Shown one piece after another: positions 1 to 47,774 of a DNA stretch of 47,774 nt. The translations under genes were made by a program, and so were the position numbers. Positions within the stretch are counted from its first letter, which is position 1, and each line of letters starts with the position of its first letter. The stretch lies in IMG/VR virus record IMGVR_UViG_3300020202_000021, positions 1-47,774 of that record; one strand, 5' to 3'. Source of the DNA: a virus. Below the pieces are notes generated by a model. It did not search any database. It had not been told where the DNA came from and saw only the letters and a list, made by a program, of their open reading frames with translations.

Positions 1-127
1 CCGTGCTGGTAGCAGCACTCGCAGCACTGAGCGGTCAGGTTGACAAGATCCCGACCGCCTTACCGACCCCTCCCCCAAAGCCCGTTTTGGCCTCTCCGGC
101 CCCCCAGGTCGTCCCTAAGCAACGACC
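1..127. repeat. Left copy of 127-bp terminal direct repeat
   Basis: These 127 bases are identical to 47648-47774. A 127-bp exact end overlap is what short-read assemblers leave when they close a circle with k=127. I therefore infer a circular or circularly permuted genome of about 47,647 bp rather than a biological terminal repeat, although the sequence alone cannot exclude a true repeat. Confidence 0.9.
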
Positions 128-518
128 CCCCCGCGCGAAGCCCATCACCCGCCGGAAACCCCGTTCGCACGGCTCCCAAGGGGTTATGGCTGAGGTTCAG
201 CGCTGGTCACGAGGACAGACACAAGTGGTTCATAACGGGGCCATAGAGGGTCACATCTGGGAAGCCCTGCGCCACTGCGAAGCCGGAGGCGACTACACCA
301 AGAACACCGGCAACGGATTCTATGGCGCCTACCAGTTCCTGCAGTCCACGTGGAACCGTGTAGCCCGTAGGATCGGCCGTCCCGATCTCATCGGCATCCC
401 TCCCCATGAGGCCCCACCGGCAGATCAGGACATGATGGCTCAGGCCAACCAGCAGATCAGCCGCGGCGGATTGCGTTCTCAGTGGCCGAAGTGCAGTCGT
501 CGTATCGGTCTGCGCTAA
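3..518 (+). CDS. Rpf-like lytic transglycosylase (gene continues from 47641)
   Basis: Likely cell-wall lysin. The C-terminal part (about residues 84-171 here) matches the resuscitation-promoting-factor transglycosylase fold: WEALRHCEAGGDY with the catalytic Glu, NTGNGFYGAYQF, then STW, and a closing WPKC whose Cys would pair with the Cys before the Glu. The N-terminal half is rich in Pro, Lys and Arg and resembles a linker. Across the circular join the reading frame extends upstream to an ATG at 47641, adding three residues (MLP) before the GTG at position 3, for 174 residues in all. The short hydrophobic N-terminus could be a weak secretion signal. It faces the leftward lysis-type genes convergently. 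Confidence 0.85.
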   Translation: MLVAALAALSGQVDKIPTALPTPPPKPVLASPAPQVVPKQRPPRAKPITRRKPRSHGSQGVMAEVQRWSRGQTQVVHNGAIEGHIWEALRHCEAGGDYTKNTGNGFYGAYQFLQSTWNRVARRIGRPDLIGIPPHEAPPADQDMMAQANQQISRGGLRSQWPKCSRRIGLR

Positions 519-564
519 GTCTATGTGTGGACAGCTCGCGGCCTCATGGGAGTGCCAGCCCTGA

Positions 565-867
565 TTACATTGCTCCGCTAGGACTGTTCGGCGTCTTCGT
601 GGGGGGCTTGTTCTTCTTGAAGTAGCCAATCAGCACCGGGATGAACGATGCTGCCGTGATGGCACCGACGATGGCTTCGCCCACCTGATCCTGGTCGATG
701 TTGATGCCCTTGAAGGCATTGAGACCCCACGCGATGAGCGACACGATCAGCGCCACCGTGCCGGCCGCTGCGATCTTCGGCGTCGGTTTGGCTGTCGGTA
801 GATTCCCTGTCACCGGGTCTGGGACGATCTCGCTCGGCTTCGCTGCAACCTTCTTGATGAACCCCAT
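565..867 (-). CDS. Holin-like small membrane protein
   Basis: A 100-residue protein with two predicted membrane segments (about residues 32-51 and 64-83) and a basic, Pro-rich C-terminal tail (KKNKPPTKTP). This size and topology fit the small actinophage holins that let endolysins reach the wall. It is the last gene of a leftward run of small membrane or secreted proteins beside a transglycosylase gene, which supports a lysis role. The ATG directly follows the TAA of the upstream gene. Holin function is inferred from topology and context; no family motif is decisive. Confidence 0.6.
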   Translation of the reverse strand: MGFIKKVAAKPSEIVPDPVTGNLPTAKPTPKIAAAGTVALIVSLIAWGLNAFKGINIDQDQVGEAIVGAITAASFIPVLIGYFKKNKPPTKTPNSPSGAM

Positions 868-1029
868 TTATCTCCCCCCTGGTTCGCACTGCGGAGCATT
901 GATCAGCCCCGCCTTGATCGGTACCGCCACACTCACCGGCCCAGCGTCCACCGCCGGCTGCGCACACACTCCCAAGAAGCTCGACCCGCTGATGATGCCC
1001 GCGATGATCTGCTGTAGGAGCCCTTCCAT
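868..1029 (-). CDS. Small hydrophobic protein of lysis cluster
   Basis: A 53-residue product starting MEGLLQQIIAGIISG. I chose this start because its ATG overlaps the TGA of the upstream gene (TGATG). A longer frame running back to 1152 merely shadows that gene. It has one hydrophobic stretch (about residues 8-22) and two cysteines (20s and near the end). The function is unknown. Its position between a secreted protein and the holin-like gene suggests an envelope role. Confidence 0.5.
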   Translation of the reverse strand: MEGLLQQIIAGIISGSSFLGVCAQPAVDAGPVSVAVPIKAGLINAPQCEPGGR

Positions 1030-1229
1030 CACAATCCACAGTCGATCTCGCCACCGAGGGCAAGCTTGATGGCCCGGATCGTCCAGTCCAAGATCAGCGG
1101 CGGATCCGGCAGCGGAGCGCACAGTCCTATCCCCGGATTGAACTGCGCCCATGCCGGCTCAGCCATCCCGAAGAGAGTCAGAGCCCCCACAATCCCCGCT
1201 ACAACCAGCCTCTTCGTCGCCACCTCCAT
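1029..1229 (-). CDS. Small secreted protein with signal peptide
   Basis: A 66-residue protein with a clear Sec signal: KR charge, hydrophobic core LVVAGIVGALTLFGM, then an AWA-type cleavage site near residue 28. The mature part is about 38 residues with two cysteines (GLCAPLP and DCGL), which could form a disulfide. There is no lipobox Cys at the cleavage site, so it is not a classical outer spanin lipoprotein. A GAGGAGG sequence lies just before the ATG; a GTG at 1223 would be better spaced from it. Secreted accessory lysis protein is an inference. Confidence 0.6.
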   Translation of the reverse strand: MEVATKRLVVAGIVGALTLFGMAEPAWAQFNPGIGLCAPLPDPPLILDWTIRAIKLALGGEIDCGL

Positions 1230-1414
1230 CGCCTCCTCGGTTGCTCAGCTACTTCCGTCGCGGCACGCTTTGCCGCTTGGTCCTGCTCCCACAGGATGAC
1301 GCACTCGCTCCCGCAGAGTAGCGGCTTCGGTCCATTGACCACCTTGACGATCCGCCACCCGATGATGTCCTCAGCCTGCCGTCCGCACTGGTCGCACGCA
1401 TAGAGCATCCCCAT
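1199..1414 (-). CDS. Zinc-finger-like small protein
   Basis: About 71 residues beginning MGMLYACDQCGRQ. It has a CxxC pair early and a CxxxC (LLCGSEC-like) later, a likely zinc ribbon, and ends in an Arg/Trp-rich tail. I chose the start at 1414 because it lies 13 nt after the TAG of the upstream gene with an AGGGACAG sequence before it. The longer frame to 1534 overlaps that gene. The 3' end overlaps the secreted-protein gene by about 30 bp. Function unknown. Confidence 0.5.
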   Translation of the reverse strand: MGMLYACDQCGRQAEDIIGWRIVKVVNGPKPLLCGSECVILWEQDQAAKRAATEVAEQPRRRWRWRRRGWL

Positions 1415-1427
1415 CAGGACTCTGTCC

Positions 1428-2000
1428 CTAAGGCGTCCGGCACAGTACCCCTTCGCCAACCCCGATGTTGCCGATCTGGGCAATAGGGACGCAGGGCTTC
1501 GCCTGCTCTGCCGGAGGTGCCTGCTTGGCCTCAAACACGCCCGGTCGGATCTCCGTCACGATGAACTTGAGTTCCCCCACCTGCGCGACCACCTGGCGAC
1601 CGATGCCCTCGATGAACCGCCGGTTCTCCTCGGCTGCCTTGGCGCACAGACCTCCCGGCTGGAAGCAGGCCACCAAGAACGATGATGCTTTCTCGGAGGC
1701 CACCGCCGCCCGTTCGGCTACCCGAGCAGCAGCCTTGATCTCCTTGGAGTCCAGTTCCTGCTTGTGGGCTAAGTCCTCCAGCTTGTCGCCCTGAGTCTTG
1801 AGCTCAAGGAGAAGCTTCCCCCGCTCTCGGTCGTCGTCCTCACCCCTCTCGACCAAGGTTTTGACCTGCTGAGCCAGAGCCCCATTCTTCTTGGACTGGT
1901 TTCGGGTCTGGAGAAGAAACAGGACGATCACGGCGAGGAACGCCATAAAGAAGAGGACCGAGAGATTCACCGTTCGCTTCGTGGGGGCCGACGATGTCAC
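1428..2000 (-). CDS. Membrane-anchored coiled-coil protein (spanin-like?)
   Basis: A 190-residue protein with one N-terminal membrane helix (about residues 12-31, LSVLFFMAFLAVIVLFLL) followed by a long charged, heptad-rich helix (about residues 35-110) and a C-terminal domain with three Cys. An N-in anchor followed by an external coiled coil resembles inner spanins (Rz type), and the gene lies in the lysis-type cluster. Gram-positive hosts do not need spanins, so it may instead be a wall-spanning lysis accessory. Its ATG overlaps the TGA of the upstream gene (ATGA). Confidence 0.5.
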   Translation of the reverse strand: MTSSAPTKRTVNLSVLFFMAFLAVIVLFLLQTRNQSKKNGALAQQVKTLVERGEDDDRERGKLLLELKTQGDKLEDLAHKQELDSKEIKAAARVAERAAVASEKASSFLVACFQPGGLCAKAAEENRRFIEGIGRQVVAQVGELKFIVTEIRPGVFEAKQAPPAEQAKPCVPIAQIGNIGVGEGVLCRTP

Positions 2001-2179
2001 GCAGTCTTCTCCTTGTCGGGGACGGCTCCACCCTTGAACTTGTCCAGCACGCCGGGGCCCACCGCTGCCCCCATGACCAACGTGAATCCGGCTGCCACGT
2101 AGGGCTTGGAATCAGCCGGGATCAGCGACGGTGGAGCGAACATGGACACCAGCCAGGCGATGAAGGTCACGTTCCGCAT
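1997..2179 (-). CDS. Small membrane protein, holin-like
   Basis: A 60-residue product beginning MRNVTFIAWLVSMF. It has two hydrophobic segments (about residues 5-20 and 27-45) separated by a short Pro-containing turn, and a charged C-terminus (DKFKGG...DKEKTA). This is the most upstream gene of the leftward lysis-type set. Its start lies only 39 bp from the divergent metallophosphoesterase start, so a longer frame to 2356 is unlikely. It may be a second holin or an antiholin paired with the 565-867 protein. Confidence 0.5.
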   Translation of the reverse strand: MRNVTFIAWLVSMFAPPSLIPADSKPYVAAGFTLVMGAAVGPGVLDKFKGGAVPDKEKTA

Positions 2180-2218
2180 CCAGCTTGGGACCACACGGAC
2201 ACTCTCCTGTGAGAGGTT

Positions 2219-3010
2219 ATGCCCAAGTTTCCCACATGCGCCTGCTACGCTCCGGATATGGGCATCAACCGCTGGCACCGCATGGCTTGCCTCGCTAATG
2301 TCCAGATCCCGCCCCAGGGAGAGGCCCGCCGCCTGCTGGTGGGATCCTGCTGGCACAACCTCGGCTTTCGGTTCTTCGAGGAGCTCGCTGATGTCCTGGA
2401 GCCAGATGTCGTCGTCTGCCTCGGTGACCTGAGCGGCCTAGACCCCCTTGGGGTGGACAGCGTCGTGGTGCAGACCATGTGGAACATCCGCCATCCCACG
2501 GTTTTTGCTCCCGGTAACCACGACCTCGCCCTGGTCCGCCGAGTCATGCAGCTCAAGGGTGCCGCGGTTCTTGAGAGCCCCGGCGTGGTTGATATCAACG
2601 GCCTCCGGATCTGGGGCTGGGCTGACCCGAACCGCACTCGCTGGGGTCGGAAAGACCACTACAGCACGGATCTCTGCCGAGTCAGGGCGCCTCTTCCGCC
2701 AACGGGGGAGCCTTACTTAGTGGCTGTCCACTCCTCAGCGATGCTCCCACCGCCGATCCCCAATATCCCCCTCGTCCTCTGCGGACACGCTCACGTCCCG
2801 AAGGTCTGGCGCAGTGGCTCGACCGTCTACGCGAGGACCGGCACGGCCGGCGGTGGGGGCCTCAACTGGCCCGGGAAGGTCACCCCCCGACAAGCGATGG
2901 TGGTGGACGTGAAGCTGCCAGAGCACACCGCTGCGGGGATCTGGGTGGTCGAGAGCGACGGCCGGACGATCAGCGTGATAGATGCTCTGGCAGCGGATTC
3001 CAACGCATAG
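2219..3010 (+). CDS. Calcineurin-like metallophosphoesterase
   Basis: A 263-residue metallophosphoesterase. Visible motifs in order are CLGDLSG (GD box), PGNHD (GNHD/E box), VAVHSS (metal-binding His) and CGHAHVP (GHxH box). The usual first D-x-H motif reads C-W-H (GSCWHNL), so one expected metal-ligand Asp is replaced by Cys, which may alter metal use or activity. Substrates of phage members are generally unknown; phosphodiester or nucleotide targets are typical. Start choice: ATG 2219 has a GAGAGG only 2 nt upstream. ATG 2258 lacks a ribosome site but sits 7 nt after a TACGCT box, fitting leaderless translation. Confidence 0.8.
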   Translation: MPKFPTCACYAPDMGINRWHRMACLANVQIPPQGEARRLLVGSCWHNLGFRFFEELADVLEPDVVVCLGDLSGLDPLGVDSVVVQTMWNIRHPTVFAPGNHDLALVRRVMQLKGAAVLESPGVVDINGLRIWGWADPNRTRWGRKDHYSTDLCRVRAPLPPTGEPYLVAVHSSAMLPPPIPNIPLVLCGHAHVPKVWRSGSTVYARTGTAGGGGLNWPGKVTPRQAMVVDVKLPEHTAAGIWVVESDGRTISVIDALAADSNA

Positions 3011-3158
3011 GGATCAAGGCCATCCAGGGACTTGAGTTAGAGCAACGGCGGTTCGCACAGCGCGCGCAGAGACGGTGCCACTCACCCCGCAGGTTCTCCT
3101 GCTCCCACTCGCTGGCCGTACGGTTGTCCTTGCCGCACCACGTACAGTGCATCTTCAT
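2970..3158 (-). CDS. Zinc-ribbon miniprotein
   Basis: A 62-residue protein beginning MKMHCTWCGKDNRT with a CxxC pair and a second CxxC (LCARCANRRC) about 25 residues later, consistent with one zinc ribbon. The 3' end overlaps the 3' end of the convergent metallophosphoesterase by about 40 bp. The ATG overlaps the TGA of the upstream gene (ATGA), indicating translational coupling. Molecular role unknown. Confidence 0.55.
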   Translation of the reverse strand: MKMHCTWCGKDNRTASEWEQENLRGEWHRLCARCANRRCSNSSPWMALIPMRWNPLPEHLSR

Positions 3159-3355
3159 CGTTTCACCACCACGGCCCTCACGTCCGGCTTCCTAGAGGTC
3201 CCGCACCGCTCGCAGATCCGCACCGTCGTCCGGTAGTCCAACGGCTCCCCCAGCCACTCATGCGGGAGCAACGAGGGCTGGTCCCAGACCACCGCCCGGA
3301 GCGATCCCCCGCACCGCAGGCACACCGGCCGGTACAGCACGAGGGCAAGAGTCAC
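3155..3355 (-). CDS. Zinc-ribbon miniprotein
   Basis: A 66-residue product with two CxxC pairs (VCLRCGG and ICERCGT) about 32 residues apart, a typical two-knuckle zinc ribbon. It starts with GTG preceded by AGGA at suitable spacing. It is coupled by overlap to the next downstream zinc miniprotein, so the two may be made together. Function not recognisable. Confidence 0.55.
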   Translation of the reverse strand: MTLALVLYRPVCLRCGGSLRAVVWDQPSLLPHEWLGEPLDYRTTVRICERCGTSRKPDVRAVVVKR

Positions 3356-3378
3356 GTGACTATCCTGACACGCGACGA

Positions 3379-3404
3379 GGCCCCCGCTGTGGTAGCCGAG
3401 GGCC
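3379..3404 (-). terminator. GC hairpin, possible terminator
   Basis: An 8-bp stem (GGCCCTCG with CGGGGGCC, one G-U pair) lies between the deoxyribosyltransferase-like gene and the next leftward gene. No U-tract follows, so termination efficiency is doubtful. The arm AGGCCCCCG recurs in the hairpin at 37850. Confidence 0.3.
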
Positions 3405-3432
3405 CTGTCTCCCCCATCCCGTCGCCGGGAAG

Positions 3433-3771
3433 CTAGACGTCTTCCAGATAACGGATCGGTCGGCCGAGGGCTTCGGCGTACGCAATCTCCCCACGGGTTG
3501 AGGAACCGATATAGCCACCTACGTTGAGCACGTAAATCTCATCGGCAAGGTCGATCTTCCGCTTGTGAAGTTCGTCTAGGGCGTCCTTCTCGGCCTCCGT
3601 GATACCGAAGCTCTCGCCGTGGATCGCTCCGGGCGTGTGGGGATAGAAGCCGACAGAGAGCACGATCCGGCCTGCCATCGTCTCCTCAAAGTTCACCCGT
3701 TGGAAGGCGTCGTAGAACCTCGTGGATCCACAGAGACAGACGATCCGTGGGCGCCCGTTCATCTCGTTCAC
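3433..3771 (-). CDS. Nucleoside 2-deoxyribosyltransferase-like protein (SLOG superfamily)
   Basis: A 112-residue single-domain protein. It begins with a beta strand and nucleotide loop (RIVCLCGSTRF), and near the end has DEIYVLNVGGYIGSSTRGE followed by IAYAEALGRPI. This is the pattern of the nucleoside deoxyribosyltransferase/DUF4406 branch of the SLOG superfamily, in which the Glu after GSSTRG-type loops is the expected nucleophile. It could act in nucleotide salvage or bind a nucleotide signal. The GTG start overlaps the stop of the upstream gene (GTGA). A second SLOG protein lies at 43120. Confidence 0.75.
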   Translation of the reverse strand: MNEMNGRPRIVCLCGSTRFYDAFQRVNFEETMAGRIVLSVGFYPHTPGAIHGESFGITEAEKDALDELHKRKIDLADEIYVLNVGGYIGSSTRGEIAYAEALGRPIRYLEDV

Positions 3772-4037
3772 ACCTTCGCTCCCCTCGGAATCTTGAGCCC
3801 CGTCTCCTTGAGGAGGGTCCCCAGCTTGAGGCCGAGGTTGTACCTCACGTCCATGCCGGGGACCTTGCAGGCTTCGGCCTCCTTGATGGTCTGCTTAAGC
3901 GTCTCGATGGCCCCATCGACCACCTTGAGAGCGTCCTCGAGCTTCTGGTACTCCGTCTTCGGCCCCCGCTTGGAAGCCCTGTCGGCCTGCCCGTTGGGGG
4001 CCTCCGGCCTGTTCACCTGCAGCGTGTCCAGTTCCAT
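3768..4037 (-). CDS. Hypothetical helical protein
   Basis: An 89-residue protein starting MELDTLQVNRPEAP. I chose the ATG at 4037 because GGAAGGG lies 6 nt upstream; the earlier in-frame ATG at 4043 abuts that site. Residues 35-65 (KLEDALKVVDGAIETLKQTI) form a likely amphipathic helix or coiled coil. No family recognised. It is coupled to the deoxyribosyltransferase-like gene downstream. Confidence 0.55.
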   Translation of the reverse strand: MELDTLQVNRPEAPNGQADRASKRGPKTEYQKLEDALKVVDGAIETLKQTIKEAEACKVPGMDVRYNLGLKLGTLLKETGLKIPRGAKV

Positions 4038-4113
4038 GTTCATCCCTTCCTCGTACCTGCGTTCGGACACCAGCTCTTGTATGCGGGAGTGAGATCCGCA
4101 TACACAGGACAGA

Positions 4114-4278
4114 TCATCGTGACAGCCCTGAGATGAATGCCGAGACCCCGTCGAACACGACTACGGCGAGGGCGTAAGCAGTTCCCGCAGCGGCCCGAAG
4201 CGTGTCGGCTGCCTGCTGAGGAGCCCTCACGACGTAGATCACAAGCGCCACCACGATCAGGAACTTGACCAGTCTCAC
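4114..4278 (-). CDS. Small two-helix membrane protein
   Basis: A 54-residue product (VRLVKFLIVVALVIYVVRAP...) with two hydrophobic segments, about residues 4-18 and 29-51. The GTG start follows the stop of the FtsK-like ATPase gene by 4 nt, with GAGGAG about 8 nt upstream. Small membrane partners next to FtsK/TraB-like ATPases occur in actinobacterial mobile elements, so a partner role is possible. That link is inference. Confidence 0.5.
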   Translation of the reverse strand: MRLVKFLIVVALVIYVVRAPQQAADTLRAAAGTAYALAVVVFDGVSAFISGLSR

Positions 4279-4282
4279 CTCC

Positions 4283-5833
4283 CTACTCCTCTCCAGCCTC
4301 TTCGGCCCCCTGCATGCGCTCCCGGATAACCTCGAGAGCTGCATCTCGCCAGCCGATGTAATCCCGGCCGCCGTTGGAGTCGATGCCCTTGAGTTCGAGG
4401 ACCATCTGGGCCGGCATGAGCTTGTCCACCGTGAACATCCGCATGATCAGGTCGGCTTCGTCCGACGTATAGGTGTACTTGGAAGGCAGGGTTCGGTTTG
4501 CCTTCCCGCTGCCTTCCCGCTGCCTTCCCGTGATGTCGATCACCTCGGCTTGGAAGGCTCCCGGAAGGCTGGTGGAAGGTACTTGGAAGGCACCCGTGTA
4601 AGGCATCTGACCTGCGGAAACGTCCTCCAGGCCCGCTGCAACCTGCGCCACGTCGTTTCGGGTCACAAGGGGCATCTGGACCCGGGGGTACTCCACCCGC
4701 CTCGTCATCAGGTAGCAGCAGCCGTCCGGGTACTTCCGGATGTCCACATTGACCTTTTCCCCAATGGCATACCGGGCTTGGTCAGGACGGCTCCGGAAGA
4801 CGAACGTCGTGGTCGCCGCGTCCCTGACCTCGCCGAGCTTCGAGATGGTCCCGAGCTGGGCGAAGAGAGCAGCGTTGATGTTGACCTTGCGACCCTCGAC
4901 GCCGATCGACATGAGCGCCGCCTCGATCCGCTTCGCTTCCTTGGAGAGCATCAGCTTCGTGATCTCATCGACGGTCACGAAGATGGGCGAGCGATCCTTG
5001 TTTCCTGCCTTGTACCGCTCGTCGATGATGGCGACAGCATGCTCGAGCATGTCGGCGATCTCAGCCGGGGACTGTGCCACCGACCGCGTGCGGGACGACA
5101 ACGGGCTCAGCATCGCCGCCAGCGAGTCGTCATCCCCAGCGTGCGGGTCACCGATCATCAGCCGACCGCCGGACATCACTGCCTGCAGGCCGAGGCTCGT
5201 CGCTGCGATCGTCTTGCCGGAACCTGACTGACCGACGATCACCATGGAGCCGAGATCCTCCTTCCACCGGGCCCGCACCGTCTCCTCCGGCGTCTCGCCG
5301 ATATACGGCACCGACCCAGGGACGATCACACCTTCACGCAGCAGGTCGATGAACAGCCTCGACTTGATCGGCTCAGAACCTTCACCAACTGGTGTGACAT
5401 CGATAGTCGGCTGGTTCGGGAGCATCGATTGAGAGACGGTCTGGACACCCTCAGGAATGATCCGAGTTGCACGAGCGAGAGCTTCCCGCTGCGCTGCTGG
5501 GATAGAAGTGAGGCCGAGCCCCGACTGACGAACTGCCTTGCGAGACACCGGCACGATGCCATGCTCGTCTGGCTTGACGGTTCGTGCGCGCTCAACTGCC
5601 CCCCACGCTCCTGCTCCAATGAGCACCATGACGGCAACAACGATCACAGCGCCGAAGATTTCCGCCACTAGTGGATGTGCGTGAAGATAGCTCCACACAA
5701 ACAGCACGAGTGCGACGGTGACGACCAGCACGGCCAGCCCAGCGAACAGAGCCAGAGGACTGATGCTCTGCTCCGAGGTCCCCGCTCCACCGCGGGGACG
5801 GGGCTGCTTTGGCGGATGCACAAAGAGGTCCAT
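4283..5833 (-). CDS. Membrane-anchored FtsK/HerA-like DNA translocase ATPase
   Basis: A 516-residue P-loop ATPase. Two membrane helices (about residues 26-50 and 54-80) are followed by a cytosolic region, Walker A GQSGSGKT (201-208), a DPH motif after the next strand (GDPHAGDDD, about 228-235), and Walker B IFVTVDE (284-290). The last 70 residues look like a small helical (winged-helix) domain. This layout fits the FtsK/SpoIIIE-TraB-HerA family of membrane-tethered DNA pumps. I chose ATG 5833, 2 nt after a tiny upstream gene. Such a pump is unusual in a lytic-looking phage; it could move DNA during entry or segregation, or serve plasmid-like maintenance or transfer. Confidence 0.8.
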   Translation of the reverse strand: MDLFVHPPKQPRPRGGAGTSEQSISPLALFAGLAVLVVTVALVLFVWSYLHAHPLVAEIFGAVIVVAVMVLIGAGAWGAVERARTVKPDEHGIVPVSRKAVRQSGLGLTSIPAAQREALARATRIIPEGVQTVSQSMLPNQPTIDVTPVGEGSEPIKSRLFIDLLREGVIVPGSVPYIGETPEETVRARWKEDLGSMVIVGQSGSGKTIAATSLGLQAVMSGGRLMIGDPHAGDDDSLAAMLSPLSSRTRSVAQSPAEIADMLEHAVAIIDERYKAGNKDRSPIFVTVDEITKLMLSKEAKRIEAALMSIGVEGRKVNINAALFAQLGTISKLGEVRDAATTTFVFRSRPDQARYAIGEKVNVDIRKYPDGCCYLMTRRVEYPRVQMPLVTRNDVAQVAAGLEDVSAGQMPYTGAFQVPSTSLPGAFQAEVIDITGRQREGSGKANRTLPSKYTYTSDEADLIMRMFTVDKLMPAQMVLELKGIDSNGGRDYIGWRDAALEVIRERMQGAEEAGEE

Positions 5834-5835
5834 GG

Positions 5836-5910
5836 CTATGGCCTTACGAAGACCAGCACCAGTGCGCACGCCAGCGCGGCAATGAGCAACCCCCAGGCTC
5901 GACCGTTCAC
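5836..5910 (-). CDS. 24-residue membrane micropeptide
   Basis: A very short frame, VNGRAWGLLIAALACALVLV then FVRP, forming a single hydrophobic helix with a basic end. Its GTG overlaps the TGA of the upstream zinc-ribbon gene (GTGA), and its TAG ends 2 nt before the ATG of the FtsK-like ATPase. The tight coupling on both sides and the good membrane helix argue that it is real. It may modulate or help insert the ATPase. Confidence 0.45.
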   Translation of the reverse strand: MNGRAWGLLIAALACALVLVFVRP

Positions 5911-6023
5911 CCGCACTTCGAGCACACCACCTTCGTGCCCTTGATGATCTTGGCGTTACCGGGGTGGATCACTGACGTCTTGATGCGCTTGAGCGTTCCT
6001 CCGCAGATGCACTTCTCGCCCAT
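5907..6023 (-). CDS. Zinc-ribbon micro-protein
   Basis: A 38-residue protein beginning MGEKCICGGTLKRIK and ending VVCSKCG, giving CxC and CxxC zinc-knuckle pairs. A strong GGAGG lies 6 nt before the ATG. It is the first gene of the leftward operon running into the FtsK-like ATPase and is transcribed from the divergent promoter region at 6049-6086. Role unknown; it may be a regulatory or nucleic-acid-binding peptide. Confidence 0.6.
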   Translation of the reverse strand: MGEKCICGGTLKRIKTSVIHPGNAKIIKGTKVVCSKCG

Positions 6024-6048
6024 CGGGTCCTCCGTTCCCTTCGATCCG

Positions 6049-6086
6049 TTGCGTAGGATCGTACTACACCAGTAGACTACACACAA
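6049..6086. promoter_or_regulatory. Overlapping divergent promoters
   Basis: Leftward: TTGTGT (6086-6081), a 17-bp spacer, then TACGAT (6063-6058), leading to the zinc-ribbon/FtsK-like operon. Rightward: TTGCGT (6049-6054), an 18-bp spacer, then TAGACT (6073-6078), leading to the wHTH regulator gene. The two promoters occupy the same DNA. A near-palindrome GTAGACTAC (6072-6080) and outer arms CGTTG/CAACG could be operators. The adjacent regulator at 6130 is the natural candidate to bind here. Confidence 0.5.
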
Positions 6087-6129
6087 CGCAGGATGGAGAC
6101 GGGACACCAGCGGACAGATCGGAGAGAGG

Positions 6130-6609
6130 ATGCGCAAGACACCGAACGTCGTCGTAGTGCTCGCCGCAATGCGCGACCTGGAGGCGCCGTACGGTATGCA
6201 GATCGCTCGCCACACCGGGCTCAAGGATGAGACGGTATACCGGGTCCTAGAGCGGCTGCAGCTAGAGGGCTGGCTAACCTCACAGCTAAGTGGTCGGCTA
6301 CGTCGTTACCAACTCACACAGCTAGGCAAGTCGTGGGCCGCTGCGTGGACGCAGCCAGTCGGCGACGAGCCTGTGCGTGTCCGGCGGCGCAGCGACGAGG
6401 TCTGGGTGATCCGATGGCTCGGGACCAACTGGCCCGCCGTCGAGGCGTTCTGCAGCTCCGCTGTCCGCCGAGATGGCGACGTGCTGTGGATCCGCACCGT
6501 CGATGACAACGAGGAGTCTGCACGGCTCGGCTGGTGGATCGTGGCCGGCGTGCACAACCGCTACCCCATCCCACCCGACGTGTTTGACGCCACGTACGAG
6601 CTTCCATAG
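6130..6609 (+). CDS. PadR-like winged-helix regulator fused to a phage domain
   Basis: A 159-residue protein. Residues 5-75 form a winged helix: YGMQIARHTGLKDETVYRVL as the recognition region, then EGWL and RRYQLTQLG as the wing, close to PadR-type repressors. Residues 88-159 resemble a small domain found alone in many actinophage proteins: RWLGTNWPAVEAF, WWIVAGV and PPDVFDATYE. The fusion could join DNA binding to ligand or partner sensing. RBS GGAGAGAGG lies directly before the ATG. It likely controls the divergent promoters at 6049-6086. Confidence 0.7.
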   Translation: MRKTPNVVVVLAAMRDLEAPYGMQIARHTGLKDETVYRVLERLQLEGWLTSQLSGRLRRYQLTQLGKSWAAAWTQPVGDEPVRVRRRSDEVWVIRWLGTNWPAVEAFCSSAVRRDGDVLWIRTVDDNEESARLGWWIVAGVHNRYPIPPDVFDATYELP

Positions 6610-7221
6610 ATGGATGCGATCCCGTTCCCGACATGGTCCCCGGAGTGGTGGGCCACCGCCTCTCTCGGCGGACTCATCACTGTGGCTGTCCTGTGGTGGC
6701 TGGCGAGCCGATCGCTGCTCCTGCAGCAGATCCTCTGGCCCCCGATCATCGAGGGCGGTCATCACACCTCGAAGCGCTACAAGGCCGTCGTGGACAACCA
6801 CCGCAAGCGGACTAGCGGCCGCTGCGTGATCTGCGGCTGCCACGGCGATCGCACCTGGCACCTCTTCAGCATCGAACGGAGAGGATGGGGTTTCCGAATC
6901 ATCGCCGGTCGCTCGACAGCTCGGAAGAACGCAGTCCATGAGCTGCTGTACTCGTGGGTCCGTAGTGATGGACGGGTGCCGAGGCGATGGCTCAAGAACA
7001 TGTGCACGACCCACCACACCGCTCTGCACCGATTCGACAAGCGCCTGTTCCCGAACGACCAGCGGAACCGCTGGCTGTGGCTCTCGTCGCTGCTCTACAT
7101 CGGCGGCTGGTGGGCGCTCTACGGAACCATCGCCGGTGGCCTCAGTCTTGCTGGACTCTGGTGGTTCCGCCCCGATCTCACACACCGCATCGTCACCGTC
7201 GTCGCATCAGCTATCCGATAG
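6610..7221 (+). CDS. Membrane protein with HNH-like Cys/His core
   Basis: A 203-residue protein starting immediately after the regulator's stop. There is a hydrophobic segment at residues 15-45, a soluble middle and one or two membrane helices at about 156-188. The middle carries CVICGC (C72, C75), a His at 84 (RTWHLFS) and CTTHH (C132, H135, H136). The spacing recalls HNH/treble-clef zinc domains (CxxC, His, CxxCH-like). If it is a nuclease fold, it would be a membrane-tethered one, perhaps acting on incoming DNA. Catalysis cannot be confirmed by eye; a structural zinc domain is equally possible. Confidence 0.5.
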   Translation: MDAIPFPTWSPEWWATASLGGLITVAVLWWLASRSLLLQQILWPPIIEGGHHTSKRYKAVVDNHRKRTSGRCVICGCHGDRTWHLFSIERRGWGFRIIAGRSTARKNAVHELLYSWVRSDGRVPRRWLKNMCTTHHTALHRFDKRLFPNDQRNRWLWLSSLLYIGGWWALYGTIAGGLSLAGLWWFRPDLTHRIVTVVASAIR

Positions 7222-7230
7222 GAGCGAGCC

Positions 7231-7317
7231 ATGGTAGACGTGCTGCAAAGTATCTCCATTTTCGTCCTCGCTGTTATCTTCGTCGTTCACATGCTCGCAT
7301 CGCATCGTCATCGATAA
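7231..7317 (+). CDS. 28-residue membrane micropeptide
   Basis: A short frame, MVDVLQSISIFVLAVIFVVH and then a His/Arg-rich tail MLASHRHR. It has one hydrophobic helix and a positively charged C-terminus. GGAGCGAG precedes the ATG, which lies 9 nt after the stop of the HNH-like membrane protein. It is the end of the rightward three-gene set and converges on the endolysin gene. The function is unknown; it could be a small holin-like, toxin-like or partner peptide. Confidence 0.5.
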   Translation: MVDVLQSISIFVLAVIFVVHMLASHRHR

Positions 7318-7325
7318 GATGTGAT

Positions 7326-8060
7326 CTACTTAATCGGCACCGGAGGGAACGTGTAGAGAGCTCCATCATCAGCGATGAGCGTGTAGCCATCTGGCGCGTT
7401 GCGGAAGTCGGGCACAATGCCGACAAACGCACGGCTACCCAATCGCTGCTCCGGCTTCAGGGTGTTGTATCCGCCATGGAACGTCGTCTGGTAGCAGTAG
7501 ACCTCGCCCTTTTCGTTAACCTGCACCGTGCCCTTGCCGACTAGGCATGCATAGACCCGCTCTCCCGGTGTCCTCGTCACTCTTGCCCCCTCTATCCGAA
7601 TGGCCCCCGAACCGGCAGGGCGGATCCCCTTCGTCAGCTCCAGCGCTTCTGCCGGCGTGCCCATGAACTCGTAGTGCATGGCATCGGGTCGTGACGTGTA
7701 CCGGCCGCCCCAACGGAAACCGTAGTCCTCCCAGAGATCAACCATCCACTTCGGCATGTCCGTGACCAGTTTTGACGTGTGAGGGTTCGTAGGGGCGTTA
7801 AGGTCCACAGCCAGCCCCCACGAATGGTTCGATGCTCTGGCGGTCCCGCTGATCGGTCGGCACGCATAGCCCCAGCACCAACCGGGCACCAGCTTGTAGC
7901 CCCGCCGTAAGGTCTCCTCAAGCAGCCACGCAACGAGCGGCGCCAGTGTCTTGTGAACACCGTTGGGACAGGTCACACCCCGAACCGTAATCCACGACAT
8001 GTCACGTCGCCGATCGGTGGGCCAACCGACTCCCCAGCCACGAGCCGCAGCGTCAGCCAT
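7326..8060 (-). CDS. Endolysin, M15-family (VanY-like) peptidase
   Basis: A 244-residue cell-wall peptidase. The zinc-site signature is SNHSWGLAVDLN (H79, D86) and, 43 residues later, MHYEF (H129), as in D-Ala-D-Ala carboxypeptidase/L-Ala-D-Glu endopeptidase phage lysins. The C-terminal about 90 residues carry no motif I recognise and may bind the wall. GGAGG sits 6 nt before the ATG at 8060; the internal ATG at 8000 lacks a comparable site. It is the last gene of the leftward late region. With the Rpf-like enzyme it would cut both peptide and glycan bonds. Confidence 0.85.
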   Translation of the reverse strand: MADAAARGWGVGWPTDRRRDMSWITVRGVTCPNGVHKTLAPLVAWLLEETLRRGYKLVPGWCWGYACRPISGTARASNHSWGLAVDLNAPTNPHTSKLVTDMPKWMVDLWEDYGFRWGGRYTSRPDAMHYEFMGTPAEALELTKGIRPAGSGAIRIEGARVTRTPGERVYACLVGKGTVQVNEKGEVYCYQTTFHGGYNTLKPEQRLGSRAFVGIVPDFRNAPDGYTLIADDGALYTFPPVPIK

Positions 8061-8247
8061 TGGCAGCCTCCGGGAGACGCGCTACGTGTGATCCTAGCCA
8101 GTTGGTGCACCCACAACCGTAGGTCGGGTCGAGTGCATCACCATTCCTATATGGCATCCGGCATCGCTCCTGCGTCTCTTCGGTAGCTGGGTCGTGGTCC
8201 TTCAAGCTGTGACCACATTGCGGACACACATCGAACTCAGCCATCAT
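8053..8247 (-). CDS. Zinc-finger-like small protein
   Basis: A 64-residue protein beginning MMAEFDVCPQCGHS with CPQC and later CGC (TYGCGCTNW), plus a third Cys and several His residues, consistent with zinc binding. It overlaps the endolysin start by 8 bp and the upstream gene by 11 bp. Its position beside the endolysin does not by itself assign a role. Confidence 0.55.
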   Translation of the reverse strand: MMAEFDVCPQCGHSLKDHDPATEETQERCRMPYRNGDALDPTYGCGCTNWLGSHVARLPEAANG

Positions 8248-8443
8248 TTGTCACTGTCCTCTCAAGGTGCTCGTTCCACAGACGTACCACCTGCTCAGCC
8301 ACGGTCGCTGAGTCGAAGTGCCCGATGATCGGATCGTCAGCAGAAGGCTTGTCGCCCTCTTGGAGATGGATGAACTTCCCCAGTGGCCCATGACCAACTC
8401 GCAATCGTGTGTGCAGTACGGGCAACGGTCTGTGATTGGTCAT
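8237..8443 (-). CDS. Hypothetical protein
   Basis: A 68-residue soluble protein (MTNHRPLPVLHTRLRVGHGP...) with no recognised family. The ATG follows the TAG of the upstream gene by 9 nt. It sits in a run of four small genes between the fibre and the endolysin, all closely spaced or overlapping. Confidence 0.5.
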   Translation of the reverse strand: MTNHRPLPVLHTRLRVGHGPLGKFIHLQEGDKPSADDPIIGHFDSATVAEQVVRLWNEHLERTVTNDG

Positions 8444-8452
8444 GGGCGTTTT

Positions 8453-8683
8453 CTATTCCTCTGGGAGAACACGGGATAGTTCGTCGGGGTTCCTCTCAAG
8501 GTCAGCGTTGTGCAACACGCAGATGTGCGATGCCACCTTCCTTGAGAACATCACGCCGATGAGGATGTCCTCATCATGGCGGATGAACGTGCTGTAGCCG
8601 CCGATGGCGATGACTGTCTTGCCCCAATGCCCGCCCACTCGCCACCTTCGGTGCAGCACCGACTCCGGGAGATCCTCGCTCAC
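8453..8683 (-). CDS. Hypothetical protein
   Basis: A 76-residue protein starting VSEDLPESVLHRRWRVGG. I chose the GTG at 8683 because it overlaps the TGA of the micro-gene upstream (GTGA). The sequence suggests a small beta-rich fold (KTVIAIGGYSTFI, ILIGVMFSRKV) with two His near a Cys. No family recognised. Confidence 0.5.
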   Translation of the reverse strand: MSEDLPESVLHRRWRVGGHWGKTVIAIGGYSTFIRHDEDILIGVMFSRKVASHICVLHNADLERNPDELSRVLPEE

Positions 8684-8811
8684 TGCTGCTGCTTCCGGAG
8701 CTGCATGCGCTCGATCAGGATGCGTAGACGCTCCCATCGCGCGATTGCGTCGGGGGCCATCCCTGCAGCTTCCACGCCTACTTCATCGTCTCGCTCATCG
8801 CTCTCGTTCAC
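8680..8811 (-). CDS. 43-residue hypothetical protein
   Basis: Reads VNESDERDDEVGVEAAGMAP and then a basic helix ending MQLRKQQQ. The GTG overlaps the TGA of the fibre gene and the TGA overlaps the GTG of the next gene, so it is coupled on both sides. It has an acidic N-terminus and a basic amphipathic C-terminus. Small size and coupling suggest an accessory (perhaps fibre-chaperone) role, but there is no direct evidence. Confidence 0.4.
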   Translation of the reverse strand: MNESDERDDEVGVEAAGMAPDAIARWERLRILIERMQLRKQQQ

Positions 8812-9545
8812 GGCGATGTCCTCACCCACCGGGCGCTGAATGTGTCCCATAGCTGGTTCCCCACTAGCAAGCTCGTCCCTGACGTCTGCCAGGCTTGGGC
8901 ATACACGTACTCACCTACCGCCATGTCATGGTCACACGAGACATGCATGATCGGCGTCACAGCCACCCCTGTATCCGGCAGGTAGTGCTTTGCGATCACA
9001 CCATCGGCGCTGTGCACGATCTGGATGCCTCGGAACCCGGTGGCGTGCGCTTGGAACTCCAAGTTGAGCTCAATGTGGTGGATGCCCGCCAGCGTTGCGG
9101 TCAGGCGATCCAAGTTGGCAACCGTGCTGTGCATGAAGTGGGAGTCGTACATCTCCGTGTCCCACTCCAGCGTCGTGATGGTGTTGTTGGAGATGCTCTG
9201 TGTTGCCGACCGGTTCACTCGCACACAGGGGAGCGTGGTCCAGCGGAGCCCGGTGGTCTGCGTCGAGTCGGCAATCAGCAACGTGCCGTTCGCTCCCACC
9301 GCCAGCTTGGCCGGTGTGTCGGCGGCCGACGCTGCGATCAGGTCTCCCCTCGCGTCAAGCAGACTTTCGAGCACATAGCCCGTGTGTGGATCGGCTGACG
9401 CAACATGGGACGCCAGCAGGATCCCCGGTGCATCAGCTCGCGCGCTTCGGGCATCCGCCCCCGTTCCTCCGAGCTGGTGCCGCTGTGCGTTCGCCGACGG
9501 CGCTGCCACCTCCGTTCCCACGTAGCCGCTCCGGTGAATCTCCAC
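8808..9545 (-). CDS. Tail fibre protein with C1q-like C-terminal domain
   Basis: A 245-residue protein. The N-terminal half has fibre-type spacer motifs (SHVASADPHTGYVLES, GDLIAAS, LAVGANGTLLIADS) common in receptor-binding fibres. From about residue 105 it resembles a C1q/TNF-like jelly roll: alternating beta strands with HIELNLEFQA and a closing hydrophobic strand FSARWVR. Such domains trimerise at fibre tips and bind host surfaces. The gene is coupled to the large 775-residue tail protein upstream. Confidence 0.7.
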   Translation of the reverse strand: MEIHRSGYVGTEVAAPSANAQRHQLGGTGADARSARADAPGILLASHVASADPHTGYVLESLLDARGDLIAASAADTPAKLAVGANGTLLIADSTQTTGLRWTTLPCVRVNRSATQSISNNTITTLEWDTEMYDSHFMHSTVANLDRLTATLAGIHHIELNLEFQAHATGFRGIQIVHSADGVIAKHYLPDTGVAVTPIMHVSCDHDMAVGEYVYAQAWQTSGTSLLVGNQLWDTFSARWVRTSP

Positions 9546-11872
9546 TACGACCCCACCTCTTTGAGCTCAAGCAGGATCAAACCACCTTGCCCCTCACGCC
9601 CCATGTAGCCCCAGTCTCCCACCCGCTGTACGCCGGTTACCCGCACGTTGAGCGTCGTCGCTGAAGCGGGCCAGTCCGGTGCCTGGAACTGCACTGGCAG
9701 CGACGCCACCCGTAGGGCCTCCAGTGCGTTGTACGTCTGCCATCCCCGATCCTGCCCGTCGTAGACCGCTCCCGTCCGGTCCTGCTGGTCCGGGTACGCT
9801 CGCACGACCAGCCGATGAACCGTGAACGGTTTGGTCGCTGCCCAACCTCCGATCCCCGTCGAGTACAGCGTCGGCGTAGCCCCATTGGTTCCGAGCGTCG
9901 TGCGCAGATGGACCGACTGCGACTTGAACCCCCGGTACGTGCGCAGCCGTTTGTCCCCCACCGTGTTCGCCACTGCGCTCCCGGTCCACGTCGTCCCGCC
10001 ATCGGTGGAGTACTCGTGCGTGACGGTCTGCCCACTCACCAGCGCAGCGAAGGTGGACTCCTGCGCCAGCCACACCTTGTCAGCCGACACGTTGAGATCA
10101 ATGAGTGAGGACACCACGTTGCCCGACGTGACGACTGACGAGCCTTCTACCCATACTCCTGATCCGTCGAGTGTGAAGACCCTGCGGCCCTTGAAGACCA
10201 CGGAGTCGATCACGATCTTCGAGACGGTCCCCTCAAGCCCCCGGCTGTACCCGCCTGTCTCCGGGATGTAGACCCCGAGCCCCGATGCTCCCGAGTCCGC
10301 ATACGGCCACCCGAAGTAGGCCCAGTCTCCGTAGGCCGTGCAAGTACGGACCCCGTAGTCCTTCCCGTCGTCGCTGCCGATCACCACGACCCGCTCCATG
10401 TTGAGCGCTCCGGAGGCTGTCGGGAATGCTCGGTACACCACTCCCACTCCACCCGATGATGTGGACGTGAGCCGGCGCCCACCGACGAGCAACCCGGCGC
10501 CGAGGAACGGGAACAGCGCGAGCGCTTGTTCTCCCGGAGGCATGGGCACAGCAACGAATGGGTTGTTCGTCCCGTCATAGCAGTAGACCGACCCCCGCCG
10601 TCCACGTTTGGTGGAGATGTAGACGTATCCCTGCAGCTCCACGATGTCTGTGACCTCGATCCCTTCCGGAAAGACGTGGATGGCCGCGGTCGGAGTACCA
10701 CTCACCACTTCGTAGAAGCGCCATGTCGTGCCGGACGAGATGCCGGCGGCGTAGATGCGGTCTTTCGCCCACCCGAGGACCCGGGCATCCCAGTCGCAAT
10801 AGTGGGCAGCACCGGAGAGTGTCACCGTCCGCAGCGAGTCCCAGATGGACGACCCGCTCTCGGCGTTCGTCGTCGCCTGGTGACGGATCTCCAGCGTGTT
10901 GATGTTCGACCACGACGGGCTGCCGACGGAGGTGAACCCGGTGGTCCGGCTGGCCGTGTCTTCGTACCACGCTCCCGTCGTGTCGTTCGGCACCGGGACC
11001 ACACGCTTGAAGTAATTGCCTGACGATGTCAGCAGGCGGTACTCGAAGTACCCGGCGTTGCGCGTAGGGTCGTTGTTCGCTGCCCAGATTTTGAACTGGT
11101 CGACCGACGAGAGGTTGAGCGGTGCCCCGCTAAGCGTCTTGGACGACACAGCATCCACACCAACCGTCCGGTTCGAGTTCTGGATGTATGCCCCGGTCCC
11201 CTCCTGCTTGTTCGCCGTGTCGATCGAGTGGGTCGTGAAGTCTCCCGAGCCCGTGAATCCGGTGGTGGCATCGAACGCTTCGCGCGTCGTCGTGGTGGGC
11301 GTTCCGTAGCGGTGCGTCCCGTCAACTCCCAGAGCGATGTAGACGAGCGAGCCGTCGCTGGCGAGGTCGTAGGTGTCCTGGCTCGTCTCCGTAGCAGTGG
11401 AGACGGTGGCCACGTCCGTTCCGTCGAGCGCAGCGAAGCGACGAAGGTTCGGCTGACCGGCCGCCACCCACACATGCGAGTCCGACGCGGTGAGCCGCTG
11501 CGGAGCCGTAGGGTCCACGTTGGTGAGCGACAGCACTTTGGAGCACGATGGCAGAAGGGTTAGCTGCCCCTTCTCCGTGATGTCCACGCCCTCGGACTCC
11601 AAGAACCGGTGAGGCGAGGAGAACTCCGGCTGGTCGTGCCGCTTCTGTCCCGCTCCCTCGTGCCAGCTCCGGTTGCTCGACCACGCCAGCGCGTCGAGCT
11701 TATTGTCCGAGAGCGAATCCGAGAGCGACTGCCGCTCGACTGCGATGTCCGGCCCGTCCGTCGAGTACGCGGGGATTCCGACGATGGCCTGCGCCTCCGG
11801 CTCCAGCATGTATCCGACACCGTCGAGCGCAAAGTCGAACGCCGTGAACTGGTCGGAACGGAGTGTAGTCAT
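9545..11872 (-). CDS. Large beta-rich tail protein (propeller/nozzle-like)
   Basis: A 775-residue, beta-strand-rich protein with many Gly/Thr/Ser turns. Segments such as VYIALGVDG, GYVYISTKRG and KVWLAQEST repeat at blade-like spacing, consistent with a beta-propeller. Residues about 190-330 look like an inserted jelly-roll/lectin-like domain (GYFEYRLLTSSGNYFKRVV). It follows the adaptor-like gene and precedes the fibre, the place where short-tailed phages encode the tail nozzle or hub. The precise role is inferred from order and composition. Confidence 0.6.
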   Translation of the reverse strand: MTTLRSDQFTAFDFALDGVGYMLEPEAQAIVGIPAYSTDGPDIAVERQSLSDSLSDNKLDALAWSSNRSWHEGAGQKRHDQPEFSSPHRFLESEGVDITEKGQLTLLPSCSKVLSLTNVDPTAPQRLTASDSHVWVAAGQPNLRRFAALDGTDVATVSTATETSQDTYDLASDGSLVYIALGVDGTHRYGTPTTTTREAFDATTGFTGSGDFTTHSIDTANKQEGTGAYIQNSNRTVGVDAVSSKTLSGAPLNLSSVDQFKIWAANNDPTRNAGYFEYRLLTSSGNYFKRVVPVPNDTTGAWYEDTASRTTGFTSVGSPSWSNINTLEIRHQATTNAESGSSIWDSLRTVTLSGAAHYCDWDARVLGWAKDRIYAAGISSGTTWRFYEVVSGTPTAAIHVFPEGIEVTDIVELQGYVYISTKRGRRGSVYCYDGTNNPFVAVPMPPGEQALALFPFLGAGLLVGGRRLTSTSSGGVGVVYRAFPTASGALNMERVVVIGSDDGKDYGVRTCTAYGDWAYFGWPYADSGASGLGVYIPETGGYSRGLEGTVSKIVIDSVVFKGRRVFTLDGSGVWVEGSSVVTSGNVVSSLIDLNVSADKVWLAQESTFAALVSGQTVTHEYSTDGGTTWTGSAVANTVGDKRLRTYRGFKSQSVHLRTTLGTNGATPTLYSTGIGGWAATKPFTVHRLVVRAYPDQQDRTGAVYDGQDRGWQTYNALEALRVASLPVQFQAPDWPASATTLNVRVTGVQRVGDWGYMGREGQGGLILLELKEVGS

Positions 11873-12069
11873 GCGCAGTGTCTCGGAAACTTGATAGTTA
11901 CTGCTCGGAGTGCTAGCCGAGCAAGACCCTGTGGATCCTCGCAGCCATTTGCAATCGAACGGAGCACGGCTCTATAGAGATCATCCTCCAAACCATGGGC
12001 GTGTTCGTAGTCGCTTACGTTTTGACGAATTTCCCGCAGACGACGCCGTACATCCGTAGGTGTAGTCAT
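11869..12069 (-). CDS. Hypothetical helical protein
   Basis: A 66-residue protein starting MTTPTDVRRRLREIRQ, mostly helical and basic. The ATG at 12069 overlaps the TGA of the adaptor-like gene (ATGA) and is preferred over 12081. It lies between adaptor and large tail protein, so it may be a small virion or assembly factor. No family recognised. Confidence 0.5.
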   Translation of the reverse strand: MTTPTDVRRRLREIRQNVSDYEHAHGLEDDLYRAVLRSIANGCEDPQGLARLALRAVTIKFPRHCA

Positions 12070-12929
12070 CCCTTGATCCAAGTGAAGTTCGGCGGCTGAC
12101 GGGATGCAAGTTCCTGCCGCCGAGCGAAGAACGTCCCCATCTGCATCCGCACCGCCGCTATCAACTGAGACTCGCCGGAGCGGGGGCCTGTCCCCTCGAC
12201 GTGTGGCTTGGTGAACGCCAGCCGGGCGAAGATGTCCGGGTTCTCCAGGTACCGGATGGCTCCCTCAACGATCACGTCTACGGCATCGGCAGGAAACTCG
12301 GCATCAGTCGAGTCCGTCCATGCAGAGAGCTCCGTCCATGCGGTCTCGTAGCCGATGTAGGCCGTCCCCGTTCCCGGGTTGTCAGCCTCAAGCTGCACAG
12401 CCTTTCCGTTCGTCACAACCGACGTCGGCACCGAAGGCAGGAACGTGAAGGATACCGGCAGCATCGCTGCGTCCGTCCCCATGCGCTCCATGACTGCGAA
12501 TACACCAGTCGCCGTGGTCGGAACCGAGAGCAGCCGTGCCGAGTCCGTGAACGACACCGATGTCTGCCACTGCCGCCGCCGGAACTGCACCCCGATTGCG
12601 CGCAGGGCGTTGTTGATGGCATCCCGGTACTGCGTGAGCAGGAATCGGGGCTTAGGAAGAACCACAGCCCCCGCAGAATGGGACGTGGCCGTGGTGCCCC
12701 GCACACCACGGACCATCGTCCCCGCCGTCGCCGACGACTTCGCCGTGACCAATGACGCCTCAAACGTCTGGTCGTACCAGTCGAACAGTGTGTTCACCGG
12801 CAGTGCCGTCCCGTCGGCGAACGTGACCGCCGTCGTGGAGTTCGTGTAGCTCCCGCTCACTGTGTCATAGGGCGGGTGGTCTCGAGCGGCAAGTCGCACC
12901 TGCTCGATCAGCGCTCCGAGTGTGGGCAT
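12066..12929 (-). CDS. Putative head-to-tail adaptor
   Basis: A 287-residue protein. It starts with a helix (TLGALIEQVRLAARDH), then a beta-rich insert (TAVTFADGTALPVNTLFDWY, GTMVRGVRGTTATSH), and ends with long helices including DAVDVIVEGAIRYLENPD. A helical core with a beta insertion, encoded just before the tail nozzle-like gene, matches phage connector/adaptor proteins that sit under the portal. The family assignment is by pattern and gene order only. Confidence 0.5.
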   Translation of the reverse strand: MPTLGALIEQVRLAARDHPPYDTVSGSYTNSTTAVTFADGTALPVNTLFDWYDQTFEASLVTAKSSATAGTMVRGVRGTTATSHSAGAVVLPKPRFLLTQYRDAINNALRAIGVQFRRRQWQTSVSFTDSARLLSVPTTATGVFAVMERMGTDAAMLPVSFTFLPSVPTSVVTNGKAVQLEADNPGTGTAYIGYETAWTELSAWTDSTDAEFPADAVDVIVEGAIRYLENPDIFARLAFTKPHVEGTGPRSGESQLIAAVRMQMGTFFARRQELASRQPPNFTWIKG

Positions 12930-12930
12930 C

Positions 12931-13488
12931 TCACCTCATCCCTCGTGTCTCGTAGCCCTTCCGGAGAAACAAGCTGTTCTGACCTGCCAGCACCGCCCGT
13001 GGCCGAGGGATCGGGAATGTCACCAGCAGCGTGCCCCGACCAGTGAGCTCAGCTGCTCCAGTGATGATGAGCGTTCCGGTTCCTAAGAGCGATCCCACAC
13101 CAACAAGCGTAGCCTCGCCGACAACGACTCGTGTGCCAGCAGCCACCAGGCTCCCAGAGCCCTGCAGCACAGCAGCACCTGATGCTATTTGGGACCCGGC
13201 AGCAGTAAGCGCTCCCGAGCCAGACAATGTCGCTGCACCGAGAGCCGTCTGAGCGCCGACAGCCACGAGTGATCCCACTCCCGAAAGAGCGGCAGCTCCC
13301 AAGGCAACACGCGTCCCGTCAACCGCCAAGGCACCCGTCCCTGAGAGCGCAACTACTCCGAGCACTACACGCGTGCCATCAGCGGTCAGCGTGCCCACTC
13401 CGGTGAGCGTGGCCTCTCCTGTGACCACCGGGGCTTCCGCCGCCGGGACGAAATAGGTGTAGTGGCGACTCGTAGACTGCACGCTCAC
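12931..13488 (-). CDS. Virion protein of tandem 20-residue Gly/Ala/Leu repeats
   Basis: A 185-residue protein. Residues 24-143 contain six consecutive 20-residue repeats with consensus G-x-A-x-L-x-G-x-G-x-L-x-A-x-G-T-R-V-V-x, followed by a shortened seventh. The regular alternation of small and hydrophobic residues suggests a beta-solenoid or stacked-strand fibre. The N-terminal 23 and C-terminal 30 residues are unique; the latter (LAGQNSLFLRKGYETRG) may anchor it. It lies among tail genes, so a fibre or decoration role is likely. The underlying 60-bp DNA repeat could change copy number by recombination. Confidence 0.55.
   Translation of the reverse strand: MSVQSTSRHYTYFVPAAEAPVVTGEATLTGVGTLTADGTRVVLGVVALSGTGALAVDGTRVALGAAALSGVGSLVAVGAQTALGAATLSGSGALTAAGSQIASGAAVLQGSGSLVAAGTRVVVGEATLVGVGSLLGTGTLIITGAAELTGRGTLLVTFPIPRPRAVLAGQNSLFLRKGYETRGMR
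13021..13419 (-). repeat. Degenerate tandem 60-bp coding repeat (about 6.6 copies)
   Basis: The DNA encoding the 20-residue repeats has a 60-bp period, with recurring GGCACGCGTGT-like segments encoding GTRV. Copies have diverged at many third positions, so the array is old or under selection for protein pattern. Confidence 0.6.
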
Positions 13489-13820
13489 GGTGTCTGCACG
13501 CTCCAGATGAAATCGCGTTTTGTTCCCGCGGTCTGTTTCAGCGTTGCCTTATACGAGGTCAATGCTGGAGTTGGCAGCGAGATAGCTTTTTTGGAGATGG
13601 CTTGAGCACCAACGAAGGTCTCGAAATAAGCCACATCTTCCGAGTCTCCCGGGCGCATCGCCATATAGACACGAAGCTCTACCGTGTCGCCCGCCACCAT
13701 GTTCTTGAGGTTCACGATGAAGATGTAGTTCTTATTGGTCGCGTCAGTCGCCAGCGTTGTCTCTACGCCGATCGTGTGATTGGCAGCGAGAAGCGTCCCT
13801 CCGGCGATTTCCGTCGGCAC
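13485..13820 (-). CDS. Small virion-type protein
   Basis: A 111-residue protein starting VPTEIAGGTLLAANHTIGVE. The GTG start one base after the upstream TAG is preferred over 13886. It has beta-sandwich-like strands (NYIFIVNLKNM, DTVELRVYMAM). It begins much like other small virion proteins of the same operon and overlaps the repeat-protein gene (GTGA-type junction). Structural role inferred from context. Confidence 0.5.
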   Translation of the reverse strand: MPTEIAGGTLLAANHTIGVETTLATDATNKNYIFIVNLKNMVAGDTVELRVYMAMRPGDSEDVAYFETFVGAQAISKKAISLPTPALTSYKATLKQTAGTKRDFIWSVQTP

Positions 13821-13821
13821 G

Positions 13822-14094
13822 CTACGCCTCGTCCAGCCATTCGACAACGAGCAACGGGTCCTCCATATAGACCTGCAGCGCGCCAATCAACCGTGAGCGC
13901 AGGGTAGCCGAGGTGTCCCCCCGGACAAGCAGAGTGTCAATGACGATGTAGTCAGTGCCACTCACAGGCGACGGCATGGTACGGCTGTTGTCGTCGAGCA
14001 CGACGAACGTACCCTTGGCGAACGCGATGCCGTTACCGTTCTCGTCGATCGTGGTGTTCACGTCGAGGCTGAATCCATAACCCCGGTTTGCCAT
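13822..14094 (-). CDS. Small virion-type protein
   Basis: A 90-residue protein starting MANRGYGFSLDVNTTIDENG. The ATG at 14094 has GAGGA at proper spacing and follows the tailspike stop by 10 nt. It is strand-rich (GTFVVLDDNS, DYIVIDTLLVRG). No family recognised. It lies immediately after the tailspike and may be a spike-attachment or decoration protein. Confidence 0.5.
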   Translation of the reverse strand: MANRGYGFSLDVNTTIDENGNGIAFAKGTFVVLDDNSRTMPSPVSGTDYIVIDTLLVRGDTSATLRSRLIGALQVYMEDPLLVVEWLDEA

Positions 14095-14104
14095 ATCGGA
14101 TTCC

Positions 14105-15946
14105 TCACTGTTGGGCAACCTGCCAGGCAACGTTGGCGGGTGTCATCACTGGTGAGGTCCCGCCGCCGGTCAGGGTCAGGCTGAGATAGTTCGCTACCGT
14201 TGTGTTGACGGTCACGGTCGCGGTCTGTGCCGTACGAGCCGAAGTCGAGGCGTCTAAGATCAGGTTCCCGACGGCTGTACCGCTGCTCCCGACGGTACGG
14301 ATCGTGACCATCGCCGTAACGACGGCGCCAGTACCCGATGTGACCGCCGTCGCTGCTGTGGCACACACCGCCGTGTCCGCAGTCGTGCCTGCCGTCCCGA
14401 GGCGGATGCGAGGTAAGATTGTGGGCGAGGTCGCTGTGATAATTACGAACGCATTCAGGATGAATGTCGTCCCGACGTTGAGCGTATTCGCCGGGATGTA
14501 GATTCGCCCTCCCCAGGTCGTTGTGACCGTCTCTGTTGTTCCCGAGATGGTTGTCGCGCTGACGTTGGGACGAGAAGCAACAGCTAGGCCGGTGTTAGCA
14601 ACGATCTGTCTCTGACCAGGGTCGGCAATGGTTGACGTGTCATTGAGTGCAGCCCCGGTATTCCCGGCTAGGTTGTTGCCCACTATTCGGAGACTTCGGA
14701 TGGTGCCAGAGGTGATGACCCCTTGGCCGTTGCCTATCAGCGACGTTCCGACGGGGCCGATCAGCGAGTTCATGATGGCGATGTCCGGCGTGCCTCCGGT
14801 GACCGGTGCGTTGACCCCGGCCGTGGTGTTGTTGGCCGCCCGGCAGAAGTCGATGCCCACTTCCTCGGCCGCGAGGATCTGCACACCGTTGGCCGAGTTG
14901 AGGTAGAAGTCGCAGTCCACGAAGTCCACACCACGGATGCCGGTGTTGTTGAGCACCACACCGTTTGTGGAAGATGAGAACCAGCACTGGCAGAACTTCC
15001 CCCGGTCGAACACGTTGGGCGTGCCCGGGCCTGTAATGCTCATGCCGGCTGTAGCGCAGTTGTCCAGGAAACAGTTGACAACAAAGGGAGAAAAGATCCC
15101 TCCGGCAGCAATCGGGAAATCGAGCCCGATCTTGGCCCGCATGATGTTGGAGTCGGACATGATGATCGAGCCTTGGGTAACTCGAACCCCAGCGTCAGGC
15201 TGGGCGTAGATCGAGTCCATCCAGAGGTTGTGGATGTAGGGCGTCCCGTCATCGATGTCCGAGAGGATGCCAACGTTGATCGTGTCTCGGATCCACACGT
15301 CGTCGATCCAGCAGGCAACACCTCCGGTGTCAATTGCCGTGAAGTGGTTTTGCATATAGAGATCGCGGATCGTGATGAGTGTGTTGATCCCGGTGTTGAT
15401 CCCAGCATCCGCTGAGCGGGCGATGATGATGGCCCCGGCGCTGAAGGCTCCTGTGCCCGTGCAGCCCGTGAGCGATGTTCCCGTCTTGCCGGTCCAGGTG
15501 ATCGCTGTCCAGTTGCCATTGGTAAGGCTGATGCGACCCGTCCCTGAAGTCGGGAAGTCGCCGATGAACGCCACTGAGGTCAGAGCAATCGTCTGGGGCG
15601 TCCCTGAGAGTGTCCCGCCGGAGGTTGCCGTAACGTAGGGGACGACCAACCAGAACCCCTCGATCATGGAGGCACCCTCCATGGTGAAGATGTCTCCGGT
15701 CAGCATCTGAGAGACGACACGGCACTCGAACATCCCCGCGCCCAGCAAGCGTGTGAAAGCGTGGATGGTGACATTGGAAGCGATGCGGTAGTCACCCGGA
15801 GGGACGTAGACCGTGCCGTGAGGCATGGCGTTGGCAGCGTCTAGGGCAGCGTTGAAGGCCCCAGCACTGTCAGCGGTGCCGTTCGGGTCGGCCCCGTAGT
15901 CCAAGACGTTGAGGTACGGGCCCTTGACTGTCGGCCAGTCAGGCAT
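14105..15946 (-). CDS. Tailspike with pectate-lyase-like beta-helix
   Basis: A 613-residue protein. The N-terminus carries the phage pectate-lyase-3 signature NVLDYGADPNGTADS, then AFNAAL, and GTVYVPPGDYRI, the entry to a right-handed parallel beta-helix. Residues about 200-450 show repeated short strands with N/D-G turns (LYMQNHF, VWIRDT, LWMDSIY, VDFVDCDFYLN), as expected for helix rungs. The last about 130 residues form a beta-rich trimerisation-like cap. Such spikes commonly bind and degrade capsular or wall glycans. Catalytic residues cannot be assigned by eye. Confidence 0.8.
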   Translation of the reverse strand: MPDWPTVKGPYLNVLDYGADPNGTADSAGAFNAALDAANAMPHGTVYVPPGDYRIASNVTIHAFTRLLGAGMFECRVVSQMLTGDIFTMEGASMIEGFWLVVPYVTATSGGTLSGTPQTIALTSVAFIGDFPTSGTGRISLTNGNWTAITWTGKTGTSLTGCTGTGAFSAGAIIIARSADAGINTGINTLITIRDLYMQNHFTAIDTGGVACWIDDVWIRDTINVGILSDIDDGTPYIHNLWMDSIYAQPDAGVRVTQGSIIMSDSNIMRAKIGLDFPIAAGGIFSPFVVNCFLDNCATAGMSITGPGTPNVFDRGKFCQCWFSSSTNGVVLNNTGIRGVDFVDCDFYLNSANGVQILAAEEVGIDFCRAANNTTAGVNAPVTGGTPDIAIMNSLIGPVGTSLIGNGQGVITSGTIRSLRIVGNNLAGNTGAALNDTSTIADPGQRQIVANTGLAVASRPNVSATTISGTTETVTTTWGGRIYIPANTLNVGTTFILNAFVIITATSPTILPRIRLGTAGTTADTAVCATAATAVTSGTGAVVTAMVTIRTVGSSGTAVGNLILDASTSARTAQTATVTVNTTVANYLSLTLTGGGTSPVMTPANVAWQVAQQ

Positions 15947-16320
15947 CAGTCGAGCGACACGTCCAGATCACCGACCGCGATCTGGAAGGTGTCCCCGGTG
16001 TTGACCGCCTTGGAGACGTTGAGCGCTCCGGTCCACAGACAGTTGCCGCTTGTTGACGCATCCCACAGCGACACATGTGAGAGCGTCTCGTTTGCCGTCA
16101 TCGATGTCCATGTGATCGTGGCGTCGTTCGAGATGGTGCCTCCCGATGCTGCCCCGAAGGTTGCCGCCGCCCTGGTCGTGTGTGCAGCAGCGTTGGAGGT
16201 GCCGGCCTCACCAGGGTCGCCGAGATGGAGCTTCACATAGACCGTGGACTGACCGCTGTAGGCCGTGGCATTGAATACGAGATCGAGTAGGACGGTCTCG
16301 AGGTAGTTACTGATGCTCAT
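15946..16320 (-). CDS. Virion fibre-type protein (phage Gp80-like)
   Basis: A 124-residue protein matching a widespread small phage structural family. It opens with SISNYLETVLLDLVF, then VYVKLHLGDPGEAG, a TRAAATFGAAS strand, an NDATITW strand, SLWDASTSGNCLW, and ends in GDTFQIAVGDLDVSLD. Family members are typically tail- or fibre-associated. ATG overlaps the upstream stop (ATGA), and the tailspike ATG abuts its end. Confidence 0.65.
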   Translation of the reverse strand: MSISNYLETVLLDLVFNATAYSGQSTVYVKLHLGDPGEAGTSNAAAHTTRAAATFGAASGGTISNDATITWTSMTANETLSHVSLWDASTSGNCLWTGALNVSKAVNTGDTFQIAVGDLDVSLD

Positions 16321-16736
16321 TGGACCCCGCTCATGTCGGCAAGCACGAAGACGTACACCTCATACTCCGTCGAGCCCGCAGGCAGAAGATCGGCACTCGA
16401 CGTGAACCGGGCACCCACTCTCCCGCTCGTTGCTGAATCCAAGCCCGCTGCCTGCGTGGTCGCCTTCTGGCGAGGATTTGTCGTGTTGATGACCGCTGTA
16501 AGCCCGGTCCCGCCACCATCAAGCGTAGCCTCGAACGTAACCGAACCTTGGGTCACGTCGGCGTTACCAACCGCGCTGATGGCTACGATGGAGAACGGAA
16601 ACGGGACCAAGTCACCTTGGGTAGACGCTCCAAGCCCACTCATAGGAGAGTTTGTCGCCGATGCAGCCAAGTTCGTTTCGTCGAAACCGAAACCGAGCAG
16701 CGTCCTCATGCCGCCACCCGAGACGATCCCGGCCAT
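16317..16736 (-). CDS. Virion protein sharing an N-terminal tag with its neighbour
   Basis: A 139-residue protein starting MAGIVSGGGMRTLLGFG. The first nine residues almost match the next gene upstream (MAGVVSGGG), and their DNA is alike at about 22 of 27 positions. The rest is strand-rich (VTFEATLDGGG, YEVYVFVLADMSG). A shared tag could be a common docking peptide to capsid or tail. Function otherwise unknown. Confidence 0.55.
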   Translation of the reverse strand: MAGIVSGGGMRTLLGFGFDETNLAASATNSPMSGLGASTQGDLVPFPFSIVAISAVGNADVTQGSVTFEATLDGGGTGLTAVINTTNPRQKATTQAAGLDSATSGRVGARFTSSADLLPAGSTEYEVYVFVLADMSGVQ

Positions 16737-17345
16737 CTACTTGATCCTCACGAAGATCTTGGCCGCACGAGTCGAACTCGGCGGTTCGATGAACGACGTG
16801 ATCGCCGTATCGGTCTGCTCGTTCTTGTATCCAGCACTGAAGAGATTGGAGAGATCGGAGGCTTTAGCGCCGAAGCCTCGACCGTAGTAGCCGCTGGTCA
16901 TCTTGACCCCGGGCTGGGTTGTCGGTGCGTTCTGCACCATGAAGACCAGCCACACAAGCCCACGGTAGCCCACAAGCTCGTTGACAGTGATCTCCTGCCG
17001 AGTCGCGGAAGCTCCGTTGATCGAAGAACTGTAGTTCACGACCGTGTCAAAGATCACCGCACCTTTGGGAAACCGACCCGCTACCGGATCATCAGCGATA
17101 GCGCCTAGCCGGATCGTCGATCCCGCCTCCCCAGCGGTGATGACCTCGATCCCGATACGGTCGATCCCCGGGAACCCCTGTTGAGCAATCGGGAAGGGTG
17201 TGGCGTACTGCGTGGAGTTGACCGGTGTCTGCGTGCTGTCGCCGCCTACCATGGCGAGGTAGTACGAACCCGAGCGGTACACCGGCACATCCAAGGCTGA
17301 TAACGAAGCCAGATCGAGCCCGCCACCGGAGACGACGCCCGCCAC
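16737..17345 (-). CDS. Virion protein sharing an N-terminal tag with its neighbour
   Basis: A 202-residue protein starting MAGVVSGGGLDLASLSALDV. The body is beta-rich (YRSGSYYLAMVGG, IDRIGIEVITAGEAGSTIRL, GLVWLVFMVQ), resembling a jelly-roll or carbohydrate-binding fold. Its tag is shared with the adjacent 139-residue protein, suggesting duplication of a docking peptide. It may be a decoration or host-recognition protein. Confidence 0.55.
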   Translation of the reverse strand: MAGVVSGGGLDLASLSALDVPVYRSGSYYLAMVGGDSTQTPVNSTQYATPFPIAQQGFPGIDRIGIEVITAGEAGSTIRLGAIADDPVAGRFPKGAVIFDTVVNYSSSINGASATRQEITVNELVGYRGLVWLVFMVQNAPTTQPGVKMTSGYYGRGFGAKASDLSNLFSAGYKNEQTDTAITSFIEPPSSTRAAKIFVRIK

Positions 17346-18079
17346 TACATCTTCACCGCCTCAAGTTCGTCACCATGGCCGTGCTTGGCTACCCACTCCT
17401 CGTACGCCTCTTCGTCCAGCACCTTGGTCTTGACGTGGCCGATGCGGACTCCGGTGTGCACATAGACCGGGATCCCGAGCGTGCGGCAGCGGAGGCAGAA
17501 CGGCGTGTCCTCCCCGAACTGGCGCTTGCCCATGTAGGCGAACCGGAACCACGGAGCCGGGGAGTCAGGGTCCATGGCAAGCATCTCCTCGAACACCCGG
17601 CGGTGCACCAGCATGAACGCTGCACCCGTCGCGTCCACCCGACACATCTTGTCCTTCGGGTAACCCCGCACCTCGGCAAGTGTGAAACCCCCGGACTCCT
17701 GATCGTCTGAGGGCCGGGCCACCATCATCACCGGCCAGATACGCCCCTTCGCGCTGCCGGCGAAGCAGAGCCCCGCCACGACCGGGTAGCGGTCCTTGTC
17801 CGCCCACGTCAGCAGCTTGTAGAAATCGGCCGGCGTGAAGGTCATGTCCGTGTCCACCATCAGCAGCCACTCCGGCTGATCCGGATGCGACAGGAACCCC
17901 CGCACACACTGATTGCGTGCGGCGTCGAGCATCGGCCCCGAGTACAAGCCGAGGTATCGCCCGGCGATGGACTGCGGGCCCTGCATGTCGTCAAGCAGGA
18001 GCCCCAACAGCGAGTGGACGAACCAGCAGTCCATCTTGTCCTCGTGGATGAACCCGATCGCCACAGACTTATCGGACAT
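17345..18079 (-). CDS. GT-A fold glycosyltransferase
   Basis: A 244-residue enzyme. An N-terminal LDAARNQCVRGFL segment precedes WLLMVDTDMTF, whose DTD (76-78) is the metal/nucleotide-sugar motif of GT-A (GT2-like) enzymes. Later come DATGAAFMLVHRRVFE, FGEDTPFCLRC and HTGVRIGHVK, where the His could complete the metal site. I chose ATG 18079 because GGGGAGCG precedes it. Placed between capsid and tail genes, it may glycosylate virion proteins, as reported for some actinophages, rather than DNA. Confidence 0.8.
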   Translation of the reverse strand: MSDKSVAIGFIHEDKMDCWFVHSLLGLLLDDMQGPQSIAGRYLGLYSGPMLDAARNQCVRGFLSHPDQPEWLLMVDTDMTFTPADFYKLLTWADKDRYPVVAGLCFAGSAKGRIWPVMMVARPSDDQESGGFTLAEVRGYPKDKMCRVDATGAAFMLVHRRVFEEMLAMDPDSPAPWFRFAYMGKRQFGEDTPFCLRCRTLGIPVYVHTGVRIGHVKTKVLDEEAYEEWVAKHGHGDELEAVKM

Positions 18080-18356
18080 AGATCGCTCCCCGAGTCTCGC
18101 CCGCGATTCGGTCCACGTAGATGCCCGTGTCGATGCGGATGCCGGAGTCCCCAAACCACATCGTTGCCGACTGGTCCGCGTTCAGCTCCAACTCCACGAC
18201 GATAGGAGCCGAAGCCGACGTGCCGTCCCTGATGGCCAGCGTTGCCACGGCGGCTGTTCCGGCGCTCTCTTTGATCGAGAATCCCATCAGGTACGTGCTG
18301 CCGGTCATAACCTGCACGTCAGTTGTTGCCGTAGCCAGCTGCAGTGCTACCGCCAT
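18069..18356 (-). CDS. Small virion protein after the capsid gene
   Basis: A 95-residue strand-rich protein (MAVALQLATATTDVQVMTGS... RIDTGIYVDRIAGETRGAIYV). It is immediately downstream of the major capsid gene, the usual place for a head decoration or stabilising protein. AGGAGG lies just before the ATG and can pair with CCTTCT upstream to form a hairpin covering the ribosome site. No specific family recognised. Confidence 0.55.
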   Translation of the reverse strand: MAVALQLATATTDVQVMTGSTYLMGFSIKESAGTAAVATLAIRDGTSASAPIVVELELNADQSATMWFGDSGIRIDTGIYVDRIAGETRGAIYVR

Positions 18357-18385
18357 ATGAGCCTCCTAACGCTTGCCTAGAAGGC

Positions 18386-19534
18386 TCAGGTCAAGGCAGA
18401 GAACCGCATGTGTCTCGACTCCAACCGGACCTTCAGGCTCATCTCGCACAAGGTCATGCCCTTGCGGGCGTCACCCGTCCTCGCCAGCATCTCGAACGAC
18501 AGCGGCCGGAAGGGCACCTTGGAGACGTACTGGGAGTCGAGCCCGATGAGATCTGTGGTCCGCAGCCATCGGTTGACCATGACCCGGGCGATGCCGAAGT
18601 CCGTCAGGAGCTCGCCGACGATGGCTCCCCGCTGCCGGTCGGCACGGTCAATTGTGACAAGCGTGGAGTCGAAGTCGCTGATCTTGACCTTCTGGGCCGG
18701 CGGCACGATGAGCAGGTCGATCATGCCCCCGTTGTTGTAGCTGTTCTGCATCTGCGTGCGGATCAGCGAGTAGCTGATGGCGTTCGTGGTCGTAGTGTCT
18801 ACGTTGGTCGTGATGTAGTACAGAAGCCCGCCCATCGCCCGCCACTCGTTGGTGGTGTCCTCCACCCGGACCCCGTAGATGATCGCCTGCTCGATGGCGA
18901 CAGCGATCTCCTTGAGCCGGTTGGCAACCTGATGGTCGAACTCGCTGGCCAGCCCGTACTTGCCCCCGGCGTTGGCGATGGCCTCCTCGGTCTCAGACAC
19001 CTTGACTTCCCAGGGACCGAAAATCTCGGTCATGTTGTAGCGGGCGTTGCGGTCCTGGAAGCGGTGCGCCGACGGGTCCGAGCCTTCTGCGGAGGCCGAC
19101 CCGATGCCGACCACCTGCGAAGCGTTGGAGTGCTGCGCGTCGGTTCCCCCGAACGCACGAGTGATGAGCAGCGTGTCCGCGGTGGTGCCGTACCCCGAGA
19201 TGCGGATGACCTCGGCGTCGATGCGGATGATGTCCCCGGTGGCGAAACGCAGACGGGCGCCGGAGGCCACGGTGAGCACGGTGTCTGCTGTAGTGAGCGT
19301 GGCCGCCAGCGTCGTCCGTGGCGTCAGGAGCTCCTCGTCCATCCACTCGACCTTCTTGGCGAAGGCCCGGGCGTCAGTACCGAGAGCCGACCGCTCGGGA
19401 CCGAACGGGGTGTCTGTGCCGTTGAAGGTCCCGAGCAGCGGGACGTCGACCGGTGTCAGCGTGTAGATGAAGTCCTCCATGTCCAGCTTGACCCCAACAG
19501 TGAGGTCGTACGTCGCTGCGGTGCCAAGTGGCAT
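18386..19534 (-). CDS. Major capsid protein (SU10/DUF5309 type)
   Basis: A 382-residue protein with the pattern of the SU10 major capsid family (HK97 fold). The N-terminal MEDFIYTLTPVDVPLL precedes an insertion with TVLTVASGARLRFATGDIIR, then the conserved body (YNMTEIFGPWEVKVSETEE) and a spine helix (EFDHQVANRLKEIAVAIEQA). MIDLLIVPPAQKVKISDF and VMVNRWLRTTDLIGLD follow, and the end reads GDARKGMTLCEMSLKVR. It follows the scaffold gene. The inserted domain of about 60 residues may decorate the capsid surface. Confidence 0.88.
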   Translation of the reverse strand: MPLGTAATYDLTVGVKLDMEDFIYTLTPVDVPLLGTFNGTDTPFGPERSALGTDARAFAKKVEWMDEELLTPRTTLAATLTTADTVLTVASGARLRFATGDIIRIDAEVIRISGYGTTADTLLITRAFGGTDAQHSNASQVVGIGSASAEGSDPSAHRFQDRNARYNMTEIFGPWEVKVSETEEAIANAGGKYGLASEFDHQVANRLKEIAVAIEQAIIYGVRVEDTTNEWRAMGGLLYYITTNVDTTTTNAISYSLIRTQMQNSYNNGGMIDLLIVPPAQKVKISDFDSTLVTIDRADRQRGAIVGELLTDFGIARVMVNRWLRTTDLIGLDSQYVSKVPFRPLSFEMLARTGDARKGMTLCEMSLKVRLESRHMRFSALT

Positions 19535-19547
19535 GTCCTACGCTCCT

Positions 19548-19778
19548 TTACGCGCTCGATACCTGCTTGCCCGGATGGTCCCAACGTCCCGTGTTGCGTG
19601 TCTCGGCGAACTCCTTGACGCCGCAGGGGTCCCCGTTCTCCTTGAGGTACGGCATGACGGTTCCGCCCCCGCGCTGCTCGACGGCAAAGCCCCGCTCCCA
19701 CGAGTTGAGCGGCTGCGCCTGCGGACCCCAGCGGTAGTTGCTCTGCGTTCGGGGAGAGACGTTGAGACTCCGGAGCAC
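19548..19778 (-). CDS. Small hypothetical protein between scaffold and capsid
   Basis: A 76-residue frame starting VLRSLNVSPRTQSNYRWG, with the GTG 2 nt after the scaffold stop. An alternative ATG within the frame would give only 35 residues (MPYLKENGDPCGVKEFAETR...). It has a single Cys and a mixed charged composition. It may be a head accessory protein; no family recognised. Confidence 0.5.
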   Translation of the reverse strand: MLRSLNVSPRTQSNYRWGPQAQPLNSWERGFAVEQRGGGTVMPYLKENGDPCGVKEFAETRNTGRWDHPGKQVSSA

Positions 19779-19780
19779 AG

Positions 19781-20377
19781 CTAGGTTCGCCCGCCCGCAG
19801 GAGCAGAACCCTCCTGTTGCTCCATGAACGCTCTCGCCACTGCGCTCACGAACTCCCCACCCGCTACATCCGCAGGCCGTCCCTTCTGCCTCGCTGCTTT
19901 CCATGCCTCGATCCCTGCCTCCTGAGGTGTCTTGCGTGGCGGGGGTCCGCCTGCGCTCGAGGTCGCCACGTCTGCCGCCGTCTGCTGTGCGCTCGCTTGC
20001 TTCGCCTTGGCCTCCTTCGCCGCCTGCAGCACCGCCCGGTACTCGTCCACCGTGTCGAACCCCAGTTCCTTCGCCTGCCGCTCCTCTGCCGCCCTTGCCG
20101 CCTCAGCCTTCTCCGCTGCCTTGGTGCGGATCAGCGTCGGCGTGATCTGATCCGGGGGAAGGTCACCGACATCGGCAAGCGTGACTCCCTCGGCCTTCGC
20201 CTCAGCCACGGCAGTAGCAAACGCCCGCTCCCTGCGGAACGCCTGAAGTTCTGCGGCATCCCGCTCCTGTGCTGCCCGAATCTCTGCCAGCTCCTTCTCA
20301 AGCTGCTTGGCGTGCTTCCTGAGCCCTGCTGGGCCGTCGGTGCCCTCCGTTCCTTCGCCGTCCTCAACCACCTGCAT
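19781..20377 (-). CDS. Putative capsid scaffolding protein
   Basis: A 198-residue protein dominated by charged, Ala-rich helices (LEKELAEIRAAQERDAAELQ, KAAEKAEAARAAEERQAKEL) with a disordered Gly/Pro segment (SSAGGPPPRKTPQ) before the C-terminal end. An acidic N-terminus, a long coiled coil and a position just upstream of the capsid gene are typical of scaffolding proteins. GAGAGGAG precedes its ATG. It is the first gene after the terminator at 20418-20447. Confidence 0.75.
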   Translation of the reverse strand: MQVVEDGEGTEGTDGPAGLRKHAKQLEKELAEIRAAQERDAAELQAFRRERAFATAVAEAKAEGVTLADVGDLPPDQITPTLIRTKAAEKAEAARAAEERQAKELGFDTVDEYRAVLQAAKEAKAKQASAQQTAADVATSSAGGPPPRKTPQEAGIEAWKAARQKGRPADVAGGEFVSAVARAFMEQQEGSAPAGGRT

Positions 20378-20417
20378 CTCCTCTCATCCCCGGGGCCGAG
20401 GGCGGCCCCATGTACGC

Positions 20418-20447
20418 AAAAAAGGCGCAGCCCGGATGGACTACGCC
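20418..20447 (-). terminator. Intrinsic terminator upstream of scaffold gene
   Basis: On the minus strand GGCGTAG and CTGCGCC form a 7-bp stem (one G-U pair) around a 10-nt loop, followed directly by six T. This is a textbook intrinsic terminator. It lies inside the late operon, between the 20524-21303 gene and the scaffold gene, so it would set a step in expression. Confidence 0.75.
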
Positions 20448-20523
20448 CCTGTGGCGGAAGGCTGTATCTCGGCCGGTTGGGGAGGGGGCCCCCGGTTGGC
20501 CGGACCTTGCCGCTCCCGAGATT

Positions 20524-21303
20524 CTAAAACGAGAACGGCCGGGGCGTCGAGGGACCGCCCGGCTGCGAGGTGACTGCCCCCCCGCTGATGAACTGCGCCT
20601 TGTTGGCGAGCTCAGCCTGCCGGAGCGCACGGAGCCGCTGCATCCGAGGGAGGCCCTGCCGGTAGATGTTGATGGTCGGCTCCTCAAGCTCCTCACCGAC
20701 GGTGGCCTGCGCGGGGACCGTTGACGTCGTCGGAAGGAACTGGTTGCCCACCGTGGCCGTAGCTAGGTTCTCCGCAGTAACGCCTAGGCGTTCGTTGTAG
20801 ACCTGCTGGGGGACACCCGCCGAGATGGCCTGCTCATAGGTCTGGCGTAGCTCATCGGCGCTGGGAAGGCCGAGCGCCAGCGCGAAGAGGCCCTCGGCTC
20901 CCGGGTCCACCCCCGTGTAAGCGTAGAACTGGCGTCCCACATACGGGTTGTTGCGCAGTTCGTCGTAGGCGGCAAGGTCCTGCGCCACCTCATCGGCCGA
21001 ACGGCCGGACTGGGCGATCGCTCCCAGCTCGGCGCGGGTCAGAGGCCGGTAGCCCACCTGCATGACCTGAGACTGAATCGACCGCTCCCACTGCACGTAC
21101 TCGGCCGGCCGCATGATGAGCTGCCCGTTGCGATCCCGGATGCCGGGGAACCGGGCTTGGAACGTCGGGGTGTTCTCCTGCGTGAGCAGCAGGTAGTCAG
21201 GATCCGTGACACCCGTCGAGAGGTAGATCTGGTAGACCTGATCCGCCAGCTCTCCCACGTCAAACGCCGAGAGGATGGACCGGATGATGTCCGACCCGGC
21301 CAT
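20524..21303 (-). CDS. Internal/structural virion protein
   Basis: A 259-residue mainly helical protein (SDIIRSILSAFDVGELADQV at the start; QAISAGVPQQVYNERLGV later; a basic, Gly/Pro-rich C-terminal tail). It is the last of three medium proteins downstream of the 1,560-residue internal protein and is coupled to the transglycosylase-domain protein by overlap (ATGG at its stop). The likely role is a virion core or ejection component. No family motif. Confidence 0.5.
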   Translation of the reverse strand: MAGSDIIRSILSAFDVGELADQVYQIYLSTGVTDPDYLLLTQENTPTFQARFPGIRDRNGQLIMRPAEYVQWERSIQSQVMQVGYRPLTRAELGAIAQSGRSADEVAQDLAAYDELRNNPYVGRQFYAYTGVDPGAEGLFALALGLPSADELRQTYEQAISAGVPQQVYNERLGVTAENLATATVGNQFLPTTSTVPAQATVGEELEEPTINIYRQGLPRMQRLRALRQAELANKAQFISGGAVTSQPGGPSTPRPFSF

Positions 21304-22598
21304 CAGGCGAAGCCCATCCGCTGCAGGAACCCGAAGCCGACGGCCCGAGCGTCTGTCTCGGCCCTCGCCGTGTTGTCATAGCCGTAGACCGTCTCAGTGC
21401 GGAGTGCCTTCTGCATGTCCGTCCCCGTCCACGGCTGCCCAGTCTCCGGGTTGGTGAAGAGGAACCGCTGCCACTTCGGATCCCGTATGTCGATGCCGTT
21501 AGGATTCAGCTCCAGCAGGTTCGCCGCATCCCCGATGTACTGAGAAGCGTACTGCTGTGTCGTGCGCCCTTGATCGATCGCAGTCGCCAGTCCCGGGTTG
21601 TTGTAGTACGCCTTCGCCACGCCGCCCCACGTCGCCTTGAACGCATCCTCCGTGGAATCGCCGGCCGTGATCGCCTGTGCCCACGAGGCCAGTTCGCTCT
21701 CGGGGATCCAAACGGCATAGGAGGCCCCGATCTGGCGCAATCGCTCCTTGAGGGCGCCAACGTCGGAAGCCACTGGGGCATTGACGAAGTCGACCTCGGC
21801 GAGGATGCCGGCCTTGACCTGCTGGGGGGACCACCCGAGCTGCACCGCATGCATGGCGATGCGCTCGATACGGTCCTCGGGGAGCGGCGTGCCCATGGAG
21901 CGGGCCTGCTCCCGGATGGCAGCCTTTTGCTCCTCGAGCTGCGCTGCTGCCTCAGCCGGGTCGGTCGCCTGCGTGGCTTGCCACTGCCGAGCTGTCTCGG
22001 AGGTCGTCTTCCACCAGTTCGTGGCGAAGAGAGCCCCTTCGAGTCGAGCCCGGTCCCAGCCTTCCTGTGCCGCCTTGAGCAGAATGGGCCCCACTTCGGG
22101 ATGATCGAGGAAGGATGCCAGATAGCCGTAGGTGCTCCGGGCGTAGGCGATAGGGTCAACGGGAGCCGCAGGGGCCGTGTTCGTCTCCTGAGCCACTACA
22201 CGGCCCCCTGACGCCGTTGTGGTGGAAGCAGCTTGCATCGTAGGACGTCCCATCTTCGCCATGACTTGGCTGGCGTACTCGCTAATGCTCGGGTACTGTC
22301 CACCGCCCTGCCTGACCGTCTGGTTCTTCGAGGCGAAGCCGGGACCTGCGTACCATGCTTTGGCGACGTCGGCCCAGTTGCCGAAACGGGCGTAGTAGGA
22401 CTGGGCAAGCTGGCGGGCCTTTTCGTCCTGAATGGCCGGAGGTGCCATCCAAGCCTCGGCGTAACCCTTGTAGTTGGCCCACGTCCCGGGCATAAACTGG
22501 TAGGCGCCCGACGCACCGGAAGGGTTCCGAGCGGTGTAGTTGCCGCCGGACTCCTGAGCCTTGAGCGCAGCAAGAAACGAGCCAAGGTCATCCGCCAC
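21303..22598 (-). CDS. Virion-associated lytic transglycosylase
   Basis: A protein of about 431 residues. The first 110 form a soluble-lytic-transglycosylase-like domain: LAALKAQESGGN with the catalytic Glu, NPSGASGAYQFMPGTW, then ARQLAQSYYARFGNW and AKAWYAGPG. The remainder is helical and resembles virion core proteins. It probably opens peptidoglycan during DNA entry, in contrast to the lysis enzymes. I chose the GTG at 22598 because GGAGG is 5 nt upstream; the longer TTG start at 22619 is less likely. Overlaps the upstream gene by about 11 bp. Confidence 0.75.
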   Translation of the reverse strand: MADDLGSFLAALKAQESGGNYTARNPSGASGAYQFMPGTWANYKGYAEAWMAPPAIQDEKARQLAQSYYARFGNWADVAKAWYAGPGFASKNQTVRQGGGQYPSISEYASQVMAKMGRPTMQAASTTTASGGRVVAQETNTAPAAPVDPIAYARSTYGYLASFLDHPEVGPILLKAAQEGWDRARLEGALFATNWWKTTSETARQWQATQATDPAEAAAQLEEQKAAIREQARSMGTPLPEDRIERIAMHAVQLGWSPQQVKAGILAEVDFVNAPVASDVGALKERLRQIGASYAVWIPESELASWAQAITAGDSTEDAFKATWGGVAKAYYNNPGLATAIDQGRTTQQYASQYIGDAANLLELNPNGIDIRDPKWQRFLFTNPETGQPWTGTDMQKALRTETVYGYDNTARAETDARAVGFGFLQRMGFA

Positions 22599-23439
22599 CG
22601 CCGCCTCCGATGCCTGCAAGGATGCTCAGGAAGGAATCAAACTGGCCCGCTATGTCGTGGCCCCCGACCGTCGTCGGCTGTGTGGCCCGGATCGTGGCCT
22701 CAGCGGCAGCCTGCGGAGACGGGGGCTCGGTCACGGTACCTCCCGGCCCGCCTGGCAGACCGGAGCCTCCAGCGCTGTACATGGTCTGCTGCGCCTGCCG
22801 CTCGGCTTCCTGCTGATCGGCGATGAACTTGGCGACGCGGTCCTCGTCCATGTCCCGGCTGCCGGTGAGGGCCACTGCTGCGGCTTGGTAGATCCGCCGG
22901 AGGTCGGTGGGCGAGGTGAGCTGGACGATCAGGGGTTGCCGCTGCTGCTCGGCCTTCTCCGCTCCCCCGGCCGTCACGGCTTCGTCGAGCACCTCCGTGA
23001 GAGCCTTGCCACTGCGCGCGGTACGGGTGAGGGCTCGCTTGTAGGCCGCGTAGGAGTCATCGTCGGCGACACCGAACTGAGGCTTCTTACCGGTGGCGGT
23101 GTAGTACGAGTCGTCGTAGAAGCCCCCAGCGAGGAGCTTGGCCTGAAGCTCGGCGACCTGATCCTCCGGGAGCCGATAGAACCCCTGCGCCGCCTCGATC
23201 AGACGGGCCGTGACCGGGACCCGAGGAGGCGTCGGCGACGGAGGGCCGAGCAACGGGGACCCCAGCTCGCCAGCTCGAGGCTTCGGGGGACCTGCAAGAG
23301 GAGATCCGGGGTAGCCCGGAGCCAGTTGGTATCCGAGCCGGATAGGGACCTCACCGACCGCAGCATCGATGCCGAACAGACCAGACGCGAAAAAGGATTC
23401 ATCGCCTGCAGGATCACCAGCACCGGGGACGTACGCCAT
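22588..23439 (-). CDS. Internal virion protein with peptidoglycan-binding-like segment
   Basis: A 283-residue protein starting MAYVPGAGDPAGDESFFASG. Residues about 75-130 (LPEDQVAELQAKLLAGGFYD, then DDDSYAAYKRAL) resemble a PG-binding-1 helical bundle. The C-terminus is Gly/Pro-rich and ends in six Gly. The ATG overlaps the TGA of the giant upstream gene (TGATG). It may tether or position the neighbouring transglycosylase in the virion core. Confidence 0.5.
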   Translation of the reverse strand: MAYVPGAGDPAGDESFFASGLFGIDAAVGEVPIRLGYQLAPGYPGSPLAGPPKPRAGELGSPLLGPPSPTPPRVPVTARLIEAAQGFYRLPEDQVAELQAKLLAGGFYDDSYYTATGKKPQFGVADDDSYAAYKRALTRTARSGKALTEVLDEAVTAGGAEKAEQQRQPLIVQLTSPTDLRRIYQAAAVALTGSRDMDEDRVAKFIADQQEAERQAQQTMYSAGGSGLPGGPGGTVTEPPSPQAAAEATIRATQPTTVGGHDIAGQFDSFLSILAGIGGGGGG

Positions 23440-26400
23440 CAGTCCACCTCGACCCGCATCAGACGGTCGTACATGGGCTTCACGTCGGGATTGGTCCTTA
23501 CGAAGTCTTCTGCCCACGAGGCGAAGGACTTGGCCTCGGCCTTCTTTCGGATTGAGGCTACCTGGGAGTTCACGCCAGCGAAGCGCTGCTGGTAGGAGAG
23601 GTGGTTGTCATAGGACTCCATCAGCTCCCGCATTTGCAAGGTCTGGGAGTTCTGGGGTGCCCGGGGATCACGGAGAGCCAGACGCACCTCGTCAAGCTGC
23701 TGCTGCTTGCGCTCAGCGTTGGCTCCCGACTCAGCAAGCATCATGGCGAAAGTGGGGTGAGAGGCGAGGAATCCCTCCTTCCATCGTGCCCAGTTCTGCC
23801 GCTCTCGGGCAGCTGCCGGAGACCCTCGATGGTCCTTGAGGTACTTCTCCTTGGCGTCCCGTGCCCTGAAGTACTCGTCGGAGGCTGAGGCGAACAGGAC
23901 GTCGTCGAGAAACTCCTGCGGCGTCTTGCGGACCCGCATCTCCGTGATGAGCTGCTCTCGGTAGGCGAGCTGGGAGAACTTCTCGTCTGTCGGCTTCTGC
24001 GGCAGGAACAGACCCCCGGACTGCTTGTAGGACATCAGAAAGTCCCGGTTGTCGTTCATGAAGTTGAACGTGGACTCCGTCGCTGGGAGCGGAACATGGG
24101 TCTGCGACTGGGACTGGAAGACGGTGTAGGCCGTAGCGTCAGGGTGGCGAGCGATGAACTCCTTGGTCGCTTCCTCGATCGGCAGCGTGCGGAGCAGGTT
24201 GCGGTACTCCTTGTGCAAGTCGTCGGGGTCGAGCTGGAGCTCGGGGGCAGCGGGGACAGAGAATCCGTAGGCCGTCCGGGTCAGGAACAGGACTCGGGTC
24301 CAGTTCTTCACCCGGTCGATGAAAGCGTCCTTCTCGGCCTCCGTCGCCTCGTCGGGCAGGCCATGACCGGAAGCTTCGAGATAGGCCATGGCCTGCATCA
24401 TGGCCGAACCCATCTGCGCCGACGACTCCGGATTGTCTGCCAGGGCGTGCCACAGTCGTGCCACGGAGGTTGGCGTGACCTGCTCCCAGTAGGGACGGCC
24501 GGCACCCCGCTCCGTGAGCACGGCCTGCTCAAGTTCCGCCAGCTCAGGGAAGCGGGCCCGAAGCGCGTGGATCCCAACGGCGACGAGGGGACCCACCGAC
24601 GGAAGGATGCCCAGCCCCGGCGTGGCGAACTTGACCCGTCCGGAGAACCCCACCGGCAGAGGGAGCTTTGCCTTCTCGCCGGTCACCAGCTCCATGCTCT
24701 TCGTAAGCACGTCCTGTACGACCGAGACGGCCGGATACATGAAGTAGTCATCACCGTTCTCGTCGGTTTTGAGGATGCCGGAGTGGCGGAACCCGGCCAT
24801 GACGAGCTGGGCCTGCCGGAATGCCTCGGGGGAATGAACGAGCATCCGTGCCCAGCGACGGAAAAACTGCTCCTGAGCTGCCTGGAACGGGACGAAGTTG
24901 CGCGTGATGACGGCAAGCTGGGAGCGGATCTCATTGTCGTCCACGTAGGCTGTCGTCTTGTTCACGGCTCGCTCGACGGCCACCTCCCGGAGCTGGGCGT
25001 CAACGTGGTCCCCGAGCTTCAGGATGCCCGACTCGGAGCGGGCCTTCTTGATAGCCACGTTGCGGAGCTGCTGCGCCCTTGTCTCGTGAGCAAGGTCGCT
25101 CATGTCACCGCGGGGCAACTTGAGGGCCTCGGCGTATGCTTTGTCTCCGGCCTTGACCGCCGCCACCTCGGCCTTGGCGAGCGCCTCCCGCTCGGCCTGA
25201 TCCATGAGCAGCCCGCGGAGACCCTCGACCTCGCGCTTGGCCTGCACGTAGTTGTGGACGAACAAAGGCTGGCGAGCCATCCAGTCGATCGGCCGGGCCA
25301 CGATCTCCTCGAACCCGGCGTCAATCATCTTCTGGAAGGCGGAAGCAGCTACCGGCATGACTTCGGCACCCTTGACTGCCGTGGGCCGCACATCGACTGC
25401 CACGTCAGCGAGCCGGGACAGACTAGGGCTTTGGCCAGAAAGGAGCTCCGTGGCGAGTTCGGGGTAGACGAGATCCCCGCTGGCGCTACGGGTGTGGGCG
25501 TTGACATGGTCCACGACTGCGGAGGCCCAGTCCCGCAGGGCCTCCTCTTCGGTGGCCCCCTGCCCTACAACCCGCCCATCGCGCGTCTGGGTGGCTCTCA
25601 GGGCCCGCTTGCGCAGCGAAGCGGAGGCCGGGGACTGCAACAGGTCGTAGACAGCCTCGATCTGATCGGCCCGGCTCTCGTCGGCGTGCTCAAGGACCCG
25701 GCGAGCCAGCTTGTCCGAAGCGATCTCCCCGAGCGAGTCCTGCCATGCCTGGTCGAATCCGCTCTCGACCGGGGCGTACTCTCGGAAAGCCCCCGTCCGC
25801 TTGAAGTAGACCGGACGCATCTTGGAGCCGTCCCGGGTCATGCGAGTGGCTGTGTCCGAGTCGGCGAGGTAGCCCCGCCAGCCATGGGACGAGGCACTCA
25901 CCATGTCGGCGAACGAGGACTGCATGATGCCGTGGTCCCACAGCTCTCGGGCGGCCTTCACGTACTCCTCGCCCGCCAGTGCCCCTTCCACTTTGCGAAA
26001 CGCCTTGGCCGTGTAGCCCCCGATGTAGCGGGAAACGGCCTCAACCGGCTCCGTCACACCCTCGGGCACGTACTCGGACATGCGGTTCCACACACCCCGA
26101 AGGGGATTCCACGGCAGGATGCGGGCCACGTCCTCGACCAGCTCCCGTTCCTCGCCCTTGGCCACGCTGGCGGCCAGCCTGCCCCGGGCGATGGGCACGA
26201 GACCCTCCCGCATGATGGCGCCAACGAGCTCCTCACCACCGGCCCGAGGAGCAAAACCGAGCCGGATGAGTGTCAGAGGCTTCCACGCCGAGGACATGAA
26301 CCTGTCGGTCATCTCGGTCAGGTTGACCCCAGTTACATTGTAAATCCCTCGCATCAGCGAGAGTCGTTTACTCTGCGCCCAGAGCACCTTGTATGACGGC

Positions 26401-28121
26401 ATCGACCACTGATCCGTGAGCTGCCCGGCGAGGATGCCTGCGGAAACCTGCTTGCCGCCTACCACCATCTGGTCAATATCGCCTGCGGAGTAGGCCCGCT
26501 TGCCCACTCCATCATCAAGGCGACCCATGAACTGAGCAATGAAATTGCGGCCCTCGACGGTGGAGTCCACTCCGGCCGCCCGGAACACCTCGCCGAGCAG
26601 GCCCTTGTAGATCCCGAACCGGGCTCCGAGGTTGCCGGAGGCCCCCACCCATGCATCGACCAGTTCCCGCACGCGGGGGGCCGGGAGGGCGGTGGCAGCC
26701 ATGCGCTGGATCGCCGTGACCGCCTCCGGCGATGAAGGGTCAAAGTCCATGCCCCGGGGGATGAGCGTCGTGAAGCGGCGGGCGAACTTTCCTGCGGGGA
26801 CCACGAGACGGCCGAGGCCCTGCTTGGGCATGTCGGCAGCGAAGTCTATGGTGTGCTTCGTGGCCACCTTGAGATCAAGCCGGACGAGACCCGCCTGGGA
26901 GATGTGGGGCATAAGGGGAGCAGCGTGGGCAACTCCGGAGACAGAGCCGTTGAGCAGCGACGTGAGACCCTGCGCCTCCTGAAACCACTCGCCGAGCCGC
27001 TGCCCACTCGTTACGCCATCGGTGACAAGCGTGTCCACGACGCCTGCGTACTGGGGATACCGCTCGACGAGCTCGCCGTAGGCCCCCCGATCGAGGTAGG
27101 AGGCCACGTCGTCGAGATGACGGGCTACGGAGGGCCGAGAGACAAGGTTCGCCACATCCTCAGCGTCCCGCACAAGGTAGCGAAGCTGGTTCGCCCCCTT
27201 CACGACCTCGAGCCCTGCAACCGCGGGGTCCCCGAACCACGACCAGATGGCGTCAGTAGAACCAGACACGACCGTCCATGCCTTGCCGGATGACGTGGGA
27301 TCGAGCCCAACGGTATGAGCGAGGCGACGACCGAGAGAGTACTTCTGCCCGTCAAGGAAAACAGCAGCCTTGGCGACGTCGGGGTCTTGGTTCATCCGCT
27401 CGACGAGACGGGCCTTGTCCTCTTCGGGGATGCCCTCCACAGCCTCATCAACACCCATCTGCGGGTTCGCACGGTGCTCGCTCACGAGTGTGGCTAGCCG
27501 CAGCCCTTCCTCGTCGAGCTTGGGCAGGACAACCCGTTCGTCAGGGTCCACCATCGCCAACGCATCTTCATCGCCCCGGAGAGCCCGGAGAGCGTTGGGG
27601 TTGAAGGTGTCCTCCTCACCCTGCGTGCGATCCCAAGCCCGGGCCCACTCGGCAGGAGAGAACGTTCGCTGAATGGCCTCGGCGCCGAACCCGCTGTAGC
27701 CCTCGGCCCGGAGCTGGTCCGTGATGGAGGCAGCAGCTCGGTAGGCATGGTGCAGGGCCCGCACCGGGGCTCCCAGAGCGTGCAGAACATCGCCGATGAC
27801 GCCCCGGTCGTCCTCTGCCTCTGCGGCTGCCTGAGCCTCAGGGGAGAGATTGCCCCGGGCGATGGCGGGGGGCTTGTAGCCAGCCCCGGTCAGGAGCTTT
27901 TGCTCGGCGGCCGAGAGACGAGACCAGATGGAGACCTGCACGGCGGCATCGTTGCGCTCCACGTAGGTGCGGAGCTGGGAGGCCGAGGCGAACCCGCCGA
28001 CGGCTTTGGCCGCGGTGTCGATCTGATCGTCGGGAGAGGTGGCGGCGAGACCATAGAGGGTAGCGGGGTCAAGGTGAGGGGCCGCCCTCGTGGCGATGAT
28101 GAGGTTCTGTTCCAAGCTCAT
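23439..28121 (-). CDS. Giant (1,560 aa) internal virion/ejection protein
   Basis: The largest gene in the genome. The protein is helix-rich throughout, without recognisable catalytic motifs. Notable segments are FVPFQAAQEQFFRRWARML (about residue 1090), a Gly/Pro-rich hydrophobic stretch GFSGRVKFATPGLGILPSVG (about 1165) and charged helices at the end. Between portal and scaffold genes, together with a transglycosylase, it is best explained as a core protein ejected with the DNA. A hidden enzymatic domain cannot be excluded. A tape-measure role seems less likely because no tube or chaperone genes accompany it. Confidence 0.6.
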   Translation of the reverse strand: MSLEQNLIIATRAAPHLDPATLYGLAATSPDDQIDTAAKAVGGFASASQLRTYVERNDAAVQVSIWSRLSAAEQKLLTGAGYKPPAIARGNLSPEAQAAAEAEDDRGVIGDVLHALGAPVRALHHAYRAAASITDQLRAEGYSGFGAEAIQRTFSPAEWARAWDRTQGEEDTFNPNALRALRGDEDALAMVDPDERVVLPKLDEEGLRLATLVSEHRANPQMGVDEAVEGIPEEDKARLVERMNQDPDVAKAAVFLDGQKYSLGRRLAHTVGLDPTSSGKAWTVVSGSTDAIWSWFGDPAVAGLEVVKGANQLRYLVRDAEDVANLVSRPSVARHLDDVASYLDRGAYGELVERYPQYAGVVDTLVTDGVTSGQRLGEWFQEAQGLTSLLNGSVSGVAHAAPLMPHISQAGLVRLDLKVATKHTIDFAADMPKQGLGRLVVPAGKFARRFTTLIPRGMDFDPSSPEAVTAIQRMAATALPAPRVRELVDAWVGASGNLGARFGIYKGLLGEVFRAAGVDSTVEGRNFIAQFMGRLDDGVGKRAYSAGDIDQMVVGGKQVSAGILAGQLTDQWSMPSYKVLWAQSKRLSLMRGIYNVTGVNLTEMTDRFMSSAWKPLTLIRLGFAPRAGGEELVGAIMREGLVPIARGRLAASVAKGEERELVEDVARILPWNPLRGVWNRMSEYVPEGVTEPVEAVSRYIGGYTAKAFRKVEGALAGEEYVKAARELWDHGIMQSSFADMVSASSHGWRGYLADSDTATRMTRDGSKMRPVYFKRTGAFREYAPVESGFDQAWQDSLGEIASDKLARRVLEHADESRADQIEAVYDLLQSPASASLRKRALRATQTRDGRVVGQGATEEEALRDWASAVVDHVNAHTRSASGDLVYPELATELLSGQSPSLSRLADVAVDVRPTAVKGAEVMPVAASAFQKMIDAGFEEIVARPIDWMARQPLFVHNYVQAKREVEGLRGLLMDQAEREALAKAEVAAVKAGDKAYAEALKLPRGDMSDLAHETRAQQLRNVAIKKARSESGILKLGDHVDAQLREVAVERAVNKTTAYVDDNEIRSQLAVITRNFVPFQAAQEQFFRRWARMLVHSPEAFRQAQLVMAGFRHSGILKTDENGDDYFMYPAVSVVQDVLTKSMELVTGEKAKLPLPVGFSGRVKFATPGLGILPSVGPLVAVGIHALRARFPELAELEQAVLTERGAGRPYWEQVTPTSVARLWHALADNPESSAQMGSAMMQAMAYLEASGHGLPDEATEAEKDAFIDRVKNWTRVLFLTRTAYGFSVPAAPELQLDPDDLHKEYRNLLRTLPIEEATKEFIARHPDATAYTVFQSQSQTHVPLPATESTFNFMNDNRDFLMSYKQSGGLFLPQKPTDEKFSQLAYREQLITEMRVRKTPQEFLDDVLFASASDEYFRARDAKEKYLKDHRGSPAAARERQNWARWKEGFLASHPTFAMMLAESGANAERKQQQLDEVRLALRDPRAPQNSQTLQMRELMESYDNHLSYQQRFAGVNSQVASIRKKAEAKSFASWAEDFVRTNPDVKPMYDRLMRVEVD

Positions 28122-28582
28122 TGCCCGGAGGCACTCGCTCGCTGGGCCAGCTCACGCAGCACCGGAGATCCCGTTGCCATCGCCGCCCGTTCGATGATGG
28201 CTGACACCGACCCGCCGTCGGGGGCACTCACCAGCATGTTCGGACCGGCGCCCACAGGGACGCCAGCGGTGACAGGCTCCGTCGGGCGATTGGTGGGGCG
28301 GGCGAGGATCTGCGCCAGTGTGGGCACGACGGGCTGGCCCCCTTGTGCGGGGCGGCCCTGAGGCTGCGGCTGGGCCGGAGGTGGGCGCAGAGCGGGGGCG
28401 GGGTTCGTCTGTTGGGCCTGCTCCACCATCTGCCGGTTGCCGTACATGAGCCCCGGAGGGGCTTGCACGGGCTGGGCAGGGGCGGGCTGCGAGAGATCCT
28501 GCCGGTTAGCGAGACGGCCGGGGCCTGCCGGGGGTCGGGGACGGTTGTCCGGCGTACGGGCACCGCCCCTACCGTCAGCCAC
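28118..28582 (-). CDS. Pro/Gln-rich low-complexity protein
   Basis: A 154-residue protein. The first 95 residues are disordered and rich in Pro, Gln, Ala and Arg (PAPAQPVQAPPG, PPPAQPQPQGRPAQGG), and the C-terminal 50 form a helix (SVSAIIERAAMATGSPVLRE). It lies between portal-linked small protein and giant internal protein, overlapping both. It may be a flexible virion linker or assembly factor. Starts with GTG. Confidence 0.55.
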   Translation of the reverse strand: MADGRGGARTPDNRPRPPAGPGRLANRQDLSQPAPAQPVQAPPGLMYGNRQMVEQAQQTNPAPALRPPPAQPQPQGRPAQGGQPVVPTLAQILARPTNRPTEPVTAGVPVGAGPNMLVSAPDGGSVSAIIERAAMATGSPVLRELAQRASASGQ

Positions 28583-28721
28583 GCTTGCGCCTCCTGCTCC
28601 GGTCTACGCCCTTGATCCGGCCCTTGTTCCTCGACGCGTAGAACACCCGCTTCCCCTTCTTGGGGCCATAGGTGCGCTGCATCGAGCGCATGATCTTGCG
28701 GCCCTTTTTCGTGAGTGGCAC
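28575..28721 (-). CDS. Small conserved basic phage protein
   Basis: A 48-residue, very basic protein: VPLTKKGRKIMRSMQRTYGP then KKGKRVFYASRNKGRIKGVD. I recognise the pattern (TKKGxKI...YGxKKGxxVFYASxNKGxIxGVD) from many small phage proteins of unknown function that are often encoded near head genes. The GTG lies one base after the portal stop with GGGAGG upstream. A longer frame to 28901 only shadows the portal gene. Confidence 0.7.
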   Translation of the reverse strand: MPLTKKGRKIMRSMQRTYGPKKGKRVFYASRNKGRIKGVDRSRRRKRG

Positions 28722-28722
28722 G

Positions 28723-30408
28723 TCAGCCTCCCATCCCGAGCAGCGCTTCAAGGCCACCAGGAGGCGGTGGAGCCATCGGAGGGGCGGCCAGACCAGGGGG
28801 TACCGGGGCCACAGACTCCGGAGTCGCCTGCGCCTGGCCGGGAGGGTTGTCGACCATCCACTTCCGGTAGTCCTTGCCACTCTCGGCAGCGTCGATGGCA
28901 TTGAGGATCCAGTCGATGGGCACGGCTGACTGGCCGGCGAAAGCGCTCTCGAGGAGGAACTTCTCCATCTTGCCGACGAAGATGCGACGCTTCTCAGCCG
29001 ACAGGGACCGGATCCACGGCAGGCCCTCCATGACCGTGTCTACGCTGATGGCATCGGCGCCGAGCACCTGCAGCATGGAGAGGCGGTCCTCGAAGCCGCC
29101 GAGGCCGGGGCCGTACTCCACCTCGATCATGCCGAAGCGGTCCCCGATGTCCTTGGAGGGCTTGTAGGACTCCAGGAACGTCTCGCCGTGGCCGTGGCCG
29201 GAGATCACCTTCTCCTCGGCGCCGAACACCTCTCGATCGATTATCAGCGCCGAGGTGTAGACCTTGGGGAGCCAGAACCCGAAGTCGTCGAAGAACGCCT
29301 GTACCGTCTCGACCGTGACCCGGGAGAGCTCGACGAGCCCCCGGCCGGTGATCGGGCCGCCGGTCACCTCGCCCCGGCCGGCCTCCGTCTCGTTGTGCAT
29401 GGTGCGGATGAGGTCCTGCACCGCCGCCATGTCCCGGTCCACCTGGAACGTCGCCGGGGGGCTGACGAGCTTGGCGTCAGCGTCGGGCGTCTCGGCAATC
29501 AGCAGGCGCTTGGCAGGGTCGGGCCGGACCCCTTTGGCGAACATCCAGGGCCACACCACGGCGTCATTGAGTGATAGCTTCTGATCGAGCAGGCGCATGA
29601 AGGCAATTTCGAGCCCGACGGTCTGCTCGAACGAGGAGGTACCCGCGGGGGCGCCGATGGCGTAGGTGGTCGGGAATTGCCAAGGGCACCAGCCAGCGCC
29701 GTGCTCTGCGCGCCCAAGCTCGATCCCACCGAACACGGTCTGGACCACCTCGTCGTCGTAGAACATGTAGAAGGTGTACATGTCCCGAAGCGCCTGCGGC
29801 TTGTCCGGGATCATCTTCCGTAGAGTTTCGTTATTCGGAAACATCCTGAGGAGCTGATGACCCGTCGCGGACTTGCGAATGATGCAATCGTCCAACGTGG
29901 CACCGGCGTCAGACATCGGCGAGGGGACAGAGACGGAGTAGGTCGAGGTCGAGTCCCAACCGGGACCGGGAAGCACATTACGGGGATCCTCCACGAGGAG
30001 CTGCGGACCACCTAGTCGCCGGTTGGGGAACACACCCACCCCGAAGGCGCCAAAACCAACAGCGAAGTCGGCGATCACCCGGGCCTTGCGCTTGAAGTCC
30101 CACAGCCGGTTGTAGGCGAAGCAGATCTTCTCCAGCTTGTCGGCCCGGTCCTGCTCGCGCGGTGACAGCTTGAGCGGGGTAACCCGGATGTCGGGGACCT
30201 TGCCCACCATGCGTGCGTAGGCGTCCCAGTCCCGGCGGATGAAGTTGGCCACCTTGGGGATCTCGCCTGCCCGGAATTCCTTGGGCCACAGCTCATGGAA
30301 CCGACCGTGGTAGACCTTTTCCAGCACATCCCAGCGCTGCCGGTCGGACTGCATCGCCTGCTCGCGCTCGGAGGCGAGAGAGGCGATGTCCTCGGGGTCA
30401 AGAGGCAC
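28723..30408 (-). CDS. Portal protein
   Basis: A 561-residue portal. An N-terminal helix (IASLASEREQAMQSDRQRWD) precedes RAGEIPKVANFIRRDWDAYA, with a wing region FAVGFGAFGVGVFPNRRLGG and the VLPGPGW segment. The long stem/crown helix includes VDRDMAAVQDLIRTMHNETE and SRVTVETVQAFFDDFGFWLP, and the C-terminus is Pro-rich. The length and position directly after terminase match. GTG start overlaps the 74-residue gene upstream by 11 bp. Confidence 0.85.
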   Translation of the reverse strand: MPLDPEDIASLASEREQAMQSDRQRWDVLEKVYHGRFHELWPKEFRAGEIPKVANFIRRDWDAYARMVGKVPDIRVTPLKLSPREQDRADKLEKICFAYNRLWDFKRKARVIADFAVGFGAFGVGVFPNRRLGGPQLLVEDPRNVLPGPGWDSTSTYSVSVPSPMSDAGATLDDCIIRKSATGHQLLRMFPNNETLRKMIPDKPQALRDMYTFYMFYDDEVVQTVFGGIELGRAEHGAGWCPWQFPTTYAIGAPAGTSSFEQTVGLEIAFMRLLDQKLSLNDAVVWPWMFAKGVRPDPAKRLLIAETPDADAKLVSPPATFQVDRDMAAVQDLIRTMHNETEAGRGEVTGGPITGRGLVELSRVTVETVQAFFDDFGFWLPKVYTSALIIDREVFGAEEKVISGHGHGETFLESYKPSKDIGDRFGMIEVEYGPGLGGFEDRLSMLQVLGADAISVDTVMEGLPWIRSLSAEKRRIFVGKMEKFLLESAFAGQSAVPIDWILNAIDAAESGKDYRKWMVDNPPGQAQATPESVAPVPPGLAAPPMAPPPPGGLEALLGMGG

Positions 30409-30622
30409 TTTGAGCCCCCAACATCTCCATCAATGCCAACGAGGGGGCTCCGCCAAGGAATGCCCGAGCCAGGATCTCCCACTGTCCGACTGTGTACCGA
30501 ACCGTCTTGCGCCCGTCAGGGCCTACGAACAACGGAGGCCAGCGTAGTAGCTCCAACGCCTGTTCGTCTACGAACTCATCCGGTGTCATGGATTCCGCAC
30601 GGCTGAAGCGGTCCTCGTTCAA
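30398..30622 (-). CDS. Small protein between terminase and portal
   Basis: A 74-residue protein with TTG start: LNEDRFSRAESMTPDEFVDE and later TVGQWEILARAFLGGAPSLA. The TTG overlaps the terminase TGA (TTGA) and has GGAGG about 7 nt upstream. The internal ATG at 30589 would give 63 residues. The sequence is mostly helical with no recognised family. Position suggests a packaging or head-assembly accessory. Confidence 0.55.
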   Translation of the reverse strand: MNEDRFSRAESMTPDEFVDEQALELLRWPPLFVGPDGRKTVRYTVGQWEILARAFLGGAPSLALMEMLGAQSAS

Positions 30623-32466
30623 CTCACGGCCTCCAGTCTCGGGGGCGGGCCCACGAACCCACCGGGCACGTAGCGGTCGAAGCTGTCCATCTGGTCCATG
30701 CCCCGGATGGCAGGCAGCCACCACTTGGGGAACCACAGGGCCAGCAGCAGGTCGTCGGTCGGCAGCCGCTTGAGCATTTCGTCGATCAAAGGCTGGAATG
30801 CGTAGCGGGCGTCGTAGTCGCCCCAGGGGATCCGGATGTTGCCGTTCTCGACGTCGGGTCCGAGCGTGTCGAATCCCATCTCCTTGTGGGCCTTGTTGCG
30901 CCCGTCGGTGTGCTGGTAGAGCACCCGGACCCCGGCAGCCTGCCGCCACTCGTTGAACTCCTCGGTCTGGACGAAGAAGTCCGCCGAATTCTTCTCGATC
31001 GTGAGCACCCGTGGGCGGTAGCGCTCCCCCCACGACCGGAGCAGGTTCATCATGTCGGGAGTCTGCAGCCGCGCCCGACGGATGTCGAGGAGCCGGGGGG
31101 CGTACGTCTTCCCACTCTGCGGGATGTCCATGACCAGTGCCCCGCAGAACTTCGTCGGCGACGGGTCGATCGAGACCACCCGGATCGTGGGGACCTCCTT
31201 GCCGCTGGCGAAGACGGGGGCTCGCTCCCCCAGCCCGCGGTCCCGGTCGAGGCAGCCGGGGTACCCCCCGCGGCCGTGGATCCATTCCTCCCGGAACCGG
31301 GCGATGCCCCAACCGGCCGAGTTCTGCTGGTGCACGCACTCGAAGATCTGCTCGCCGAGGAGCGACCGCTGCGCCATCACGCGCTTCCAGGTCCACTTCT
31401 CCGGGCAGAGCACGACCCGGTTGCCCCGGTCGAGGATGGTCGGCTCCCGGATGGTGGCGAAGACAGGCCGGAGCTCGTCGGCGTCCTCGTCGTCGGCTTC
31501 CTCCAGCGATGGCATGGTCTCGAGCTGCTTGTACGGGGAGTTCTCCAAAGGCAGCTCGGCCCCGGTCGCGCTGATCTCGGCGTAGGCGTCGTCGAGCCGG
31601 GTGAAGATGTGGACCCGGAGCCACCGGATGATGTCGTCGGCGTCCTCCGGGGTCCGGCAGTTGTCGAGGTCGGCCACGTCGTCGAGCTTCAGCCGGTTGA
31701 ACCCGCGGCCCAGCACGGACGACCGCTCGCCGATGACCGTGAGCGAGTAGTCCCCCGACAGGATGGCCCGCTGCCGGCCGGCAACCGTGAGCGAGTAGGT
31801 AGAGGACTGCCAGATGGCGGTGGAATCCTTGAACCGCCCGTAGGCTTGGATCAGCTTGTCGTTGAACTCCAGCCGGTTGGCGACGGCGTACCAGTTCTTG
31901 CCGGCCTGCTGCTTGGAGGCGGCGACCATGCCCACCTGCAGGTCCCGCAGCGGGTTGGCAGGGTTCTCGTAGTACTCCCAGGGATAGCCCCCGCCGCACA
32001 TGTGCCACGCGGTCCGCAGCGTCGTGATGGCCTCGGTCTTGCCATGCCGGGGACCGGCCATGATGAGGGCGAACTGGTGGTCGTCCACGAACTTCGACCA
32101 CCGCTTCTGGCACTCGAACAGCTCTCGCTCCTCGAAGAGGCGGCACCAGAAGACGAAGTCCCGGAGTGCTTCGAGGTGGTCGGTGCTCTTGATGTCGTCG
32201 ACGAAGCACTTGGGGGGCGGTTTGTCCCGTTCGTAGTCCTCGAGGGCTCCAATATTGGCTGAGGGCCGGGATCCGGAGTGGGACGAGGGAGCGTCGGGAG
32301 AGAGAGTCAGGCCAGCGATGATGCGGTTGATCGTCCGGCGGTTGGGGGGCTTCTCCCGGCCCTTCCATATCGTCGGGTGTGAAGAAATCTCCTGTGCCGT
32401 CCACCCGTCGTTGGCAAGAGCACCGATCCTACGGCGTTGCGCAGTGGTGACCCGCTCTCCCGGCAT
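30619..32466 (-). CDS. terL: Terminase large subunit with N-terminal HTH
   Basis: A 615-residue packaging motor. ATPase: Walker A AGPRHGKTE (about 137-145) and Walker B LKLDDVAD (259-266). Nuclease (RNase H-like): VSIDPSP (D434), LTIEKNSADFF (E491) and DDLLLALWF near residue 571. The first 55 residues (TTAQRRRIGALANDGWTAQE, then NRRTINRIIAG) look like a helix-turn-helix, a feature usually found in the small subunit. No separate small terminase gene was recognised, so this domain may take over DNA recognition. ATG 32466 is the first gene of the late operon. Confidence 0.9.
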   Translation of the reverse strand: MPGERVTTAQRRRIGALANDGWTAQEISSHPTIWKGREKPPNRRTINRIIAGLTLSPDAPSSHSGSRPSANIGALEDYERDKPPPKCFVDDIKSTDHLEALRDFVFWCRLFEERELFECQKRWSKFVDDHQFALIMAGPRHGKTEAITTLRTAWHMCGGGYPWEYYENPANPLRDLQVGMVAASKQQAGKNWYAVANRLEFNDKLIQAYGRFKDSTAIWQSSTYSLTVAGRQRAILSGDYSLTVIGERSSVLGRGFNRLKLDDVADLDNCRTPEDADDIIRWLRVHIFTRLDDAYAEISATGAELPLENSPYKQLETMPSLEEADDEDADELRPVFATIREPTILDRGNRVVLCPEKWTWKRVMAQRSLLGEQIFECVHQQNSAGWGIARFREEWIHGRGGYPGCLDRDRGLGERAPVFASGKEVPTIRVVSIDPSPTKFCGALVMDIPQSGKTYAPRLLDIRRARLQTPDMMNLLRSWGERYRPRVLTIEKNSADFFVQTEEFNEWRQAAGVRVLYQHTDGRNKAHKEMGFDTLGPDVENGNIRIPWGDYDARYAFQPLIDEMLKRLPTDDLLLALWFPKWWLPAIRGMDQMDSFDRYVPGGFVGPPPRLEAVS

Positions 32467-32723
32467 GCCCTGATGGTACTGGAGATCGACCCGTCTTGTC
32501 CCAGTCTTGTCCCAGAGACACGCTCAGGGTTGCAGTGTTGTCCGCAGGGTTGGAGGGGCACAGTCACAACCTATCCCGTAGCCCACTACACATCCCCGGG
32601 TCAAACGCAATACCGCAAACGACGTAGCTTGCCTACGCACCACAAGATACGCCATCTGCAGTATGGAGCTGGTGGACGTAGAGACCGATACTAGGAGTAC
32701 ACCAGCGAACAGAGAGGAACCAG
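32467..32723. promoter_or_regulatory. Divergent late/early intergenic region with weak late promoter
   Basis: 257 bp without a gene. On the minus strand TTGACC (32604-32599) is followed after 17-18 bp by CTACGG/TACGGG (about 32575-32581), a plausible but weak promoter for terL. It also holds a tandem 11-mer (32493-32514), two CAGGGTTG copies (about 32525 and 32545) and, near its right end, the leader ACACCAGCGAACAGA (32699-32713), also found before the 6130 gene. Confidence 0.4.
32493..32514. repeat. Tandem 11-bp repeat GTCTTGTCCCA x2
   Basis: Two perfect adjacent copies (32493-32503 and 32504-32514), 27 bp upstream of the terL start. The location suggests a packaging (pac) recognition site or an operator for the late promoter. 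No third copy was seen nearby. Confidence 0.8.
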
Positions 32724-33017
32724 ATGAGCCGCATCAGCCACCTTCAGCCCTACCAGCTTCACATCATGCGCAACGCCTGTAAGCACGACGGAGTACCCGA
32801 GCTCGCCAAGCACTGCTGGAAGAACGCTCCCGAGCCGGCCGAGTGCGAGATGGTGCGGATCGCCTCTGCCCTTGACACATACGCCACGATCAACTTCGCT
32901 GGGGGCGAAGCCCTCCACCTCGCCAAGCTGCTTCGTTCGATGGCAATGGGCGCCAAGTGGTCCACCATCGACCTCGGATTCCCTGGACACCCCGACGTTC
33001 GCAACGTGCTCGTCTAG
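32724..33017 (+). CDS. Hypothetical protein
   Basis: A 97-residue soluble protein (MSRISHLQPYQLHIMRNACK... VLV), mixed helix with Cys residues at about 19, 31 and 41. The RBS AGAGAGG lies 7 nt before the ATG. It is a single-gene rightward unit between a divergent promoter region and a terminator. Its upstream leader resembles that of the 6130 regulator gene, so the two may be co-regulated. Family not recognised. Confidence 0.6.
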   Translation: MSRISHLQPYQLHIMRNACKHDGVPELAKHCWKNAPEPAECEMVRIASALDTYATINFAGGEALHLAKLLRSMAMGAKWSTIDLGFPGHPDVRNVLV

Positions 33018-33041
33018 ACCCTCCACCGCTGGTGGGGCGAT

Positions 33042-33064
33042 GGGGACCCTTCGGGGTCCTCTTT
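33042..33064 (+). terminator. Intrinsic terminator with TTCG tetraloop
   Basis: GGACCC (33044-33049), TTCG loop, GGGTCC (33054-33059), followed by TCTTT. A perfect 6-bp stem with a stable tetraloop lies 25 nt after the stop at 33017. It separates convergent genes and may act in both directions. Confidence 0.65.
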
Positions 33065-33069
33065 CGCGT

Positions 33070-33435
33070 CTAGGCGTCGACCACCTGCAGCCCCGCCTCT
33101 GTCTTGACGACCTGACCCTTGAAGGACGGATCCACCGTCACCTGCAGGGGGATGGAGTCGTTCACGTCGTTGGGCACGTCCAGCACTCGGGAGCCGGCCC
33201 ACTTCGACTCGACGTGCTCCCGCTTGTCGGCCTCGGCCACGTCCCAGTGCTCGATGATCTCGCCGCCCTCGGGGGCCCTGGCAGCTCCTACCTCGATCAC
33301 CTTGCGCTTGGGGGCCGGAGCTCCCTGGGCCTCGTCGATGAGCGTCTGGTCCGTCTGGACGTCTGTGGGGGGCACCAGGCCCTCGCTCTGGCCTCGCTGC
33401 ACCAGCTCCGGGCTCTCGTCCTTCTTGGTTGCCAT
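33070..33435 (-). CDS. Hypothetical acidic protein
   Basis: A 121-residue protein (MATKKDESPELVQRGQSEGL...) with a charged, probably disordered N-terminal half. The C-terminal half (KWAGSRVLDVPNDVNDSIP, then QVTVDPSFKGQVVKTEAG) is strand-rich. No family recognised. It is the last of three small leftward genes that begin near the AT-rich island, and it ends against the terminator at 33042. Confidence 0.55.
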   Translation of the reverse strand: MATKKDESPELVQRGQSEGLVPPTDVQTDQTLIDEAQGAPAPKRKVIEVGAARAPEGGEIIEHWDVAEADKREHVESKWAGSRVLDVPNDVNDSIPLQVTVDPSFKGQVVKTEAGLQVVDA

Positions 33436-33469
33436 GCGGGCCTCCTCGTCGATTGTGGGCCCACTCAGT

Positions 33470-33613
33470 CTACGGGACCAAGCGAGCGACGGCGAGGCCC
33501 ACGATGAGGACCAGGATCAGCGGGATGGTAGCCCACGCATGGAACAGAGCCAAGGCGAGCAGGGCCACAATGCCCACCGCTATGGCGATCCAGGCTCCGG
33601 GGCTCAGTCGCAT
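33470..33613 (-). CDS. Small two-helix membrane protein
   Basis: A 47-residue product, MRLSPGAWIAIAVGIVALLA then LALFHAWATIPLILVLIVGL, with two closely spaced membrane helices and a short charged end. ATG 33613 is chosen; an earlier in-frame start at 33691 would add a non-hydrophobic leader. Membrane location is clear, function is not. Confidence 0.5.
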   Translation of the reverse strand: MRLSPGAWIAIAVGIVALLALALFHAWATIPLILVLIVGLAVARLVP

Positions 33614-33712
33614 GGCCCTATTGTGCCGTATCTCGGCTCTCCAAGGGCTTTCTCGTCGGTTCTGGGGGCAATGAGCGGGGTCTGAGGGCACGCACGCGGG
33701 GAGTCCGGCCCG

Positions 33713-34030
33713 TCAAAAGTCTCTGTAGCGCTTCCAAGCCCTCGTCAGACTGTCATTCGGCGGCACCTGTCTCAGCCCCAGCTCCCGCATAACCGATATG
33801 AGTTCGTCCGCGAGAGAAGCCCGGATCGCGACTGCGTAGAGTGCAAGCTCGTGCCGGGACACCGGACAACCAGCCAGCTCGGCGACAAGGTCCAACACAT
33901 CCTGTTCCGGTCCAATCAGTCTCCCTGTCCATGCGCCGATCACAGCTGCTTGTCTCGAAGTCAACCGGTTCCACACTGGTTCCAGCCAAGACTCAAGCGG
34001 AGTTGGCACGTCCGCCTCTGTGGGGTCCAT
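33713..34030 (-). CDS. Hypothetical helical protein
   Basis: A 105-residue protein (MDPTEADVPTPLESWLEPVW...). Residues 22-45 (LTSRQAAVIGAWTGRLIGPE) and 55-90 are helical and could contain an HTH-like unit, but no convincing match is visible. GGAGGGG lies about 9 nt before the ATG. It is the first leftward gene after the AT-rich island and may be expressed from within it. Confidence 0.55.
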   Translation of the reverse strand: MDPTEADVPTPLESWLEPVWNRLTSRQAAVIGAWTGRLIGPEQDVLDLVAELAGCPVSRHELALYAVAIRASLADELISVMRELGLRQVPPNDSLTRAWKRYRDF

Positions 34031-34076
34031 CGCCGATACCCCTCCTTATGTCGTCTTCCAGATAGTGGAAATTCCT

Positions 34077-34267
34077 CAACCGTCGGCCAACCGTCGGCAG
34101 AGTGTCAGCGTCGGCATAGGTATGAGAATCCCAGACTGTGAATAAACCTGTTTATAAGTATCTACACTATATGTGTGAGGGTTCATTGGACCTATTTAAT
34201 CTATATTACCGTTTTTTCCTAGGACCTTTTTCATTCTCTTTGCCGACACTGCCGACGTTTTGCCGAC
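34077..34267. other. AT-rich island flanked by GTCGGC/GCCGAC repeats: candidate replication origin
   Basis: Left flank: a perfect tandem 11-mer CAACCGTCGGC (34077-34087, 34088-34098) and a third GTCGGC at 34110-34115. Right flank: GCCGAC at 34242, 34251 and 34262, the inverse orientation. The 125 bp between are strikingly AT-rich for this genome and hold a palindrome ATAAAC-CT-GTTTAT (34142-34155). Iteron-like repeats around an unwinding element, next to the primase-helicase gene, suggest an origin. A complex promoter/operator is the main alternative. Confidence 0.5.
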
Positions 34268-34273
34268 GGTCGG

Positions 34274-36706
34274 TCACTTCACAAGAACGTACATGTACGA
34301 ATCTTTACGCTGTCCGGGCTCTTTCCGGATTGTCCCTCTTGAGATGAGTACCGCCAGCGTCTCCGTAGCTTCCCGCCCTCTCGCATGGCTGAGCGGGCCT
34401 CGCATCAGGTCTCGCTCCGTAGCCTGCCCGCCGTGTTTTTCGAGATGCCGGAGCACGGCTCGCTCGAGCGCCGGGGAAGCCACGATGTACGTTTTCACCG
34501 GTAGCACGTCGCCCATGAACAGGTCCCGGGCCTGCTCGGCGTAGAAGGCCCACAAGTCCTCAGCCCGGTCCACGCCAGCCGACGTCAGCCCGTATTCGCC
34601 CCCACACACCTCCCACATCGCTGACAGCACGATGGCGATGCGGGCAAGGTGGGTCTGACCCTTCCCGAAGTACCCTTCGAGCTCCTCCGGTGCGTCTCGC
34701 TCAAGGTCGATCGCGCGCTGTCTGGCCTCCGTGAGACACCCGGGTACCTCGCAGACGACCTCAGCCTCCTTGAGCTCGTACAGGGCCCGCACGATGCCCT
34801 CCCACGTCCCCCGCACGTTGCGAGGCACGTCCGGGGTGTCGGCCGCCACCGGCACCTTGGGCAGCACGCAGTACAGGAACCGCTCAGCCAGCCCGTCCCG
34901 CACTGCTGTGAGTCCGGCGAACACGTCCGGCTGCACGCCGCCGATCACCGACACGCAGGGATTCTCGACCACGATCCGCTTGCGTGAGACCCGGAACACA
35001 TCGAGCAGGTCCCCGTTCCATGCCTCCACCCACCGCTGCCGGTCGTTGCCCTTCCCGCCCTTGTACTGCCCCATCGAGTTGAGCCAGCCCACGAGCTCGT
35101 CGGCCACCATGACCACGCCTCGCGGGTGGGCCTTGAGCGCCAGCGCGAGCACCTCCGTCGTGACGTCCTTCATCAGTGGCGATTCCAGTTGTGGCTCCGG
35201 CGTCTTGCCCGGCGTCTCCTCCCACAGCTCATGCTCACGCTGCCAGGATGCCGCCCGTTCCTTGTGGATTGCCTCAAGGGGTGCCTTGGCGGCCCGCAGC
35301 GCCGGTGACTTCCGTCGGCTCACGTCCCCCACCAGCCCCGCGTAGATCCCCGGCCGCTCGATCCACCCGCCTTCGCCCTTCACGTCGAGCCAACGTGTCC
35401 GACCGATCACCGATGCCGCTACCGCCAACACGCACGTCCCGACCGCCTCTGGCGCCACACACACGCTCGAGGCCGTCTGCTCGATGAACTCGGCTACCTG
35501 CCCCGGCCACACTCCCAGCGGGTACTCGACATGAGGCCGCGCGCCATTGGGGGACGGCACGGTCGGTGTCCGCTCTGCTACAGTGATCTCACCAGAGTCC
35601 CCCTCTGAGCTGTTTGAGAGCCCCTTTCCCCGGGGGCTCTCTCTCTTGTCCGGGGGCCGTTCCGGGATGTCATCCAATGTTGTAAAGGTGGTCCCAATCG
35701 CTTTCGAGGTCACGTTCTCGTTCGATGTCGTCGTACTCCTCGTCCCAGAGCTCGCCCCATCCGTCGCATGTGGAACATCCGCTCCCGAATCCGTCGCAAT
35801 CTGGGCATGGGATGTCTGCCATTGCTCACTCCTCTCTGGTATCTGCCTCGGCTGCCGCTTCCCCGCTTCAAGCCCTGATCGGATCGTGGCCGCTCCCTTT
35901 CGCATGCCCGGTCCATTGCCAGGCTCAAGAGCATCCCACGCATCAAGAAGGGCTCTCACGACGACTGACTCTGGTAGTGCTCCGGCTCCCACCAGTTGTC
36001 CTAGCGCGAAGGCCGCCGTGTTGAGTGTGTCGTTCTGCGCCCCGTCGCCGGCATCAAGCACTCGTTGCACTTCGCCATTGAGGGCTGCGCGGGCATACGC
36101 TTCCACGCTCTCTGGTGTTCTGATCGTGGGCACTATGGGTTTCGGAGGAGCCTCATACGGCCGCTCTCGCACCAGCTCCACCAGCCACGCCGGTGCATCG
36201 GCAATCGGGACCGCCTCGTCCACCCACTCGTAGACCGCCCCCGACGCGTGCTCTGAAGGGGGCGCCAGCACGTAGCCCCCGTCCCCCCGTACGTCGAGCT
36301 CCGGCCCCACCTTCGACCGGTTGCGGACCGTGACTCCATCGGGCACCCAGAACCACAGATGTACGCCCCGGCCGGTGCGGACCATCTTCGTGACAGGCAG
36401 TTCCCGCTCCTTCAGGAACTCCCAGCCCGCCTCTCCGTCCACGTCGACGACGAACATCCCATCGCCCGTTCGGACCCCGATGTTCGCCTCCGGCCACTTC
36501 GCCCACCAGGCCATGACCTGCGCCGGGTCCGAGGTGGCATCGTGCAGCCCGTTCTTCGTCCGCGGGTGCTTGGCGGCCGTCTTCGTCTGCGGGTAGAAAC
36601 ACAGCGGATCCCCGCAGGAGCATCGGCCGTCCCCGGCGTGATGATGGAGTGGGAAGACCAGCCACCCGCCTAGAGCGAGCCCCAAGGCCGCCTCCGGTCG
36701 GCTCAC
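34274..36706 (-). CDS. Primase-polymerase / DUF3987 helicase fusion
   Basis: A replication protein of 810 residues. N-terminal Prim-Pol: ALGGWLVFPLHHHAG, NGLHDATSD, WWAKWPEANIGVRTGDG, catalytic VVDVD (D88, D90) and RGVHLWFW (H116). A CSCGDPLC zinc knuckle (29-36) is inserted in the first loop. After a Ser/Thr-rich linker (about 290-390) comes a DUF3987 ATPase: GVWPGQVAEF, a Walker-A-like GDVSRRKSPA (460-469), and Walker B VVMVADE (531-537). The C-terminus has a winged-helix look (HLEKHGGQATERDLMRG). GTG 36706 overlaps the methyltransferase stop (GTGA). Likely initiates phage DNA replication. Confidence 0.85.
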   Translation of the reverse strand: MSRPEAALGLALGGWLVFPLHHHAGDGRCSCGDPLCFYPQTKTAAKHPRTKNGLHDATSDPAQVMAWWAKWPEANIGVRTGDGMFVVDVDGEAGWEFLKERELPVTKMVRTGRGVHLWFWVPDGVTVRNRSKVGPELDVRGDGGYVLAPPSEHASGAVYEWVDEAVPIADAPAWLVELVRERPYEAPPKPIVPTIRTPESVEAYARAALNGEVQRVLDAGDGAQNDTLNTAAFALGQLVGAGALPESVVVRALLDAWDALEPGNGPGMRKGAATIRSGLEAGKRQPRQIPERSEQWQTSHAQIATDSGADVPHATDGASSGTRSTTTSNENVTSKAIGTTFTTLDDIPERPPDKRESPRGKGLSNSSEGDSGEITVAERTPTVPSPNGARPHVEYPLGVWPGQVAEFIEQTASSVCVAPEAVGTCVLAVAASVIGRTRWLDVKGEGGWIERPGIYAGLVGDVSRRKSPALRAAKAPLEAIHKERAASWQREHELWEETPGKTPEPQLESPLMKDVTTEVLALALKAHPRGVVMVADELVGWLNSMGQYKGGKGNDRQRWVEAWNGDLLDVFRVSRKRIVVENPCVSVIGGVQPDVFAGLTAVRDGLAERFLYCVLPKVPVAADTPDVPRNVRGTWEGIVRALYELKEAEVVCEVPGCLTEARQRAIDLERDAPEELEGYFGKGQTHLARIAIVLSAMWEVCGGEYGLTSAGVDRAEDLWAFYAEQARDLFMGDVLPVKTYIVASPALERAVLRHLEKHGGQATERDLMRGPLSHARGREATETLAVLISRGTIRKEPGQRKDSYMYVLVK

Positions 36707-37350
36707 GACGCCACCGCCATCAACCGGGTACCGATCCATTCCGTGTAGGCCGGCGGAATGGCCTGACGGGCCTCCAAGGAGCTCATCCACCCGCAGCCCA
36801 TGGCATCGGCGTAGGCGCGTTCCCCCTTGTGCTCGAATGGCAGCAACCGGTCGTGTTGACAGGGCGGGACGAGCTCGAATCCACCCCAGGACGTGAGGAA
36901 CCACCGATGTCGGCGCACCCGCAGTCCGAACACCGAGCCGCAGAGCACGAAGTCGGGCACCATCGGTGCGTAGGGCACGTTCTCCACCACCCACGGAGCT
37001 CCGTACGCCCTCAGTCGTTCAACTGTAGGCACAAGCAGGTCCGGGTGGTTCTCGGCGTTCCCACGCCATCTGGTGACCGGCGCGTAACGTTGGCACGGCG
37101 GTGACGCATGGACCGCCTCGGCCCCCTCAAGTCCGAACGTGAGCGCGTCTCCCTTCACGAACACGTCCCCGGCGTACCGTGGTTGGGCCTTGATGTCCAC
37201 CCCCACCACGAAGAACCCCGCCTGCTGGTATCCCCGGGCAGCCCCGCCGGGTCCGCAGAACAGATCGACGAGGACGGGCTTCCCCCCCGTGTCCACACCC
37301 TCGAGCGCGTCGAGGCAGCACGAAGTCCCGCCCCCTTCCTGAGCCCCCAC
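36703..37350 (-). CDS. C5-cytosine DNA methyltransferase
   Basis: A compact 215-residue enzyme. Motif I is DLFCGPGG (29-36), followed by the AdoMet-binding acidic residue in GVDI (51-53), motif IV SPPCQ (83-87) with the catalytic Cys, motif VI VVENV (121-125) and motif VIII RRHRWF (146-151). It is shorter than stand-alone cellular C5 methylases, as is usual in phages. No restriction enzyme lies beside it, so it probably protects phage DNA or tunes replication. GTG start, 4 nt after the stop of the RHH gene. Confidence 0.85.
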   Translation of the reverse strand: MGAQEGGGTSCCLDALEGVDTGGKPVLVDLFCGPGGAARGYQQAGFFVVGVDIKAQPRYAGDVFVKGDALTFGLEGAEAVHASPPCQRYAPVTRWRGNAENHPDLLVPTVERLRAYGAPWVVENVPYAPMVPDFVLCGSVFGLRVRRHRWFLTSWGGFELVPPCQHDRLLPFEHKGERAYADAMGCGWMSSLEARQAIPPAYTEWIGTRLMAVAS

Positions 37351-37354
37351 CGGT

Positions 37355-37555
37355 CTACGCGCTTCGGCGAGCCTGGGCCCGCTCCAACCGGCTCAGACGG
37401 CTCTCGATGGCCTGCTCCACGAACAGCGAGGCCGAGCGCATCCCGAGGGCCTTGGCGGCCTTCTGGGCTCGTCGCCACGTCGAGAGCCTGATGTAGAGCT
37501 GGGTCCGATGGATCGGGTCCACGTCCTCTGACAGGTTCACTTCCTGAGAATCCAT
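37355..37555 (-). CDS. Ribbon-helix-helix DNA-binding protein
   Basis: A 66-residue protein. IHRTQLYIRLSTWRRAQKAA, then ALGMRSASLFVEQAIESRL, is a strand followed by two helices, as in CopG/Arc repressors. AGGAGG lies 6 nt before the ATG. It is the first gene of the leftward replication operon and directly faces the divergent promoters at 37587-37624, so it probably autoregulates and may also control the early region. Confidence 0.75.
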   Translation of the reverse strand: MDSQEVNLSEDVDPIHRTQLYIRLSTWRRAQKAAKALGMRSASLFVEQAIESRLSRLERAQARRSA

Positions 37556-37586
37556 TCATATCCTCCTAGATGTTGCGAACGTCTGC

Positions 37587-37624
37587 ATCATAACATTGCA
37601 GAGACATCCCGGGGGCGCTATAGT
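37587..37624. promoter_or_regulatory. Back-to-back divergent promoters (replication operon / early region)
   Basis: Rightward: TTGCAG (37596-37601), 17-bp spacer, TATAGT (37619-37624). Leftward: an extended -10, TGTTATGAT (37595-37587), without a good -35. The two abut, so a single bound protein could block both. The adjacent ribbon-helix-helix protein is the obvious candidate. Confidence 0.65.
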
Positions 37625-37668
37625 GGGGCCACAAGCATGAGCCACCCGACCCGAGGAGAGCAACCCTG

Positions 37669-37839
37669 ATGGCCCATGAAATCCGCATCACGATCAGCGT
37701 TGGTCCGGAGGACAACATCCTGGGGCACGATGAAGTAGCTATCGTCCACCACGTCGAGCAGATGGGCGCGTTGGCCCTGCAGGAGGCCATTGAGGCGGCT
37801 GTAGACCGAGCCTTCACCGCCTACGACTCAGCGGCCTGA
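37669..37839 (+). CDS. Small early protein
   Basis: A 56-residue protein starting MAHEIRITISVGPEDNILGH and continuing with a helix (GALALQEAIEAAVDRAF). GAGGAGAG lies about 9 nt before the ATG. It is the first product of the strong rightward promoter at 37596 and is followed by a hairpin, so it may be made in greater amounts than downstream genes. Family unknown; it could be a host-takeover peptide. Confidence 0.6.
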   Translation: MAHEIRITISVGPEDNILGHDEVAIVHHVEQMGALALQEAIEAAVDRAFTAYDSAA

Positions 37840-37849
37840 CCAATCCAAA

Positions 37850-37887
37850 AGGCCCCCGTCCCTCGACGCAACCGAGAGCGGGGGCCT
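37850..37887 (+). terminator. GC hairpin, probable partial terminator
   Basis: AGGCCCCCG (37850-37858) pairs perfectly with CGGGGGCCT (37879-37887), with an inner CTCG/CGAG stem. No T-tract follows, so it probably attenuates or protects the upstream transcript's 3' end. Confidence 0.45.
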
Positions 37888-37910
37888 GAGCCAAGCTATA
37901 GGAGGTAGCC

Positions 37911-38159
37911 ATGGCCCGTGAGCAGGATCGTACACCTGAGCAGGTAGCCCAAGATGCCATCGAGGCAGCTGCGGAAGCCCTGCATCGTGTGGATTCAGTC
38001 TATTACGTCGAGCAGGCCGAGATTGCTATAAAAGCATGGCTCAACGCCATCGGCCTCACCGACGCCGCTCTCTACCATCTGCTGGCAGTAGGCACCATCG
38101 CTGATCTAGAGAACAAAAATCGCTGGGTGGCTGCCATCCGGGAGGTGCAGGACCGATGA
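37911..38159 (+). CDS. Hypothetical early protein
   Basis: An 82-residue, mostly helical protein (MAREQDRTPEQVAQDAIEAA... IREVQDR). A strong AGGAGG lies 5 nt before the ATG. The stop overlaps the next ATG (ATGA). No recognised family. Confidence 0.6.
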   Translation: MAREQDRTPEQVAQDAIEAAAEALHRVDSVYYVEQAEIAIKAWLNAIGLTDAALYHLLAVGTIADLENKNRWVAAIREVQDR

Positions 38160-38428
38160 GCGAAGCCACCGTGAAGGCCCTCACCGACCGCATCCGAGAC
38201 GCCCTCAACGAGTCCGGCATCCTCCGAGAGCTCGACAACGAGCAGGTCTACGAAGCCGCTCGCGTGGCAGCCCAGACCATTGAGGCCACCGGCGCCATCG
38301 TGGCAGCTATCCCTGAGGGCTACGCCAAGGTATACGGACATCTTGTGAGGTTAGAGCCGTTTGGAGCGCAACCTACGCGGGCTCCTATACCTATCTACTT
38401 CCGCATCGTGGAAGCGGTGTCCTCATGA
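38156..38428 (+). CDS. Hypothetical early protein
   Basis: A 90-residue protein: a helical N-terminal half (VKALTDRIRDALNESGILRE) and a short strand-rich C-terminal part (YAKVYGHLVRLEPFG). Coupled to both neighbours through ATGA overlaps. Family not recognised. Confidence 0.55.
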   Translation: MSEATVKALTDRIRDALNESGILRELDNEQVYEAARVAAQTIEATGAIVAAIPEGYAKVYGHLVRLEPFGAQPTRAPIPIYFRIVEAVSS

Positions 38429-38634
38429 ACCAGCCCATCGTCACCCTGACTCCCGACGCCGTCCCCTACCGGCCTCCCACCCTTGGTCCCAACGACACTG
38501 AGCGATGGGATCCCGATGTCTTTGTCGTCTACCGCCTCCCCCTGACCAATCGCCTCGGTGGTTACATCGATCTCAAGTCCGAGGCTCCCAAGCCCAACGG
38601 CACCAAGAAGCGCAAGCCCCGGAGGACGCCGTGA
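38425..38634 (+). CDS. Hypothetical early protein
   Basis: A 69-residue protein (MNQPIVTLTPDAVPYRPPTL...) with an extended, Pro-rich N-terminus and a very basic C-terminal tail (KKRKPRRTP) that might contact nucleic acid. Coupled by overlap to both neighbours. Unknown function. Confidence 0.55.
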   Translation: MNQPIVTLTPDAVPYRPPTLGPNDTERWDPDVFVVYRLPLTNRLGGYIDLKSEAPKPNGTKKRKPRRTP

Positions 38635-38948
38635 ATCCCGTAGACCTGATTGCGGAGAGTCTTGCCGACGACGACGGCCAGCCTGACCGCAAGGGCCATG
38701 AGCACTACCAGAGCCGAGCCCGCGGGGTTCTCTACATGCTCGTTGCCGCTGGGTTCCGAGTGGTTCACGACAGCGAGAAGAACGACCACATTGAGCCCCT
38801 CACCCTCAAGACCGAGGACGGCCGTCTCGTGAAGGTGAAGCCCTCCGCCGGGATCCATCACTGGGAGGGTGGCGACGAAGACGAGCCCCACATTTGTGAC
38901 CGCCGTTGCTCAACGCTCTACTGCATCGTGGAGGACCACGACCGATGA
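38631..38948 (+). CDS. Hypothetical early protein
   Basis: A 105-residue protein starting VNPVDLIAESLADDDGQPDR from a GTG overlapping the previous stop (GTGA). The C-terminus has HICDRRCSTLYC with three Cys and a His, a possible metal site. Mixed alpha/beta. Family not recognised. Confidence 0.5.
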   Translation: MNPVDLIAESLADDDGQPDRKGHEHYQSRARGVLYMLVAAGFRVVHDSEKNDHIEPLTLKTEDGRLVKVKPSAGIHHWEGGDEDEPHICDRRCSTLYCIVEDHDR

Positions 38949-39202
38949 CCACCCTAACTCTTATCGGCACCCGAGCCGTCTACATGAAGTGGGCCCCCAC
39001 CGTCCACCGCTGCGAAGGCTGCGGAGAGAAGATCGTCGGCAAGAAGGGCCGCCGCCCGGCCATCTGCTGCAACGTCCACGAAGCTGGTCGGTGGAACCGG
39101 GTCACGTACTTCCACCCGCCTTGCTACGACGATCGTTACGGTTCCGTTATCGACCGTGGTGCCCTTCCACCCAAGGCCCGATCGGGATGGACCCATGTAT
39201 GA
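38945..39202 (+). CDS. Zinc-binding small protein
   Basis: An 85-residue protein. VHRCEGCGEKIVGKKGRRP is followed by ICCN and a later HPPC, so CxxC, CC and HxxC groups could bind one zinc in a treble-clef-like core. The ATG overlaps the upstream TGA (ATGA). Function unknown. Confidence 0.55.
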   Translation: MTTLTLIGTRAVYMKWAPTVHRCEGCGEKIVGKKGRRPAICCNVHEAGRWNRVTYFHPPCYDDRYGSVIDRGALPPKARSGWTHV

Positions 39203-39587
39203 GCCCGCCACCATACCTACTGCTCCCCTCGTCTGGGCCATCCGCCGTCAGGCCGTCGCCAACGGCTACGTCGTTGACGTAGCTAGCGGAGGGCTACCCG
39301 GCATGGCCGGCTTCTGCGAGGCCGTGTTCGGCGACAAGGGCCTTGCTGCCACGCTGACGCATCTCCGTAAGATCAACCCCACTCGTGCCGATCGACTTGC
39401 CTGCGCCCTCCGGCTCCATCCCTATGAAATCTGGGGCGAGGCATGGCTGGTCCCCTTTTCCGAGGACGACGAGGTTGACGAGTGGGAGCACCAAGCAGCT
39501 GTGAGGGCTCAACGCCTCCGTGAGTACCACGCCGCAAAGAAGCGAGAGTCAGACGCCCGCAAACGGGAGCGAGCTGGCGCAGCGTGA
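39195..39587 (+). CDS. HTH-type DNA-binding protein
   Basis: A 130-residue protein starting MYEPATIPTAPLVWAIRRQA. Residues about 45-85 (DKGLAATLTHLRKINPTRAD, then LACALRLHPYEIWGEAW) resemble an Xre-type helix-turn-helix with the phage-typical IWGEAW end. The C-terminus is a long charged helix. It may be an early transcriptional regulator. The ATG overlaps the previous gene by 8 bp. Confidence 0.5.
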   Translation: MYEPATIPTAPLVWAIRRQAVANGYVVDVASGGLPGMAGFCEAVFGDKGLAATLTHLRKINPTRADRLACALRLHPYEIWGEAWLVPFSEDDEVDEWEHQAAVRAQRLREYHAAKKRESDARKRERAGAA

Positions 39588-39590
39588 GCT

Positions 39591-39651
39591 CTAGCGGGCC
39601 GGCGTGGGTGCCGGGATGGGGAACCGGCCCGACCCGGGGGGAACCCGCTAG
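39591..39651 (+). promoter_or_regulatory. Alternative nested hairpins upstream of ssb
   Basis: Outer arms CTAGCGGG (39591-39598) and CCCGCTAG (39644-39651) compete with inner arms CGGGCCGG (39595-39602) and CCGGCCCG (39624-39631), because both use the same GGG. The 99-bp gap before ssb holds no gene. Mutually exclusive perfect stems suggest an RNA switch, an attenuator, or an mRNA-stabilising leader. Confidence 0.5.
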
Positions 39652-39686
39652 TGCTCCCGAATCGCCAGACGAGAGAGGACGAGACC

Positions 39687-40094
39687 ATGGACAACACGAT
39701 CACTGTCGTCGGCAATCTGACCCGGGAGCCCGAGCTGCGCTATCTCCCTGGCGGACAGGCCGTCTGCAAGCTCGGCATCGCCGTGAACCGCCGCTACATG
39801 AAGAACGACGAATGGCAGGAGGACACCAGCTTTTTCAACATCAACTGCTGGCGAGGTCTCGCCGAGCATGTTGCTGAGACTCTCGCTATCGGGTACCGCG
39901 TCATCGTCACCGGCCGCCTTCAGTCCCGTTCCTGGGAGACCGAGGACGGCCAGAAGCGCACTGTCGTCGAGATCGAAGCTGACGATATCGGTCCTTCCCT
40001 CCGCTGGGCCACCGCCACCATTGCCAAGGTTGAACGTCACCCCGCATGGCAGGAAGAGGTGAGCCCGTATGACCAATCAGGAACGCGTGGCTGA
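39687..40094 (+). CDS. ssb: Single-stranded DNA-binding protein
   Basis: A 135-residue OB-fold protein: NTITVVGNLTREPELRYLPG, CKLGIAVNRRY, DTSFFNINCWRGLAEHV and GYRVIVTGRLQSRSWETEDG are classic bacterial SSB segments. It would coat ssDNA in replication and recombination. Unlike most cellular SSBs it lacks the acidic DDDIPF-like tail and ends SPYDQSGTRG. ATG 39687 has AGAGAGGACGAG upstream; an in-frame earlier start at 39651 lies inside the hairpin. Confidence 0.9.
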   Translation: MDNTITVVGNLTREPELRYLPGGQAVCKLGIAVNRRYMKNDEWQEDTSFFNINCWRGLAEHVAETLAIGYRVIVTGRLQSRSWETEDGQKRTVVEIEADDIGPSLRWATATIAKVERHPAWQEEVSPYDQSGTRG

Positions 40095-40440
40095 GTTTCA
40101 CCGAGCCTTCGGTGTGCCCATTGAAGAGGCTCCCATGATTCCCTCCGTCGAGGTCGTTGACCTTCGGATGGCCCTTATGTCCGAGGAACTCCACGAGCTG
40201 AAAGTGGCCCTCTGGGCGGGCGATCTGGTGGCCACGGCCGACGCCATCGGGGACCTACTGGTGACCGTTTATGGCACTGCCTTGTCCTGCGGCATCGATG
40301 CCGACCGCGCGGTAGCTGAGGTTCACCGCTCGAACATGAGCAAGCTCGGACCTGACGGCAAGCCGATCCTGCGATCTGACGGAAAGGTGATGAAGGGTCC
40401 CAACTTCGTACCTCCAGACCTCTCGTGGGTGCTGACATGA
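40069..40440 (+). CDS. MazG-like (all-alpha) NTP pyrophosphohydrolase
   Basis: A 123-residue protein: VAEFHRAFGVPI, then LMSEELHELKVAL with the EExxE metal motif, and DAIGDLLVTVYGTALSCGID with the ExxD-like second motif (ADAIGD). It ends KPILRSDGKVMKGPNF. This is the phosphoribosyl-ATP pyrophosphohydrolase-like/MazG pattern seen in many phages. It may hydrolyse abnormal dNTPs or alarmone-type nucleotides. Overlaps the ssb 3' end by 26 bp. Confidence 0.85.
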   Translation: MTNQERVAEFHRAFGVPIEEAPMIPSVEVVDLRMALMSEELHELKVALWAGDLVATADAIGDLLVTVYGTALSCGIDADRAVAEVHRSNMSKLGPDGKPILRSDGKVMKGPNFVPPDLSWVLT

Positions 40441-40661
40441 CTTACCTCTGCACTGGCTCCTTCACCATCAAGGCCGCCAACCGGGAGCCCAAGCCCGACC
40501 CATCCCTGCCCAACCTCAAGCAGATCAACTGGACGTACACCTCCGGGGACTGCCAGGACTGCGGCCACCGCTTCGACTTCGTCCCCCATCCCCGAGCCAG
40601 CGACAACCGCCTTGTCCTCCCCCAGCACTACGTGAACGGCAAGCTCAAAGAAACCCCTTGA
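40437..40661 (+). CDS. Zinc-knuckle small protein
   Basis: A 74-residue protein starting MTYLCTGSFTIKAANREPKP with one CxxC (GDCQDCGHRF) and a His nearby. ATG overlaps the upstream TGA (ATGA). Its own TGA stop is part of the -35 box of the next promoter. Function unknown. Confidence 0.5.
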   Translation: MTYLCTGSFTIKAANREPKPDPSLPNLKQINWTYTSGDCQDCGHRFDFVPHPRASDNRLVLPQHYVNGKLKETP

Positions 40662-40686
40662 CCCCGTCCCCATCTGTATCTATGAT
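40658..40686 (+). promoter_or_regulatory. Sigma70-type promoter with flanking operator-like inverted repeat
   Basis: TTGACC (40658-40663), 17-bp spacer, TATGAT (40681-40686). ATCTGT in the spacer (40672-40677) and ACAGAC just downstream (40691-40696) form an inverted repeat around the -10. The same arrangement occurs at 45010. The stop codon of the preceding gene is embedded in the -35. Confidence 0.75.
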
Positions 40687-40726
40687 GACAACAGACAGAC
40701 GCACGAATCCGACACGGGAGAGCGAG

Positions 40727-40945
40727 ATGCGGCAGTGGTACGAGGATGTCAGAGAGGCGGTTGCAAAGGCGGGTGGATCCGTTACGGCCAAGGAGTACGC
40801 GCGGATGTACCGATGCTCGGTGGACCAGGCTCGCCACGTCTTGAACCAGGCGGCCACGCTCTATGGGGTACTGCGCAAGGTCACCTTGGGAACCCCTCGT
40901 GCAGGTGCCCGGTATGCCTATGAGGCCGTGGAGGTTGAAGCATAG
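40727..40945 (+). CDS. Winged-helix-like small DNA-binding protein
   Basis: A 72-residue protein starting MRQWYEDVREAVAKAGG. SVTAKEYARMYRCSVDQARH is a good helix-turn-helix, followed by VLRKVTLG...RYAYEAVEV strands as a wing. ATG 40727 has GGGAGAG upstream and lies about 34 nt after the predicted transcription start. It could bind the operator repeats shared by the promoters at 40658 and 45010. Confidence 0.55.
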   Translation: MRQWYEDVREAVAKAGGSVTAKEYARMYRCSVDQARHVLNQAATLYGVLRKVTLGTPRAGARYAYEAVEVEA

Positions 40946-41142
40946 TGAGCGCCGATCTGGTCCCCGTCAACGAGTCCGGGATGGCCTCCTACGACCGCCC
41001 CCAAGCCAATTGGAACCCGCCCTGTGAGACGTGCGGGACACGACTGACCAGCACGGTCGATCGTGATTTCTTCGGCCCCGGTTGCCACTACTACTCGCTG
41101 CGCTGCCTGCAGTGCCGACCCACCATCGAGGAGTCCCGATGA
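40945..41142 (+). CDS. Zinc-ribbon small protein
   Basis: A 65-residue protein with CETCGT and, about 27 residues later, CLQC: a two-knuckle zinc ribbon. The GTG overlaps the last base of the upstream TAG. Its stop overlaps the RecT-like gene's ATG. Function not known. Confidence 0.55.
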   Translation: MSADLVPVNESGMASYDRPQANWNPPCETCGTRLTSTVDRDFFGPGCHYYSLRCLQCRPTIEESR

Positions 41143-42521
41143 GCACCGATCTCGAGCTGTACGAATCCACCTCGGTTCCTGCTCTCCCTGAGCGTCTGAG
41201 CCTCCCGGAGATCCTCAAGACGGCTGAGATCCTCGCTGCTTCCGGCTACTTCCCGACGGCCAAGGAAGCCGGTCAGGCCGCAGCCAAGATCATGTGGGGA
41301 CAGGACATGGGCCTCACACCGATGCAGGCCATGACCGGGATTCATGTATGGGTGCAGGGCGGGACACCGACCATGCAGGTCAGCGCCAAGGTCATCACAT
41401 ACCTACTCAAGCGTCACGGGTTCACCTGGAAGTTCGTGCAGCACGATCCCGAAGCCTGCGAGGTCGAGGTCTACCGCCACGGCAAGCGCCTAGAACCCAA
41501 CGTCCGCTTCACCAAACAGCAAGCCACTAAGGCCGGACTCGCCAACAAGCAGGTCTGGACGGGCTACGGGGAGGACATGCTCTGGCACCGAGTAGCTGGC
41601 CGCATCGCCGACCGCTTCGCCCCCGAGATTTTCGACGCCGCTTCCATTCCCGTCATGACCCCCGAGCAGGCAGAGGCCACCTATCCCGACCCCCGCGACG
41701 ACCTGATGAAGGCCCTCTTCGCTGCCTACCGGGAGGTTAAACCCCACGGAGATTTCGCTACGCGCGAGGAGGAACGGGAGCAGCGTCTTGAGTGGTCAAG
41801 CATCGTCCTTGGCCGAGAGATCCGTTCATGGAACGGCCATGAGGCCCCCGAAACCCTAACCCGGGCTGACGTCCAAACCCTCCTCGACGAGCTTGCAAGG
41901 CTCCAAGCCACCCAACCCGCTCCCGCCCGGGAGCAGGCGGCCCCCGCTCTCTCCACGCCGCCCGTCGCGGTGTCGGGGGCCGAGTCCACAGCATCACAGA
42001 GTTCGGTAGGGCAGACGGACGAAGCGGTCGTAACGGGCTCTGCGTCACAAGGATGTGAACCCGTGGCTGCCCCTGCCGAGCACCACACCGCCGAGGTTCT
42101 TGGGGAAGTGGCCCCAGCGGATGGGGCGATGCCCGGAGGGATTGTGACCCAGAACGTGACTGGCACGCCCTCCGGGCCCGTCTCTACCACCAAGAAGCGC
42201 TACAAGACGGATCCCACCGGAGCCCCCAAGATCGCTCAGGGCATCGCCGAGAACCAGCGATTCAAGGCTGAGCGCAGGGCTCAGACTGAGGTCTCAAGGG
42301 ACTTTGAGGATCCCATCCAGTCCATGCCCCCGACCTTCCGCAAGCTGTATCTCGATCACTTCGACAACAAGACGGAGGCAGCGGCCGGCGTGGTTTGGGC
42401 CTGCATCGCGCGCTGGGAGGCTGCGGGCCAGTGGCCAGCCCCCGGAGAGGGAGCCCCCTGGAGCCTCGAACTGCTGAAGGAACTCGCTGCCGACACCTTT
42501 GAGAAGGACATGTATCGATGA
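41139..42521 (+). CDS. RecT-like single-strand annealing protein (putative)
   Basis: A 460-residue protein. Residues 20-185 match the phage RecT-like pattern: LPEILKTAEILAASGYFPTA, AAAKIMWGQDMGLTPMQAMT, GIHVWVQGGTPTMQVSAKVI, LLKRHGFTWKF, VRFTKQQATKAGL, then W..YGEDMLWHRVAGRIADR and MTPEQAEATYPD. These proteins anneal ssDNA in phage recombination. A Pro/Ala/Ser-rich linker (about 265-370) leads to a basic C-terminal domain. SSB and a RuvC-like resolvase in the same early region support recombination. No partner exonuclease was seen. Confidence 0.65.
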   Translation: MSTDLELYESTSVPALPERLSLPEILKTAEILAASGYFPTAKEAGQAAAKIMWGQDMGLTPMQAMTGIHVWVQGGTPTMQVSAKVITYLLKRHGFTWKFVQHDPEACEVEVYRHGKRLEPNVRFTKQQATKAGLANKQVWTGYGEDMLWHRVAGRIADRFAPEIFDAASIPVMTPEQAEATYPDPRDDLMKALFAAYREVKPHGDFATREEEREQRLEWSSIVLGREIRSWNGHEAPETLTRADVQTLLDELARLQATQPAPAREQAAPALSTPPVAVSGAESTASQSSVGQTDEAVVTGSASQGCEPVAAPAEHHTAEVLGEVAPADGAMPGGIVTQNVTGTPSGPVSTTKKRYKTDPTGAPKIAQGIAENQRFKAERRAQTEVSRDFEDPIQSMPPTFRKLYLDHFDNKTEAAAGVVWACIARWEAAGQWPAPGEGAPWSLELLKELAADTFEKDMYR

Positions 42522-42760
42522 CCGGCTGGGAAGCCGAGTGCCTCACTTGGGGCATTGAGGATGCCGAACCCGAGCGAACCCGAGCTGAGTGGTGGCAGAT
42601 GGCACACAAATTTCACGTTGCCACCGATGGCACCTGTTACCCCCAGCACCACGTTCTCTGTCCGCACTGCAATCCACAGTTCTGGACTGGCACCTACGAC
42701 TCCAGCGATGAACCGATCCCAACCGCTCTCTACGTGTCTCTATATGGAGGTCCAGCATGA
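42518..42760 (+). CDS. Zinc-knuckle small protein
   Basis: An 80-residue protein starting MTGWEAECLTWGIEDAEPER, with CYPQHHVLCPHC as a possible Cys/His zinc site. Coupled by ATGA overlaps on both sides. Family not recognised. Confidence 0.5.
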   Translation: MTGWEAECLTWGIEDAEPERTRAEWWQMAHKFHVATDGTCYPQHHVLCPHCNPQFWTGTYDSSDEPIPTALYVSLYGGPA

Positions 42761-42861
42761 GTGAGCCATGTTCTAACTGTGACGGTACTGGTACCGATCA
42801 AGGCGGAGATGTCTGCTGGACCTGTGATGGATCAGGACACGAAGGTGGCGGTCCGGAATGA
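42757..42861 (+). CDS. 34-residue DnaJ-type zinc-finger micro-protein
   Basis: MSEPCSNCDGTGTDQGG followed by DVCWTCDGSGH gives two CxxCxGxG motifs, the signature of the DnaJ cysteine-rich domain, in one minimal unit. ATGA overlaps couple it to both neighbours. DnaJ normally has four such motifs; two make one zinc site. It may bind unfolded protein, act as a redox or zinc module, or mimic a chaperone cofactor. Confidence 0.6.
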   Translation: MSEPCSNCDGTGTDQGGDVCWTCDGSGHEGGGPE

Positions 42862-43127
42862 CTTTGCCCCCCGAGTACACCGCCCGTCCCGGCGCCCACG
42901 GTGAGGTACAGGGCCCCCAACTGCAGGAGTGGATTGCCGAGATCGATGGTGTTCCCATCGGTTCGCTCCCAGTGGCCTACGAACGCCCCCTCAAGGCCAG
43001 GCCGTACCACTCCGGCGAAGCCACCTACCGTATCCGCTACACCGGCCCCGCCGACCCCCGAGTTGCCATCGCCTCCGTGCTGTCCAAGCTAGGCAAGAAC
43101 TTCACGGTGGAGGAACTTGATGCCTGA
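42858..43127 (+). CDS. Hypothetical early protein
   Basis: An 89-residue protein starting MTLPPEYTARPGAHGEVQGP, with strands (WIAEIDGVPIGSLPVAY, EATYRIRYTG) and a C-terminal helix. Family unknown. ATGA overlap upstream and an 8-bp overlap with the SLOG gene downstream. Confidence 0.5.
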   Translation: MTLPPEYTARPGAHGEVQGPQLQEWIAEIDGVPIGSLPVAYERPLKARPYHSGEATYRIRYTGPADPRVAIASVLSKLGKNFTVEELDA

Positions 43128-43497
43128 GCGTGTTGTCATCTTCGGTTCCCGCTTCAACCGTAGGGGGATCCCGCCGGAGACAGTCCGGAAGGCCCGCCGA
43201 ATGACCTACAGAGCCGTTGCGGAGCTTCCGGAGGGAACCATCGTGGTCAACGGCATGGCACCTAATGGTGTGGATTTCTGGGCTGAAAACGCAGCGGTCG
43301 AGATGGGTTACGACGTAGAGCGGTATTTCGCAGACTGGGATACGCACGGCAAGGCTGCTGGCTCCATCCGCAACGGCGTGATGGCGAAGGTGGCGGACCG
43401 CGGCGTAGGGATCTGGGACGGGCGCAGCCGTGGAACTAACAACATGGCAGAGCAACTCAAGAGACTGGGGAAGCCCGTGGAGGTACGCCGTGTCTGA
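43120..43497 (+). CDS. DUF2493 / YspA-like SLOG-family protein
   Basis: A 125-residue Rossmann-like protein: RVVIFGSRF, VVNGMAPNGVDFWAENAAVE, then FADWDTHGKAAGSIRNGVMA and GIWDGRSRGTNNMAEQ. This matches DUF2493, a SLOG subgroup proposed to bind nucleotide-derived ligands. In phages it may sense or sequester nucleotide signals, possibly relevant to defence, but this is unproven. Starts with ATG 43120, overlapping its neighbours on both sides. Confidence 0.8.
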   Translation: MPERVVIFGSRFNRRGIPPETVRKARRMTYRAVAELPEGTIVVNGMAPNGVDFWAENAAVEMGYDVERYFADWDTHGKAAGSIRNGVMAKVADRGVGIWDGRSRGTNNMAEQLKRLGKPVEVRRV

Positions 43498-44038
43498 CCT
43501 CTGCTTCCTCGCCCTCGACCTCTCCCAGACCTCAACCGGCGTGGCCCTCTGGTTTGAGGGCGAGATCCCTGAGACGAAGGTTCTCAAGAACGGGAAGGAG
43601 GGCCCCGAGCGTCTTGTGTGGATCCGTGACCAGATTCGGGACCTGACGTTGAATTGGGTCGTTCGTCAGCCCAATCTGGTCATTCTTGAGGGCTACGACT
43701 TCGGCACCCGCCATGGCGCTCACCACGCCGGCGAGCTCGGCGGTATCGTCCGCGTCGACCTCTGGGAGCACGGCATCCCCTACGTCCTCGTGTCCCCCTC
43801 GCAGCTCAAAAAGTACGCCACCGGCCGGGGCAACGCCTCCAAGTCCGAGGTGCTTCAGGTGGCCGTCCACCGCTTCGGCCGGACCTTCAAGACTGACGAC
43901 GAAGCCGATGCCCGCTGGCTCCTCGACATGGCTCTCGCCCGCTACGGCCTACCCCATGTCCGCATGCCCGCCCCGAACCGAGCCGTCCTCGACAAGATCA
44001 CTTGGCCCGTCCTAACCGCCTTGGAGGTACCCGCGTGA
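43490..44038 (+). CDS. RuvC-like Holliday-junction resolvase
   Basis: A 182-residue RNase H-fold nuclease: LALDLSQTSTG (D10), LVILEGYDFG (E67), and DDEADARWLLDMAL (D137, D140, D146) give the acidic catalytic set of RuvC-type resolvases. It would resolve branched DNA before packaging or during recombination. The GTG start overlaps the SLOG gene by 8 bp. Confidence 0.85.
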   Translation: MSDLCFLALDLSQTSTGVALWFEGEIPETKVLKNGKEGPERLVWIRDQIRDLTLNWVVRQPNLVILEGYDFGTRHGAHHAGELGGIVRVDLWEHGIPYVLVSPSQLKKYATGRGNASKSEVLQVAVHRFGRTFKTDDEADARWLLDMALARYGLPHVRMPAPNRAVLDKITWPVLTALEVPA

Positions 44039-44310
44039 CCACAGAAACTCGTCCTGGTGAATGGCGATCCGTAGAGGGCCGGCCATTCCAAGTACCGTTT
44101 GTCGATCGCCTTGGAATGGCCATCAAGGAAGGGGATGAAGTGCTGTTCGCACAGCGTAGTCGCTTTGTGCTCGGTCGTATCCACATCTTGAACAGTCACG
44201 ATCAGACAGCCATGATCCGAGACATCGAGGGGAAGATCACGGGTCACCTCATCATCCGTCCGACGTCGGAATTGGTGTTCGTTTGTACCGCCTCGGAGGT
44301 AGTCGCATGA
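44035..44310 (+). CDS. Hypothetical beta-barrel-like protein
   Basis: A 91-residue protein starting VTTETRPGEWRSVEGRPF, rich in short strands (DEVLFAQRSRFVLGRIHIL, QTAMIRDIEG, ELVFVCT), an SH3-like barrel pattern. GTGA overlap with the resolvase gene. No specific family. Confidence 0.5.
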   Translation: MTTETRPGEWRSVEGRPFQVPFVDRLGMAIKEGDEVLFAQRSRFVLGRIHILNSHDQTAMIRDIEGKITGHLIIRPTSELVFVCTASEVVA

Positions 44311-44783
44311 AAACCGCCGCCGAGTACGCCAAACTGGCCGAGAAGCATCTCGATATGACTGAGGGCTGCTCATGTGAGGATCCGGCTTTCGCGACTTACC
44401 AACGAGACGCGCAGGTCTACGCCACCCTTGCCCAAGCCGCCGCCACGCTTGAGGCCGCCCACCTGATGGGCCCCACCCCCGAGGACCAAGCTCGCCTCGA
44501 CGTGCTGATGGATCCTCAGCCCGGAGTCTGCATCGAATGCGGTTGCGCTGCCAACATCGACTCTGACCTCGGAGGCGTATGCGAGGAGTACCCCGGCTGC
44601 AGTGCCCTCATGGAGACTAAGCCTGCCTTCTACTGCACTCGCGAATGGGGCAGCCATGAGGCGGTTATCAGGGGCACTGACGGTAAGGCCCACGTTTCGT
44701 TTCCTCACTATCACCGCTGCATCTACCAAGCGGGGCATGAGCATGACGAACCCCACTACTGCGCCTGTGGGTCCGAACTATGA
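44307..44783 (+). CDS. Cys/His-rich early protein
   Basis: A 158-residue protein. A helical N-terminal half precedes CIECGCAANIDSDLGGVCEE and a tail with FYC, HYHRC and HYCACGS groups. Multiple Cys/His clusters suggest two zinc sites. Unknown function. Coupled upstream (ATGA) and downstream. Confidence 0.55.
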   Translation: MKTAAEYAKLAEKHLDMTEGCSCEDPAFATYQRDAQVYATLAQAAATLEAAHLMGPTPEDQARLDVLMDPQPGVCIECGCAANIDSDLGGVCEEYPGCSALMETKPAFYCTREWGSHEAVIRGTDGKAHVSFPHYHRCIYQAGHEHDEPHYCACGSEL

Positions 44784-45013
44784 CTACCAACGGCCGCGGC
44801 CCCCTCACGACCGCCGAAGCCTGCGCTCTGCTCGACTGCGCCCCCATGCAGCTCTACCGCTGGCGCGACGCCGGCCATCTGACTGCCACTAAAGAACGCA
44901 CAGCCGGCACCGGCCGCCTTCTGTGGGACGCTTCCGATGTTCGCGTCCTCGCCCTCAAGCTCCCCCCCAAGCGCCCCGGCCACACTCGCCGCCTCGCCAA
45001 GAAATCCTCTTGA
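44780..45013 (+). CDS. MerR/excisionase-type HTH protein
   Basis: A 77-residue protein. LTTAEACALLDCAPMQLYRW, then RDAGHLTATK...GRLLWDASDV, is the HTH_17/MerR-like pattern of excisionases and small regulators, with a basic C-terminal tail. No integrase was found, so a regulatory role is more likely than excision. Its TGA forms part of the next promoter's -35 box. Confidence 0.7.
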   Translation: MTTNGRGPLTTAEACALLDCAPMQLYRWRDAGHLTATKERTAGTGRLLWDASDVRVLALKLPPKRPGHTRRLAKKSS

Positions 45014-45038
45014 CCTCGCACGTATCTGTTGCGATGAT
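45010..45038 (+). promoter_or_regulatory. Promoter with flanking operator-like inverted repeat
   Basis: TTGACC (45010-45015), 17-bp spacer, GATGAT (45033-45038). ATCTGT (45024-45029) and ACAGAC (45043-45048) occupy exactly the same positions relative to the boxes as in the promoter at 40658. The preceding TGA stop is again within the -35. Confidence 0.7.
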
Positions 45039-45070
45039 AGCTACAGACATCACGACGACAGGAGGACGGG

Positions 45071-45265
45071 ATGGACGAGCTGATCCAAGAGCTCCAGGAA
45101 GCCAAGACGCGGCTCCTCAAGGAACGTGACACGTTTGAGGTAGGAAGCACAGATTGGCGATCGGCACACTCTGCTGCTGCGGCTTATGCAGAGGCAATCC
45201 TCATGGCTCTGAAAGCCAAGCGCCGCATGGCCGAGCGTGAGCCCGCATGGGACCTACAGCCGTGA
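45071..45265 (+). CDS. Hypothetical helical protein
   Basis: A 64-residue helical protein (MDELIQELQEAKTRLLKERD... AYAEAILMALKAKRRMAERE). A strong AGGAGG lies 6 nt before the ATG. First product of the promoter at 45010. Family not recognised. Confidence 0.6.
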   Translation: MDELIQELQEAKTRLLKERDTFEVGSTDWRSAHSAAAAYAEAILMALKAKRRMAEREPAWDLQP

Positions 45266-45441
45266 ACGACGACGCTTACGGCCCCTCGATCTGGGAGCGG
45301 ATCGCCAATCGCCTCGGCTCCCGTCTCAGCCCCACCGCCAATGATCTCCACGAGCTGGAACTGCTCATCGAGGGCCACATCACCGCTGACATGCTGCAGC
45401 AATGGTGGGACGACTACGACCAGATGAAAGGTGCGAAATGA
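45262..45441 (+). CDS. Hypothetical early protein
   Basis: A 59-residue acidic protein starting VNDDAYGPSIWERIANRLGS. GTG 45262 overlaps the previous TGA and is preferred over ATG 45247. The C-terminus HELELLIEGHITADMLQQWW forms helices. Function unknown. Confidence 0.5.
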   Translation: MNDDAYGPSIWERIANRLGSRLSPTANDLHELELLIEGHITADMLQQWWDDYDQMKGAK

Positions 45442-45947
45442 CCATCCGCCCTACCCCCACCACCGAAGCCGTTCGGGAAACCCTCACCACAGAGCCCTCC
45501 GAGGAGGCTCAAGCTCGTCACCTCGCAGCTATTCGAGACGCTGCCCGCGATGACTTTGAGCAGTTCACGGCGCAGGCTCTTGGTAACCAAGCCAGTCGCA
45601 TCCTCCAGCTGGAAGCCTTCAAGGCCCAAGCTGAGTTCCAGATCATGAACCTCACCCAGCAGATGCAGGCCGTCATCGAGTCCCAGAAGAGCGAGGACAC
45701 CGAGGTCCTCATCGCTAAGCAGCGCTCCATCCTAGCCCTCGCCCTCTCCGAGGTTATGGCAGACAACGAATTCCTTCCGCATCTCGTAGATGAGATCACC
45801 GATGCTTCATGGAGAGTGTGGTGCGCCGAGGTCTACCGCCGCTATGGCGGCCCCGAGTTCGGCCTCTGGCTCAACCCCCCCGACCATGTCAGCGACAAGA
45901 CCAAGCAGCTCGTAAAGCTCTTCCTGCAGCGCCGGCAGGAGGCGTGA
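45438..45947 (+). CDS. Hypothetical coiled-coil protein
   Basis: A 169-residue protein starting MTIRPTPTTEAVRETLTTEP. Residues 40-100 are long helices (QASRILQLEAFKAQAEFQIM, NLTQQMQAVIESQKS), followed by a compact C-terminal region with WRVWCAEVYRRYGGPEFGLW. ATGA overlap upstream. Unknown role. Confidence 0.55.
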   Translation: MTIRPTPTTEAVRETLTTEPSEEAQARHLAAIRDAARDDFEQFTAQALGNQASRILQLEAFKAQAEFQIMNLTQQMQAVIESQKSEDTEVLIAKQRSILALALSEVMADNEFLPHLVDEITDASWRVWCAEVYRRYGGPEFGLWLNPPDHVSDKTKQLVKLFLQRRQEA

Positions 45948-46036
45948 TGCCCTCCGCTCGGGACATCGTCACCGCCCTCACCCTTGCCGCCGTGGTTGTC
46001 GCTCTCACCATGCTCGCTGCCGACTTCATCCACTGA
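45947..46036 (+). CDS. 29-residue membrane micropeptide
   Basis: MPSARDIVTALTLAAVVVAL then TMLAADFIH: a single hydrophobic helix of about 19 residues. The ATG overlaps the last base of the upstream TGA, and the next gene starts 11 nt later with its own AAAGGA. Coupling and topology suggest a real product; role unknown. Confidence 0.5.
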   Translation: MPSARDIVTALTLAAVVVALTMLAADFIH

Positions 46037-46047
46037 AAGGAACCGCC

Positions 46048-46449
46048 ATGCGCCGCATCCTCGCCCGCTCGTTCCTCGCTGTGGTCTCCCTGGCTCTCGT
46101 CTGGGGCCCCCTCGCTCCGACCTCCGGTGCAGCCGGATCCGTCCAGGTTGCCGCTCATCTGCAGGCCCCCAACCCGCCCTACGCCTACACCTCGTGGACC
46201 GCCAGCCCCGGCACCTCCTACACCGTCCTCGAGTCGACGTGGATGGTCCGTGTGAACTGCTCTACTGGTGCCGCCATCGCCACCCTTGGTCTGCGTCAGC
46301 TCTACTCCGCTGGTAACGCTGGTCCCCGCACCATGCGCTCCAACGACGTCCAGATCCTTGCCGGAGACTGCATGGTCCCCGCCGGCAACATCACCCGCAA
46401 CGGAGCTGTCCTCGTCTCGTCCGTTGGCCCCAAGTATGGGCCGTTCTAA
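46048..46449 (+). CDS. Secreted protein with signal peptide
   Basis: A 133-residue protein. MRRILARSFLAVVSLALVWG is a typical Sec signal with cleavage near SGAAG (about residue 29). The mature part is strand-rich with two Cys (VNCSTG, GDCMVP) positioned for a disulfide. A secreted early-region protein could alter the host surface or exclude other phages. No known family. Confidence 0.6.
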   Translation: MRRILARSFLAVVSLALVWGPLAPTSGAAGSVQVAAHLQAPNPPYAYTSWTASPGTSYTVLESTWMVRVNCSTGAAIATLGLRQLYSAGNAGPRTMRSNDVQILAGDCMVPAGNITRNGAVLVSSVGPKYGPF

Positions 46450-46458
46450 GGAGTCGCC

Positions 46459-46611
46459 ATGCCCACCGAAGAGACCGTCATCACGGCCGAGCTCGCAGCC
46501 GCCTACGACCTCATCCGCAAGCTGTGGCGGAGACCTGACCTCCACCGTGTGCAGCTCACCGAGCAGGAGCAGATCACCCTCAAGGCCGCCATCGAGGCAG
46601 GCGAGCGATGA
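46459..46611 (+). CDS. 50-residue hypothetical protein
   Basis: MPTEETVITAELAAAYDLIR and then LWRRPDLHRVQLTEQEQ... a small helical protein. TAAGGAG lies 5 nt before the ATG. ATGA overlap with the next gene. Function unknown. Confidence 0.5.
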   Translation: MPTEETVITAELAAAYDLIRKLWRRPDLHRVQLTEQEQITLKAAIEAGER

Positions 46612-46823
46612 TCGCTCTGTCCTTGACCTCCGCGGATAATGAGGCCATGTCCATGCGCCCCGGTTGCGCCCAGTGCGGCGGTCACTTGCCTACCCGCCGA
46701 AAGTACAAGTTCTTTTGCTCCGAGGTGTGTCAACAGATCATGGACGCCTACATCGTCTCTCGGATGAAGGCTCGTCCGAAGACCCAAGGTCCCATTTTGC
46801 TCGGGAGGTACGGCCGTGCCTGA
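46608..46823 (+). CDS. Zinc-ribbon small protein
   Basis: A 71-residue protein. GCAQCGGHLPTRRKYKFFCS then EVCQQ gives CxxC...CxxxC, resembling the small FCS-type zinc knuckles. The coupled ATG at 46608 is used here. An internal ATG 46647 follows GGATAAT by 6 nt and might also be used from a leaderless transcript. Confidence 0.55.
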   Translation: MIALSLTSADNEAMSMRPGCAQCGGHLPTRRKYKFFCSEVCQQIMDAYIVSRMKARPKTQGPILLGRYGRA

Positions 46824-46953
46824 GACCGTCGAGGTCCCCGCTGCTGACCTCGCCATCCTTCTGGCCATGCTCGAGGACCACCAGCTTGAGACCCTGACTC
46901 CCCGGGAGGAAGGGGCTATCGAGAACTTGCGGGAGGCTCTGCTAAGGCGATGA
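46816..46953 (+). CDS. 45-residue hypothetical protein
   Basis: VPETVEVPAADLAILLAMLE and DHQLETLTPREEGAIENLRE: a short helical, acidic protein. GTG overlaps the previous gene by 8 bp, and the stop overlaps the methylase ATG (ATGA). No family recognised. Confidence 0.5.
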   Translation: MPETVEVPAADLAILLAMLEDHQLETLTPREEGAIENLREALLRR

Positions 46954-47690
46954 GTCGTCCCACGCCCGCTCAGACGACCTTCGAGCTCCCGCCGAGCATC
47001 GTGGAGTCTGTGGTTCGATCGCCCTACAACGGACCCCTGATCGCCGCAGCGGCACAACTTTGGATCCGGCCCGGGGATCAGGTGCTCGATGTCACTTACG
47101 GCAAGGGTCTGTTCTGGACCCACACACGGCCGGAGGGTCTCGAGATACCCCCACCGGGGACTGACTTTCGGGCCCTGCCGTACCCCGCCGCCTCATGGGA
47201 CGTGGTCGTCTTCGACCCCCCATATATTGCCCAAGGTGGCCGGGAAACGAGCGGCCTACCGGACTTCCTCGAGCGGTATGGGCTCAAGGATTGTCCTGCG
47301 ACGATCGCCGAGTTGGAGGCCCTCATCATCGCTGGTGTCACAGAATGTGCTCGGGTGCTAGCTCCTCGAGGACGCCTGTTCGTGAAGTGCATGGACTACA
47401 TCTCGGGAGGTCGGTTCCGCCGAGGACCGAAGCTTGTTACCGAAGCTGCTGAGACAACCGGGCTTGAGGAGGTAGATGAGTTCATCCACCATTCCGGCGT
47501 AGGAGCGCAGCCCGCCACAACCCGTTCAGGCACCCCTCGAGGGCAGGTTCACAGCCGTCGAGCGCATTCTTTCCTCTGCGTCTACCAACGTCCCCCGATT
47601 TGGAGGAAGGTTCCCGATGCGGTAGGGTCGTCCGCACGTCATGTTGCCCGTGCTGGTAGCAGCACTCGCAGCACTGAGCGGTCAGGTTGA
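46950..47690 (+). CDS. DPPY-type DNA methyltransferase (adenine-N6 or cytosine-N4)
   Basis: A 246-residue amino-methyltransferase. The AdoMet loop is DQVLDVTYGKGLFW (about 43-56), the catalytic motif VVFDPPYIAQGG (DPPY at 89-92), then RVLAPRGRLFVKCMDY and, at the end, HSRRAHSFLCVYQR. The order matches a beta-class phage DNA methylase. DPPY is compatible with N6-adenine or N4-cytosine targets. No cognate nuclease is adjacent. The stop at 47690 overlaps the transglycosylase start in another frame across the circle join. Confidence 0.85.
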   Translation: MSRPTPAQTTFELPPSIVESVVRSPYNGPLIAAAAQLWIRPGDQVLDVTYGKGLFWTHTRPEGLEIPPPGTDFRALPYPAASWDVVVFDPPYIAQGGRETSGLPDFLERYGLKDCPATIAELEALIIAGVTECARVLAPRGRLFVKCMDYISGGRFRRGPKLVTEAAETTGLEEVDEFIHHSGVGAQPATTRSGTPRGQVHSRRAHSFLCVYQRPPIWRKVPDAVGSSARHVARAGSSTRSTERSG

Positions 47691-47774
47691 CAAGATCCCG
47701 ACCGCCTTACCGACCCCTCCCCCAAAGCCCGTTTTGGCCTCTCCGGCCCCCCAGGTCGTCCCTAAGCAACGACC
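47641..47774 (+). CDS. Rpf-like transglycosylase, 5' part (continues at position 1)
   Basis: ATG 47641 opens the reading frame MLPVLVAALAALSGQVDK, which continues past the circular join into the 3-518 coding region. An in-frame TAG at 47623 limits further extension. The overlap with the methylase is 50 bp. There is no strong ribosome site directly upstream, so the GTG at position 3 (equal to 47650) is an alternative start. Confidence 0.7.
   Translation, partial: MLPVLVAALAALSGQVDKIPTALPTPPPKPVLASPAPQVVPKQR
47648..47774. repeat. Right copy of 127-bp terminal direct repeat
   Basis: Identical to 1-127; see the left copy. Removing one copy gives a continuous circle in which both the methylase and the transglycosylase reading frames remain intact, which supports circular closure. 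Confidence 0.9.

Follow-up and report, generated by a model that had tools for sequence, protein, structure and literature searches.

A probable replication origin of mirror-image iterons beside a PrimPol-DUF3987 gene in a tailed phage

Why does a GC-rich phage genome carry a short AT-rich island framed by facing repeats, right beside the gene for its primase-helicase? We addressed this question for positions 34077-34267 of a 47,774-bp IMG/VR virus record, the whole of which we call the window. Sequence comparison points to the island as the very probable starting point of DNA replication in this phage, and the enzyme and its start site seem to move together as a set. The enzyme contains DUF3987, an uncharacterised domain present in many mobile elements; it is a predicted helicase whose DNA target is not described in the literature we found.

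Architecture and setting of the island

The island consists of two facing arrays of short repeats around an AT-rich core. All six hexamers of the original prediction, three GTCGGC on the left and three GCCGAC on the right, are in place. GTCGGC occurs at 34082, 34093 and 34110 of the left array (34077-34115, plus strand), two of the copies within an exact 11-bp tandem (34077-34098; CAACCGTCGGC), and a degenerate fourth unit, GTCAGC at 34104-34109, keeps to this 11-bp register. The right array (34242-34267) is its mirror image, with minus-strand GTCGGC at 34242-34247, 34251-34256 and 34262-34267. Taken together the arrays make up an inverted repeat of 25 bp whose arms, 142 nt apart, are 88% complementary; the spacing of the third unit differs from one arm to the other.

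Between the arrays lies a candidate duplex-unwinding element (34116-34241). It spans 126 bp at 33% GC against 63.6% for the window overall, bearing out the expected stretch of about 125 bp of AT-rich DNA unlike the GC-rich remainder. The window's lowest-GC 50, 100 and 120 bp fall within this core, as do its least stable 60 bp (-67.8 kcal/mol against a mean of -93.9, s.d. 4.2). The palindrome described in the island is present, but it is modest and imperfect (ATAAACCTGTTTAT). The core also holds the window's sole match to the DnaA-box consensus TTATNCACA, a DnaA-box-like TTATTCACA at 34137-34145 on the minus strand, which at 0.26 matches expected is weak evidence.

The island sits at the 3' end of a replication gene. 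The proposed initiator, a PrimPol-DUF3987 primase-helicase, is encoded on the minus strand at 34274-36706 (Pfam Prim-Pol, 1e-40; DUF3987, 1.7e-39), and its PHROGs matches are DNA polymerase/primase and helicase. Its stop codon occupies 34274-34276 and the array begins 6 bp beyond it; the island does abut this gene as first noted, on the gene's 3' side rather than its 5' side. Directly after the island, which lies 5' of it, comes a small DUF7736 gene (33713-34030, minus strand), with the large terminase further on. GC skew, total and at third positions, is uninformative: it varies gene by gene and shows no switch at the island. It places the origin nowhere else either, so the observation that was to count against the original prediction, a skew locating the origin at another site, does not apply. 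BLASTN searches with the island, near and distant, matched no phage, and the exact iteron pattern was absent from the viral contig collection. The PrimPol protein had no relative in that collection, and a genome contig collection yielded unconfirmed candidates only.

Exchange and recurrence of gene and array

Of the arguments particular to this phage, the strongest for reading the island as an origin is a cassette swap in a related phage. The nearest relative we found is L002, a 47,146-bp IMG/VR record. Its terminase shows 86% amino acid identity, and its DNA similarity to the window runs to position 36651 and resumes at 33711, so that PrimPol, island and the DUF7736 gene are all exchanged. 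About the first 20 codons of PrimPol survive in L002 (MSRAEAALGLARAGWLLFP against VSRPEAALGLALGGWLVFP); beyond them an unrelated RepA/DnaB-like helicase, with AAA_25 and DnaB-N matches, takes the place of PrimPol. At the 3' end of this helicase is a mirrored array built on the unit CCTTCYA, with a 9-bp period, three units per arm and 94 bp between the arms. A homologue of the helicase in L004 (54% identity) has a third, different unit in the same place. On these comparisons the exchange took gene and array as one, and the conservation sought in related phages is one of layout beside a swapped replication gene, the sequence itself having changed. At the exchange point, L002 6586-6711 retains a PrimPol N-terminal remnant of 41 codons, the first ~20 of them homologous.

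The swap also bears on whether the repeats are a regulatory operator. A regulator, possibly the initiator, would bind them and control DUF7736 and the late genes beyond it, which come next on the minus strand. Initiators often autoregulate, and the island lies upstream of 33713-34030, which has a good ribosome-binding site. However, a promoter scan found no sigma-70-like promoter within the island, and an operator does not need a long AT-rich core. In L002, moreover, some of the array falls within the helicase gene, and what follows downstream is a different gene from the window's. The array accompanies the replication gene and not its downstream neighbour, and we consider an operator unlikely.

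Mirrored arrays recur at the 3' end of related genes. We collected DUF3987 relatives from phages, 80 bacterial loci and Alphaproteobacteria; in most of the Bacteroidales relatives and several others, the stop codon is directly followed by tandem 8-9 bp units and then by the same units in mirror image. Collapsing the relatives at 60% identity gave 34 clusters, one of them the window's and two the helicases of L002 and L004. A first, simple mirror score failed to separate two-unit arrays from background, and a periodicity requirement was then added. By this test, devised after examples had been seen and applied in the same form to all controls, periodic mirrored arrays stood at the gene's 3' end in 18 of the 34 clusters, against 4/34 gene-interior, 3/32 further-downstream and 16/1020 (1.6%) shuffled segments. 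Arrays with at least three units per arm were found in 9/34 clusters and in none of the controls (0/34 gene-interior, 0/32 further-downstream, 0/1020 shuffled).

About half of the 34 clusters have no periodic mirrored array at the 3' end. Other phage PrimPol or RepA-like genes (L132, L133, L135-L138; Rhizobium phage RHph_X2_26, Pseudoalteromonas H40/1, Micrococcus Kurnik, Gordonia Agatha, Microbacterium Schubert and an archaeal virus) showed no array obvious by eye, so the 3'-array rule is not universal. Several relatives depart from the common layout in other ways. In L024 and L068 the tail of the DUF3987 gene differs or is cut and the array is missing, as if the usual tail and array had been removed at one point; L068 also lacks the wing of the winged helix. 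L095 has, just 3' of the DUF3987 stop codon, a perfect ~24-bp inverted repeat with no tandem units at the place where its relatives have iterons. The alphaproteobacterial L124 carries mirrored AACTGAC/GTCAGTT units 3' of its DUF3987 gene around a spacer of 82 bp, part of it AT-rich; of the layouts we saw, this one comes closest to the long core of the window.

Rarity of the array and competing sites

Facing repeat clusters are rare in the window. GTCGGC alone is common (89 copies in the window against 61 expected), but triples of it are clustered at the island and nowhere else in the window, which answers the concern that such clusters might be equally dense throughout the genome. For any hexamer, a triple within 40 bp joined by a mirrored triple within 300 bp of the first occurs only at the island and at 4500-4591. 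The combination appeared in none of 100 dinucleotide-preserving shuffles of the whole window.

The second site raises the question of whether the active origin lies elsewhere, leaving the 34.1-kb island auxiliary or inactive. The array at 4499-4592 has an 11-bp period, with TGCCTTCCCGC three times and then four GGAAGG units; with three and four units per arm it is as improbable as the island and could compete with it as an origin. On the other hand, it lies in coding sequence, has a GC content of 62-64% and lacks an AT-rich core, and its host gene encodes a motor ATPase without a primase or replicative-helicase match. That gene (4283-5869, minus strand) is FtsK/HerA-like, with N-terminal hydrophobic segments, and a search for relatives of it found none. 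The array falls in its 3' third, where it encodes the linker before the C-terminal region, and is possibly a recognition or loading site for the motor, like clt or KOPS. We judge an active origin at this or another site to be distinctly improbable.

Pairing of the arms offers a further explanation, that of a hairpin in RNA or single-stranded DNA acting as a transcription terminator or as a single-strand origin for priming. The arms do pair strongly when single-stranded (z of -6.0 on the plus strand and -3.7 on the minus strand), and L095 offers a long perfect inverted repeat that lacks tandem units. But any inverted repeat yields such z-scores, no T-run follows the stem on the PrimPol strand, and the loop would span 126-142 nt. 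Each arm is composed of tandem 9- or 11-bp units for which a stem has no need, and these, together with the unequal third-unit spacing of the window's arms, argue for protein sites rather than a stem. A terminator scan and Rfam gave nothing relevant at the island, and we regard a hairpin as very unlikely. Although a 25-bp, 88% complementary inverted repeat bounds the island, we find it scarcely credible that it is the remnant of a transposon-like element or MITE, or a site for attachment or partition: the record contains a single copy of the exact tandem, no target-site duplication is seen, the neighbouring proteins tested include no transposase, integrase or ParA, and arrays of different units turn up at the same position relative to the gene in unrelated genomes.

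Reader, mechanism and related replicons

We hold with good confidence that the island is the replication origin of this phage and that it forms, with the adjacent gene, a self-contained initiator-origin cassette working as proposed below. The joint swap in L002, the recurrent 3' arrays and the tracking of repeat unit by protein helix all support the original prediction of an origin recognised by a phage initiator.

The PrimPol-DUF3987 protein itself is the predicted reader of the repeats. Between the two candidates first suggested, comparison and analogy favour it over the 33713-34030 product, since SaPI Rep and SCCmec Cch2 bind through their own C-terminal domains (PMC7581432) and since the repeat unit in relatives tracks the helicase protein's own C-terminal helix. 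The two CACTTT groups of Bacteroidales, a and b, have cores 66% identical and share the helix MKERAFKDFLSRN in 9/10 sequences. The TGTCG group has a core 69-70% identical to theirs, a different unit and a helix that is mostly MKERT[FL]QRFLNDN. Likewise, SER-VM is common to the two GCAGT groups at 49% core identity, yet the TCAGT group, at 60% core identity to the first of them, has T[DE]R. Among these Bacteroidales relatives the unit thus appears to track the recognition helix of the C-terminal winged helix better than it tracks the helicase core, a covariation that is suggestive only because it involves few groups rather than many independent events. In the window protein, a Pfam search for a winged helix found no match in the C-terminal region, which was modelled below pLDDT 50. 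By analogy, we infer a winged-helix iteron-binding domain in its C-terminal ~66 residues (34274-34474, minus strand).

Structural modelling suggests that the DUF3987 region is an MCM-like AAA+ helicase. Kazlauskas et al. (2018, PMC5862659) had predicted a helicase function for DUF3987 and a role in origin recognition for the C-terminal winged helix of such PrimPols. An AF2 model of the C-terminal half built from 34 sequences (pLDDT 71.7, pTM 0.75) found its best PDB matches among MCM replicative helicases, a remote fold similarity at E about 1e-4 and TM-scores of 0.3-0.45. A sequence search of the PDB gave no match, and single-sequence AlphaFold of the whole protein was of no use (pLDDT 40).

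These elements suggest how initiation could proceed. The PrimPol-DUF3987 protein would bind the GTCGGC iterons via its C-terminal winged helix, with each of the two mirror-image arrays holding one assembly. Since these arrays point towards one another, the proposal has two helicase rings loaded in opposite orientations. The 126-bp core would melt between them, the two helicases would move apart, and the fused primase-polymerase domain would start strands, giving bidirectional replication. We infer binding, melting, two-ring loading, bidirectionality and the island's status as main origin by analogy, drawing on the MCM-like model and on the SaPI/SCCmec and Kazlauskas et al. literature.

The locus is most likely an initiator-origin cassette resembling those of SaPIs and SCCmec, carried by a tailed phage. 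SaPIs are staphylococcal phage satellites whose origins have an AT-rich segment beside their iterons. SaPI Rep reportedly binds iterons directly downstream of its own gene by its C-terminal domain, apparently as two hexamers (PMC7581432), and the same mode of reading is proposed here. As in SaPIs, the window has a proposed initiator helicase gene whose candidate origin lies immediately 3' of it, multiple short iterons and an AT-rich element. SaPI Reps contain DUF927- or D5-type helicase domains (PMC7581432), whereas the window protein joins PrimPol to DUF3987 with its MCM-resembling fold; the window also differs in its tailed-phage genome, 126-bp AT-rich core and mostly 11-bp spacing. The working principle matches that of SaPI/SCC replicons and the helicase family differs, which makes the locus a variant and not a member of the SaPI Rep family. 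The SCCmec Cch2 system, in which binding needs direct repeats (PMC7581432), likewise has the repeats of its putative origin just 3' of the helicase gene, but these are three 5-nt direct repeats, its helicase is D5-like and its primase-polymerase is separate.

Other replicons share fewer features with the window. PrimQH and PrimPol-PV1 proteins also fuse PrimPol to DUF3987, with a C-terminal winged helix proposed for origin recognition (PMC5862659); the word iteron is absent from that paper, and the window's mirrored arrays would provide the target it lacks. Our search, confined to the open-access literature, found no account of iterons beside DUF3987 genes. Iteron plasmids of the Rep_3/RepA type place a dedicated Rep beside direct iterons, whereas the window's are mirrored and the neighbouring proteins tested have no Rep-family Pfam match. 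DnaA boxes are a further feature of such plasmid origins; on this point the window offers only the single consensus match at 34137, which is weak evidence. Lambda-O type origins have iterons within the initiator gene, while those of the window follow the stop codon.

The locus may exemplify a wider class. DUF3987 helicases and some RepA-like ones across phages, satellites and bacterial mobile elements may constitute a single large class of initiator-origin cassettes that can be swapped, a proposal we regard as evenly balanced. An MCM-like helicase would read mirror-image iterons at its own gene's 3' end via a C-terminal winged helix and load two rings head to head without a separate loader, and the unit would evolve with the recognition helix to give many mutually orthogonal origins. 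A predictable origin 3' of the gene, with a readable unit for each clade, would open origin recognition, helicase loading and the specificity of recognition helices to direct testing. It would also provide a simple rule for locating origins in PrimPol phages and satellites, and possibly a set of orthogonal replicons.

A candidate origin of related design occurs in a culturable phage. In Rhizobium phage 16-3 (L134), as in the window, a PrimPol-ATPase gene, p101, is followed by low-GC intergenic repeats. The 357 bp at 6014-6370, 3' of p101, contain 12 exact GCGTGACA/TGTCACGC octamers in both orientations, and none occurs elsewhere in the 8.8-kb locus examined. The two orientations are interspersed there, in contrast to the window's two facing blocks, and p101 is annotated as similar to a RecA-family ATPase.
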